Source of the DNA: a virus | Direction: 5' to 3' (one strand) | DNA length: 44,673 bases | IMG/VR virus record: IMGVR_UViG_3300042476_000112 | Location: 1-44,673 of that record | Shown here: one piece after another, positions 1-44,673 of the stretch | Layout of the letters: each line of letters begins with the position of its first letter | How positions within the stretch are numbered: position 1 is the first letter of the stretch | Translations under genes and position numbers: made by a program | The notes under the pieces: model-generated | What the model saw: the letters and a program-made list of their open reading frames with translations, nothing else | The model's database searches: none | What the model was told of the DNA's origin: nothing

Positions 1-31
1 CTCATAGCCAATTGTTGTTACTTATTGACTG

Positions 32-193
32 ATGACTTATTACATTAACCGTCAACAAGGTCGCTACGATGAGACCTGTGATGAGTACACTACTCGTAGC
101 GAAGCATATGCTATGCTACGTGAGTATCAAGTAGCTGAGCATGGACGTGCTTACTACTACCTGTCCACTACATGCAAGGAGAATTGGAAATGA
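32..193 (+). CDS. Early small protein of unknown function (53 aa)
   Basis: Short ORF beginning at the first ATG after an in-frame stop (TGA at 26-28). The protein starts MTYYINRQQGRYDET and is rich in Tyr, Arg and Glu. From memory, similar small proteins with this opening recur in cyanophage genomes, but no function is known to me. Its stop overlaps the next start (ATGA at 190-193), the translational coupling seen through this early cluster. No clear Shine-Dalgarno sequence precedes it. Confidence 0.7.
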   Translation: MTYYINRQQGRYDETCDEYTTRSEAYAMLREYQVAEHGRAYYYLSTTCKENWK

Positions 194-384
194 CCAACGC
201 TTACACACACGACACCTACGTAAAGGTGCCTACGTATCCTGATGAGTTCAGGCCATTGCTTAAGTTAATGCAACGTGCGTTATGTGAGACACAGGTACGT
301 GATGCACTCTCAGCTGTTGAGTTGCACAAAGTTGAGCATTGGCTCAATGACTTTCAATCCCTTGCTTTGGAGTTTGCCGAGTGA
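190..384 (+). CDS. Early small hypothetical protein (64 aa)
   Basis: Begins at an ATGA overlap with the preceding stop and is preceded by AAGGAGAA at 177-184, a good ribosome binding site about 5 bases upstream. That favours this start over the upstream in-frame ATG at 172. The protein looks mainly helical, with no recognisable motif. It ends in a GTGA overlap with the next gene, so the genes are probably co-translated. Function unknown. Confidence 0.7.
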   Translation: MTNAYTHDTYVKVPTYPDEFRPLLKLMQRALCETQVRDALSAVELHKVEHWLNDFQSLALEFAE

Positions 385-497
385 CTGAATCCAACATTAT
401 CCTTGCTATCATTGGTAGCATTGGCTTACTTGCTACGCTTGCTGTTTACAGTCGAGCTGACACTGCTGTTACATGTTATGAGAAGCGTATCAAATGA
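381..497 (+). CDS. Small single-span membrane protein (38 aa)
   Basis: GTG-start ORF overlapping the preceding stop (GTGA) and ending in an ATGA overlap with the following gene. Residues 4-23 are a continuous hydrophobic stretch (NIILAIIGSIGLLATLAVY), so the product is probably a one-helix inner-membrane peptide with a short charged C-terminal tail (ending YEKRIK). Such early membrane peptides in T7-like phages often act on host functions, but nothing here identifies a target. The two-sided overlaps are the main support that it is a gene. Confidence 0.55.
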   Translation: MTESNIILAIIGSIGLLATLAVYSRADTAVTCYEKRIK

Positions 498-664
498 AAG
501 TCAAACTGTACAGATTGCTTGAGGAGTGTATCGAACGAGGAATCATTGGCGGTCTTCTTAATGAAGACTTAGAAGCTAATGAGGATTACCTTGTTGAGCG
601 ATTCACTCAACGAGTAATGAATGAGATTGACACTTACTTCACCTTCGACGACACTAACAACTGA
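494..664 (+). CDS. Early small acidic hypothetical protein (56 aa)
   Basis: ATG in an ATGA overlap with the upstream membrane peptide gene. The product (MKVKLYRLLEECIERGI...) is acidic and predicted helical. No motif is recognised. It sits two bases before the next ATG (667), continuing the compact early operon. Function unknown. Confidence 0.6.
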   Translation: MKVKLYRLLEECIERGIIGGLLNEDLEANEDYLVERFTQRVMNEIDTYFTFDDTNN

Positions 665-666
665 TC

Positions 667-951
667 ATGAAACTTTCCACTAACTACACCATCCACGCTG
701 ACATTGCTCATGTTAGCTATTGCTCTGGTGATGACTCGTTCAACTTCTACACTACTGATGATGAACAGATTGAGATCTACGGTGCAAGCGTAGATGACAT
801 GATTCGCCTTGCTCGTAACTTCTTTGTGGTCGACCTAAAGGATACAAGTAAGGCACGTCTATGTGAACATCAGCTTCGCAACCTGAATGAGATCAAGGAC
901 GCACTTGATGTTTACCTGAACACTAACTCTACCACTACTGAGGCTAACTGA
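667..951 (+). CDS. Early hypothetical protein (94 aa)
   Basis: Starts at ATCATGA two bases after the previous stop. The N-terminal half has alternating hydrophobic residues compatible with beta structure; the C-terminal part is helical and charged. No conserved family is recognised. Its stop shares one base with the next ATG (TGATG at 949-953). Confidence 0.65.
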   Translation: MKLSTNYTIHADIAHVSYCSGDDSFNFYTTDDEQIEIYGASVDDMIRLARNFFVVDLKDTSKARLCEHQLRNLNEIKDALDVYLNTNSTTTEAN

Positions 952-1106
952 TGTACGCTGTTATTCAGGATCACGCTGTTGTAGACTACTTCCAATATGA
1001 GGAAGATGCTTACAATGAAGCATTCAATTGTGCTGATCATGGGGACACTGATGGTCTCCATGTTGTGAAACTTATTTGGGACTACAACTCCAAAGACAGA
1101 GGTTAA
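951..1106 (+). CDS. Early small hypothetical protein (51 aa)
   Basis: Starts at the TGATG junction with the preceding gene. The protein opens MYAVIQDHAVVDYF and ends with a charged tail. It has the look of the small acidic early proteins typical of cyanophages, but no motif identifies it. Operon position and codon use resembling its neighbours are the main support. Confidence 0.6.
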   Translation: MYAVIQDHAVVDYFQYEEDAYNEAFNCADHGDTDGLHVVKLIWDYNSKDRG

Positions 1107-1108
1107 TC

Positions 1109-1318
1109 ATGTACACATTCAGGATTCCCAGTGACGTACTCATTGGACAATACCTACAGTATTTCACACTCATAATGGCTGCAAGTATCGCCTTTGTGTA
1201 TACTTGTGGCTACACATTCGGTCTCTTTGTTCATTCGCTAAATGACAAATGTACACAACTCATAAGGGTCTTCGTGAATACGAAATCACCCTTCGTTCAG
1301 GTGTTTGGTATTTACTAG
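1109..1318 (+). CDS. Possible small membrane protein (69 aa), doubtful
   Basis: ATG two bases after the previous stop, preceded by AGAGG at 1098-1102. Residues ~17-46 are hydrophobic and aromatic, consistent with one or two membrane segments. The last 70 bases overlap, in another frame, a better-looking gene (1249-1413), and codon use in this overlap is poor. It could be a real short gene ending earlier in an ancestral form, or spurious. Confidence 0.35.
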   Translation: MYTFRIPSDVLIGQYLQYFTLIMAASIAFVYTCGYTFGLFVHSLNDKCTQLIRVFVNTKSPFVQVFGIY

Positions 1319-1413
1319 CACCCGATTCTGAGCGTGCCGCATGGAATGCTTTAGAATTGTCCCGTGAACGTAATGATCAATTGTTAAATGTGAGGCAAAC
1401 AGATGAGTGGTAA
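1249..1413 (+). CDS. Early small hypothetical protein (54 aa)
   Basis: ORF starting MYTTHKGLREYEITLRSG and ending RQTDEW. The composition (aromatic beta-like N-terminus, then a helix with SERAAWNALELSRE) is that of a folded small protein, and a similar pattern is, from memory, common in cyanophage early regions. Its end overlaps the start of the next gene (1403) by 11 bases. It fits better than the overlapping frame at 1109-1318. Function unknown. Confidence 0.6.
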   Translation: MYTTHKGLREYEITLRSGVWYLLAPDSERAAWNALELSRERNDQLLNVRQTDEW

Positions 1414-1735
1414 GAAGAAACCTTACTTCGACAATAACTGGCAAGAATACAAGGACGCACCTGATGACTTGTTCGAACGTCACACCTTTGAAGAGGTAAT
1501 GCACTGGAAGGTAGGCGGTTGGGAGCTACCAAGTAGTGTATGCTGTGTAATCCGTGCTACTGATCTTGACACACATAAGGTCACCGAGTACGTGTATCGC
1601 AAACATTCTGCTGCACAGAACAAGGTTAACGAGCTGATCAACAAACGCAACTGCGAGTTTGTAGTTGCTGATCACGAGTCTATTCATTTCCTTTCACCTG
1701 CTGACATTTCTGACTATGACAATTCTGACGACTGA
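1403..1735 (+). CDS. Conserved cyanopodovirus protein upstream of RNA polymerase (110 aa)
   Basis: Starts at ATG within the end of the previous gene. The protein (MSGKKKPYFDNNWQEYKDAP...) contains a GWELPSSVCCVIR stretch and an ADHESIHFLSP C-terminal segment. I recall proteins of this type just upstream of the RNA polymerase in several T7-like cyanophages, with no known function. It overlaps the next small gene by 20 bases. Probably an early, host-transcribed gene. Confidence 0.75.
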   Translation: MSGKKKPYFDNNWQEYKDAPDDLFERHTFEEVMHWKVGGWELPSSVCCVIRATDLDTHKVTEYVYRKHSAAQNKVNELINKRNCEFVVADHESIHFLSPADISDYDNSDD

Positions 1736-1829
1736 AGAGTTCCAAGAGTTCAGCGAAGCTTATCCTGAGCTTGCTGATTGTGTATGTCTTGATGAAGTTG
1801 AGTACCTCCTCGATGAGGATGATAATTAA
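1716..1829 (+). CDS. Small acidic protein (37 aa) coupled to RNA polymerase
   Basis: ORF from ATG 1716 to TAA 1827-1829, whose last base is the first base of the RNA polymerase ATG (TAATG). The product starts MTILTTEEFQEFSEAYPE and ends LDEDDN; it is strongly acidic. The overlap at both ends and the high density of acidic codons matching neighbouring genes support it. Function unknown; an inhibitor-like acidic peptide is possible but only a guess. Confidence 0.55.
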   Translation: MTILTTEEFQEFSEAYPELADCVCLDEVEYLLDEDDN

Positions 1830-4168
1830 TGCCTACACCTGCTCAGATTGATGAACAGGTGCAGCTTGAGCGTGATCAAATACGTCAGGGTCTCAAGCGC
1901 TTAAGGGATAACACGGACGCACTGCAGCAACGTAGCTATGCGTCTGCTACGGTGTATGGTGTAGCTTCTATTGATCTTCTCCTTCCAGTACTTGTCAAAC
2001 GTATTGAAGATACTAACCATCGAATACACGAGAGAAAGAATGGTGTAGCATTCAAAGAGATTGCACAATACATTAGTGGTCTAGAGCCTCTTGCTGCTGC
2101 CGCTATTGCACTGAAGCTTACCTTTGATAAGGTCTTCAGTTACAAGGATGGTAGTGATCAGGTGCAATCAGTATGTGATGCAATTGGTTCAGCTGTTGAG
2201 GCTGAATGTCAGATGCGTTACTATGAGCGATGTGCACCTGGTCTTCTCACTACCTTGAAGAAGAACTACTGGCATAAGTCATGTGGTACTGATCAGAAGC
2301 TAACGGTCATTCAAACATTGATGAACCGTAGTGATATCCAACAATGGCAATCATGGGGAAGGGCTAACCGAATCAAGTTAGGTGGGTGGTTGCTTGATTG
2401 TATCATTGAGACATCACAGTGGTTCACCAAGGACCTACGCAGAGAGGGTAAGAGAACAGTCAACTACATCATCCCAACACCTGAGTTCATCTCAATCAAA
2501 GACAAGGTGATGGCTGATGCCGAGCTATTTGCTCCGCTTGCCTGGCCAATGCTCATCGAACCTAACGATTGGACAAACGAGCGAGCTGGTGGTTACATAC
2601 TCAATGAGGTAATGCGTGGGCACGATCTGGTACGTAGGGGCAATCCGTCCCGTATACAGGGAGAAACACCGATCAACTTTCTGAACAAGATTCAGAAGGT
2701 TGCCTTTACCTTAAATCCTTTTATTGTAGGGGTTGCGGAAGAACTAGATAGATTGGAACGAGCAGTCGGTAAGTTCCTCCCTATTGTGAATCATGAGTTA
2801 CCACCAAAGCCTTTTGATATTGCAGAGAACAGAGATTCTCGTAAGGCATATCGAAGAGCAGCGGCGGAGACAATGAACTTGAACGCACAAGAGTTCAAGA
2901 AATCATGTCGTACTCGCATGACTATGGAGGCAGTGAATAGATTCAAGGACGTAGCTAGGTTCTACATTCCTTGGAGCTTTGACTATAGAGGGAGAGCTTA
3001 TCCTATCCCTGCCTTTCTTACTCCTCAAGATACTGACTTTGGAAAAAGTTTATTGATCTTTGCTGATGGGTCTTATGTAACACCTGAAGCAGAGGAGTGG
3101 TTAGCCTTTCAAGTAGCAACTACATTTGGTCTTGATAAAGCACCAATGACTGAGCGGCTTGAATGGGCAAGAAATAACCATGAATTGTTCACACTCATAG
3201 CAACAGATCCAATTGGTAACTTACATCTTTGGGAAGAAGTTGAAGAACCTTGGCAGTTCTTAGCTGCTGCTGAAGAGTATTACCATTGTGTCGTAGCTGC
3301 TGATAGACAGTTCACACGTCTTATGGTGGCAACTGATGCTACTTGTTCAGGATTACAAATCCTGGCAGGATTAGCTAGGGATAAGTCCACTGCACGTCTT
3401 GTGAATGTCCTACCTGGTGATAAGCCACAGGATGCGTATAAGGTAGTTGCTGAAACAGCTACTCCTTATTGTCCTGAGTCTATTCAACCTTATATGGACA
3501 GAAAAACGGTCAAGCGCGTAGTTATGACCGTGCCTTACAATGCTAAACCATTCTCAAATCGTGGGTACATCAGAGACGCACTGAAAGAGAAGGGTGTAGA
3601 GATTGAGAAGGATGATTTAACAAAGACAGTTAAGGCTGTACGCAATGCCATGGATGTGGTCGTACCGGGTCCTATGGCTGTCATGAAATGGATTGAGGAA
3701 GAAGTAGCTGAGGCTATCAAAGCTGGTAAAGAGTATCTTGAGTGGACAACACCGTCTGGCTTTCTTGTTCATCAAAAGCTCAATAAAAAACTCCTTGTGA
3801 GGATTGAGCTACAACTTCTTGGCACCTGTAAGATGAGTGTCGCAGTTGATGATTCTGATGAGGTTGATCTTAACCATCATAAGAACGCAACAGCTCCTAA
3901 CCTTATTCACAGCTTAGATGCTAGCTTGCTACATTTGAGTGTCTTAGACTTTGATGCACCTATTGCTCTTATTCACGATTCTGTCCTTTGTCGTGCAACG
4001 GACATGTCCACCTTGTCTTCCATTGTTCGACAAACATACATGCACCTGTTCGCAGAGCATGATTACCTGAAAGACTTTGCTTCTCACATTGGAGCAAAGA
4101 CTGAACCACCGATTGTTGGAGACCTTGAACCGGAATCCGTAATCGAATCCACCTACTTTTTCTGTTAA
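1829..4168 (+). CDS. T7-type single-subunit DNA-directed RNA polymerase
   Basis: Transcribes the middle and late phage genes. The length of 779 aa compares with 883 aa in T7 gp1, the difference being mostly a shorter N-terminal domain. Catalytic residues are visible: Asp503 in the ATDATCSGLQ motif (T7 D537), Lys562 and Tyr570 in VKRVVMTVPYNAKPF (T7 K631 and Y639), His694 in NLIHSLD (T7 H784) and Asp717 in ALIHDSV (T7 D812). The C-terminus ends YFFC in place of the T7 DFAFA foot. The start shares one base with the upstream stop. Codons for residues 270-278 contain a 24-base element repeated after the large terminase gene. Confidence 0.97.
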   Translation: MPTPAQIDEQVQLERDQIRQGLKRLRDNTDALQQRSYASATVYGVASIDLLLPVLVKRIEDTNHRIHERKNGVAFKEIAQYISGLEPLAAAAIALKLTFDKVFSYKDGSDQVQSVCDAIGSAVEAECQMRYYERCAPGLLTTLKKNYWHKSCGTDQKLTVIQTLMNRSDIQQWQSWGRANRIKLGGWLLDCIIETSQWFTKDLRREGKRTVNYIIPTPEFISIKDKVMADAELFAPLAWPMLIEPNDWTNERAGGYILNEVMRGHDLVRRGNPSRIQGETPINFLNKIQKVAFTLNPFIVGVAEELDRLERAVGKFLPIVNHELPPKPFDIAENRDSRKAYRRAAAETMNLNAQEFKKSCRTRMTMEAVNRFKDVARFYIPWSFDYRGRAYPIPAFLTPQDTDFGKSLLIFADGSYVTPEAEEWLAFQVATTFGLDKAPMTERLEWARNNHELFTLIATDPIGNLHLWEEVEEPWQFLAAAEEYYHCVVAADRQFTRLMVATDATCSGLQILAGLARDKSTARLVNVLPGDKPQDAYKVVAETATPYCPESIQPYMDRKTVKRVVMTVPYNAKPFSNRGYIRDALKEKGVEIEKDDLTKTVKAVRNAMDVVVPGPMAVMKWIEEEVAEAIKAGKEYLEWTTPSGFLVHQKLNKKLLVRIELQLLGTCKMSVAVDDSDEVDLNHHKNATAPNLIHSLDASLLHLSVLDFDAPIALIHDSVLCRATDMSTLSSIVRQTYMHLFAEHDYLKDFASHIGAKTEPPIVGDLEPESVIESTYFFC
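2638..2661 (+). repeat. 24-base palindromic element, copy 1 (inside RNA polymerase gene)
   Basis: The sequence GGGCAATCCG-T-CCCGTATACAGGG matches 41762-41785 with one difference (T2648 versus C41772). The core TCCC-GTATACA-GGGA (2648-2662) is an inverted repeat around the self-complementary GTATAC. In copy 2 the outer pair is C/G instead of T/A, so the change is compensated. Function unknown; a protein-binding or RNA-processing site is possible. Confidence 0.7.
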
Positions 4169-4734
4169 TGGCACAAACCATCCACGTTACCCAACAGCCT
4201 GTTGTCCTTGAAGGATACCAAGCTGTACTGAAACCCAGCAAGTTTGGGTATTCACTGTCTGCTATTGTTGATCAAGCACTTGTTGATAAGCTTGAAGAAG
4301 ATCGCGTTGAGTCTGTCAAGTGGGCAGAATCTAAGCTGAAGAACCCAAAGCGTTCCACCCTGAAGCCTGAGCCTTGGGAAGAGGTGTCTGATGGTAAGTT
4401 TAAAGTTAAGTTCAGTTGGAATGAAGAGACCAAGCCGCCCGTGGTGGATACTGAAGGGACAATCATCACCGACGAGAACACACCTCTGTATAGTGGAAGC
4501 ACAGTTAAGCTTGCCTTCCGTCAGAAGCCTTACATCCTCCGTGATGGTGTCACCTACGGTACAAGTCTTAAGCTTGTCGGAATCCAGGTGGTCACAGTTG
4601 GCTCTGCTGCAGGTATTGATACAGGCGACCTTGGTGAAACTGAAGTGGCAGCTCTCTTTGGTCAAACAAAGGGCTACAAAGCTTCTGAGCCTAACATCAG
4701 TGTTCCACCTGAAACTGAGGAAGACGACTTCTAA
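4168..4734 (+). CDS. Single-stranded DNA-binding protein (T7 gp2.5-like)
   Basis: The 188-aa protein lies between RNA polymerase and endonuclease I, the T7 gene 2.5 position. The body is beta-rich, compatible with an OB fold, followed by a flexible acidic C-terminal tail ending ETEEDDF. That Asp/Glu-rich tail with a terminal Phe is the hallmark used by gp2.5-type proteins to contact DNA polymerase and helicase. The start ATG overlaps the RNA polymerase stop (TAATG). Assigned by position and tail; no strongly diagnostic core motif. Confidence 0.85.
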   Translation: MAQTIHVTQQPVVLEGYQAVLKPSKFGYSLSAIVDQALVDKLEEDRVESVKWAESKLKNPKRSTLKPEPWEEVSDGKFKVKFSWNEETKPPVVDTEGTIITDENTPLYSGSTVKLAFRQKPYILRDGVTYGTSLKLVGIQVVTVGSAAGIDTGDLGETEVAALFGQTKGYKASEPNISVPPETEEDDF

Positions 4735-5090
4735 TGACTAGATACCGTTCAGGTCTTGAGGAGAAGGTCGCTGATCTTCTCTCCAACTTGAAGGTAGAGT
4801 TTGAGTACGAGTCAACAAAAGTTCCCTACATTCTTCAATGCAACTACACACCCGACTTCCTTTTACCGAATGGCGTCTACTTAGAGACCAAAGGGCAACT
4901 GACGGAGGAAGACCGAAGGAAGATGCTAGCAGTGAAGAAGATGAATCCCGACTTAGATATTCGGTTCGTCTTTCAAGCACCCTATAACAAGATCTACAAA
5001 GGGTCTAAGACTACTTATGCGAAGTGGTGCGAAAAGCACGGCTTCCAATACTGTTCATTCCACTCCATCCCCATTGAATGGCTAACCTGA
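4734..5090 (+). CDS. Endonuclease I (T7 gp3-like Holliday junction resolvase)
   Basis: The 118-aa protein compares with 149 aa in T7. It shows the endonuclease I active-site pattern: Glu9/Glu10 in SGLEEKVADLL, Asp41 in NYTPDFLLPNG, and Glu51-x-Lys53 in YLETKGQ (T7 E20, D55, E65, K67). The enzyme resolves branched replication intermediates and helps degrade host DNA for nucleotides. The ATG overlaps the SSB stop (TAATG), and the 3' end overlaps the next small gene by 13 bases. Confidence 0.92.
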   Translation: MTRYRSGLEEKVADLLSNLKVEFEYESTKVPYILQCNYTPDFLLPNGVYLETKGQLTEEDRRKMLAVKKMNPDLDIRFVFQAPYNKIYKGSKTTYAKWCEKHGFQYCSFHSIPIEWLT

Positions 5091-5287
5091 CTTACGGCAC
5101 TGCCGACTACTATGCTGAAGGGTTCTCTGATTATCTTGCTGACATTCAGTCTGATGACCCTAAAACAACTGAGAACCTGATCGAAGGGTTCTACCGAGCA
5201 CTTGATTCCTGGTTCGAATATCACGATGCACAAGCACGAACATATGCAGACCTCCGAAAGCGAGTTCGTGCGGCACTTACCGTGTGA
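5078..5287 (+). CDS. Small hypothetical protein between gp3 and primase (69 aa)
   Basis: ATG at 5078 inside the end of endonuclease I. The product is rich in Tyr, Asp and Ala, predicted helical (MANLTYGTADYYAEGFSDYL...), with no motif. The last 62 bases overlap the start of the primase-helicase. Length and context resemble unassigned small proteins at this place in cyanopodoviruses. It is not similar to T7 gp3.5 amidase, for which it is too short. Confidence 0.6.
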   Translation: MANLTYGTADYYAEGFSDYLADIQSDDPKTTENLIEGFYRALDSWFEYHDAQARTYADLRKRVRAALTV

Positions 5288-6824
5288 AAACTGTGGCTCA
5301 TCTGATGCAAATTCTTTGTACACAGATGGGCACACTTTTTGTTTCTCTTGCAACAGTTACGGACACACAGAAGAAGATGTTGTTCACACTCACAACAAAA
5401 TGTCATCAGTCACCTTACAGGGTGTAGCCACTAGACTTCAGAAACGCAACATCTCTGAGAAAGTATGCCAACAGTATAAGATCTACCGTGATGGTGACCT
5501 ACTTAGGTTCCATTACTATGATGAGTCTGGTACTCTGATTGGGTGCAAGACAAAGACAAAAGACAAGGATTTCCGTTATGAAGGACAACCCCCTACCTGC
5601 CTCTTTGGACAACATTTGTTTCCCTCCACTGGAAAACGAGTCGTTATCGCTGAAGGGGAACTCGATGCAGCTTCGTGTAGTGAGGCTATGCCGGGGTGGC
5701 AGATGGTATCTCTACCTAGCGGTGCCGCAGCGGCCAAGAAGTCGGTTCAACGGGCTATCCCCTGGCTCCAGGGTTACGAGGAGATTGTCCTGTTCTTCGA
5801 CAATGACGAGGCAGGCCGTAAAGCGGCGGAGGAAGCAGCAAGCGTCTTACCACCTGGCAAGACAAAGATCGCAAGACTTGAGGGCTACAAGGATGCGTCT
5901 GACGCACTTCAAAACAATGACTCTGAAGCGATTCGTCGAGCTATATGGGACGCGAAACCTTACCGTCCAGATGGTATCGTCGACGGAAAGTCTCTGCTCG
6001 ATCTAGTTACAACACCAACACCACCTTCTGATCATGACTATCCATTTCAAGGAATCCAAAGCAAACTACACGGGATCCGGTTTGGAGAACTTGTTACAAT
6101 CACTGCTGGATCTGGTATCGGGAAATCCAGCTTCTGTCGTGAACTCGCAACTCACTTGTTACGTAACGGCGAGCGGGTCGGTTACTTGGCTCTTGAGGAA
6201 TCCAACCGTCGTACAGCTCTCGGATTGATGTCCGCAGCAGTTGGTAAATCACTACACATTGGAGAACATGACCGATCTACTCTCACCCAAGCGTATCAAG
6301 CTACTCTTGCTAACTGGAATCTTTTTCTTTTCGACGGCTTCGGTTCTTTTGATCCTGATCTCATCTACAACCGAATTGAGTACCTGGCAACGGGTCTTGA
6401 TACAAGGGTAATCTTTCTAGATCACCTCAGCATTCTGTTGTCTGGGCTTGATGGTGATGAGCGCCGAATGATTGATACCACCATGACAAGGTTACGTTCT
6501 CTTGTAGAGCGTACTGGTGTTGCTTTGTTCCTTGTCTCACACCTACGTAGAACATCTAGTGATCAAAACCATGAAGAAGGTGCCCGCGTCACTCTGGGAC
6601 AGCTGCGCGGATCTGCAGCGATTGCACAGCTCTCTGACGGAGTTATTGCACTCGAAAGAAACCAGCAGAGCGCATCTGGAGGAGGTGATACAACTGTGCG
6701 AATCCTCAAGAATCGCTATTCAGGCGAGGTTGGCGTCGCGTGCCGACTGACTTACGATCTATCCACTTGTAAATTCTATGAAACCGAAGCAGGCGACGAA
6801 TTCGACCCAACAACAGACTTCTAA
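5226..6824 (+). CDS. DNA primase-helicase (T7 gp4-like)
   Basis: Bifunctional replication protein, 532 aa from ATG 5226 (an in-frame TTG at 5202 is less likely). N-terminal zinc finger with Cys20, Cys23, Cys39 and Cys42 (CENC...CFSC). TOPRIM primase domain with Glu143 in VVIAEGELDA and Asp192-x-Asp194 in LFFDNDEAG. RecA-type hexameric helicase domain with Walker A GSGIGKSS at 295-302 and Walker B around VIFLDHLS. The acidic C-terminus ending EFDPTTDF matches the T7 gp4 tail that binds DNA polymerase. It overlaps genes at both ends. Confidence 0.96.
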   Translation: MHKHEHMQTSESEFVRHLPCENCGSSDANSLYTDGHTFCFSCNSYGHTEEDVVHTHNKMSSVTLQGVATRLQKRNISEKVCQQYKIYRDGDLLRFHYYDESGTLIGCKTKTKDKDFRYEGQPPTCLFGQHLFPSTGKRVVIAEGELDAASCSEAMPGWQMVSLPSGAAAAKKSVQRAIPWLQGYEEIVLFFDNDEAGRKAAEEAASVLPPGKTKIARLEGYKDASDALQNNDSEAIRRAIWDAKPYRPDGIVDGKSLLDLVTTPTPPSDHDYPFQGIQSKLHGIRFGELVTITAGSGIGKSSFCRELATHLLRNGERVGYLALEESNRRTALGLMSAAVGKSLHIGEHDRSTLTQAYQATLANWNLFLFDGFGSFDPDLIYNRIEYLATGLDTRVIFLDHLSILLSGLDGDERRMIDTTMTRLRSLVERTGVALFLVSHLRRTSSDQNHEEGARVTLGQLRGSAAIAQLSDGVIALERNQQSASGGGDTTVRILKNRYSGEVGVACRLTYDLSTCKFYETEAGDEFDPTTDF

Positions 6825-7194
6825 TAGGTCAGTAGATGAGTATGGCTATCCTCTCTACCTTGATGCTGAGAATGACCCAGCACTAAGTAAATCGTTTGCC
6901 GACATCATTGACTACTATGCTGAGCTTGAAGCTCAAAGCCCTAAAGAAGCTGTATTTCATTCTGATCAACCTTGGGTTGATTGTCCTGACCCTTGGAATC
7001 TTCGTGGACGACTACCTATGACCCCTGTTTGGAAAGATCCAGCTAAAGCTAAAGAACGTTGGGATCGAGCCTTTAATTACCTGGCTCAGTTGAAGCGTCC
7101 TAACCCTCCTACCCCTGAAGCAGTAACCCGAGCACAATTTGTTGATAAGACCTATGTCTGGAAGGAATCTGGCAAGGAGACTAAACCTTCTTGA
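6778..7194 (+). CDS. Hypothetical protein between primase-helicase and DNA polymerase (138 aa)
   Basis: ORF starting inside the primase-helicase C-terminus (47-base overlap); there is no later in-frame ATG near the end of that gene, so this start is probable. The product is Pro- and Trp-rich (PWVDCPDPWNLRGRLPMTP; FVDKTYVWKESGK). No family is recognised. The Gln/Thr/Ser-rich first 17 residues may be an overprinted, unstructured leader. Confidence 0.65.
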   Translation: MKPKQATNSTQQQTSNRSVDEYGYPLYLDAENDPALSKSFADIIDYYAELEAQSPKEAVFHSDQPWVDCPDPWNLRGRLPMTPVWKDPAKAKERWDRAFNYLAQLKRPNPPTPEAVTRAQFVDKTYVWKESGKETKPS

Positions 7195-7267
7195 GTTACT
7201 GCTTGTAGTCACTAACCTATTTATTGTTGCTGGAGTAATACGTCACTGGAATGACGCTTATCTTTGA
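7154..7267 (+). CDS. Possible small membrane peptide (37 aa)
   Basis: Short ORF bridging the gap before DNA polymerase. The product has a positively charged start (MSGRNLARR) and one hydrophobic span of about 18 residues (LLELLLVVTNLFIVAGVI), ending RHWNDAYL. It overlaps the upstream gene by 41 bases and the polymerase exonuclease ORF by 17 bases. It fills an otherwise empty interval, but the start lacks a clear ribosome binding site. Confidence 0.35.
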   Translation: MSGRNLARRLNLLELLLVVTNLFIVAGVIRHWNDAYL

Positions 7268-7769
7268 CTTAGAAACAAACGGTCTACTACATGATGTTAC
7301 CTGCATCCACTGTTTGGGCATCTACGATACGGAGACTAATGAAACCCTTGTCTATAATGACGAAGGTAATACCGAGCCTATTGTTCGTGGCTTACAGCGT
7401 CTTGAAGATGCTGAAGTTATTGTTGGGCATAATATCATCAATTATGATCTTTGCGTTATTCGCAAATTATTTCCCTGGTTTGCCACCCGCAGTACTGTTC
7501 TTGATACTCTTGTTCTCAGTCGCATTTGTCACGCCGATATTCTGAAGATTGATCAGAAGCGTAAGTGGAAACATATGCCACTGCAGTTATATGGTCGTCA
7601 CTCCCTGGAGTCCTATGGTTATCGCCTAGGTGAATACAAAGGGGCTTTCGGTAAGACTGCTGACTGGAAAGAGTGGAGTCAGGAGATGCAAGACTATATG
7701 ATACAAGACGTTGTTGTTACGACTAAACTTTGGAAACACTTTCAACCATTCCTGGATGGATCACGTTAG
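7251..7769 (+). CDS. DNA polymerase, 3'-5' exonuclease part (split T7 gp5)
   Basis: 172-aa DnaQ-type proofreading domain of a family A polymerase. All four metal-binding acids are present: Asp6 and Glu8 in FDLETNGL, Asp66 in GHNIINYDL, Asp153 in MIQDVVVT. In T7 this domain is fused to the polymerase domain; here the ORF stops at TAG 7767-7769 and the polymerase continues in the -1 frame. Adding one T in CGTTAG would restore a fused reading frame (...SR-LEHDVA...). Either a genuine split, a frameshift-decoded gene, or a one-base sequencing deletion. Confidence 0.9.
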   Translation: MTLIFDLETNGLLHDVTCIHCLGIYDTETNETLVYNDEGNTEPIVRGLQRLEDAEVIVGHNIINYDLCVIRKLFPWFATRSTVLDTLVLSRICHADILKIDQKRKWKHMPLQLYGRHSLESYGYRLGEYKGAFGKTADWKEWSQEMQDYMIQDVVVTTKLWKHFQPFLDGSR

Positions 7770-8998
7770 AACATGACGTTGCCCAGATCCTCACGGAACA
7801 AGAATTATATGGATGGTACTTTGATGAGCCTGCTGCATGGCAACTTGCACAGACTCTCTACGCCGAGCTTGCTGATCTTAATCAGCTACTACGGGAGCGG
7901 TACCCTTACATCGCTGGACCGGAGTTTACTCCTAAGCGACCTAACAAAACACAAGGATATGTCACCGGAGCTACTTTCACTAGACTAAAGGAGTTTAATC
8001 CAACAAGCCGTGAACACATCGCTTGGGTGATGAAGGTACGTCACGGACGTAACTTCGAGAAGATGACAGCAAAAGGCAAGACTGCCATTGATGAAGTTGT
8101 TCTCAAGGATCTAGGTACTGAAGAAGCCCTTCAGTTCTTTCGTTGCCTTGAACTGACAAAACAACTTGGCATGTTATCTGAAGGCAAGAATGCGTGGTTA
8201 AAGTTGGTACGAGACAATCGTATTCACCACCACTGTTCAGTAGCCACCAACACTTTTAGATGTGCACACCGTAATCCAAATCTCGGGCAGGTACCAAGTG
8301 ATCTTGAATTTAGAAAACTATTTCGTGCTAGCCCTGGGTATGTCATGGTTGGCGCTGATCTCGCAGGCATTGAACTTAGAATGCTCGCACACTATCTGGC
8401 TCGATATGATGGAGGCAGGTACGGAGACGTACTTCTCAACGGTGACATACACCAAGAGAACGCTGACAAGATTGGAATTTCACGCCGACTAGTAAAGACA
8501 GTAACCTATGCCTTTTTGTACGGAGCCGGTGACCAAAAGATCGGACTATCTTACGATGCACAACTATCTCCCAAAGATGCCAAAGCTAAAGGTGCCGAGA
8601 TCCGTCAAGCTTACATGGATGCAATTCCAGGACTTGAGAAACTGGTTACTGCGGTTAAGTCCAAGGCGGAATCTGGTTACATCAGCTTGTGTGACGGTCG
8701 CCGCTGCGCTGTTGATGGTAGCCACAAAGCCCTTAACTACCTACTCCAAGGGAGCGCGGGTATTATAGCTAAACAATGGATGATTCACACTCATAATGTG
8801 ATCAAACAATGTGAAATCAATGCACATCAACTAGCTTTCGTTCATGATGAATTGCAGTTCGAGTGCCCACCAGACTATGCTGATACCCTATCATCGGCGC
8901 TATTGATCTCTGCTCTAACAGCAGGAGAAACTTATGACCTCAGGGTTCCTATTGCAGCCGAAGCTAAAGTAGGTCAAACCTGGGCAGATGTCCACTAA
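7730..8998 (+). CDS. DNA polymerase, family A polymerase part (split T7 gp5)
   Basis: Polymerase domain of the T7-type replicase, up to 422 aa if started at TTG 7730; no in-frame ATG occurs before residue ~101, well inside the domain. Motif A has Asp210 (VGADLAGIELR), motif B Lys256 and Tyr260 (VKTVTYAFLYGAG), motif C His372-Asp373-Glu374 (VHDELQFE). Tyr260 aligns with T7 Tyr526 (position 762 of E. coli Pol I), the common T7-like variant. The 40-base overlap with the exonuclease ORF could permit coupling or frameshifting. Confidence 0.92.
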   Translation: METLSTIPGWITLEHDVAQILTEQELYGWYFDEPAAWQLAQTLYAELADLNQLLRERYPYIAGPEFTPKRPNKTQGYVTGATFTRLKEFNPTSREHIAWVMKVRHGRNFEKMTAKGKTAIDEVVLKDLGTEEALQFFRCLELTKQLGMLSEGKNAWLKLVRDNRIHHHCSVATNTFRCAHRNPNLGQVPSDLEFRKLFRASPGYVMVGADLAGIELRMLAHYLARYDGGRYGDVLLNGDIHQENADKIGISRRLVKTVTYAFLYGAGDQKIGLSYDAQLSPKDAKAKGAEIRQAYMDAIPGLEKLVTAVKSKAESGYISLCDGRRCAVDGSHKALNYLLQGSAGIIAKQWMIHTHNVIKQCEINAHQLAFVHDELQFECPPDYADTLSSALLISALTAGETYDLRVPIAAEAKVGQTWADVH

Positions 8999-9007
8999 AC
9001 CACCACT

Positions 9008-9145
9008 ATGGCAGTAAAATCTAAAACCTCCCTTGGTCGAGTTCAATTCGAGTCCAAGGCAAAATATAAACACACCCGTCAAGGTAATGGCACTCGTAGT
9101 CTTCCTTCGCATGGGCGTAAGCTCAAGCGGGGACAAGGCAAGTGA
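9008..9145 (+). CDS. Small basic conserved protein (45 aa)
   Basis: Starts 9 bases after the polymerase stop; the product begins MAVKSKTSLGRVQFESK and is strongly basic, with many Lys, Arg and Ser and a GHGRK-like tail. I recall similar short basic proteins between DNA polymerase and exonuclease in T7-like cyanophages. Nucleic-acid binding is likely from charge only. The stop overlaps the GTG of the following exonuclease (GTGA). Confidence 0.65.
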   Translation: MAVKSKTSLGRVQFESKAKYKHTRQGNGTRSLPSHGRKLKRGQGK

Positions 9146-9915
9146 GCCTATTAATTGACGCTGATTACATTGTCTACAAATGCTGCGCTGCTACCGAAAC
9201 AGAGATTGACTTCGGAGAAGATCTTATCGTCGTTACCTCCCGCTTCAGTGAGGCATACGAATACGTTGAACGAGAACTCTATAACATCGCCAATGACCTT
9301 GGATGTTTTGATGATTCTATTCTGTTCTTTTCTGATAGCATCAACTTTCGTAAATCTCTTGATCCAGCGTATAAGGGACATCGAAACAGAAAGAAGCCAT
9401 GTGGCTACAAAAGAGTCATCAATAAACTCAAGGAGGAATACAACGTTGTTGTGATGCCTACCCTGGAGGCTGATGACGCCTTGGGTATCTATGCCACCAA
9501 TCTACCTGGTCAACACATCATCTGCAGCCCTGATAAGGATATGAGACAGATACCTGGCCAGCTATTTGATCTCACTCAAGGTGTGGTTGAAATCACCCCA
9601 GAAGGGGGTAGGCGGTGGCATCTGATACAGACTATGGCAGGCGATCAAACCGATGGCTATGCTGGTGTACCTGGTATTGGTATCAAACGTGCTGCAGCTC
9701 TCCTCGATGAGCACGGTGAAACCTGGAAGACTGTTGTAGATGCTTTTGCTGAGAAGGGTCTCGATGAGTCAGTTGCATTGTTGAATGCACGATTAGCAAA
9801 GATTCTTCAATGTGATGACTATGACTTTTCAACTAAACAAGTCAGACCATGGCTTCCCACCACCGCCAGTGTTGGACCTAACGATAGAGCAACAGTTCAA
9901 GCTGCGTCAGATTGA
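9142..9915 (+). CDS. 5'-3' exonuclease (T7 gp6-like, FEN family)
   Basis: 257-aa protein with GTG start in a GTGA overlap with the previous stop. FEN/PIN-domain acids are visible: LLIDADYIVYK at the N-terminus, LEADDALGIYA, SPDKDMRQIPG, and the helix-hairpin-helix metal site GDQTDGYAGVPGIGIKRAA. It removes RNA primers and degrades host DNA together with endonuclease I. The last ~100 bases overlap the NblA-like ORF. Confidence 0.93.
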   Translation: MSLLIDADYIVYKCCAATETEIDFGEDLIVVTSRFSEAYEYVERELYNIANDLGCFDDSILFFSDSINFRKSLDPAYKGHRNRKKPCGYKRVINKLKEEYNVVVMPTLEADDALGIYATNLPGQHIICSPDKDMRQIPGQLFDLTQGVVEITPEGGRRWHLIQTMAGDQTDGYAGVPGIGIKRAAALLDEHGETWKTVVDAFAEKGLDESVALLNARLAKILQCDDYDFSTKQVRPWLPTTASVGPNDRATVQAASD

Positions 9916-10111
9916 AGACGCCTTGAACAGCTCAAAGGGTGAGATAGATGCTATCATCACCTTATTCCTTGCTCTTCAAAAGCAATGCTTTGTGTTGGGC
10001 AACAACGTATCAAACCTCATAAAAAAATGGCCGCCACCAATCAATCCGGACCGGACTACTATCGACGAGGCAGTATCCAAGTTTGGGACTTTATTCGAGA
10101 CCAAGGATTAA
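9812..10111 (+). CDS. nblA: NblA-like phycobilisome degradation adaptor (99 aa ORF)
   Basis: The core VLDLTIEQQFKLRQIED, followed by an amphipathic helix and a NNVSNLIKKWP end, resembles NblA, the small host protein that links phycobilisomes to the Clp protease during bleaching. From memory, Synechococcus elongatus NblA also has a Pro-rich lead-in followed by LSVEQQF, and NblA ends with a Leu-x-Lys type motif. The ORF is longer than host NblA (~60 aa): ~20 extra residues at the N-terminus overlap the exonuclease gene, and ~25 at the C-terminus overlap the next gene. A GTG at 9869 is an alternative start. Assigned by motif memory only. Confidence 0.6.
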   Translation: MMTMTFQLNKSDHGFPPPPVLDLTIEQQFKLRQIEDALNSSKGEIDAIITLFLALQKQCFVLGNNVSNLIKKWPPPINPDRTTIDEAVSKFGTLFETKD

Positions 10112-10329
10112 GTTTCCACCTCGGTAACGCAATTAAATATATTTGTCGCGCAGGGCATAAAGACAGCCGCCGTGACGATCTCCGTAAAGCCATCCACTAT
10201 TTGCAAAACGAACTCGAAAATGACATCATCAACCCTTCTCCAGCAAGCCGTCGAATTCCGGAACGCTTTCCAGGTGAAGAACAGTACTACGCCGGCTTCA
10301 CGGACTATGCAGAGGCGTTTGATCGTTGA
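10027..10329 (+). CDS. DUF3310-family protein (T7 gp1.7-like region)
   Basis: 100-aa protein whose first part (YYRRGSIQVWDFI...LSFHLGNAIKYICRAG...DDLRKAIHYL) matches the DUF3310 pattern. This domain is found in many phages and, in T7 gp1.7, is associated with nucleotide kinase activity; that activity is not shown for this version. The C-terminal tail (about 35 residues) is overprinted by the MazG-like gene. ATG 10027 follows a run of A. It lies in a cassette of nucleotide metabolism genes upstream of ribonucleotide reductase. Confidence 0.85.
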   Translation: MAATNQSGPDYYRRGSIQVWDFIRDQGLSFHLGNAIKYICRAGHKDSRRDDLRKAIHYLQNELENDIINPSPASRRIPERFPGEEQYYAGFTDYAEAFDR

Positions 10330-10600
10330 AGAGTTCAAAGAGTTTCTCGATGCAGAGAATCAGCTAATTATGGGTCTGACTATTAATGCAGCAGACTGCC
10401 TAAAAGAATTGTCTGATCTTGTTTATGTTTGCTATCAATATGCTGCTAACCTTGGTTGGGATCTCGATGAAGCACTAGACCGTGTACACAAGAGTAACCT
10501 ATCTAAGCTTGGAGATAACGGTAAACCTATCTACCGTGAAGATGGCAAGGTCTTGAAGGGACCAAATTACCAACCCCCTAACCTTACTGATCTTGTGTAA
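10220..10600 (+). CDS. mazG: MazG/PRA-PH-like nucleotide pyrophosphohydrolase
   Basis: 126-aa all-alpha protein with the MazG-type metal-binding pattern LIVEEFKEFLDA and, ~30 residues on, CLKELSDLVYVCYQYA (ExxE...ExxD). These enzymes hydrolyse NTPs, dNTPs or ppGpp-like substrates to monophosphates; in cyanophages they are thought to alter host nucleotide pools. The C-terminal GDNGKPIYREDGKVLKGPNY segment is typical of the phage versions. The chosen ATG overlaps the DUF3310 gene by 110 bases; a shorter start at MQRRL would cut into the first helix of the domain. Confidence 0.82.
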   Translation: MTSSTLLQQAVEFRNAFQVKNSTTPASRTMQRRLIVEEFKEFLDAENQLIMGLTINAADCLKELSDLVYVCYQYAANLGWDLDEALDRVHKSNLSKLGDNGKPIYREDGKVLKGPNYQPPNLTDLV

Positions 10601-10602
10601 TC

Positions 10603-12015
10603 ATGTCTAAACCACCGAAAGAACTTATTGCTCGTACTGGTCGTGTACAATCCTGGATTGATGACCCAACCTCTCGCCTGCCTGTCTCCTGTACCGTCTT
10701 CGTTGTGGAAGACACGATGGAAGGAGAAAATGGAATCGAAGCCAGTTGGCGTTTCGTTAGCCATGCACTCCGATACGGTGCAGGCGTTGCTGTCCACCTT
10801 AGCAAACTGCGACCCAAAGGAGATGAAAATGGCAAAGGACTAGTAGCATCTGGTCCTGTCTCTTTTGCTAAAATTTATTCCACACTGAATGAGATCCTCC
10901 GTAGAGGTGGTGTATACAAGAACGGCGCTGTAGTGTGTCATCTTGACCTCAGCCACCCTGATGTACTTGAGTTCATCACTGCTAGTCGAGCTGAACTTCC
11001 CTGGGTAAAGCGTTGTGTCAACATTAATCAACTCTGGTGGGATGCAGCTAACCGACAAGTTAAAGAAGCACTACTTGAAGGAATCAAACGCGGAGACATC
11101 TGGCTTAACAAAACCAAGGTAGATAAAAATGGAAATCGAATCCGGGGTAACGTATGCCTGGAGGTCTATTTGCCCTCACGAGGTACCTGTCTACTTCAAC
11201 ATGTTAACCTCGGCCAATGTGAACTCGATGACATTCAAGGTGCGTTTGTTCACGGAATGTCCGAACTGTGCAGTCTTCACGGAAAAACAGATGTTGGATC
11301 TAGCGGAGAATACCTCCCTTCAGAGACAGATCGCCAAGTCGGTCTCGGAATGTTGGGTCTCGCAAACCTCCTCCGACGTAACGAAGTAACCTATAAGCAG
11401 TTTGGTGAAGCATTAACTGAGATCAACAGTGGTCTTAAGTATGAGTGCACACCAGCTACTATCATTGCTGAGGAACTTGCTGCTGGTATCAAAGCTGCTG
11501 CTCAGGTAGCACGATTCAATGACATGGATCGAGCCTTCGCTATTGCCCCTACAGCGTCCTGTAGCTATCGTTATACAGACCTTGATGGGTATACCACCTG
11601 CCCTGAGATTGCACCACCTATAGCCCGTCAGGTGGACCGTGATAGCGGTACATTTGGCGTCCAGAGCTTTGACTACGGTCCTGTTGAGATCGCGTCGGAA
11701 GTTGGCTGGGATGATTACAGAGCAGTGTGTGATGGTATTGTTACCCTGCTTGATAAGACTGGGTTGTTGCATGGTTATTCATTCAACTCTTGGTCAGATG
11801 TGGTTACCTATGATGAGCAATTCATCGAAGATTGGTTGGCAAGTCCACAGACTTCTCTTTACTACTCGCTTCAGGTTATGAGCGACGTTCAAGATAAGTC
11901 TGATGCCTATGCTGCATTGGATGAAGGTGACGTTGACGCATACCTGGAGTCTCTTCTTAATGATCCGGTGGGCGTAAGTCCGCCACTTGCTCCTGATTGT
12001 AATTGCGGCGAATGA
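10603..12015 (+). CDS. nrdA: Ribonucleotide reductase, class I large (alpha) subunit, minimal form
   Basis: 470 aa against ~760 in E. coli NrdA; the ATP-cone and most of the N-terminal helical region are missing. Key residues are present: Cys30 (LPVSC) and Cys196 (RGTC) as the redox pair, Asn183-Val-Cys185-Leu-Glu187 as the active-site NxCxE, the Tyr420-Tyr421 pair (SLYYSLQ) of the class I radical pathway, and the C-terminal Cys466-x-Cys468 reducing pair. The Tyr pair and the adjacent beta-subunit gene argue for class I rather than B12-dependent class II, a misassignment I recall being corrected for related cyanopodovirus enzymes. Loss of the ATP cone suggests no overall allosteric shut-off. 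Confidence 0.9.
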   Translation: MSKPPKELIARTGRVQSWIDDPTSRLPVSCTVFVVEDTMEGENGIEASWRFVSHALRYGAGVAVHLSKLRPKGDENGKGLVASGPVSFAKIYSTLNEILRRGGVYKNGAVVCHLDLSHPDVLEFITASRAELPWVKRCVNINQLWWDAANRQVKEALLEGIKRGDIWLNKTKVDKNGNRIRGNVCLEVYLPSRGTCLLQHVNLGQCELDDIQGAFVHGMSELCSLHGKTDVGSSGEYLPSETDRQVGLGMLGLANLLRRNEVTYKQFGEALTEINSGLKYECTPATIIAEELAAGIKAAAQVARFNDMDRAFAIAPTASCSYRYTDLDGYTTCPEIAPPIARQVDRDSGTFGVQSFDYGPVEIASEVGWDDYRAVCDGIVTLLDKTGLLHGYSFNSWSDVVTYDEQFIEDWLASPQTSLYYSLQVMSDVQDKSDAYAALDEGDVDAYLESLLNDPVGVSPPLAPDCNCGE

Positions 12016-12728
12016 ACCCCTATCAAAAACTATTGAATCGTAAACGCAAGTGGTCTCCAGTACAGACCACGGCTGGTAAACTTGCTGATGGTGCGGAAGA
12101 AACAATCTACCGCGCCTTGGCAATCCGTCATATGGAACTACCAGTTGGTGATTTTATTTCAGATGCTCTTAAAAATGAAGTTCCAGAAGTGGCAAGGGAT
12201 ATCCTTTTGTCCAATATCAAGGACGAAGAGAACCACGACCTTGCTCTCGGTTACATCGCCAACGCTATCGGCGTTGATGAAAAAGCTGAAGCCGAAGCCA
12301 AGAAACTACGTGACGCCTGGATTGCTCATCCAGATCACACGCTCCTCAAGGCACTTGTTGCCGAACGTGCTATTTTCTTTGTGCTCCTCCCGTTCTTCAG
12401 ATTTAACGGTGATGCTGGTCTCAGAACAGTAAGTGCCGATATTAGCCGTGATGAACAAGTACATGTAGCAACAAATAGCTTGGTATGTACTGAGCTTGGT
12501 CTCAATTGGAGCCCTTCTCTCGATAAGCTACGGAAGGCAACCATTAATTGGGTAATTGAACCACTAGGTAGAAATACCTCCAATAAATATTTGGATAAAA
12601 AATTTTGGCTGGATTCCAGCGACAGTCTGATGTATCAAGGTAAAGCACCTGAGCTTTCTGACACACGTCGGGCACGAATGCCTGCCTTCTTTGAACATGC
12701 AAACCCCAACCTTCCTCAATACGCTTGA
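12012..12728 (+). CDS. nrdB: Ribonucleotide reductase, class I small (beta) subunit, lacking the radical tyrosine
   Basis: 238 aa, ATG overlapping the alpha stop (ATGA). Ferritin-like metal ligands appear complete: Glu42 (HMELPV), Glu72 and His75 (EENH), Glu118 (VAERA), Glu148 and His151 (DEQVH). The residue four after His75, equivalent to E. coli Tyr122, is Leu79, so the usual tyrosyl radical cannot form there. It may use a metal-centred or other radical, as in tyrosine-less subclasses. The protein is shorter than E. coli NrdB (376 aa). The C-terminus ends NPNLPQYA, available for docking to alpha. Confidence 0.85.
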   Translation: MNPYQKLLNRKRKWSPVQTTAGKLADGAEETIYRALAIRHMELPVGDFISDALKNEVPEVARDILLSNIKDEENHDLALGYIANAIGVDEKAEAEAKKLRDAWIAHPDHTLLKALVAERAIFFVLLPFFRFNGDAGLRTVSADISRDEQVHVATNSLVCTELGLNWSPSLDKLRKATINWVIEPLGRNTSNKYLDKKFWLDSSDSLMYQGKAPELSDTRRARMPAFFEHANPNLPQYA

Positions 12729-12894
12729 GACACATGGTCTCCAGCTTAACTCTCTTCTGGCTCAACTAGAGGAGAACTTTCCACCTGTTAATCCCCACCC
12801 GGATGATCCAAACAATCTCATAATGTACCGCTCGGGTCAACGTTCTGTTGTCGAGTGGATTCAATACCAACTCACACAAGAGAACAATGGCTAA
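12697..12894 (+). CDS. Small hypothetical protein after nrdB (65 aa)
   Basis: ATG 12697 lies inside the end of nrdB (32-base overlap). The product contains NPHPDDPNNLIMYRSGQRSV and a following helix VVEWIQYQL. The MYRSGQRSVVEWI piece looks like a conserved small phage protein placed before the portal region, but I cannot name it. Its stop overlaps the next start by 8 bases. Confidence 0.6.
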   Translation: MQTPTFLNTLETHGLQLNSLLAQLEENFPPVNPHPDDPNNLIMYRSGQRSVVEWIQYQLTQENNG

Positions 12895-13897
12895 ACCTTC
12901 ATGGCAGCAAGCAGTAGACGATAGAGCTGCTGCTGGTTTTACTATCGGTCAAGCGTGGTATGACCAACAAGGACCACAGTTTAAAAAGAATAACACAGCA
13001 GAAGCTGTAGCACGTTATGCTGCAAGCAGAGGTTATGGATTAGGAGATGCTTGGAAAATTTATGGGCAGCAAACTACAGCTGCTCCTAAAGAAGCTAAGA
13101 ATGTAACCCAAGCTCTGCGTATTGCAGGTGAAGGTGGTATTACCAAGCAAGAACTAAATCAAATTACCAAGCAGTTTGATACACCTGCCAATAAAGTTGT
13201 TCAACGCCTTGATCAAATTAATCAAAATCTGAAAGCAAAAGATCAGACTGGAATTAACCTTAATTCTGGTGCTGCTAATATGCTTATCAAGCAAGCAGAG
13301 AACCAAACTGGTTATGATGCTTACCTCAATGCGCTAACTGGTCAGTCTGCTTTTGGTAGCGGTCAGATCGGGAAGACACTTCAAAGCATGATTGGTTCTC
13401 CTGGAATGTTTGGTGAACCAGCTACTCCTGGGTTTAACCCTGGCGGTAGTGCAACTGCAAACCGAATGATTGGTGGTACAACCATTCGTCCTGGCGGTCG
13501 TATTGCTGTACGTCCCGTGGGTGTAGCCCCTGCTGTAGCACCAACTGCCGAAACCATGGCACCTGCTACTGCACCTACTGCTACTGCTGCAGAAACTCCC
13601 GGTGATGCGTTTGATTTCCAATCAATCCTTGATGCACTGACTGGAGCTGAACAACCTCAAATGGATATGTCTGCTTTGACAGATATGTTCAACACTCAGT
13701 TTGATGAACTCACTTCTCAGTTTGAAACCATGAAGCCACTTCAACTTGCACAGTTGGGTCGTGCCTATGGTGGTGATGCTATCCGAGCTGCTCAACGTAT
13801 GCGTAAGGCACGTCGTGATTATCGTCGCGGTCTACCTGCACAGGCTCTTGGTCAAGCATTCACTAATCTTGCTATTGGTGGAGGCATGACCCTGTAA
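12887..13897 (+). CDS. Probable virion-associated protein upstream of portal (336 aa)
   Basis: The N-terminal third is helical (SWQQAVDDRAAAGFTIGQAW), followed by a Gly/Pro/Ala-rich low-complexity middle (residues ~175-250, with repeated APTA/ATAPT units) and a helical basic C-terminus (AAQRMRKARRDYRRG). No enzymatic motif. A large unknown gene at this place, directly before the portal and joined to it by a TAATG overlap, is usual in T7-like cyanophages and suggests a structural or assembly role. ATG 12887 is supported by the overlap with the preceding stop. Confidence 0.7.
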   Translation: MAKPSWQQAVDDRAAAGFTIGQAWYDQQGPQFKKNNTAEAVARYAASRGYGLGDAWKIYGQQTTAAPKEAKNVTQALRIAGEGGITKQELNQITKQFDTPANKVVQRLDQINQNLKAKDQTGINLNSGAANMLIKQAENQTGYDAYLNALTGQSAFGSGQIGKTLQSMIGSPGMFGEPATPGFNPGGSATANRMIGGTTIRPGGRIAVRPVGVAPAVAPTAETMAPATAPTATAAETPGDAFDFQSILDALTGAEQPQMDMSALTDMFNTQFDELTSQFETMKPLQLAQLGRAYGGDAIRAAQRMRKARRDYRRGLPAQALGQAFTNLAIGGGMTL

Positions 13898-15453
13898 TGT
13901 CTGCTAAAGAACGTTACGATTTGTTGTACGGTGATCGCACTCAATATCTAACAATGGCACGTAGAGCTGCCGAACTCACACTACCTTATTTAGTTCGTGA
14001 TGATGAGGAGTCATACAAATCTGCTAAACCTCTGCCGTCTCCTTGGCAAAGTGTTGGAGCAAAAGGTGTAGTGACTCTTTCATCGAAACTGATGCTTGCA
14101 TTACTTCCTCCACAAACCAGCTTCTTTAAGCTACAAGTGGATGAGACTATGCTTGGTCAGGAATACGGACCTGGTATTAAATCAGAACTTGATCTAGCTT
14201 TTGCTAAGATTGAGCGTACCATCATGGAATCAATTGCTGCCAGTGATGATCGTGTCGTTGTACACCAAGCACTGAAGCATTTGGTTGTTGCTGGTAATGC
14301 TCTGATTTATATGGGTAAAGAAGGGCTTCGGTTGTATCCTCTCAATCGCTATGTTATTGACCGAGATGGTGATGGTAACGTCATTGAAATCGTAACCAAA
14401 GAACGGGTATCCCGTCAACTCCTTAAAGACATTCTTCCTGAGAAGAAACCTAACGATGTCGCTAGAGACAAGCGTGGTGATCGTGATGAAGTAGATATCT
14501 ACACACATGTTCGCCGTGATAACAATCGCTATGTTTGGCATCAGGAAGTAGACGATGTAATCATTCCTAAGTCATTTGGTAAAGCACCTCTTGATGCAAA
14601 CCCTTGGCTAGCCCTCCGTTTTAATTCGGTGGACGGTGAGATGTACGGACGTGGTAGAGTAGAGGAATTCATCGGAGATTTGCGCTCCCTTGAAGCACTC
14701 TCTCAGGCACTCGTAGAAGGTTCTGCAGCAGCCGCGAAGGTTGTGTTCGTAGTGTCACCCTCAAGCACCACTAAACCAGCCACGCTGGCCGCTGCAGGCA
14801 ACGGTGCAATCGTTCAAGGAAGACCGGATGACATCGGTGTTGTACAAGTTGGTAAAACTGCTGACTTCCGTACTGCCTATGAGATGGCTCTTCAACTTGA
14901 ACGTCGTTTATCTGATGCCTTCCTCATCCTTAATGTTCGTCAGTCAGAACGTACTACTGCAGAGGAAGTACGTATGACACAACTTGAATTGGAACAGCAA
15001 CTTGGGGGTCTATTCAGTATGCTTACTGTTGACTTCCTTGTTCCCTATCTGAATCGTAAGTTGAACGTCTTCCAAAAGACTGGTGAGATTCCACGTATCC
15101 CTAAGGGTATTGTTAAACCTACTATTGTTGCAGGTATCAATGCACTTGGTCGCGGTCAAGATCGGGAAAGCCTTAGTGCATTCCTGATGACTATTGCACA
15201 AACAATGGGTCCACAGGCCATTCAAACCTTTGTCAATCCTGAGGAGGTTATCAAACGTCTGGCTGCTTCACAAGGTATTGATGTACTCAACCTTGTTAAG
15301 TCAATGCAGGATGTACAAGCTGAGCAACAGCAAGCTATGCAACAACAGCAACAATTGGAGCTGGTTAAGCAAGCTGGTCAGTTGGCATCTGCTCCTGCAA
15401 ACGATCCGTCTAAATATCCACAACCTAATGAGCAACCAACCCAGCCGCAATAG
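13897..15453 (+). CDS. Portal / head-tail connector protein (T7 gp8-like)
   Basis: 518 aa, close to T7 gp8 (536 aa). The N-terminus (MSAKERYDLLYGDRTQYLTMARRAAELTLPYL) and the LPPQTSFFKL segment are characteristic of podoviral head-tail connectors. The C-terminus is a Gln-rich coiled region (AEQQQAMQQQQQ) around residues 475-490, as in other connectors. It forms the dodecameric ring for DNA entry and tail attachment. TAATG overlap with the gene upstream; a small gene overlaps its end. Confidence 0.94.
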   Translation: MSAKERYDLLYGDRTQYLTMARRAAELTLPYLVRDDEESYKSAKPLPSPWQSVGAKGVVTLSSKLMLALLPPQTSFFKLQVDETMLGQEYGPGIKSELDLAFAKIERTIMESIAASDDRVVVHQALKHLVVAGNALIYMGKEGLRLYPLNRYVIDRDGDGNVIEIVTKERVSRQLLKDILPEKKPNDVARDKRGDRDEVDIYTHVRRDNNRYVWHQEVDDVIIPKSFGKAPLDANPWLALRFNSVDGEMYGRGRVEEFIGDLRSLEALSQALVEGSAAAAKVVFVVSPSSTTKPATLAAAGNGAIVQGRPDDIGVVQVGKTADFRTAYEMALQLERRLSDAFLILNVRQSERTTAEEVRMTQLELEQQLGGLFSMLTVDFLVPYLNRKLNVFQKTGEIPRIPKGIVKPTIVAGINALGRGQDRESLSAFLMTIAQTMGPQAIQTFVNPEEVIKRLAASQGIDVLNLVKSMQDVQAEQQQAMQQQQQLELVKQAGQLASAPANDPSKYPQPNEQPTQPQ

Positions 15454-15676
15454 TCGGCGTAAACCCTCACAAGCTGAACCTGAAAGGGATGTACGTGAAG
15501 TAGAACATCCACCTACTGAAAAACCTGTACTTAAGGTAGAGACCCCTAAACCAAATAAGTACGACCCTAAGCCTAAGATTGGTGCTCCCAGTCTTGGGCG
15601 TTCACCCAACTACGTAACTAAAGTTGGTCTTGGAAATCTAGAAGTAACTACTGCACATGGCAACTCTGACGTATGA
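15428..15676 (+). CDS. Small protein between portal and scaffold (82 aa)
   Basis: ATG 15428 inside the portal C-terminus (26-base overlap), ending inside the scaffold gene (20-base overlap). The product is basic and Pro-rich at first (MSNQPSRNSRRKPSQ, KPNKYDPKPK), then SLGRSPNYVTKVGLGNLEV. Probably disordered. Function unknown; position suggests a head-assembly accessory role. Confidence 0.6.
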   Translation: MSNQPSRNSRRKPSQAEPERDVREVEHPPTEKPVLKVETPKPNKYDPKPKIGAPSLGRSPNYVTKVGLGNLEVTTAHGNSDV

Positions 15677-16424
15677 TCCCACCCCTGCGGATCAACCTGA
15701 GTTCAGTGAAGCTGAGCAAGAAGCTCTTGCTATCGGAGAGGCTGCTGCTGAACAACAGCAACAGCTTCTCGCTGGTAAGTTTAAAGATGCTGAAGCTCTA
15801 GAAAAAGCTTACATTGAACTCCAATCTAAGTTTGGCTCACGACAAGAAGGCTCCTCTGAAGAGGATACCACTGAAGAACCAGACGAAGATTCTGATAACG
15901 AACCACTCAATATTCTTGATGCTCTTTGGGAAGACGCTCAATCTGGTGAGCTATCCAAAGAAACTAAAGAGCAGTTGTCTAAGATGAACCCTGCTGAAGT
16001 TGCAGCAGAGTATCTTAAATATCGACAACAGATCGAAGCTAACCAAGAATCTACCGTAGACATTAGCGACCAAGAAGTTGCTGAGCTGCGCGGCATTGCA
16101 GGTGGAGACGATGGGTACCAAGAAATGATCGCTTGGGCATCCGATAATCTTTCACCACAAGACATCCAGCGTTATGATAGTGTCATCGCTAGTGGAAACT
16201 ACGACGCCATTTCATTTGCTGTAGAAGCACTCAAATCAAAGTACACTGAAGCTATGGGCGTTGAAGGACAACTGTTTAAAGGCAAGCCTGCCAGCAACAC
16301 ACGCGATGTATTCCGATCTCAAGCTGAGGTAGTGGCAGCTATGTCTGATCCTCGTTATGATCGAGATCCTGCATATCGTAGTGATGTGTTTGAAAAACTT
16401 GAACGCTCTGATCTTCAATACTGA
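15657..16424 (+). CDS. Capsid assembly scaffolding protein (T7 gp9-like)
   Basis: 255 aa, acidic, helical, with long Glu/Asp/Gln-rich stretches (SEAEQEALAIGEAAAEQQQQ; EEDTTEEPDEDSDNEP) and a more ordered C-terminal third ending SDVFEKLERSDLQY, the general build of podoviral scaffolds. It guides capsid polymerisation and is lost before packaging. Located between portal and capsid as in T7, although here photosynthesis genes separate it from the capsid. The stop overlaps the hli start (TGATG). Confidence 0.88.
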   Translation: MATLTYDPTPADQPEFSEAEQEALAIGEAAAEQQQQLLAGKFKDAEALEKAYIELQSKFGSRQEGSSEEDTTEEPDEDSDNEPLNILDALWEDAQSGELSKETKEQLSKMNPAEVAAEYLKYRQQIEANQESTVDISDQEVAELRGIAGGDDGYQEMIAWASDNLSPQDIQRYDSVIASGNYDAISFAVEALKSKYTEAMGVEGQLFKGKPASNTRDVFRSQAEVVAAMSDPRYDRDPAYRSDVFEKLERSDLQY

Positions 16425-16597
16425 TGAACGACACCAACATCTGGGCTAAAGAACCACCTATGTATACCGATAAAGACTACACTGTTCCCCACAATGAACG
16501 AGCCGAACTTCTCAATGGTCGCCTGGCTATGCTTGGCGTTATTGCAGCTATCGGCGCTTACGTTGTTACTGGTCAACTAATTCCTGGAGTATTCTGA
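16424..16597 (+). CDS. hli: High-light-inducible protein (Hli, one-helix LHC family)
   Basis: 57-aa host-derived protein with the chlorophyll a/b-binding signature [20 protein letters not shown], a single transmembrane helix with the conserved ExxNGRxAMxG core. Hlis bind pigment and protect photosystem II under stress; in phages they help keep photosynthesis running with phage D1 during infection. It is placed directly after the scaffold and upstream of psbA, the same neighbourhood as in P-SSP7-type phages. TGATG overlaps at both ends. Confidence 0.95.
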
Positions 16598-16734
16598 TGC
16601 CTCTCAAGAAAGGCTCATCTGATAAGACTGTCTCTGCTAACATCCGTAAGATGAAGGCAGAAGGTTACCCACAGAAACAAGCTGTTGCTGCTTCACTCAA
16701 CAGTGCTGGTAAATCCAAATCTAAAAAGAAGTAA
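16597..16734 (+). CDS. Small basic protein (45 aa), MPLKKGSS type
   Basis: The product begins [20 protein letters not shown] and has [18 protein letters not shown], ending in Lys repeats. This KKGSS...[22 protein letters not shown] pattern is common among small phage proteins encoded near head genes. Probably binds DNA or is packaged with it, inferred from charge alone. Coupled to hli by TGATG. Confidence 0.75.
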
Positions 16735-16739
16735 CTATC

Positions 16740-16862
16740 ATGCCTAAAGTCGGAAACAAAGAGTATCCCTATACTCCTGCTGGTAAAGCAGCAGCTAAGA
16801 AGGCAGCCGCTAAAGCCGGTAAGTCTGTTAAAATGAAGCCTTCAACTAAGAAAGGTTACTGA
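16740..16862 (+). CDS. Very small Lys/Ala-rich protein (40 aa)
   Basis: ORF MPKVGNKEYPYTPAGKAAAKK... ending STKKGY, 5 bases after the previous stop. Highly basic and simple in composition. A paired arrangement of such short basic proteins is frequent beside phage head genes. Function unknown. Confidence 0.65.
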   Translation: MPKVGNKEYPYTPAGKAAAKKAAAKAGKSVKMKPSTKKGY

Positions 16863-16924
16863 TCCCGATCGGTAATAATTCCCCTCTGGTAGCGAGGATT
16901 AGGGGGGAATGCTCCCTATCGGGA
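16863..16924 (+). promoter_or_regulatory. Nested hairpin structure upstream of the RlpA-psbA pair
   Basis: An outer stem TCCCGAT (16863-16869) pairs with ATCGGGA (16918-16924). Inside it ATTCCCCTCT (16878-16887) pairs with AGGGGGGAAT (16901-16910) with one G-U pair. The 102-base intergenic gap is one of the few in the head region. Nested stems without a trailing U-run suggest RNA processing or control of rlpA/psbA expression rather than simple termination. Confidence 0.5.
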
Positions 16925-16964
16925 ATGTGTAGACGGAGATAAGAAAGTCCTTCGCTTACTTATT

Positions 16965-17261
16965 ATGATCCCTCTTCTAACTACTCTATCGGTGATTAGC
17001 TCTTGGTATGGTCCTGGTTTCCATGGTAACCTTACTGCGAGTGGATCTCGATTCAATCAAAACGCCCTTACTACAGCGCACAAGACACTCCCCTTTGGAA
17101 CACAACTTCGTGTTTGTTTCAAGAGGTGTGCCGTTGTTCGGGTAACAGATCGTGGTCCCTACATTCATGGTAGGACTCTTGATCTCAGTAAAGGTGCGGC
17201 TGATGCAATCGGTCTCACTGGTTCTGGAGTTGGACGAGTTACAGTAACACGTCTTAACTAA
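16965..17261 (+). CDS. rlpA: RlpA-like double-psi beta-barrel protein
   Basis: 98-aa protein, essentially only the RlpA DPBB domain: SSWYGPGFHGNLTASGSRF, TTAHKTLPFGTQLRV, VVRVTDRGPY and RTLDLSKGAADAIGL. His39 and Asp62 correspond to residues needed for lytic transglycosylase activity in Pseudomonas RlpA, as I recall. The first ~12 residues are hydrophobic but too short for a convincing signal peptide. It may cut denuded peptidoglycan at lysis or during infection, or be a moron gene picked up with psbA, 9 bases downstream. RlpA beside psbA is unusual. Confidence 0.88.
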   Translation: MIPLLTTLSVISSWYGPGFHGNLTASGSRFNQNALTTAHKTLPFGTQLRVCFKRCAVVRVTDRGPYIHGRTLDLSKGAADAIGLTGSGVGRVTVTRLN

Positions 17262-17270
17262 CTTCAAATT

Positions 17271-18353
17271 ATGACTGCAACTCTCGCAGCCCCACGCTCT
17301 CAAGACAACACTTGGGAGCGTTTTTGTAGCTGGGTAACCAGCACTGACAACCGTCTTTATGTCGGGTGGTTTGGGACATTGATGATTCCATGTCTTCTTG
17401 CTGCCACCATTTGTTTTATCATTGCATTCATTGCGGCTCCCCCTGTCGACATTGATGGCATCCGTGAGCCCGTAGCTGGGAGTCTTCTTTATGGAAACAA
17501 CATCATATCGGGAGCCGTCGTTCCGAGCAGCAATGCCATCGGACTACACTTCTACCCAATTTGGGAAGCTAATTCACTTGATGAATGGCTCTACAACGGC
17601 GGTCCTTTCCAACTCACCGTCTTCCACTTCCTCATTGGCATCTATGCTTACATGGGACGAGAGTGGGAACTTAGCTATCGACTAGGGATGCGCCCTTGGA
17701 TTTGTGTTGCATACTCAGCCCCCGTTGCCGCAGCGTCGGCAGTCTTCCTCGTATATCCGTTTGGTCAAGGTAGTTTCTCCGATGCTATGCCTCTGGGTAT
17801 TTCGGGGACCTTCAACTACATGCTTGTTTTCCAAGCCGAGCATAATATCCTTATGCACCCCTTCCACATGCTTGGTGTGGCTGGCGTGTTCGGTGGGTCG
17901 CTATTCAGTGCGATGCACGGTTCACTGGTTACGTCCTCTCTTGTTCGTGAAACGACTGAACAAGAAAGCCAGAACTACGGTTACAAGTTTGGTCAAGAGG
18001 AAGAGACCTACAACATTGTAGCTGCTCATGGTTACTTTGGACGATTGATCTTCCAATATGCATCCTTCAATAATAGCCGTAGCCTTCATTTCTTCCTTGC
18101 TGCTTGGCCTGTTGTTGGTATTTGGTTTGCTGCTTTGGGCGTTTCGACCATGGCTTTCAATCTTAATGGCTTCAACTTTAACCAAAGCCTTGTCAGCTCT
18201 GAAGGGAAAGTGATCAATACTTGGGCTGACATTCTAAACCGAGCTGGTCTTGGTTTTGAAGTGATGCACGAACGTAATGCTCACAACTTCCCGCTTGACC
18301 TTGCTACAGCTGAGGCAACTCCTGTAGCACTTACTGCACCTACTATTGGTTAA
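17271..18353 (+). CDS. psbA: Photosystem II D1 protein
   Basis: Full-length 360-aa D1, host-derived. Numbering is +1 relative to standard D1. Functional residues are intact: Tyr162 (Y_Z), Asp171, Glu190, His191, His199 (P680 ligand), His216 and Ser265 (Q_B site), His273, His333, Glu334, Asp343 and the processed C-terminal Ala345 followed by a 15-residue extension (ending TAPTIG). Residue 131 (standard 130) is Glu, the high-light type. Supplies fresh D1 to keep PSII working while host expression declines. No intron. Start at 17271; no Shine-Dalgarno. Confidence 0.99.
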
Positions 18354-18355
18354 TC

Positions 18356-18529
18356 ATGGCTAACGCTAACGCTTATGAACCGGAAACTTCTTCGGTAACA
18401 GTTCAGTATGTAACAGCTACCGCTAGTGCTCCTGCATTCCTCACTGCTTACGGTGAAGCTAACCAAACGCTTACCGAGTTAAGTCCTGAAGGAGTGAAAG
18501 TGCAAGCTAATACTTTGTCTGCCTGGTAA
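18356..18529 (+). CDS. Small hypothetical protein after psbA (57 aa)
   Basis: ORF MANANAYEPETSSVTVQYV..., Ser/Thr/Ala-rich with beta propensity, 2 bases after psbA and ending in TAATG with the next gene. No motif recognised. Coupling to neighbours and length suggest a real late gene, perhaps a minor structural protein. Confidence 0.6.
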   Translation: MANANAYEPETSSVTVQYVTATASAPAFLTAYGEANQTLTELSPEGVKVQANTLSAW

Positions 18530-18678
18530 TGGCTAAACCTGGACTATACGCAAACATCCACGCCAAACGCGAACGTATCGCTAAGGGTAGTGGAGAAAAG
18601 ATGAGAAAGCCTGGAGCCAAAGGTGCTCCTACAGCTGCTCAGTTTAAGAAGGCAGCTAAGACTGCTAAGAAAAAATAG
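18529..18678 (+). CDS. Small basic protein upstream of capsid (49 aa)
   Basis: The product (MAKPGLYANIHAKRERIAKG..., then SGEKMRKPGAKGAP, ending AAKTAKKK) is of a type I recall just ahead of capsid genes in many T7-like marine phages. Very basic and Gly/Lys-rich; likely binds nucleic acid or the head interior, but unproven. TAATG overlap with the gene before. Confidence 0.75.
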   Translation: MAKPGLYANIHAKRERIAKGSGEKMRKPGAKGAPTAAQFKKAAKTAKKK

Positions 18679-18842
18679 CTCATTGGAGCAGGGCACCTCA
18701 GAGTCGGACCCTGTTCCTCTTGGCTTAGGCCGAGTACGCTCGATACCCTTTGCCATGACAGTCGGAGAGACGACAACAAAAATGACAACAAAAATTCTAA
18801 GCGCTTAGAGAGACAACACACAACAATTCTCTCTTTACTATT
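18679..18842 (+). promoter_or_regulatory. Structured leader upstream of the capsid gene
   Basis: 164 bases without a gene. They contain a hairpin CTTGGC-TTAG-GCCGAG (18719-18734), a perfect 14-base palindrome TCTAAGCGCTTAGA (18796-18809), and AGAGAG (18807-18812) that can pair with CTCTCT (18829-18834) just before the start. A-rich tracts (GACAACAAAAATGACAACA) lie between. I see no sigma70-like box. A phage polymerase promoter and/or RNA processing sites are expected here by analogy to T7 phi10, but I cannot identify the promoter. Confidence 0.45.
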
Positions 18843-19844
18843 GTGGCTAACACTACTCAAACTCTGGTAGGTGCTCTTAACAAAGTTAATGACGGCTCCT
18901 ACGATTCTAAGTATGCAACTTACCTGAAACTGTTTTCGGGTGAAATGATCAAAGCCTATGAATCGGCTACGATCGCTAAGGACACTGTACAGACCCGTAC
19001 TCTTCGTAACGGCAAATCTTTGCAGTTTATTTATACTGGCCGTATGCAGGCTGGCTATCACACCCCCGGCACTCCTATCCTTGGTAGTGGTGATCCTCCG
19101 GTGGCTGAGAAGACCATCATTTGTGATGACCTTCTGATCAGCTCTGCATTCGTGTATGACCTGGATGAAACGCTGGCACATTATAGTCTGCGTTCTGAGA
19201 TCTCTGCTAAGATCGGCCACGCTCTTGCAGAGGCATACGATAAGAAGATCTTCCGTATCATCGCTAAAGCTGCCCGTCAAGCTCACCCGATCACTGCTGC
19301 TCCTGGTCCTGAGCCCGGCGGTTCTGTGATCCAACTGGGTGCTACTAACGAGTACAATGCTCAAGCTCTGGTTGACGCCTTCTTCGAAGCTGCCAGTATT
19401 CTCGATGAGAAGAATGTTCCTAAGACTGGTCGTCATGCTGTGCTGTCCCCGCGTCAGTACTATGCTCTGATCAGCCAAGTGGATACCAACATCCTGAACC
19501 GTGACTACGGTAACACCTCTGGTAATCTGACCAGCGGTGAGGGTCTCTATGAGATCGCTGGTATCTCCATCAAGCGTTCCAATAACCTGCCCTTCCTGGC
19601 TGGTACTGTGAACTCTGTTCCTGGTGAGAACAACGATTACTCCGGCGACTTCAGCACCCACTGTGGTCTGATCTATCAGCGTGATGCTGCTGGTGTCGTG
19701 GAAGCAATTGGTCCCCAAGTGCAGACGACTGGTTCTGATGTTCGTACTATGTACCAAGGCGACGTTATCGTTGGTCGTCTTGCCATGGGTGCTGACTGGC
19801 TGAACCCCGCTGCTGCTATTGAGCTGCAGTCGGCTCGCTCCTGA
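18843..19844 (+). CDS. Major capsid protein (T7 gp10-like)
   Basis: 333 aa (T7 gp10A is 344 aa). Recognised from SLQFIYTGRMQAGYHTPGTPI and VGRLAMGADWLNP, typical of podoviral HK97-fold capsids. The start is GTG (GTGGCTAACACTACT), with no Shine-Dalgarno but a pyrimidine-rich tract before it, unusual for the most abundant virion protein. Base composition in this gene leans to strong codons (CTG, ATC, GTG, GGC) relative to neighbours, as expected for high expression. A long antisense ORF over it is a shadow. Confidence 0.95.
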   Translation: MANTTQTLVGALNKVNDGSYDSKYATYLKLFSGEMIKAYESATIAKDTVQTRTLRNGKSLQFIYTGRMQAGYHTPGTPILGSGDPPVAEKTIICDDLLISSAFVYDLDETLAHYSLRSEISAKIGHALAEAYDKKIFRIIAKAARQAHPITAAPGPEPGGSVIQLGATNEYNAQALVDAFFEAASILDEKNVPKTGRHAVLSPRQYYALISQVDTNILNRDYGNTSGNLTSGEGLYEIAGISIKRSNNLPFLAGTVNSVPGENNDYSGDFSTHCGLIYQRDAAGVVEAIGPQVQTTGSDVRTMYQGDVIVGRLAMGADWLNPAAAIELQSARS

Positions 19845-19862
19845 TAATAGGGAGGCAATCTA

Positions 19863-20054
19863 GTGGCTATTACCCCTGGCACTTCTGAAGTTGTAAAGAT
19901 TCCTGCTACGCAGATCTTTAGTTCCGGTAGCTCCGTTGCCTCCTACACCCTGAACCCCTGTTCTCCTCTTGAGGCAGGGCGTCTGGTTGTAGGTAACGGT
20001 GTGCAGGATCGTGCAACAACTGGCTCCTCCATTTCTGGAGCAACCGCTTCGTAA
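19863..20054 (+). CDS. Small post-capsid protein (63 aa)
   Basis: GTG start with a good ribosome binding site (GGGAGG at 19850-19855). The product (MAITPGTSEVVKIPATQIFSSG...) is Ser/Gly/Thr-rich with no charged clusters. It has the same high-expression codon use as the capsid gene and lies before the terminator, so it is probably made in quantity; a decoration or head-completion role is an inference. Confidence 0.65.
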   Translation: MAITPGTSEVVKIPATQIFSSGSSVASYTLNPCSPLEAGRLVVGNGVQDRATTGSSISGATAS

Positions 20055-20072
20055 CTCAATCTAGGATAAACA

Positions 20073-20555
20073 ATGTCTATCACTCTTAATGGTAATATCG
20101 GTGCTGTGTATCAGCCTGATATGATGCAGCTGGCTAACGTTGTTGACGCTAACCAAGTTGTTAACAACAGCTCGACTCTGGTCGATGTTCCCCAGCTGAA
20201 GCTTAACGTTGATTCGTATGAGCGTGTGCTCTTCCGTGTTAACCTGTTCTACAACACTGCTACTGGTGCTGACTTCAAGTATCAAGTGGCTGTGCCTAGC
20301 ACCCCTACTCTGTATCGTCAGCTGACTGAAGGTATGGCTCCTGATGACACTGCATTTGATCTGGCTGTTGCCACTTCTTCTGCTGCTGTGTCTATCCTCG
20401 GCGCTGCTAACACCAACGGTTTCCTGCGTGTTACTGGTGTACTGGTGAATGGTGCTAACGCTGGTACCCTGCAGTTCAAGTTTGCACAAGATGCAGCTAC
20501 TGCTAGCGATACCACTGTGTATGCTGGTTCCTTCCTCGAATATCGTCGGTTCTGA
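20073..20555 (+). CDS. Post-capsid protein, candidate head decoration (160 aa)
   Basis: 160-aa beta-rich protein (LKLNVDSYERVLFRVNLFYN; FLRVTGVLVNGANAGTLQFK), preceded by CTAGGATAAACA. Highly biased codons like the capsid. Beta-sandwich proteins in this position in cyanopodoviruses are candidates for capsid knobs or decoration; I know of knob-like capsid proteins in phage Syn5 but cannot confirm homology. Confidence 0.65.
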   Translation: MSITLNGNIGAVYQPDMMQLANVVDANQVVNNSSTLVDVPQLKLNVDSYERVLFRVNLFYNTATGADFKYQVAVPSTPTLYRQLTEGMAPDDTAFDLAVATSSAAVSILGAANTNGFLRVTGVLVNGANAGTLQFKFAQDAATASDTTVYAGSFLEYRRF

Positions 20556-20557
20556 TC

Positions 20558-20821
20558 ATGGCAAACATTTCTCAAGCCGCTGGTGGCGGTGGTGTAAGTG
20601 GTCGTGGCGCTCCTGGTGCTGTGACTGGCGCTTACGATACTGCCTATACTGCTAATGGTAACCTGGCTGTGGCTGGCTCTAATGCCGTCCGTCGTTCTGT
20701 TGCTAAGACTAACGGTACTACCGTGTCCAAGGTGTTCTCTATCACCTCTGGTTTCCGCACTGCCTATGCTGGTGTGGAAGTTGATTCTCCGGCACTTGAT
20801 GCTACCCGCACTGGTGCTTGA
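20558..20821 (+). CDS. Post-capsid Gly/Ala-rich protein (87 aa)
   Basis: ORF 2 bases after the preceding gene. The product starts with a Gly-rich stretch (MANISQAAGGGGVSGRGAPG) followed by a compact region with VSKVFSITSGFRTAYAGVEV. Same codon bias as capsid. It ends 8 bases before the terminator stem, thus the last gene of the capsid operon. Function unknown, probably structural. Confidence 0.6.
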   Translation: MANISQAAGGGGVSGRGAPGAVTGAYDTAYTANGNLAVAGSNAVRRSVAKTNGTTVSKVFSITSGFRTAYAGVEVDSPALDATRTGA

Positions 20822-20829
20822 TTGATCGT

Positions 20830-20858
20830 GGGGATCCTTTGTGGTCCCCTTTTCTTTT
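20830..20858 (+). terminator. Intrinsic terminator closing the capsid operon
   Basis: GGGGA-t-CC (20830-20837), loop TTTGT, GG-TCCCC (20843-20849), followed by TTTTCTTTT. A GC stem with one bulged T and a U-tract: a textbook intrinsic terminator. Its place immediately after the capsid genes is the place of T7 Tphi, and it would lower transcription into the tail genes. Confidence 0.88.
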
Positions 20859-20881
20859 ATCACTTATATAACACTATTGTT

Positions 20882-21547
20882 ATGCTGTACTCTACCACTG
20901 GCTCTAAGACTGAGCTTCAAGCTGTCAATCAGATCCTGGCGTCAGTTGGTCAGGCTCCTGTGACTTCTATTGATACGGAAACAATTACCGTGAATGGTAA
21001 TCAGGTTACCGTAGTAACCAACCCGGACGTTGCGATTGCTTACGATACCCTTTGGGAGGTATCAAGAGAAGTTCAAGGAGAGGGTTGGACGTTTAATAAA
21101 GAATACAATTATACGTTCACACCCGACAATAACGACGAGATCCTGTGGCCAAACAATGTTATACAGATGGATCTTTCTGATGATCCACGGTATATAAGCT
21201 ACCGTGAGAAGGATACAGTAAAGCGTAACGGTAAATTGTATGATCGCATGAATCACACTTTTACCTGGACAGATCCTGTCTACTGTGATGTCACCTGGTT
21301 CTTTGAATGGGAAGATCTTCCTTCACCTATTCAAGATTACATCACCTGTAAGGCTGCTGCAATCGTCTCTAGCAGGCTTGTGGGTGACCCTACGCAGTAT
21401 CAGATCCTCCAACAGAAAGAAGCCTATGCAAGGGCACAGGCGTTGGAGTATGAATGCAATGAAGGTGATTTCAGTATGTTTGGCTATCCCCGTCAAGGTA
21501 CTTATTACCAAAGCTATCAACCTTATAATACACTGCAGAGATACTAA
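20882..21547 (+). CDS. Tail tubular protein A (T7 gp11-like)
   Basis: 221 aa from ATG 20882; an earlier in-frame start would run through the terminator and is rejected. The segments KTELQAVNQILASVGQAPV and LWEVSREVQGEGWTFNKEY are characteristic of podoviral tail tube A / gatekeeper proteins. It forms the ring between portal and nozzle. The end overlaps the tail tubular B start (TAATG). Confidence 0.93.
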   Translation: MLYSTTGSKTELQAVNQILASVGQAPVTSIDTETITVNGNQVTVVTNPDVAIAYDTLWEVSREVQGEGWTFNKEYNYTFTPDNNDEILWPNNVIQMDLSDDPRYISYREKDTVKRNGKLYDRMNHTFTWTDPVYCDVTWFFEWEDLPSPIQDYITCKAAAIVSSRLVGDPTQYQILQQKEAYARAQALEYECNEGDFSMFGYPRQGTYYQSYQPYNTLQRY

Positions 21548-24123
21548 TGGCAGCAGTTACACAAACTATCCCTACTTTTCTTGGTGGTGTGAGTCGTCAG
21601 GCTGACATCAAAAAACAACCTGGACAAGTAGATGAAATCCTCAATGGATATGCAGACCCTACGTATGGTCTTCTAAAAAGGAATGGAAGTCAGTTTCTAG
21701 GTCTTCTTACAGAGAGTCCTGATAGTTTTACTGATGGACATTGGTTCTCTATTTCTAGAGATAATGATGAGCGTTATATTGGTGTAATCACTAAGACTGG
21801 TAATATCCGTATTTGGAATAGCGTACCTACTGTAACCAGTGGGGTACTCAGTCTTACTGAGGCAACAATTACTAATAAGACAGATACTGATGTAGTCTCT
21901 TACCTTACCCCACCTGCAACAACCAAAGGTGTTGATGACTTTCACACGTTTTCCTACCTAGATCAGACCTACATCATCAATAAAAACAAGACAGTCGCAA
22001 TGACTTCGAAGAGTAATTATTACCTTCGTACTCGTGCTACTGTTGTGATTGGTAGTATTGATTATGATAGCATTTATAAGGTTTGGATCAACGGTACACA
22101 GTATGACTTCACCACAGTAGATGCAGCCGCTGCTACAACTCGTGGATACCCTGTTACTTCAGATGAGATCCTAGCTGGCCTTAAGACTGACATTGATGCA
22201 ACACTCAGTGCAACCTTTACTGTTACTAAATATGCTAACAGTTTGGAGATTGAAATCAAGGATGGTCAGACACCCTTCACTATTGAAGTTGAAGGTGGTA
22301 TCACTGGTGTATCGCTTACTTGTTATCAAGATGATGTGATCTCTTCTGCTAGGCTTGCTGCTTATACAAAACCTGGTAGGCTTGTAAAAGTAACCAACAG
22401 TATTGATGACCGTTCGTCTTACTATGTAAAATTTGCATCTACTGGTAATGCACCTGGTGGTACATCAGCAGTGAATGCAGGCTCTGGTTACTGGGAAGAA
22501 TCACGTGGCTGGGATATTGCTGTAGATGCTAATGGTACTCCTGTTGCTACTAGTGGTAAGTTTGTAGCTCAACTTGCATCTAGTGGATTTAATGCCCAGA
22601 CGATGCCGTACAAGCTGATCAATACTGGTACTAATACCTTTTCCATTACCAAAGAAACCTGGGCTCCAAGGCTTACTGGTAATGATTACGGTAACCCTGT
22701 ACCATCTTTTGTTGGTAGAGAGATTCAATTTGGCCTAGTCTATAGTAATCGCATTGTGTTTTTGACACAAGATACGATTTCTATGAGTGTGGCAAAGGAC
22801 TTTGAAAACTTCTTCTTTACCAGCGCTCAGACGGTTATCGCTTCTGATCCTGTTGATCTAGAGACATCTAGCTCTAAGGTTAGCAACCTTTATTGTGCAG
22901 TACCACAAGCACAAGGTCTTGTTCTATTTAGTGAGTATGAGCAGTACCTGTTGTACTCAGAGAGTGGTATCATCTCACCGAATGACTCCATTGTAAGAAC
23001 TATCAGTCAGTACGAAAGTAACCGTTCTATTCTTGCACAAGATACTGGTGACTTCATTGGCTTTGTCTCGAAGTCTGCTGGCTCTACCAAACTACTTGGT
23101 ATGCAATCTAAGGGTAACTTAGCTGCCGCTGATGTATCAGACATCAGTAAAGTTGTCGCTGGATACTTACCATCTGATCTACAGCAGTTAATTGTTAACG
23201 TAGAGGATTCACTTGCCCTGCTGTATACAATTAACTCTAATGATGCTTATCTATATAAGTATTACTCCACCGGAGAGGAGCTTGTTATGCAAGCTTGGTT
23301 TAAGTGGAAGTTTACAGGTGCTATCAAATTTCTTACTTTTATCAATAACTACCTAGTGGGTGTTATTAAGACTGGTTCTCAATATCAAATTATCCTAGTT
23401 GATGTTATTCAAAATCTAACACCATCTGATGCTGATGTGACACCTGGTAATCTGACTACAAGGTTAGATAACAGTTTTGTTGTAAAGGCTGGTGGTACTA
23501 TTACATACAACAGTACTACTCAAAAGTCAACAATCCCTAAACCATATACACACATCACTGGTAAGACGCCTATTGTTGTGACTGTGCAGACATTGCAAAC
23601 AGGTGCAGCAACTAACTACAGCACATTGTACTCACTGTCAGGTACACCAAACACTTCAGTTACTCATGACCTAGTTCTTGAGGTAGAGGTTGACGGTAGC
23701 AACAATTGGCTGGTGAATGGCGATTGGACTGGTAAGGAGTATGATTTAATTGCTGGTTATGAGTTTGACTTTGATGTTGAACTGCCTAGGTACTTTTACC
23801 GTACAAGGGAATCAGTCGATTGGACTGCTTCTTTAACTATTGCAAGGATGAAGTTTGATATTGGATTCAGTGGTTCTGTTAACTTCTACATTACACGCTA
23901 CGGTGCTCCTGAATGGATCTACGTGGCAGGTGTGCAGAATGCTGGATACTATCTAGCTAACTCTCCCCCAACAATTGATAGATCAATCCTTACTGTGCCA
24001 ATTCATCAGAAAAATACTAACTTTAGTCTTAAAGTAAATAGCAGCTCACCTTTCCCTGTATCACTTAATAGTATGACATGGGAAGGGCAATATGCACCAC
24101 GTTATTATAGGAGGGCAGGGTAA
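21547..24123 (+). CDS. Tail tubular protein B (T7 gp12-like nozzle)
   Basis: 858 aa (T7 gp12 is 794). The N-terminus TIPTFLGGVSRQADIKKQPGQ is diagnostic: gp12 homologues open with a GGVSxQ...QxxxxxN pattern. Further segments (FVGREIQFGLVYSNRIVFLT, TTGEEL-like beta repeats, MTWEGQYAPRYYRRAG at the end) fit the beta-propeller nozzle. It makes the distal tail and fiber attachment surface. TAATG overlap on both sides. Confidence 0.95.
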   Translation: MAAVTQTIPTFLGGVSRQADIKKQPGQVDEILNGYADPTYGLLKRNGSQFLGLLTESPDSFTDGHWFSISRDNDERYIGVITKTGNIRIWNSVPTVTSGVLSLTEATITNKTDTDVVSYLTPPATTKGVDDFHTFSYLDQTYIINKNKTVAMTSKSNYYLRTRATVVIGSIDYDSIYKVWINGTQYDFTTVDAAAATTRGYPVTSDEILAGLKTDIDATLSATFTVTKYANSLEIEIKDGQTPFTIEVEGGITGVSLTCYQDDVISSARLAAYTKPGRLVKVTNSIDDRSSYYVKFASTGNAPGGTSAVNAGSGYWEESRGWDIAVDANGTPVATSGKFVAQLASSGFNAQTMPYKLINTGTNTFSITKETWAPRLTGNDYGNPVPSFVGREIQFGLVYSNRIVFLTQDTISMSVAKDFENFFFTSAQTVIASDPVDLETSSSKVSNLYCAVPQAQGLVLFSEYEQYLLYSESGIISPNDSIVRTISQYESNRSILAQDTGDFIGFVSKSAGSTKLLGMQSKGNLAAADVSDISKVVAGYLPSDLQQLIVNVEDSLALLYTINSNDAYLYKYYSTGEELVMQAWFKWKFTGAIKFLTFINNYLVGVIKTGSQYQIILVDVIQNLTPSDADVTPGNLTTRLDNSFVVKAGGTITYNSTTQKSTIPKPYTHITGKTPIVVTVQTLQTGAATNYSTLYSLSGTPNTSVTHDLVLEVEVDGSNNWLVNGDWTGKEYDLIAGYEFDFDVELPRYFYRTRESVDWTASLTIARMKFDIGFSGSVNFYITRYGAPEWIYVAGVQNAGYYLANSPPTIDRSILTVPIHQKNTNFSLKVNSSSPFPVSLNSMTWEGQYAPRYYRRAG

Positions 24124-25226
24124 TGGCATTTCCTGTAGGATTAGCTATTGGTCTTGGTGGAGCAGTCTTCAATGGCATCTTTGGTGGTGCTCAACAGAGT
24201 GCACAAAACAGAGCTGCTGAGAAACAAGCTCAACTTCAACATGAAGCCAATCTAGCTAATTGGAAATTTAATAAAACATCAGCACGTCGTCAGTACAAAT
24301 ACGACAAGCAGTCGGTTGCTATTCAGCGTCAAAACGTTGAACAGAATCTTGCTTATCAAGAAGCTACTGCTAATCAAAGCTGGCGTTATCAGATGCAGAT
24401 TCAAGCATTTGATTATGCCAATCAGATGCGTGCATTCAATAAGTCTGCACAGACTGCTCAACAACAGATGGGCTTTAACAATCTTGCATATGATTATGCA
24501 TTGCAAGATACAGCACGTTGGGAGCAAGAGCAAAGTGTTATGCTGGACTTCGAAGAGAAGTCAACCATGCTTGAGTATAAGTACGCTCAACGTGGTGAAG
24601 TACTTAACATGCAGCAAGCTGAGGTTGCAATGCAACAATCTCGTGGCATGGGTCAACTACAGCAACAACGAACATATGTTGAAGGTTTGAAGCAAGCAGG
24701 ACAAGCACAGGCTAAGGGTGGTATGGGCATCAGTGCAGAGAAAGCTGCACAGGCTGCTATCGCTGAAACTGGTGCTGCTACTGCTGCAATCATTCAAGAA
24801 GTAATGAATAACGAGCAAACGTATTATCTCTCTGCTGAGGCGATCAATACGAAGCTTGAGCAACTTAATGATAGTTTCTATTTGGATAAAGCACAGATGG
24901 TTGCATCACGTGTCAGCCTTAAGAACCAAGGTAAGGCTATGCGTACACAAGCTGCACTCAGTAAGTATCAAGCTGACTTGAATGCTATGGCAAACATGAT
25001 GCTTGAGCCTATGATTCCTCCTGCTATTCCCAAGCCTATGGATCTTCCCAGACCTAATCTTCAAGATCCTATGGAGTTTGATAAGAAGCTTTGGAACAGT
25101 ATCCGTCCTAAGAAAGGAGCTGTTGGTGGTATGAGTCCTGTGGCTGCTGGTCTTGGTCAGTTTGCATCTGGTGCTTTCAATGCTGCGTTAAGTTCTTGGA
25201 ATCCCGCTACTAAATCGTTCGGTTAA
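24123..25226 (+). CDS. Internal virion protein (T7 gp14-like)
   Basis: 367 aa, longer than T7 gp14 (196 aa). It opens with a hydrophobic, Gly-rich segment (MAFPVGLAIGLGGAVFNGIFGGA) followed by a long Gln-rich coiled region of repeated aromatic/Gln residues to about residue 200. gp14 is ejected and forms the outer-membrane part of the DNA channel. Assigned by position between gp12-like and the transglycosylase core protein and by this build; homology itself is weak. Confidence 0.8.
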   Translation: MAFPVGLAIGLGGAVFNGIFGGAQQSAQNRAAEKQAQLQHEANLANWKFNKTSARRQYKYDKQSVAIQRQNVEQNLAYQEATANQSWRYQMQIQAFDYANQMRAFNKSAQTAQQQMGFNNLAYDYALQDTARWEQEQSVMLDFEEKSTMLEYKYAQRGEVLNMQQAEVAMQQSRGMGQLQQQRTYVEGLKQAGQAQAKGGMGISAEKAAQAAIAETGAATAAIIQEVMNNEQTYYLSAEAINTKLEQLNDSFYLDKAQMVASRVSLKNQGKAMRTQAALSKYQADLNAMANMMLEPMIPPAIPKPMDLPRPNLQDPMEFDKKLWNSIRPKKGAVGGMSPVAAGLGQFASGAFNAALSSWNPATKSFG

Positions 25227-25228
25227 CT

Positions 25229-28200
25229 ATGGCTAAATTTAAAAGTTATGCAAGTCCGAGCGGGTTCAAACCAATTGAAGCGCCGGATGAATCACGTAAG
25301 TATCTAGCACAAGGTCAGCAACAACTGCAAGCAATGCAACGTGCTATGCAGTTTGATCTTAGCAATAGGGATCGTTATGCCAGTGCTATGCAGAATGCAC
25401 AGCAAATGGAGATGGCTAACCGGGAGATGGTCTTTAAACGGGACCTTAATAACCGGCAAGTTGTACAACAACAGATTCAAAATAACTATCAGCAGACCAT
25501 CCGTAATGCTGAGGTACAGGGTAGGCAGGAGCTTCAGACACTTCAAGCCTTATCTTCTTTCTCTGAGACAGCATTCAATGCTCTTGGTGAATTTAACAAA
25601 AAGAGAGAAGAAGGCATCAAACTTGGTGTACAAAAATCAATCTATACACTAGGTCTTGATACCAAAGGTCTACTTGAAATTCATAAGCTAGATCGGAATT
25701 TAACCGATCAATCTCTTGCTGAGAATCAATTTATCAAAGGATTATTGGAGAACGGAAACGGTTCTATCCAAGACATCCGCTATTTGATGAAGAATAGCAA
25801 TGCTAAGTATTGGTCTGAGTCACGTGAACTTGCTGAGAATATTGGTACTGGTTACGGTAATTATGTTAACGAAAACTATGAAACCAAGGTTAAAGTACGT
25901 GAAGGTCAGGAACTTAGCTATGCTGAAGCCCGTGCCAATGGTGACCTAGAAGCTCAGCAAACCATTCTATCTCAACTTAGGGATACCTACACCAAAGAGT
26001 CTGGAGCACTTAGCCTTAGCCCTCAAGTAGCAGCATCTTATATTCACCCTCAGATGCGTGCATTTGAGAATCAGTTGCAACAAGGAGCTAATGCTGAGTA
26101 CAGAAAGCTTGCTGATGCTGAAGTTCAAAATAACATCATCCGTGGAATCCATCAAAAGATTGCCACTGAAGGTGCTCCTGGTGCTGCAGCATGGTTAGAA
26201 TCCCAACCTGCAGGTAATCAACGTAGAGCTGCTAAAGCTAACTTACTTGGTTACTTTGCTACTGCTGCAGCTGGTGATGGTTGGCAAGATGCACAAGCTG
26301 TTTGGCAAGAGTTATTGAATCAACCTATTACTCTTGCCGATGGTACACAAACTACCTTCGGTGACTTTAACCGGAATGATCCTCAAGTAATTGAAGTATC
26401 TCGTTCTTTTGTACAAGCAAAGGCTCGTGCTATTCAAGACTTCAACCTTGAACAAAGTGAAATGATGACTCAGCGTAATATGGCTGAGAAGGATATTATT
26501 GGTATCCTTGAATCACTTCCTAATGGTTACACTGATGCTGATCTAGATGCAGCAGAAGCCAAGCTTGATGAAGTTGCACCTGGTATTGATAGCCAACGTC
26601 TTGATAGCATGAGGCGTAATGAATCTACCAATGCTTTATATAGGCAAAGGGTTGAGACACAGCTTCAGGACCTAGCTGATCGTGGTCTTCTTACTGAAGA
26701 ACGACTTGCTAATATGGGTATCCCTGGCACTATCGCTGCTAAATGGCGTGGTGTTGCTGAGGCTACCAGTAAGGACCGCACTGCTAATGGTAACTTCAAA
26801 CCACAGATGGAAGCACTGGCTGCACTAGCCAAGTCTCCTCCGACGATTCAAGCTAAGCCTGATGGTACTTATCATTGGACTGTATCGTTGATGACACAAC
26901 AGCTCCAGAATAGGTTCTTGACTAAGTATTCTGAGTTGAAGGCTGCTGGTGATCCTAATGCTGTTGCAGCTGCTTTGTCGTTTGTTCAGCAAGAGTTTTC
27001 TGCACAAATTAAAAACCCCAAGTTCTTCTCTAATGATGCCTCTAACCTTGGTGGGTATGCTGCATTTACTCAGGCCGCTAAACCATCTGGTGCATCAGCT
27101 GCTCGTATGCAATGGGTACAAAGTAGTATTGCAAGGCTTGGTGTTAAATCTCTTGATAGTATTGGTTCTATTTACACCGTATCTGAGCTTAATGAAATTG
27201 AGCAAGCCATGAAAAAGCCAAGGTTCACTATGGATCCTATGGCTGAGTATGTTGGCAGACAGATGGGTGTTGATCCATTCACTGTTATCAATAGACAGCG
27301 CATTGCTTCTGGTCTTAAGCCTGTACAGCTACCTGAAGCTGCTGTCAGCTTTAGTACTACTGTTAATCCAGAGTTGAAGCGTAAGCTGGATGCTTACCGT
27401 ACTCCACAGCTTTCTACAAGAGCTATGGTATCTACTGGTACATTGAATCCAGGAATTATCCCTAAAGGCTATGGTCCTTTGGTTATGGAAGCTGCTCAAA
27501 AGGCTGGTATTAATCCTACCTTTGTTGCTGCATTTGCTGAAGCAGAGAATCAATCATGGGATCCCAATGCTCTATCAATGGGCGGTGCTGCAGCTGGTGT
27601 TGGTTTAATGCAACTCAGCCAAGAATATCATGGTCCTGGACAAACCAGAGATGACCGTGAACGTGCTCTCAAAGATCCCCGCCTCAACCTTACACTTGGT
27701 GCTGGTATTCTTTCTGGTATCTACAAACGATATGGTAACTGGAAAGATACAGTCTATGTGTGGAACATGGGCGAGACTGGCTTTAAAAACTGGGTAGATG
27801 CTGGTAGACCTAACACTAAACAAGCAGGTTATGCCAAAGGTCTCTATGAACGTTTTGAGAAAGCACGCGCTAAGTATGGTGATCTATCTGCTCTACGGAG
27901 TGGAGGAACAATGCGTCAAAGTATGCAACGTTATGGTGCTACCAGTTTTGAACGGCCTTCTTCTGTTAACTTTGAAACCTCTGGTGGTCAGCCTGGTGTA
28001 GATCTTTACTTTGAAAGTAAGCGATTCCCAGCCGTGCTCGGTGGTGTAGTTAAAGATGTAAGCCGCGAACCTGGTTACGGTAACTATGTCGTTGTTGAGT
28101 CTATCGATCCAATGACTGGTGAAAAGGTAGACGTATTGTACGGTCACCTTGCTGATGGTATTTCTTTACGTCCTGGTCAACAGATTGGTGCCGGTGATAT

Positions 28201-28360
28201 TATTGGCACACAAGGTGGTACAGGTAATGTACGCTCAGTTGATGGTACAATCGCTTCTATTGATTTCCTTGCTCCTGCAGCCCGTGGTAGCAAGAGTATG
28301 ACTCCTTATGCTGGATTTGATAACCTTCGTCGTTTTGTAGTACAACAGCTTCAACGCTAA
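25229..28360 (+). CDS. Internal virion core protein with lytic transglycosylase and degenerate M23 domains
   Basis: 1043 aa. Residues ~1-700 are helical and Gln-rich, a core scaffold. Around residues 745-880 is an SLT domain (FVAAFAEAENQSWDPNALS, AAGVGLMQLSQEY, LNLTLGAGILSGIYKRYG) with the catalytic Glu in the AEAEN stretch, able to open the cell wall during DNA entry, a role carried by gp16 in T7. Residues ~915-1025 resemble an M23 endopeptidase (GVDLYFES, DVLYGHLADG, GTQGGTGN), but the first Zn His is Gln (GQPGVD) and the HxH motif is replaced, so it is probably inactive. The enzyme domain thus lies in the second core protein rather than the third. Confidence 0.88.
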   Translation: MAKFKSYASPSGFKPIEAPDESRKYLAQGQQQLQAMQRAMQFDLSNRDRYASAMQNAQQMEMANREMVFKRDLNNRQVVQQQIQNNYQQTIRNAEVQGRQELQTLQALSSFSETAFNALGEFNKKREEGIKLGVQKSIYTLGLDTKGLLEIHKLDRNLTDQSLAENQFIKGLLENGNGSIQDIRYLMKNSNAKYWSESRELAENIGTGYGNYVNENYETKVKVREGQELSYAEARANGDLEAQQTILSQLRDTYTKESGALSLSPQVAASYIHPQMRAFENQLQQGANAEYRKLADAEVQNNIIRGIHQKIATEGAPGAAAWLESQPAGNQRRAAKANLLGYFATAAAGDGWQDAQAVWQELLNQPITLADGTQTTFGDFNRNDPQVIEVSRSFVQAKARAIQDFNLEQSEMMTQRNMAEKDIIGILESLPNGYTDADLDAAEAKLDEVAPGIDSQRLDSMRRNESTNALYRQRVETQLQDLADRGLLTEERLANMGIPGTIAAKWRGVAEATSKDRTANGNFKPQMEALAALAKSPPTIQAKPDGTYHWTVSLMTQQLQNRFLTKYSELKAAGDPNAVAAALSFVQQEFSAQIKNPKFFSNDASNLGGYAAFTQAAKPSGASAARMQWVQSSIARLGVKSLDSIGSIYTVSELNEIEQAMKKPRFTMDPMAEYVGRQMGVDPFTVINRQRIASGLKPVQLPEAAVSFSTTVNPELKRKLDAYRTPQLSTRAMVSTGTLNPGIIPKGYGPLVMEAAQKAGINPTFVAAFAEAENQSWDPNALSMGGAAAGVGLMQLSQEYHGPGQTRDDRERALKDPRLNLTLGAGILSGIYKRYGNWKDTVYVWNMGETGFKNWVDAGRPNTKQAGYAKGLYERFEKARAKYGDLSALRSGGTMRQSMQRYGATSFERPSSVNFETSGGQPGVDLYFESKRFPAVLGGVVKDVSREPGYGNYVVVESIDPMTGEKVDVLYGHLADGISLRPGQQIGAGDIIGTQGGTGNVRSVDGTIASIDFLAPAARGSKSMTPYAGFDNLRRFVVQQLQR

Positions 28361-28376
28361 CACTAAAACATAAAAA

Positions 28377-31300
28377 ATGGAAGACGATCTCACACAAGAG
28401 ATTTTGTTTGGTACGCCAGACCTGACGGTTCAAGAAGAGCAGCAACTACGCCTTCAAGCGGAACAATCTGCCCAAGACATGTCTATTATGGAGGGCATGG
28501 CTCGGCAACAGATGATCCAACAGGAAGCTGCTGCTCAACAACCTCAAAGATCTCAACAACAACCCGCCCAACCTACGGGTCAAGGGCAACAACAACAGCC
28601 GAAAGGTGATAGGAATATTGTTCAACAAGCATTCGATGCATTGGCTGCTCCTGGTCAAGGTATCAATGACTGGTTTGTTGATACGATTAATCTGCTTCCT
28701 GGTGTAGAACTACGGAAAGCACCTAAGTTTCAAAATGATGTAACACAAGGTCTTCGGGAAGTCAGCAGTGTTGTGCTCCCTACTATCTTCCTTACCAAAG
28801 GCATTGGTAGTGGTTTGCAAACTGCAGCTTCTGCTAGCCGAGTTAAGATGTTCAATGATCCATTCCTTAAGTTTGTAGCTCCTAAGCTGCTTGGTGCAGG
28901 TGTGGGTGCAGGTGTTGATTATGCTGTAGAGTTTAACCAAACAGACGATAACCTAAGTGGCACACTAAAGAAGGCATTTCCATCACAGTTTGGTTGGATT
29001 CCAGATGATATTGCTACTCTTGATAGTGATAGTCCTGATATCAAACGTGCAAAGAACGTAAGTGAAGGTGTTGGCATCGGTCTCTTTGTAGACGTTGCTG
29101 AAGGCATGGGTAAACTTGTTAAAGGTATCCGTGGTGTGCTTCGTTCTACTCAATGGGTACCCGAGTCAGAAAAGGCTACAGAGTGGTTCTCAAAGAACTT
29201 GGCTGTGGATGTACCTAATGACATCGAGGAGGCTGTTGCAGAGTCTGCTGCACGTCGCTCAGACGCTTTAGATGAACTCGGTGAATACAATTTCTCAAAG
29301 AATACTAACCTAGATGAACCGATGCTTGGTGTTCATGACCTTTATGGTTATGAAGAATCAGGTATTCGTTCTGTAGATGACCTTGGTATTGTTGGAGCCG
29401 CTGTTGATGTAGCACGAATTGTAAATAATGCTGATAGTGTCTATGGTCGAGTAGGCAGTGTAATCTCTGAACCTGCTCTTAAATACAGTCTTGATGTCTC
29501 TGGTGGACAAGAAGCTATCATTCGTGGTCTTGCTCAACAACTGCAAGATGCTGGTGAATACGGGTACCGTACTGCTTCTGGTAAGTACCTAAGCCATAAA
29601 GAAATCATGAGTGCTGGCGAAAGCTTGGCTTTTGATTTCTATAAGATGGATACACCTGAACTACAACAGGCTATTAAGAAGTGGCAAGGTATCGACATTG
29701 ATACAGGTGCTCCTGTATTGAAGAGTGAAGCCTATGCTGCAGTCTTCCAGACTATCAATAAGTTGATGGATGACTACGCCAACATGGATCTTATGCGTGC
29801 ACAGGCGTACGTTGGCACATCCTTTGCTGGACAAGTGTCTGATATGGCGCAAGGTGTTCGTCTTATGGATGGTACAGCCGCTGTTGAACGTGCAGAAGAA
29901 CAGATCCTTGATAGGCTTGAATTCCTGATGGCACAGAAAGGTATGACTTCGTATTCACGTGGTCGTGCTCTTAATATGCTTAACCTGTGGAATCGTCTTA
30001 CTGCTAAAGGTAGTGAAGCTGCTGATGCTGGCTATGCTACCAAGATCAACAATGCTATCAAAGGTGAAGAGAACGCTACCCTTCAAGCTATTGAACGGAT
30101 TAAAGGGGAAGCTAAGCAAACTATCAATACTCTTCGTGAGATTAAAGCAGAACGTCCTGAGATGCTTGCACCTTTGATGATGGCATATGAGTTCACTGAT
30201 GGTAAAGTTGATACTATTAGCAAGCTCAACAACTATGTACGTAACTCTCTTGGTGTTTTCTCTAAGGCATTCTTTGATGGTGAGCCTGAGATTCCTTCTG
30301 CTGTGATGCGTGGGTTCTGGTCTAACCTATATAACTCTACGTTGTCTGCTATTGGTACACCCATTAAAGCTGGTGTATCTAACATTGCTCTCCTTGCTGA
30401 ACGCCCTATTGCACAAGCAGCAGGAGCTGTCATTAATGGAGACCCAAAAGCATTCCGTAAAGGTTGGTATCAGTACTCTGCTGCCTGGGATACCCTGACT
30501 AACTCACTTGGTTATATGAATCAGGTCTTCCGTAGATCTGCTTCTGATCCTTATGTGATGGCACTACGTGAAGACACTGGTGTTGCAGATCAACAGCAGA
30601 TTGAACTACTTAAACAATTTGCTGATGCTAAAGCACAACAAGGTGAGTATGGTCCTCAGGTGATGATGTCCATTGTTGAAGCACAGAATGATCTTGCACA
30701 ACACCCATGGCTACGCTTTGGACAACGTGGTATGCAAGCATTTGATGGCTTTACACAAGCTGTTATTGGTAACTGGGAAGCACGTGGTAGAGCCTGGGAT
30801 AAAGTAACTCAAGGTGGTATTATTCCTCTTGATAAGAAGGCATCTGACAAGCTATCCAAAGAGGTATACGCTGCAATGTTTGATGAGGATGATAACATCA
30901 CAGACACTGCTGTACGCTATGCTTCTGGGGAAATCTCAATGGCATTGGATAATCCAGCCAACGATGCTCTGTCTAATTTGATTCGTACTGCTCCTATCCT
31001 TAAACCATTCCTGCTATTCACTAAGACGCCAATCAACATGGCTACTTACTTTGGTAGTCATAATCCTGTTGGCCTCTTTATTGATAAGATAAATGCTTTT
31101 GATAAAGAGTTCTCTGAAATGAGTGGTCAAGAGGTAGAACAACTCCTTGCTTCTCGTGGTATTGATTATACCATGGAGAACATTGAGAGTGTTTATACCA
31201 CAGTTAGGGCTGAACTCAAAGGTCGTAAGGCTATCGGTACATTAGCTGTGATGGGTGCTGTTGGTCTCTTTATGTCCGATAACCTCACTGGTGATGGGCT

Positions 31301-32279
31301 TTACGATAAGGAGAAGCAACGCCTTCGTAGAGATGCTGGTTATCAGCCTCGTTCTATTCGTGTACCTGGTGGTGGTTGGGTAAGTTATGACGGTATTCCT
31401 GGTGTTAGTGATTGGGTAGCCCTAACTGCTAATATTATGGATAACTTTGATTCTCTTAACTCTGCTGAGTTGGCTGAGAACCTACGTGCTGCTGGTTTTG
31501 TTCTTAGTGCTACTATCACTGACAAGTCTATGTTGGCTGCTCTTGAGCCTCTCAATGATGTTGTACGTGGTGATGTTGGTGCTATTAACCGCTGGACCTC
31601 CTCTTTTGTTAGCTCTGCTGCAATGCCTGGCTCTAGTTTGATGGCTGAGTTTGGTCGTCTTATTACACCCAATAAGAAAGAGCTGGAGAATAACTTCTTT
31701 GATCTGGTAGCTAACCGTAACCCGATCCTTAAGCAATCACTTCCTGATGCTCATGACTGGATTGATGGTGGTCGTGTTGGCGAACCTGCTAACTTCTTTG
31801 CTCGTGTTTGGAATAATTATCTTCCTTGGAAGGTAAGTGGTGAAGTGTCACCTGAAAAGCAATTCCTGATGGACATTGAATATGATGCTCGTCCAGCACT
31901 TAAGACCAACGGTCGTGGTGTTGAATACAGCAATGAAGAACGATCTGAAGTTACTAGCATGATGGGTAAACAGCAGATCTTCAAACGTGAGATCCAACGT
32001 ATCATGCAGACTCAAGAAGGTAAAGCATTCCGTAATGAGTTTAAAAGGGCTAGAGATCTTGATTTAGCACCTGACGTAGAAAGTTTCAAGAACATTCATA
32101 TGTACCTTGATGCTGCATTGCGCTCTTCTATGCGTTACGCAGAAGCACAAGTATCCACACGTGATGGTATCCGTAATAAGGTTTACCAGAATCAAACCGT
32201 TGAGAACTTCCTTCAAGTCGGTGACATTGATGGGGCAAAGAGGTTTCTCGATGACATGAAACAAACAATGTCTTATTGA
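28377..32279 (+). CDS. Large internal virion protein (T7 gp16-like core protein)
   Basis: 1300 aa (T7 gp16 is 1318). Gln-rich N-terminus (residues ~45-95), Gly-rich hydrophobic patches (GAGVGAGVDYAVEF; AIGTLAVMGAVGLFM near residue 950) and long helical stretches, as expected for the ejected channel protein crossing the inner membrane. No transglycosylase motif is seen at its N-terminus, unlike T7 gp16; that activity sits in the preceding protein. ATG 28377 lies 16 bases after the previous stop without a Shine-Dalgarno. Confidence 0.85.
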   Translation: MEDDLTQEILFGTPDLTVQEEQQLRLQAEQSAQDMSIMEGMARQQMIQQEAAAQQPQRSQQQPAQPTGQGQQQQPKGDRNIVQQAFDALAAPGQGINDWFVDTINLLPGVELRKAPKFQNDVTQGLREVSSVVLPTIFLTKGIGSGLQTAASASRVKMFNDPFLKFVAPKLLGAGVGAGVDYAVEFNQTDDNLSGTLKKAFPSQFGWIPDDIATLDSDSPDIKRAKNVSEGVGIGLFVDVAEGMGKLVKGIRGVLRSTQWVPESEKATEWFSKNLAVDVPNDIEEAVAESAARRSDALDELGEYNFSKNTNLDEPMLGVHDLYGYEESGIRSVDDLGIVGAAVDVARIVNNADSVYGRVGSVISEPALKYSLDVSGGQEAIIRGLAQQLQDAGEYGYRTASGKYLSHKEIMSAGESLAFDFYKMDTPELQQAIKKWQGIDIDTGAPVLKSEAYAAVFQTINKLMDDYANMDLMRAQAYVGTSFAGQVSDMAQGVRLMDGTAAVERAEEQILDRLEFLMAQKGMTSYSRGRALNMLNLWNRLTAKGSEAADAGYATKINNAIKGEENATLQAIERIKGEAKQTINTLREIKAERPEMLAPLMMAYEFTDGKVDTISKLNNYVRNSLGVFSKAFFDGEPEIPSAVMRGFWSNLYNSTLSAIGTPIKAGVSNIALLAERPIAQAAGAVINGDPKAFRKGWYQYSAAWDTLTNSLGYMNQVFRRSASDPYVMALREDTGVADQQQIELLKQFADAKAQQGEYGPQVMMSIVEAQNDLAQHPWLRFGQRGMQAFDGFTQAVIGNWEARGRAWDKVTQGGIIPLDKKASDKLSKEVYAAMFDEDDNITDTAVRYASGEISMALDNPANDALSNLIRTAPILKPFLLFTKTPINMATYFGSHNPVGLFIDKINAFDKEFSEMSGQEVEQLLASRGIDYTMENIESVYTTVRAELKGRKAIGTLAVMGAVGLFMSDNLTGDGLYDKEKQRLRRDAGYQPRSIRVPGGGWVSYDGIPGVSDWVALTANIMDNFDSLNSAELAENLRAAGFVLSATITDKSMLAALEPLNDVVRGDVGAINRWTSSFVSSAAMPGSSLMAEFGRLITPNKKELENNFFDLVANRNPILKQSLPDAHDWIDGGRVGEPANFFARVWNNYLPWKVSGEVSPEKQFLMDIEYDARPALKTNGRGVEYSNEERSEVTSMMGKQQIFKREIQRIMQTQEGKAFRNEFKRARDLDLAPDVESFKNIHMYLDAALRSSMRYAEAQVSTRDGIRNKVYQNQTVENFLQVGDIDGAKRFLDDMKQTMSY

Positions 32280-32299
32280 TCCATTTATTAAATTAAGCA

Positions 32300-35101
32300 A
32301 TGGCTGTCACTCAGAATACCTATACAGGGAACGGTTCTACCGTTCTCTATTCCTTCACTTTCCCATATCTTGAGACCACTGACATCAAAGTAAGTGTCAA
32401 TGGTACCGTCGTAACTACATACACCTTCGCCAACGCTACTACTATTCAGTTTAATACAGCTCCAGCTAATGGGGCTGCTATTAGAATCTATCGTCAAACA
32501 GATGACTCGGCACTCCCTGCTACGTTCTATTCGGGGTCTGCTATTCGTGCTACAGATCTGAATGATAACTTCACTCAGAACCTGTATGTGACACAGGAGT
32601 CGAGTAACAACGCTTCTACAGCTATTACTACGGCTAACTCTGCGACTACTACGGCAAATAGTGCACTAAGTACAGCAAATACTGCTTCAACTAATGCTAG
32701 TGCTGCTGTAGCTACTGCTAATACTGCTAGTACAAACGCCTCTAATGCTGTTACTACTGCGAATACTGCTAGTACCAATGCGTCTAATGCTGTAACAACT
32801 GCTAATGCTGCTTCAACTACAGCTACTAGCGCTGCTTCTGATGCGGCAACTGCTTTGTCAACAGCTAACACTGCATCTACAAACGCATCTAACGCTGTAA
32901 CAACCGCTAATACTGCTAGCACTAACGCAAGTACTGCCCTTTCAACAGCTAATACAGCAGCATCTAACGCTTCGACTGCACTTAGTCAAAGTAACACCGC
33001 CTTATCTCAAAGCGCATCTGCTGTTACTACTGCAAACACGGCAAATACAAATGCTACTGCAGCTTTGAATGCTGTTGCTGGTACTGTGCAGTATGTCTTG
33101 GTAGCTAACGTAGCAGCTATTCCAGGCACTCCTGGCAATGGTGATGCTATTGAAATTGCAGACTCTACTGGCATTGAAAGCTTTACACCACTTACTAACC
33201 TACCTGCAGGCTTTGTTGGTGACTCTGGTCTGAGTGTTCGTCTTCAATATTTGTCATCTGGTTCTACATGGAATTGGCTGAACTATTTTCCCAACAATGC
33301 AGAGACACGGTATCTTAAATTAGCTGGTGGTAGCATTACAGGTAATCTTGAGATCGGTGCTGCTGGTAGTCTAACGTTTGAGGGCTCAACAGCTAATGCA
33401 TTTGAGACGACGCTTGCTGTAACTGATCCAACTGCTGACCGCACCATCACGCTACCGAATGTGAGCGGCACAGTAGTAACCACCGGCGACACCGGCAGCG
33501 TCACCAGCACGATGATTGCCGATTCCACGATTGTGGATGGCGACATTTCGGCAAGTGCTGAGATTGCTGTTTCAAAGTTGGCTGATGGTTCTGCTCGCCA
33601 GCTGCTGCAGACCGACGCTGCTGGTACTGGGGTTGAGTGGACTAGCAATGTTGATGTACCTGGCACGCTGGATGTAACCAGCACCGCAACATTTGACAGC
33701 ATTATCAGCGCATCTGCTGGTGCGGCTGCAACACCAAGCATTACATTTACCGGCGATACAAACACTGGCATTTACTCCCCCGGTGCAGACCAAGTAGCCA
33801 TCTCGACTAATGCAGTTGAGCGTTTGCGTATTGATTCAAACGGCGATTTGCTTTCTGGGACTACCGGAAGCCTGGGCTATGGTGGGCGAAACATAATTCT
33901 CAAAAGCGGTCAAGGCTACGCTGGTATTGCTTCACTAACCACAGAATCTCGCTTCTTTAGCACTTGGGATAGTTCTGCTATTCCAATGACATTTTATCAG
34001 GGTGGCTCCGAACGCATGCGCCTGGACTCCAGTGGCCGATTAGGTCTGGGGACTACTGGGCCTGTCAATGGTGGTGCAACACTTCTTACAATTCGACAAA
34101 CCGGTGGAGACTTAAGTAGCACTACTGTAACTCGTGCCAATGCTCAGGGAATAACTGTTTCCGATCCCGCCTCTCCCACTGGTAATTATGGAAACGGTAT
34201 TTGGTTTGACAGTGGTGCTTTGCTGGCAGGCATCGCCTCAACTCGCATAACAACAAGCAACTGGGGCACGGATCTTCGTTTTTATACTCACCCAACCGCG
34301 ACTTCCAACTTAGATAATGTTTATGAACGAGTCCGTATTGATTCTGAAGGCCGCGTAGGGATTGGCACTACGAGTCCTGCAACTAGATTAAACGTCTTTG
34401 AAAGCACAGGCGCCAGCTTGTTTAGGCTAAATGGGCTGAATGGTTATAATCTAGATATTGCAAATAACTTTGACAGCGGAACAAGATACGATTTCAATAT
34501 TGGTTCTGGCTCTGGAGCATTTTCTTTCACTACATCAGCAGGAGAACGCGCCCGCATCGACAGCTCCGGCAGGTTGTTAGTTGGCACGTCTACTGCGCTT
34601 GGACCGTCAACTACGTCTACTGGAATCACGCTGTATCCAAACGATTACAGTGTTTTCAGTTCAGCAGGCAACGAGCCGATTACCGTTAACAGAAACAACG
34701 ACGGCGCTATTGTTTCTTGCCGCCGAAGCGGTGTAAGTGTTGGTTCGATTTCAGTAACTACAACTGCAACGGCCTTTAACACCTCATCTGATTACCGCCT
34801 CAAGGAAAACGTTGTCCCATTGATCGGCGCTGTTGATCGCCTCAATCAACTTCAGGTTCACCGCTTCAACTTCATCGCGGACCCCGATAAGACCGTTGAT
34901 GGCTTCATTGCCCACGAAGCCCAGGCCGTTGTCCCTGAGTGCGTCACTGGCACGAAGGATGCAGTGGATGCTGACGGCAATCCCGTTTACCAAGGCATCG
35001 ACCAGTCCAAGCTTGTTCCCCTACTGACTGCTGCGTTGCAGGAAGCCATTGGTCGCATCGAAACCCTTGAAGCCAAAGTTGCAGCCCTTGAAGGCGTGTA
35101 G
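32300..35101 (+). CDS. Tail fiber protein with S74 self-cleaving chaperone
   Basis: 933 aa. Residues 1-100 are a T7 gp17-type attachment domain (MAVTQNTYTGNGSTVLYSF; LYVTQESSNNAS). Residues ~105-255 form a shaft of tandem TANTASTNAS-like units. From ~375 the composition changes and four ER-x-R-(I/L)-DS-x-GR...GT units occur (VERLRIDSNG, SERMRLDSSG, YERVRIDSEG, GERARIDSSG). The C-terminus is a peptidase S74 intramolecular chaperone with Ser830 and Lys835 (SDYRLKENV) as cleavage dyad and a closing coiled coil (RIETLEAKVAALEGV). Determines host binding. Confidence 0.94.
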   Translation: MAVTQNTYTGNGSTVLYSFTFPYLETTDIKVSVNGTVVTTYTFANATTIQFNTAPANGAAIRIYRQTDDSALPATFYSGSAIRATDLNDNFTQNLYVTQESSNNASTAITTANSATTTANSALSTANTASTNASAAVATANTASTNASNAVTTANTASTNASNAVTTANAASTTATSAASDAATALSTANTASTNASNAVTTANTASTNASTALSTANTAASNASTALSQSNTALSQSASAVTTANTANTNATAALNAVAGTVQYVLVANVAAIPGTPGNGDAIEIADSTGIESFTPLTNLPAGFVGDSGLSVRLQYLSSGSTWNWLNYFPNNAETRYLKLAGGSITGNLEIGAAGSLTFEGSTANAFETTLAVTDPTADRTITLPNVSGTVVTTGDTGSVTSTMIADSTIVDGDISASAEIAVSKLADGSARQLLQTDAAGTGVEWTSNVDVPGTLDVTSTATFDSIISASAGAAATPSITFTGDTNTGIYSPGADQVAISTNAVERLRIDSNGDLLSGTTGSLGYGGRNIILKSGQGYAGIASLTTESRFFSTWDSSAIPMTFYQGGSERMRLDSSGRLGLGTTGPVNGGATLLTIRQTGGDLSSTTVTRANAQGITVSDPASPTGNYGNGIWFDSGALLAGIASTRITTSNWGTDLRFYTHPTATSNLDNVYERVRIDSEGRVGIGTTSPATRLNVFESTGASLFRLNGLNGYNLDIANNFDSGTRYDFNIGSGSGAFSFTTSAGERARIDSSGRLLVGTSTALGPSTTSTGITLYPNDYSVFSSAGNEPITVNRNNDGAIVSCRRSGVSVGSISVTTTATAFNTSSDYRLKENVVPLIGAVDRLNQLQVHRFNFIADPDKTVDGFIAHEAQAVVPECVTGTKDAVDADGNPVYQGIDQSKLVPLLTAALQEAIGRIETLEAKVAALEGV
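32630..33060 (+). repeat. Degenerate tandem repeat in the tail-fiber shaft
   Basis: DNA encoding serial ACT-GCT-AAT-ACT-GCT-AGT-ACT-AAY-GC units, giving amino acid blocks such as TANTASTNASNAVT of 14 residues repeated about ten times with variation. Third-position changes differ among copies, so the protein repeat, not the DNA, is under selection. Shaft length could change by recombination between copies. Confidence 0.75.
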
Positions 35102-35119
35102 TCCTACTCTCTAGGGGGG

Positions 35120-35149
35120 TTGACAAGCTGGTAGGAGGTGGGCTAGGAT
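35120..35149 (+). promoter_or_regulatory. Sigma70-like promoter for integrase
   Basis: Consensus -35 box TTGACA (35120-35125), an 18-base spacer and TAGGAT (35144-35149, 4/6 to TATAAT), in the 81-base gap between tail fiber and integrase. It would let host RNA polymerase express int independently of the phage late programme. Boxes read by eye. Confidence 0.55.
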
Positions 35150-35182
35150 GGCTCCATAGTCGCTTAACCGCCTTCTACCACT

Positions 35183-36040
35183 ATGTCTCTCACCCTTGTT
35201 GACGCCTGGGATCAGTTCGTTGCTGAGCGTTCCATTTCCCTCTGCCCTACCAGCCTGACCTCGGATTACACGCAGGTGTCTAAGTGGCTTGCACGGTCCC
35301 CTCATCAGGATTTTCACACCGATGGACGGAAAACAATGGTCTGGCTGCTCCAGCAAGAACCAGTCCAGTCTGCTCGGCGTGTGGCTATGTACCTGAAGAG
35401 CCTTTACCGTTGGGCTAGTCAGGAGGATATTGCGCTGATTGAACGCAGCCCTATTCAATCTTTTCGGATGCCTAAGGCTCCGCAACGTGATGAGGAGATT
35501 GTGGTAATTCCTCGTAAAGAGATCCCTGTGGTCTTCTCATCGCTTCAGTCTAAGCAAACCTACCGCAACGTTAGTTGGTCAGCTTATGCTGAATTTATGC
35601 TGCAAACTGCCATGCGTACAGGTGAGGTGCGTGCTCTGATGTGGGAGGATATTAAGGATAATAAAATCCTTGTACACCAGAACTACACCCTAACCCATGG
35701 TTTGAAGAACAGCACTAAGACAAATAAAAAGCGTTGGGTACCTCTTAATGAGAAGTGCCAAGCCATCTTGAACTCACTGCAACAAGATAGTGAGTTTATC
35801 TTCCCTTGGGATCGACTGTCTTTCCAAAGCTACTTCCGCAAGCGGATGTTGAAGCTGAGGAACGAGTCTTCGATTTCCAATGTTTACCGCCCTTATGATT
35901 TGCGTCATACTGCTATCAGCCATTGGATTGAAGCTGGAATTCCTGTTGCACAAGTTGCTAACTGGGCTGGCAACACTGCTGATGTTATCTGGAAGCACTA
36001 CGCAAACACCACTCAAGAATACGAAATCCCTGTTATCTAA
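35183..36040 (+). CDS. int: Tyrosine recombinase / integrase
   Basis: 285 aa, with an N-terminal SAM-like DNA-binding domain (residues ~5-85) and a catalytic domain. Catalytic set: Arg145 (AMRTGEVRAL), Lys179 (STKTNKKRW), Arg241 (YDLRHTAISHW) and Tyr273 (KHYANTT). Two usual histidines are changed (Tyr238 in HxxR box, Asn264 in WAGN), a pattern I associate with cyanobacterial and cyanophage integrases, so it may still be active. In P-SSP7 the int gene is near the RNA polymerase; here it follows the tail fiber. No tRNA-like attP was found. TAATG overlap with the next gene. Confidence 0.93.
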   Translation: MSLTLVDAWDQFVAERSISLCPTSLTSDYTQVSKWLARSPHQDFHTDGRKTMVWLLQQEPVQSARRVAMYLKSLYRWASQEDIALIERSPIQSFRMPKAPQRDEEIVVIPRKEIPVVFSSLQSKQTYRNVSWSAYAEFMLQTAMRTGEVRALMWEDIKDNKILVHQNYTLTHGLKNSTKTNKKRWVPLNEKCQAILNSLQQDSEFIFPWDRLSFQSYFRKRMLKLRNESSISNVYRPYDLRHTAISHWIEAGIPVAQVANWAGNTADVIWKHYANTTQEYEIPVI

Positions 36041-36369
36041 TGTCTAACACCACCTTTTCTTGGAACATTGCAAACCTTGAACGTACCCTTGCTACTGGCG
36101 AAGTCACCACAGTTCACTATACGGTAACTGCTAAAGATGATGCCTATAGCGCAGGTGCTTATGGTTCTATTGGACTTGATCCTGCAGAGCCGGAATCAAT
36201 GGTGCCTTTTGCAAGTCTTGATGAATTTACTGTAGCAAGTTGGGTTGCTAACAAGTTTGGTCCAGAGAAAGTGCAAGAAATCCAAGATGCACTGCAACAA
36301 CAACTTGATATTCAACGTACTCCTGTGACTGGCTCTGGAGTTCCCTGGAATACACAACCTACTGCATGA
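36040..36369 (+). CDS. Conserved cyanophage protein (109 aa), possible structural role
   Basis: The product starts MSNTTFSWNIANLERTLATGEV and contains VHYTVTAKDD, YGSIGLDP and FGPEKVQEIQDALQQQ, ending GVPWNTQPTA. I recall many cyanophage proteins with this ISNLERTLATG... opening, of unknown function (a DUF-type family). Coupled to int by TAATG. It may be an adhesin-associated or regulatory small protein; not resolvable here. Confidence 0.75.
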   Translation: MSNTTFSWNIANLERTLATGEVTTVHYTVTAKDDAYSAGAYGSIGLDPAEPESMVPFASLDEFTVASWVANKFGPEKVQEIQDALQQQLDIQRTPVTGSGVPWNTQPTA

Positions 36370-36377
36370 GGTGAATC

Positions 36378-36584
36378 ATGATTACCATCCTTGGTATCAA
36401 AGTGTCTTATGAGACGCTTGCTTTTTTTATTCTTTTCATTACTTCTGAATACCTTGGAATGACTAAAAAGCGTCGTTCTAATAGTGTCACTCAAGCTATT
36501 TCTATGGCGGCTGCTTACTTCAGCAAGACCCGTACTGAAGACGACAAGGTTCGCCGCTTCCGTCGTGCATTAAAGGGGAAATAG
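36378..36584 (+). CDS. Small membrane protein, holin-like (68 aa)
   Basis: Good ribosome binding site (GAGGTG at 36368-36373). One predicted transmembrane segment (residues ~10-27, SYETLAFFILFITSEYLGM) followed by a basic tail (KKRRSNS...KVRRFRRALKGK). It lies directly before the endolysin gene (5-base gap), so a holin or lysis accessory role is plausible. It is not clearly similar to T7 gp17.5. Confidence 0.6.
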   Translation: MITILGIKVSYETLAFFILFITSEYLGMTKKRRSNSVTQAISMAAAYFSKTRTEDDKVRRFRRALKGK

Positions 36585-36588
36585 TTCG

Positions 36589-37557
36589 ATGGTACTGCTG
36601 CAAGTTAAGCAGTACTACCCACAAACCGATAGCGCCACAGGCCACGGAGATCGGATGTGCTTTAGCTCTACATGTGCTATGGCCATCAAGTATCTTCTAC
36701 CTGGGGCGCTTCGTGGTAGTAATGCAGATGATGATTATCTAAGGACTGTTCTTAAATACGGCGATACAACATCATCCACCAGTCAAGTTAAAGCCTGTCA
36801 GCAGTACGGTGTACTTGCTACATTTTACACCAAAGGGACCAAACAGAATTTACTTAATGAGTTGAAGGCAGGCTACCCAGTCGCTACAGGCATCCTCCAT
36901 AAAGGTCACGTCTCCAATCCCGTTGGTGGTGGCCACTGGATGCTTCTGATTGGTGATGACGGAGAACACGGCATCTTCCACGATCCATACGGTGAGATGG
37001 ATAACGTCAACGGTGGCTACGTCAAAGTTGGCTCTGGTGGTAAGAGTGTCAAATACACCTGGCGTAACTGGTTAAAGCGTTGGGAAGTTGAAGGTCCAGG
37101 GACTGGTTGGTTCATGACCTTCAGGCCAGTGCAGCAAACGAGACCTATTACTACCGTAGAGAACACCTGGAAGGGAGTTAAAGCTGCTGCTCAGATTGCT
37201 GGAGCGAAGTATCCAGAAGTAGTTGCTGCTCAGTGGGCATTAGAGAGCGGTTACGGGAAGCACACCTCTGGTAAGAACAATTATTTTGGACTTAAAGGGG
37301 AAGGTTCTGATCGTGAAACCAAAGAATTCATCAATGGTCAATGGATCACTATTCAAGCTGGCTTTATTGACTTCCCAGATCTACAAACCTGTGTTACCTA
37401 CCTAGTTGATAGGTGGTACCGGGACTATCAACGCTATAAAGGCGTCAATCGTGCAAGTTCTCCCGAAGAGTGTGCACGGCTTCTTGTTGCTGAAGGTTAC
37501 GCCACCGATCCTCAGTATGCTGATAAATTAATCAAACTAATGAGGGAGAATGTCTAG
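36589..37557 (+). CDS. Endolysin with C39-like peptidase and glucosaminidase domains
   Basis: 322 aa. The N-terminal ~180 residues resemble a papain-like C39 peptidase: Cys24 (RMCFSST), His116 (GGGHWMLLIG) and Asp132 (FHDPYGE). Residues ~190-322 resemble the mannosyl-glycoprotein endo-beta-N-acetylglucosaminidase/FlgJ family with Glu219 (AAQWALESGYGKH) and NNYFGLKG. It would cut both peptide cross-links and glycan strands at lysis. T7 uses an amidase (gp3.5) instead; none is seen here. The end overlaps the next gene by 8 bases. Confidence 0.88.
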   Translation: MVLLQVKQYYPQTDSATGHGDRMCFSSTCAMAIKYLLPGALRGSNADDDYLRTVLKYGDTTSSTSQVKACQQYGVLATFYTKGTKQNLLNELKAGYPVATGILHKGHVSNPVGGGHWMLLIGDDGEHGIFHDPYGEMDNVNGGYVKVGSGGKSVKYTWRNWLKRWEVEGPGTGWFMTFRPVQQTRPITTVENTWKGVKAAAQIAGAKYPEVVAAQWALESGYGKHTSGKNNYFGLKGEGSDRETKEFINGQWITIQAGFIDFPDLQTCVTYLVDRWYRDYQRYKGVNRASSPEECARLLVAEGYATDPQYADKLIKLMRENV

Positions 37558-37954
37558 CACTACTTACAATATCACACCTGGCAGGTATGAACGTCAGCTA
37601 CCTGTAGCAACCAAGGTTCACTTCAAAAGCTCAGCTAACAGCACCAATGCTACTTCTGTAAAGGGTAGTTCTGGTGCTGTTTTTAATATGATCATCCATA
37701 ACACCCATAGTGGTGGAGGTGGTGGTTCTGCAATTGCATTTCGATTGTATGATAAAGCTACAGCACCAATTGTTGGTACAGATGTACCGATGATTGTCAT
37801 TCACGTTCAATCAAACGATTCTAAAGAGATCAACTTTACTAGTGGTATCACCTTTGTTAATGGTATTGCTTACTCTATCACAGATGGTAGCTCATTAATG
37901 GATGCAACTGTTGTATCTGCAGATGGTGTACAGGTCTACATCGGGTACATGTGA
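37550..37954 (+). CDS. Hypothetical beta-rich protein (134 aa)
   Basis: ATG 37550 inside the end of the endolysin gene. Beta-rich with a Gly run (HSGGGGGSAIAFRLYDK) and alternating hydrophobics up to the end (VQVYIGYM). No motif. Its appearance fits a small virion or receptor-interaction protein; situated between lysis genes. The stop overlaps the next start (GTGATG). Confidence 0.6.
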   Translation: MSSTTYNITPGRYERQLPVATKVHFKSSANSTNATSVKGSSGAVFNMIIHNTHSGGGGGSAIAFRLYDKATAPIVGTDVPMIVIHVQSNDSKEINFTSGITFVNGIAYSITDGSSLMDATVVSADGVQVYIGYM

Positions 37955-38199
37955 TGATTGAAGCTGCTGTTACAGGAGTAATCTCTCTTGTTATTGGCGT
38001 TAGTGGTGGTGTTATGGCTATCAGTTCACGTTCTAACTCACGTATGGATCAAATAGACAAACGTATTGATGGTATTGAACTACGTCTTGCTGAGAAATAC
38101 GTGCCTCGTCAGGAACTAGCTAATGCCTTGCAAAAGATGGAGGACCATATGATAAGGATCGAGAACAAATTAGACCAGATTGTATTAAAAAATGGCTAA
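37954..38199 (+). CDS. Probable holin (one membrane helix plus coiled coil, 81 aa)
   Basis: ATG 37954, one base after or within the previous stop (an adjacent GTG at 37951 would add one residue). Residues 1-22 are a Gly/Val/Ile-rich membrane segment (AAVTGVISLVIGVSGGVMAI), then a charged coiled coil (RMDQIDKRIDGIELRL... and MIRIENKLDQIV). Position immediately before the small terminase is that of T7 gp17.5 holin. Function inferred from position and topology. Confidence 0.6.
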   Translation: MIEAAVTGVISLVIGVSGGVMAISSRSNSRMDQIDKRIDGIELRLAEKYVPRQELANALQKMEDHMIRIENKLDQIVLKNG

Positions 38200-38443
38200 C
38201 AAAAAAGCGACAGAGGATATGTTTAACGAGCTACATAACCTTGTTACTACTGAATTCCTCAAGCGTATTAAAGCTGGAGAGGCTACAGCACAAGAACTTA
38301 AAGCAGCTTGCGACTGGCTCTCTAAAAACGACATCAGTGGTGTAGCCTATGATGGTAACCCTCTTGATAAACTTGCTAATGTGCTACCTCAAATAGACCC
38401 TGAACTGGTACAACGGAGATTGTATGGCAAGTCGTACGTCTGA
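38192..38443 (+). CDS. terS: Terminase small subunit (T7 gp18-like)
   Basis: 83 aa (T7 gp18 is 89 aa). Helical, with LHNLVTTEFLKRIKAGEATA and LKAACDWLSKNDISG, a pattern used by podoviral small terminases, and the standard order holin - gp18 - ... - gp19. It recognises concatemeric DNA and delivers it to the large terminase. Overlaps both neighbours. Here three genes separate it from the large subunit. Confidence 0.82.
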   Translation: MANKKATEDMFNELHNLVTTEFLKRIKAGEATAQELKAACDWLSKNDISGVAYDGNPLDKLANVLPQIDPELVQRRLYGKSYV

Positions 38444-38669
38444 CTATTACAAAAAGAATCCGAAAGCTCGTCAAAAGCGTCTTAAACAACAGACTCGTTA
38501 CAACCGGCAATCCTTACAAATTGATAAACGTGTTGAACTCAATCGTGAAAACCACAAACGCGGCACCTATGGTAATGGTGACGGTAAAGATGTATCACAC
38601 AAAAAAGATGGTTCAACAGTCCTTGAAAAAGCGTCCACCAATAGAGCTAGAAATCGGTCTAGGAAATGA
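38424..38669 (+). CDS. Small, highly basic protein between terminase genes (81 aa)
   Basis: The product MASRTSDYYKKNPKARQKRL... is about one third Lys, Arg and His, ending ASTNRARNRSRK, with GTYGNGDGKDVSHKKDG in the middle. I recall this DYYxxNPKAxxK...GTYG..DGKDxSH pattern from many phages, next to HNH or terminase genes. Probably nucleic-acid binding; role in packaging unproven. Overlaps genes on both sides. Confidence 0.75.
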   Translation: MASRTSDYYKKNPKARQKRLKQQTRYNRQSLQIDKRVELNRENHKRGTYGNGDGKDVSHKKDGSTVLEKASTNRARNRSRK

Positions 38670-38995
38670 CTCCCCTGCTGCCGTCCCCTGATCACTACCT
38701 CCACAACCTAATAACGATGACAAGTCCCGAAGCAAAGCGCCTTTGGAGGCGTGCCATTAAAGAACACTTCAACTGTCAATGTGTCTACTGTGGAAATCAC
38801 TATGAATTACATGAACTTACTCTTGATCACGTTCGCCCTCGCTGTTTTGGAGGAGAAGACCTTACATCAAATCTTGTACCCTCATGTTGGGAGTGTAATC
38901 AGGCTAAAGGCAGCAATAATTGGTTAACATGGATGCGTAATACCTTTGGGATAACACCCAGAGAACGTCTTATTTTACAACATATACATGCCTAA
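38666..38995 (+). CDS. HNH endonuclease
   Basis: 109 aa (a later ATG at 38717 would give 92 aa). Classic HNH core with two CxxC zinc knuckles: CVYCGNHYELHELTLDHV (Cys-x-x-Cys, Asp-His) and CWECNQAKGSNNW. HNH proteins beside terminase genes are known to act with the packaging machinery in some phages; a homing role is the alternative. No interrupted gene is seen near it, so a packaging-linked role is the better guess. Confidence 0.9.
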   Translation: MTPLLPSPDHYLHNLITMTSPEAKRLWRRAIKEHFNCQCVYCGNHYELHELTLDHVRPRCFGGEDLTSNLVPSCWECNQAKGSNNWLTWMRNTFGITPRERLILQHIHA

Positions 38996-39962
38996 GCTAC
39001 TTGAAACCACTACATTAAGGGGTAAAAAGCGCCGCGTTTACGAGTTTACTGATAACATTGAAGAAGCTCGTAAGATAGCTAAAAAAGCATTAGCTAACGG
39101 TGAAATTACCCCTATTTTTCTTACAGAAGATGGTCAGCGGCTGCGTGTTGAAGCTAAATCTAAACAAAAACTAGACGGTCCAGTGTCTTGGAAGGACATT
39201 GATGTTAAAACTGTTGAACGTGGTGAAACAAGTGCCAAACGTAAGATGGCAATTGAAAAGCTATCACCTGATCCAACTGTACAGCGTGCTGGTCAGGAAG
39301 CCATGGCTGCTGCTAATAAAGCAGGGTTAGAAGGTCATCACGGTCTACCATTAGAAAAAGCACAACGCGGTTACGATGAAATCTTAGAAACAAAAGGTAA
39401 AGCAGCTGCCGATGAGTGGATTCGTACACAAGCAGCTGTAGGTAAACCATTGGGGCATGACCCCGCTAATATCTTTGCCCTTGGTAGAGAAGAACACAGT
39501 GCTATTCACGCTAAATTAGAACCCCAACTTCAAGAAAGCATTAAAAAAGCTGGATCTGAAGCTGATAAAGTGTTCAGTTTTGCTAACGGTGGTGTTCGTT
39601 TAAACGCTAGAAACCTTGCTGTTGCAGGTCTTCTTAGCTATGGAGCATTTGGTACGGCTGCAAGTGCTGCTGAAACAGCACAACGTGCACAACTAGCCCA
39701 AGAAACAGGCAATCCTTTGGATATGTTACAAGCTGGTATTGCAGGTGTGTCTACTGCAGCCGATGTAGCAGCCTATAATCCATTAACTTCCTTACCTGCT
39801 GAAGCTGTGTCTACAGCTGCTGATGTAGCTAATATCGGTATTGATGCTGCTAGAAGCATTAATATTGGTAATGAACTTAAATATATTGGTGGTCAAGTAA
39901 GGCTTGGTAGACTACCGTATGGACTTGAACAAGTTGCTAGCTGGGCAAAGTCTGCATTCTAA
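38988..39962 (+). CDS. HNH/LHH-like nuclease-domain protein with hydrophobic C-terminus (324 aa)
   Basis: The N-terminal ~90 residues are charged (MPKLLETTTLRGKKRRVYEF). The middle (~115-180) contains GLEGHHGLPLEKAQ and HDPANIFALGREEHSAIHAKLE, the arrangement of HH...N...H...H seen in LHH/WHH-type HNH nucleases of toxins. The C-terminal ~120 residues have Ala/Gly-rich hydrophobic segments (NLAVAGLLSYGAFGTAASAA) that could meet membrane or virion proteins. Uses more TTA codons and A/T-rich codons than its neighbours, a sign of recent acquisition. I do not recognise a full-length homologue. Confidence 0.65.
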   Translation: MPKLLETTTLRGKKRRVYEFTDNIEEARKIAKKALANGEITPIFLTEDGQRLRVEAKSKQKLDGPVSWKDIDVKTVERGETSAKRKMAIEKLSPDPTVQRAGQEAMAAANKAGLEGHHGLPLEKAQRGYDEILETKGKAAADEWIRTQAAVGKPLGHDPANIFALGREEHSAIHAKLEPQLQESIKKAGSEADKVFSFANGGVRLNARNLAVAGLLSYGAFGTAASAAETAQRAQLAQETGNPLDMLQAGIAGVSTAADVAAYNPLTSLPAEAVSTAADVANIGIDAARSINIGNELKYIGGQVRLGRLPYGLEQVASWAKSAF

Positions 39963-39969
39963 TACTTAC

Positions 39970-40006
39970 GGAGAGGTACCTACAAGCCCCTACAAGGTGC
40001 CTCTCC
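39970..40006 (+). promoter_or_regulatory. Strong hairpin upstream of the large terminase
   Basis: GGAGAGGTACC (39970-39980) pairs along its full length with GGTGCCTCTCC (39996-40006; one G-U). The 15-base loop contains CTACAAGCCCCTACAAGG, a direct repeat of CTACAAG. No U-run follows, so it looks more like an RNase processing site or attenuator than a terminator. TATATT at 40018-40023 could be a -10 box but lacks a -35. Confidence 0.55.
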
Positions 40007-40030
40007 CCTTACTCAGGTATATTCTACCAC

Positions 40031-41761
40031 ATGGATACTTTAACAGCCCTTAAAAGCGATTTTAAGATCTTTCTTCAAGCTCTATGGAGTCAATTAGATC
40101 TTCCTTCCCCAACACGAGCACAATACGCCATTGCTGACTACCTTCAACACGGTCCAAAACGACTACAGATCCAAGCCTTTCGTGGAGTCGGTAAGAGCTG
40201 GATTACTGGTGCCTTTGTGCTTTGGACTCTATTCAATAACCCAGAGAAGAAGATCATGATTATCTCCGCCTCAAAAGAGCGTGCAGATAACATGTCCATC
40301 TTTCTTCAGAAGCTGATCATTGAAACCCCGTGGCTAAGCCATCTCAGACCGAAGTCGGATGATGCCCGGTGGTCTCGCATTAGCTTTGATGTCAACTGCT
40401 CTCCTCACCAAGCACCATCAGTTAAGTCAGTTGGAATCACGGGTCAGCTAACTGGTTCTCGTGCAGACCTGATGATTCTCGATGACATCGAAGTACCTGG
40501 TAACTCGATGACCGAGATGATGCGGGAGAAGCTTCTACAGCTCTGTACAGAAGCTGAGTCTATCTTAACACCAAAGAAAGATAGTCGTATCATGTTTCTA
40601 GGTACACCCCAAACTACCTTTACCATTTACCGTAAGTTAGCAGAACGTAACTACAAACCATTCGTTTGGCCAGCACGTTACCCACGTAAATTATCTAACT
40701 ACGAAGGACTTCTTGCACCTCAAGTACAGGAAGACATCGAAGGTGGTATTGAACCTTGGGCAGTAACAGACCCCGATCGCTTCTCTAACGAAGACCTGGT
40801 AGAACGTGAAGCATCCATGGGTCGTAGTAACTTCATGCTTCAGTTCATGTTGGACACTAGCTTGAGTGATGCTGAGAAGTTCCCACTTAAAATGCAAGAC
40901 CTAATCATTACAGCAGTTAACCCTAAGGAATGCCCTGATGCTGTTGTCTGGTGTAGTGATCCCAGTAATGTCATTAAAGACCTACCAACTGTTGGTCTAC
41001 CGGGAGACTACTTCTACTCACCACAGATTATGCAAGGTGATTGGTTACCATACACCGAAACAATCTGCTCAGTAGACCCCTCTGGTAGAGGTACAGATGA
41101 AACAGCAGCTTCCTTCCTCTCTCAACGTAATGGTTTCATCTATCTCCATGAAGTACGTGCTTACCAAGACGGTTATAGCGACGCTACCTTACTAGACATC
41201 CTTAGAGGTTGTAAGAAGTACGGTGTTACTAAACTTCTTATTGAGACAAACTTTGGTGATGGTATTGTCGGTGAACTCTTTAAAAAACACCTTCAACAAA
41301 CCAAACAAGCAATAGACATCGAAGAAGTACGTGCCAATGTTCGTAAAGAAGACCGAATCATTGATACTCTTGAACCTATTCTAAATCAACATAAACTAAT
41401 TGTCAATAGAGCAGTTGTTGAATGGGACTTTAACTCCAATAAAGACGCAGCGCCTGAAACACGACTTCTATATATGCTCTTCTATCAGATGAGCCGTATG
41501 TGTCGTGAAAAGGGTGCAGTAAGACATGATGATAGACTTGATTCCTTAGCTCAAGGTGTTAAATACTTCACAGATGCTCTTGCTATTTCAGCTTATGAGA
41601 CAGTCAAACTACGTAAGCAAGAAGACTGGAATGATCTTCAAGAAGCTTGGTTAGATGATCCCCAAGCAGCTGCTTCTCATATGGCATTTGGATTCAATTT
41701 AGACCAACGTAGACAAGCAAGACAACTAGCCGGTAAAAGTTCAGTCCCCACCTGGGTTTAA
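40031..41761 (+). CDS. terL: Terminase large subunit (T7 gp19-like)
   Basis: 576 aa (T7 gp19 is 586). ATPase domain: Walker A FRGVGKSW at residues 50-57 and Walker B LMILDDIEVPG (Asp151, Asp152, Glu154). Nuclease domain begins near residue 350 with CSVDPSGRGTDET (metal-binding Asp) and continues to RHDDRLDSLAQG. It drives packaging and cuts the concatemer. Separated from the small subunit by a basic protein and two HNH-type proteins. Followed by a structured 246-base gap. Confidence 0.96.
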   Translation: MDTLTALKSDFKIFLQALWSQLDLPSPTRAQYAIADYLQHGPKRLQIQAFRGVGKSWITGAFVLWTLFNNPEKKIMIISASKERADNMSIFLQKLIIETPWLSHLRPKSDDARWSRISFDVNCSPHQAPSVKSVGITGQLTGSRADLMILDDIEVPGNSMTEMMREKLLQLCTEAESILTPKKDSRIMFLGTPQTTFTIYRKLAERNYKPFVWPARYPRKLSNYEGLLAPQVQEDIEGGIEPWAVTDPDRFSNEDLVEREASMGRSNFMLQFMLDTSLSDAEKFPLKMQDLIITAVNPKECPDAVVWCSDPSNVIKDLPTVGLPGDYFYSPQIMQGDWLPYTETICSVDPSGRGTDETAASFLSQRNGFIYLHEVRAYQDGYSDATLLDILRGCKKYGVTKLLIETNFGDGIVGELFKKHLQQTKQAIDIEEVRANVRKEDRIIDTLEPILNQHKLIVNRAVVEWDFNSNKDAAPETRLLYMLFYQMSRMCREKGAVRHDDRLDSLAQGVKYFTDALAISAYETVKLRKQEDWNDLQEAWLDDPQAAASHMAFGFNLDQRRQARQLAGKSSVPTWV

Positions 41762-41785
41762 GGGCAATCCGCCCCGTATACAGGG
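41762..41785 (+). repeat. 24-base palindromic element, copy 2 (after large terminase)
   Basis: GGGCAATCCG-C-CCCGTATACAGGG starts on the base after the terL stop and matches 2638-2661 at 23 of 24 positions. The stem CCCC-GTATACA-GGGG (41772-41786) keeps the pairing of copy 1 by a double change. Being non-coding here, its conservation cannot come from a shared protein sequence. Confidence 0.7.
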
Positions 41786-41814
41786 GAAGGGAAGGGTGGA
41801 CCCAACTCCTGCGG

Positions 41815-41863
41815 GAGGAATAATCCAAGACAAACAAGTTGTCTTGTTCTATTCCTCTCTTTA
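41815..41863 (+). terminator. Two-part stem-loop after terL, probable terminator or processing site
   Basis: GAGGAATA (41815-41822) pairs with TATTCCTC (41850-41857). Inside it AAGACAA (41827-41833) pairs with TTGTCTT (41839-41845), with a 4x4 internal loop and a 5-base apical loop. TCTTTATTT follows. Together with the 24-base element and another small hairpin (CTCC-TGCG-GGAG, 41806-41817, mutually exclusive with this stem) it fills the 246-base gap to 42008. I see no gene there. Confidence 0.55.
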
Positions 41864-42007
41864 TTTAATGAACAGTGAGGGAACAAAAGACCAAAGACAA
41901 AGATCTCCCTCTTGGTTCATTCATCTACTCTACTGACTGAATCTTGTGAGTACTGATTCTCCCAATCCTTCTGAATCCTGTCACTACTTATACTACTGTA
42001 TGCAACA

Positions 42008-42199
42008 ATGAGTAGAACATATCGTAAGCAACCAGTACGTAATCAGTTCCGTCACCCACATACACATAACGAACGTAAGCAACAATGTGATACTTATAAC
42101 GATACTCAATATACGGTAAGTACTAGGAATCGTTATATCCCTACAGCATACGACGATATCACTGCTACATCCATCTACCAAAACGATTACCACCAATGA
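42008..42199 (+). CDS. Small conserved protein upstream of thyX (63 aa)
   Basis: The product begins MSRTYRKQPVRNQFRHPHTHNERKQ in tone and ends IPTAYDDITATSIYQNDYHQ; basic N-terminus, acidic/aromatic C-terminus. I recall small proteins with MSRTYRK...THNERKQ and RNRxIPTAYDD parts in many cyanophages. Overlaps the thyX start by 4 bases. TATACTAC at 41989-41996 just upstream could be a -10 box but has no good -35. Confidence 0.75.
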   Translation: MSRTYRKQPVRNQFRHPHTHNERKQQCDTYNDTQYTVSTRNRYIPTAYDDITATSIYQNDYHQ

Positions 42200-42828
42200 C
42201 AGTATCACTTATCCATTCCACCAAAGATGGTGATGACCTTATTGCCTATATGGCACGTGTTTCTAACCCAGCTAATCAAAACACTAAAGATAGTGCTCGT
42301 TTAATTAGCTACCTTATTAAGCATAACCACTGGTCACCGTTTGAAATGGTGAACATGTGTGTAGAAATTGAGACAACACGTAGTATTGCAGCACAAATCA
42401 TTCGACATAGGTCCTTTAGCTTCCAGGAGTTTAGTCAACGGTATGCACAAGTAGTTGGTGAACCCGTCCTGCCTCAACTACGCAGGCAAGATACTAAGAA
42501 CCGACAGAATAGCATTGATGATCTAGATAGCATGGAGGTTACTTACTTACAACAACAGATTGTTGATCACTTTGATGAAGGTGTAGCACTGTATGGAAAA
42601 TTGCTGGAAGCTGGGGTAGCCAAGGAATGTGCCCGTGAAGTGCTGCCATTAGCAACGCCTACTAAGCTTTATATGAATGGTACTCTGCGGTCCTGGATAC
42701 ACTATTGTAACCTTCGGTGTGGGAATGGTACACAACTGGAACACAAGCGTATTGCAGAGGCTTGTAGAGGTCTTATACAGCAGTCCTTTCCTAATACGTA
42801 TAAGGCTGTGTTCTCTATTTCCGAATAA
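42196..42828 (+). CDS. thyX: Flavin-dependent thymidylate synthase
   Basis: 210 aa. The ThyX signature RHRx7S is exact: Arg70-His71-Arg72 ... Ser80 (RHRSFSFQEFSQRYA). C-terminal motif RSWIHYCNLRCGNGTQLEH matches the substrate-binding helix. Makes dTMP from dUMP using FAD, methylene-THF and NADPH, raising thymidine supply together with the phage ribonucleotide reductase. Located at the end of the late region and directly before the large non-coding region. ATG in a 4-base overlap with the preceding gene. Confidence 0.96.
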   Translation: MTVSLIHSTKDGDDLIAYMARVSNPANQNTKDSARLISYLIKHNHWSPFEMVNMCVEIETTRSIAAQIIRHRSFSFQEFSQRYAQVVGEPVLPQLRRQDTKNRQNSIDDLDSMEVTYLQQQIVDHFDEGVALYGKLLEAGVAKECAREVLPLATPTKLYMNGTLRSWIHYCNLRCGNGTQLEHKRIAEACRGLIQQSFPNTYKAVFSISE

Positions 42829-42848
42829 CGAATAGGGGTCGTTAGTTT

Positions 42849-42876
42849 TTAACAGAAATTTCTTAAGCCTTATACT
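42849..42876 (+). promoter_or_regulatory. Sigma70-like promoter of the non-coding region
   Basis: TTAACA (42849-42854, 5/6 to TTGACA), a 16-base spacer, TATACT (42871-42876, 5/6 to TATAAT). It lies 20 bases after thyX and points into the structured region, with transcription expected to begin near 42883. The 11-mer TATACTACGCT at 42871-42881 recurs at 43676-43686. Confidence 0.6.
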
Positions 42877-42882
42877 ACGCTG

Positions 42883-43750
42883 AAGCAGCGACGCAGACCC
42901 CCATAGGGGTACCCCCGGATCACACGTGCACACACCCGGGGGCAGGCACATGTACGCACCTGAGGGCGTGTAGACGCAGCCACTACGCAGCCACGCACAC
43001 ATACACATACCTACAGATGCACACGAGGAGTGGACAATAGTACAACTGTCCTACCTACCAATCTCAAACATCTGTAGCAATTCTCAATAGCTAACCTTAT
43101 TGAGAACCCAGTGATACCAATGGATCACAGCGAAACACTGTACCATAAGCAACCCTGATAACCACTGCAACAACAAGGATCAGGCTGTACTATGTGCCAC
43201 TCTCTCCAACTGTCCACCAACCATCGCTGCTAGGCTAAACCCATACTCTTCTTTGAATGTTGAGAGTATCTCGACTCTCCCTGTTAAGGGTGAGGAGAGT
43301 CTCGAAACTTCAACCAGAAGAGATGAGAGCCACCGACAACTGAATACGGCAAGCAGCCCTTGGCACTGTGCCACCTGACAAGCCGACCACTCCCTCCCTC
43401 AAACCAGCCACCCTGGCTTTAGGATGGCAAAGCACCTGGAAAACTGAAGAGCCAAGGCTGAGTAGGACCACGGGTCACTGCCGCCACCAAGCTGCCGAGC
43501 TAGTGCCAACTAGCGTTGCCGGGACTCCAGCTGGTGGGTTAGGGTACACTCCTTAGGTGCCAGCCGTGCCACGCCGAGAAGGGTTAGCACACCAAGCGCC
43601 GAGCCACAGGCGCAGACATAAATTAGATCATGGCCGCCCGGATAGAGCCTAAGCCTCTGCTATGCCCTGATGAGGTATACTACGCTTAGGTCATCATGAG
43701 TCTGATACTGAGGTGGAAGCGATACTCAGAGACTCACCAATCCACTTGCC
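42883..43750 (+). ncRNA. Large structured non-coding RNA (about 870 nt), GOLLD-like in size and context
   Basis: No credible ORF occurs between 42829 and 43758. Perfect or near-perfect stems read by eye: 42897-42901/42906-42910; 42912-42918/42936-42942; 42966-42969/42974-42977; 43011-43019/43069-43077 enclosing 43032-43036/43047-43051; 43081-43089/43098-43106; 43111-43115/43124-43128; 43154-43159/43179-43184; 43243-43249/43263-43269; 43273-43280/43294-43301; 43406-43410/43414-43418; 43499-43504/43509-43514; 43530-43534/43560-43564; 43596-43600/43609-43613; 43648-43654/43684-43690 enclosing 43661-43666/43674-43679; 43697-43703/43730-43736 enclosing 43708-43712/43725-43729. A pseudoknot joins 43253-43261 with 43306-43313. 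G+C is visibly higher than in genes. Ends are estimates; function unknown. GOLLD RNAs are phage-encoded, of similar length and complexity, but homology is not shown. Confidence 0.65.
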
Positions 43751-43758
43751 TTTTAATT

Positions 43759-43998
43759 ATGTTCAGCTTCAACGTTACCAACCGTACTTCCGGTGCTATC
43801 GATTGTCTGCTTGTTGATCCTACCCGTGGCACTGCTTGTGTCGTATTCAAGAATGGGTATAGCTACGCTTACCTCAACGTAAGCCGTCGTGCTATTCTCA
43901 ACCTGCTTGCTAACAAGAATATGAGCCTAGGTTTCTGGGTTAATGAGAACCTGGTCAACGCTAAGCGTACCTTCGAATGCTCACTGAACTACGCTTGA
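43759..43998 (+). CDS. Small KTSC-like protein (79 aa)
   Basis: ATG 43759 (the longer in-frame start at 43696 would run through a hairpin of the non-coding RNA). The product contains VFKNGYSYAYLNVSRRAILNLL followed by MSLGFWVNENL, resembling the KTSC-domain pattern of G-x-x-Y-x-Y-x-x-V...S-x-G. The family is found near phage early genes and single-stranded DNA functions, role unclear. First gene after the non-coding RNA, with early-type codons. Confidence 0.65.
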   Translation: MFSFNVTNRTSGAIDCLLVDPTRGTACVVFKNGYSYAYLNVSRRAILNLLANKNMSLGFWVNENLVNAKRTFECSLNYA

Positions 43999-44021
43999 TT
44001 AGCACTCGTTAGTTACACTCT

Positions 44022-44063
44022 CCCATCACTTACGATGGGTTTCTGTAGCTTACACATAGCTAC
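44022..44063 (+). terminator. Terminator-like hairpin followed by a second hairpin
   Basis: CCCATC-ACTTAC-GATGGG (44022-44039) then TTTCT, followed by GTAGCT-TACACAT-AGCTAC (44045-44063). The first has the build of a weak intrinsic terminator. The same two-hairpin order, with a shared TTTCTGTAGC junction, recurs at 44407-44448. Confidence 0.55.
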
Positions 44064-44086
44064 TTGTACATTCGCTTTACACAAAC

Positions 44087-44395
44087 ATGACGATGCATGA
44101 TGCATTGACTGCACGCTTCACTGATGCAGATGAGATCAAGGACGTAGCTATGTATGGCTGCTCTGGTGGTGTCTCTGGGTTTATCTGGTACTCTGAGAAT
44201 GAGAAGTTCTTCGATGAGTATGAGGATGAGATCTATGATTACCTCAACGATTGCGAGATGTCGATGAAAGATTTCGTACACTCTGGCTCTACCATTTCTT
44301 CACTCAAGAATGATATGGTGTGGGCTGTTGTTGAGGCATGGTGTTATGCCCAACACGCTGTTAATGAGATGGAAGCCGAAGCAGTGGCTGCCTGA
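44087..44395 (+). CDS. Early conserved hypothetical protein (102 aa)
   Basis: The product has MYGCSGGVSGFIWYSENEKFF followed by an acidic helix (DEYEDEIYDYLNDCEM). I recall phage proteins with a HGCxGGVSGxIYY...EEEIW pattern (a DUF family), function unknown. Preceded by the double hairpin and followed by a terminator, so it may be an independently controlled early gene. Confidence 0.75.
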   Translation: MTMHDALTARFTDADEIKDVAMYGCSGGVSGFIWYSENEKFFDEYEDEIYDYLNDCEMSMKDFVHSGSTISSLKNDMVWAVVEAWCYAQHAVNEMEAEAVAA

Positions 44396-44406
44396 TGTCT
44401 ACACTT

Positions 44407-44448
44407 AGGGATCATACACTGATCCTTTTCTGTAGCCCTCAAGCTACA
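44407..44448 (+). terminator. Intrinsic terminator plus second hairpin
   Basis: GGATCA-TACAC-TGATCC (44409-44425) followed by TTTTC, a good intrinsic terminator right after the gene ending at 44395. Then TGTAGC-CCTCAA-GCTACA (44431-44448) forms a second hairpin, as in the pair at 44022-44063. CAATTGTT after it also appears before the first gene of the window (13-style position 10-17). Confidence 0.7.
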
Positions 44449-44467
44449 ATTGTTTACCCAATTGATT

Positions 44468-44635
44468 ATGCTTTACCAAGTTAACTATAACCGTGGATAC
44501 AACACACCAATGTGTGCCACTGAGTATGTACATGCCGACTCATATGATGAGGCATGGGTAATGGGTGATTGCAAGGCAATATACCCTGAACAAGTGTTTG
44601 ATGTTTATCCCATCAACGACGCAGCTAGTGTATAG
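44468..44635 (+). CDS. Early small hypothetical protein (55 aa)
   Basis: ATG 44468; the product MLYQVNYNRGYNTPM... contains YVHADSYDEAWVMGDCKAIYPE and ends PINDAASV. The aromatic/acidic composition matches the small early proteins at 32-1828. The longer start (44450) would overlap the hairpin. Function unknown. Confidence 0.6.
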   Translation: MLYQVNYNRGYNTPMCATEYVHADSYDEAWVMGDCKAIYPEQVFDVYPINDAASV

Positions 44636-44639
44636 TTAG

Positions 44640-44672
44640 CGTTCACACTATGTGATCACTAACGTTCACACT
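44640..44672 (+). repeat. Short direct repeat with hairpin at the right edge
   Basis: CGTTCACACT occurs at 44640-44649 and 44663-44672. Between them TCACA-CTA-TGTGA (44643-44655) is a hairpin, enclosed by GTTAG (44635-44639)/CTAAC (44659-44663). Too short to call a terminal repeat; may be a leader or operator of the early gene that continues at position 1. Confidence 0.4.
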
Positions 44673-44673
44673 C

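Follow-up and report, generated by a model that had tools for sequence, protein, structure and literature searches.

In a marine T7-like cyanophage, the non-coding interval that runs from thyX at the right genome end (stop at 42828) to the first early gene, e1, is probably a left-end control region, made up of a terminal repeat, one or more host-type early promoters and a structured 5′ leader of about 515 nt on the early-operon transcript. Only ~43242-43758 looks like RNA. A sequence-only reading of this DNA had described the whole of 42829-43758 as one giant RNA, either a GOLLD relative or a new class. The second half of that interpretation fared well: the lack of an Rfam match, covariation in a hairpin (H1) and in an H-type pseudoknot, and strict synteny support a structured RNA that is conserved among T7-like cyanophages and had not been curated before. 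The proposed kinship with GOLLD and the idea of a free RNA of ~0.87-0.9 kb were not sustained.

Locus and coding content

Positions are those of the window, the whole stretch of 44,673 nucleotides that was analysed (IMG/VR record IMGVR_UViG_3300042476_000112). It is a circular-type assembly, the genome ends of which were placed through linear relatives. The virus is a T7-like Synechococcus phage (Autographiviridae), nearest to S-CBP4 and other marine-Synechococcus Autographiviridae, and its genes include those for a T7-like RNA polymerase, a terminase and ThyX. Among the matches listed, the terminase gene lies upstream on the same strand in 103 of 103 testable contigs, and e1 lies downstream on the same strand in 102 contigs, that is, in all those with an e1 match. 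The gene starts at 43759 and not at 43696, and its position fixes the 3′ end of the leader.

The claim that the interval holds no credible gene was confirmed, as a conserved protein frame was looked for in the homologues and each reading frame is open in at most 5 of the 85 nonredundant leaders. Minus-strand proteins have been annotated inside the region in relatives (S-CBP4_0001 and S-CBP3_0015). The former, drawn over the leader at 257-652 of locus L001, is probably spurious because stops or gaps break its frame in relatives. The features of the region are collected in Table 1.

Table 1. Features of the left-end region of the window
Feature	Position	Strand	Remarks
P0, promoter-like TTAACA-N16-TATACT (TTTTNACAGAAATTTCTTAAGCCTTATA)	42849-42876	+	On the left boundary of the terminal repeat
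Terminal direct repeat, about 198 bp (inferred)	42872-43069		By homology with S-TIP37 and S-SBP1
Upstream regulatory DNA	43070-43230	+	Promoter-proximal by homology
Conserved (G/C)ATAAGCA-N4-TGATAACC	43144-43168	+	Within upstream regulatory DNA
Conserved CTGTCCACC	43210-43218	+	Within upstream regulatory DNA
P1 -10 element, TAGGCT (TANNNT)	43231-43236	+	Near-fixed distance in homologues
H1	43242-43325	+	Hairpin at predicted +1; lower stem covaries, apex (43271-43303) is near-invariant
Motif (A)CCUNGACAACUNAAUA (GACAACU motif), first copy	43330-43346	+	Motif in 85 of 95 leaders
P2, degenerate second promoter	43398-43425	+	TTGACA-N17-TATGGT in S-CBP4 and other sister leaders; decayed in the window
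GACAACU motif, second copy	43432-43450	+	Directly behind P2
H-type pseudoknot	43596-43634	+	Stem 1 GCGCC/GGCGC; loop GA-GCCA-CA; stem 2 GCCA with UGGC (43631-43634)
Stem CCUAAGC/GCUUAGG enclosing hairpin UAUGCC-CUGAUGA-GGUAUA	43648-43690	+	At the place of the relatives' tRNA-like acceptor and T-arm
Hairpin with conserved loop GUG(G/A)AAGCGAUA	43698-43735	+	S-CBP4 lineage
e1, first early gene	43759-43998	+	79 aa, phrog_7365 (no assigned function)
Paired hairpins with UUUCUGUAGC, terminator- or processing-like	44022-44070 (e1/e2), 44412-44450 (e2/e3)		Terminator-like parts 44022-44039 and 44431-44448

Several parts rather than one giant RNA

Folding of the whole interval gave z-scores of -2.5 (plus strand) and -1.6 (minus strand), and folding of the leader alone gave -2.2; coding pieces of 516 nt from the same phage ranged from -0.5 to -2.5. 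Because the z-score of the interval overlaps those of coding DNA of the same length, a 930-nt architecture has no support from energy, and the whole-interval fold was dropped as evidence. The sole segment that stands out is H1 (43242-43325, z -4.7). By the same measure, the fifteen or more perfect stems that had been counted do not rise above chance. Nor did the compact multi-stem RNA of ~900 bases survive, as its first ~200 nt match the terminal repeat of linear relatives and 43331-43590 folds with a z-score of +0.5. Large parts of the interval are poorly conserved. What stands of the original description is the non-coding character, the promoter-like sequence at the left edge, the pseudoknot and a non-random hairpin.

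The hairpin H1

A 49-base match in several cyanophages was the starting point for a pattern scan of IMG/VR, in which the H1 core pattern gave at least 120 matches. H1 is a long imperfect hairpin with conserved internal loops. In an alignment of 44 nonredundant sequences, compensatory changes occur in 12 of the 23 pairs of the lower stem, and 95.7% of cells are paired, as opposed to 79% after shuffling and about 50% after sliding. Native arms fold better than arms swapped between sequences in all 44 cases. Covariation, the absence of which would have spoken against the proposed stems, is therefore present here as it is in the pseudoknot. The invariance of the apex is partly built in, since the scan required most of it; a terminase-anchored sample in which the motif was not used contained H1 in 13 of 34 loci with enough downstream sequence. 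The core pattern has no match in the GTDB genome set (84,980 species), and H1 as a host RNA was rejected on this basis; a search with the H1 model found no match in P-SSP7, Syn5, S-CBP1, S-B28, S-SRP01 or DSL-LC07.

Two loci bear on what H1 might do. L101 carries two copies on its reverse strand, at 8172 and 8797, about 625 nt apart. The second copy lies inside the leader beside a T-arm and has no -10 element in front of it, so H1 cannot be only a 5′ cap. In L141, whose terminase is 99% identical to that of the window, H1 is missing while the 3′ part of the leader and the terminal-repeat region are retained, so the hairpin is dispensable.

The pseudoknot and the 3′ part of the leader

The pseudoknot that had been pointed out in the sequence proved to be a covarying H-type structure. 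Its pattern is a hairpin with the loop GA-NNNN-CA, behind which come NUCA and four bases complementary to NNNN. Stem 2 takes the forms GCCA/UGGC, CCCA/UGGG, GGCA/UGCC, GUCA/UGAC and GCCU/AGGC, and GCAA/UUGC in L141; it is complementary in 33 of 34 sequences, against a mean of 18.5 and a maximum of 25 after shuffling. The same structure is present in the Prochlorococcus phages 9515-10a and P-SSP10, and in one variant from freshwater, with UCCA in the loop and UGGU downstream, only three of the four stem 2 pairs remain.

Evidence that is supportive but weaker points to a tRNA-like fold in relatives. A T-arm whose 7-nt loop is canonical (in most cases UUCGAGU or UUUGAGU) precedes e1 in 54 of 90 leaders and is often enclosed by an acceptor-type stem. 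A strict detector gave 33 hits on the sense strand of the leaders; the antisense strand and 533 kb of upstream late DNA yielded no hit. The acceptor stem was found in 21 of 32 cases, compared with 10.4 (maximum 16) when flanks were swapped. P-SSP10 (L140) has three such folds, near 36205, 35994 and 35300, on the transcribed strand and all at early gene borders. ARAGORN, run on 57 loci, made no tRNA call in most leaders. The S-CBP4 lineage, including the window, is without the tRNA-like fold; in the window, where a T-arm with a 7-nt loop plus acceptor stem was not found, the fold is degenerate or replaced, which leaves no basis for claiming tRNA-like processing in this phage. Among the sister sequences aligned, the stem at 43648-43690 is common to L070 only. 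For the hairpin that follows it, a pairing of loop GUGGA with a downstream UCCAC was considered and discarded, being broken in some sister sequences. An attP reading of the tRNA-like fold was also rejected: the fold holds a T-arm, the tRNA 3′ half, and stands before e1, and an attP is defined as matching the first half of a host tRNA-Leu, downstream of int (PMC8776855).

Promoters and the terminal repeat

The linear records of S-TIP37 and S-SBP1 have direct repeats of 150 bp and 180 bp, respectively, at both ends. These repeats begin at a TATACG-like sequence and end immediately before ATCTGTCG, just upstream of the leader in both relatives; aligned to the window, they place its own predicted repeat at ~42872-43069. 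An inverted repeat, CTACAGATG/CATCTGTAG (43011-43019 and 43069-43077), spans the right edge and is possibly a packaging signal.

The promoter announced at the left edge exists as a TTAACA-16-TATACT sequence, P0, but it sits on the boundary of the terminal repeat and not at an RNA start. Throughout the group, P0 is conserved together with its spacer, and it is predicted to be either a promoter or a terminase/concatemer site. With one copy in the window, it was rejected as a recurring phage promoter. In linear DNA, its -35 part would be present at the right end only. A transcript from ~42883 had been proposed; a start at ~43242 is better supported. In 123 of 125 homologues, a TANNNT element lies about 38-43 nt upstream of the H1 core, where chance would give perhaps a quarter to a half by our estimate and the 125 sequences are related; P1 has no -35 element at a fixed distance. 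From this spacing, the +1 is predicted at the base of H1, and P1 may be regarded as a candidate promoter, less firmly supported than the hairpin itself. Promoters of the P2 type (TTGACA-like, N16-18, TANNNT), with both hexamers, occur farther downstream in 12 leaders, each 7-10 nt before GAACCUNGACAACU. P-SSP10 has tandem TTGACA promoters at the equivalent place, and L141 has only a promoter of this second, TTGACA-like type.

Possible functions of the leader

We infer, tentatively, that the leader serves in 5′ protection plus processing of the early mRNA. H1 at the 5′ end would block 5′-end-dependent decay by host RNase E and would present its invariant apex to a conserved partner. The pseudoknot and the tRNA-like fold, or its replacement, would mark a processing and/or translation-initiation boundary for e1, and the elements of the 3′ leader may stand in for the RNase III sites of T7. 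We favour a protecting and processing leader because the predicted 5′ end falls at the base of H1, no terminator-like site was found between H1 and e1, and host RNase E rises during infection by P-SSP7 (PMC10989914). A 5′ cap is at most part of the explanation, in view of the internal H1 of L101 and the loss of H1 from L141. In an unlikely variant, T7-like cyanophages would divide the early transcript by means of the tRNA-like folds ('tRNA punctuation', by host RNase P/Z), and H1, as a sequence-specific RNA element, would act on the host transcription or decay machinery.

The main rival, unlikely on balance but live, is that H1 may promote antitermination in cis, as HK022 put RNA does: on the growing transcript, the hairpin would bind host RNA polymerase, which would then read through the hairpin terminators between early genes. 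A near-invariant apex on a covarying stem, placed where the early operon begins, would suit this role, as would the internal copy kept in L101 and the terminator-like hairpins that follow e1 and e2 in the window. Those hairpins, however, are weak and near shuffle expectation (2 against 1.3, sd 1.0), and L141 manages without H1. A free-standing regulatory or structural RNA released from the locus, such as a packaging RNA or a GOLLD-like particle, has a smaller chance still. It would draw on the position at the genome end beside the terminase genes, with the pseudoknot and the tRNA-like fold as conceivable release points, but it must contend with the missing terminator, with e1 always following on the same strand where this is testable, with the lack of an Rfam match and with the poor conservation of much of the interval.

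We consider it improbable that RNase III cuts the early transcript at H1 and at the intergenic hairpins, as a cyanophage version of the T7 R sites. Their long imperfect form with conserved internal loops and their place, that of the T7 early leader, would fit, and cyanobacteria possess RNase III and Mini-III (PMC10989914). A cut in H1, at the predicted +1, would nevertheless remove only H1, and RNase III does not require an apex so nearly invariant. That the conserved elements act as DNA, in terminase recognition, as a replication origin or as transcription-factor sites, is very improbable: although the region adjoins the terminal repeat, P0 is conserved in single copy and the GATAA block resembles a DNA site, such a role accounts neither for the compensatory changes in H1 and the pseudoknot nor for the strand asymmetry of the tRNA-like folds, and cruciforms do not explain a pseudoknot.

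Relation to known systems

No Rfam family matches the leader, even at lax thresholds; the Ocean-VI motif (PMC2864571) has no Rfam entry and so falls outside this comparison. The GOLLD covariance model gave no match at its gathering score in the window, and in 42700-43900 it gave none at E<=10. Many GOLLD RNAs are longer than 800 nt, and they often lie near tRNA islands and have a universally conserved 3′ region; they form homo-oligomeric cages, and GOLLD rises during lysis (PMC12286853). Like GOLLD, the leader is phage-encoded, structured and without an assigned function, but it measures only about 515 nt and no tRNA gene was found in the window. The cyanophage motifs of a 104-RNA survey, manA, wcaG and PhotoRC-II, are tied to other genes (PMC2864571). 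We found no published RNA data on the leader region in the literature searched.

The closest parallel in layout is the left end of coliphage T7. There, a terminal repeat is followed by the tandem host promoters A1-A3 and an RNase III site before gene 0.3. The cyanophage region shares the order of terminal repeat, host-type promoters, untranslated leader and early genes, and P-SSP10 and relatives of S-CBP4 have tandem TTGACA promoters as well. The difference lies in H1, the covarying pseudoknot and the tRNA-like folds. The antiterminator RNA put of HK022 resembles H1 by description, being a conserved hairpin with which an early phage transcript opens. In P-SSP7, where the layout is the same, the terminal repeat measures 206 bp and 728 bp precede the first ORF; the passages of that report consulted here describe the ends alone, without RNA structure (PMC3350473). 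An H1-like hairpin and T-arm folds are readable at the left end of P-SSP7, although the likeness of the hairpin is by eye and fold and the H1 model does not match it.

The leader would add several RNA families to Rfam, and its near-invariant hairpin, pseudoknot and tRNA-like folds offer defined targets for deletion in S-TIP37, a phage with a published genetic system (PMC8776855).

Other elements of related early regions

tRNA-Asp (GUC) genes or candidates occur in the early region of some relatives (L068, 2679-2752; L130, 6323-6396; L039). In others, including S-CBP1 and the lake phage DSL-LC07, H1 is replaced by a different conserved domain of ~80 nt (CACAAGACGGAACUAGCGGAGCGAGCGAUCCCGCGAGUAG...), seen in L134, L139, L151, L156, L162, L169, L175, L176, L195, L207 and L208. 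This domain has no Rfam match and displays apparent compensatory changes, GUAGU/ACUAC versus ACAGU/ACUGU.
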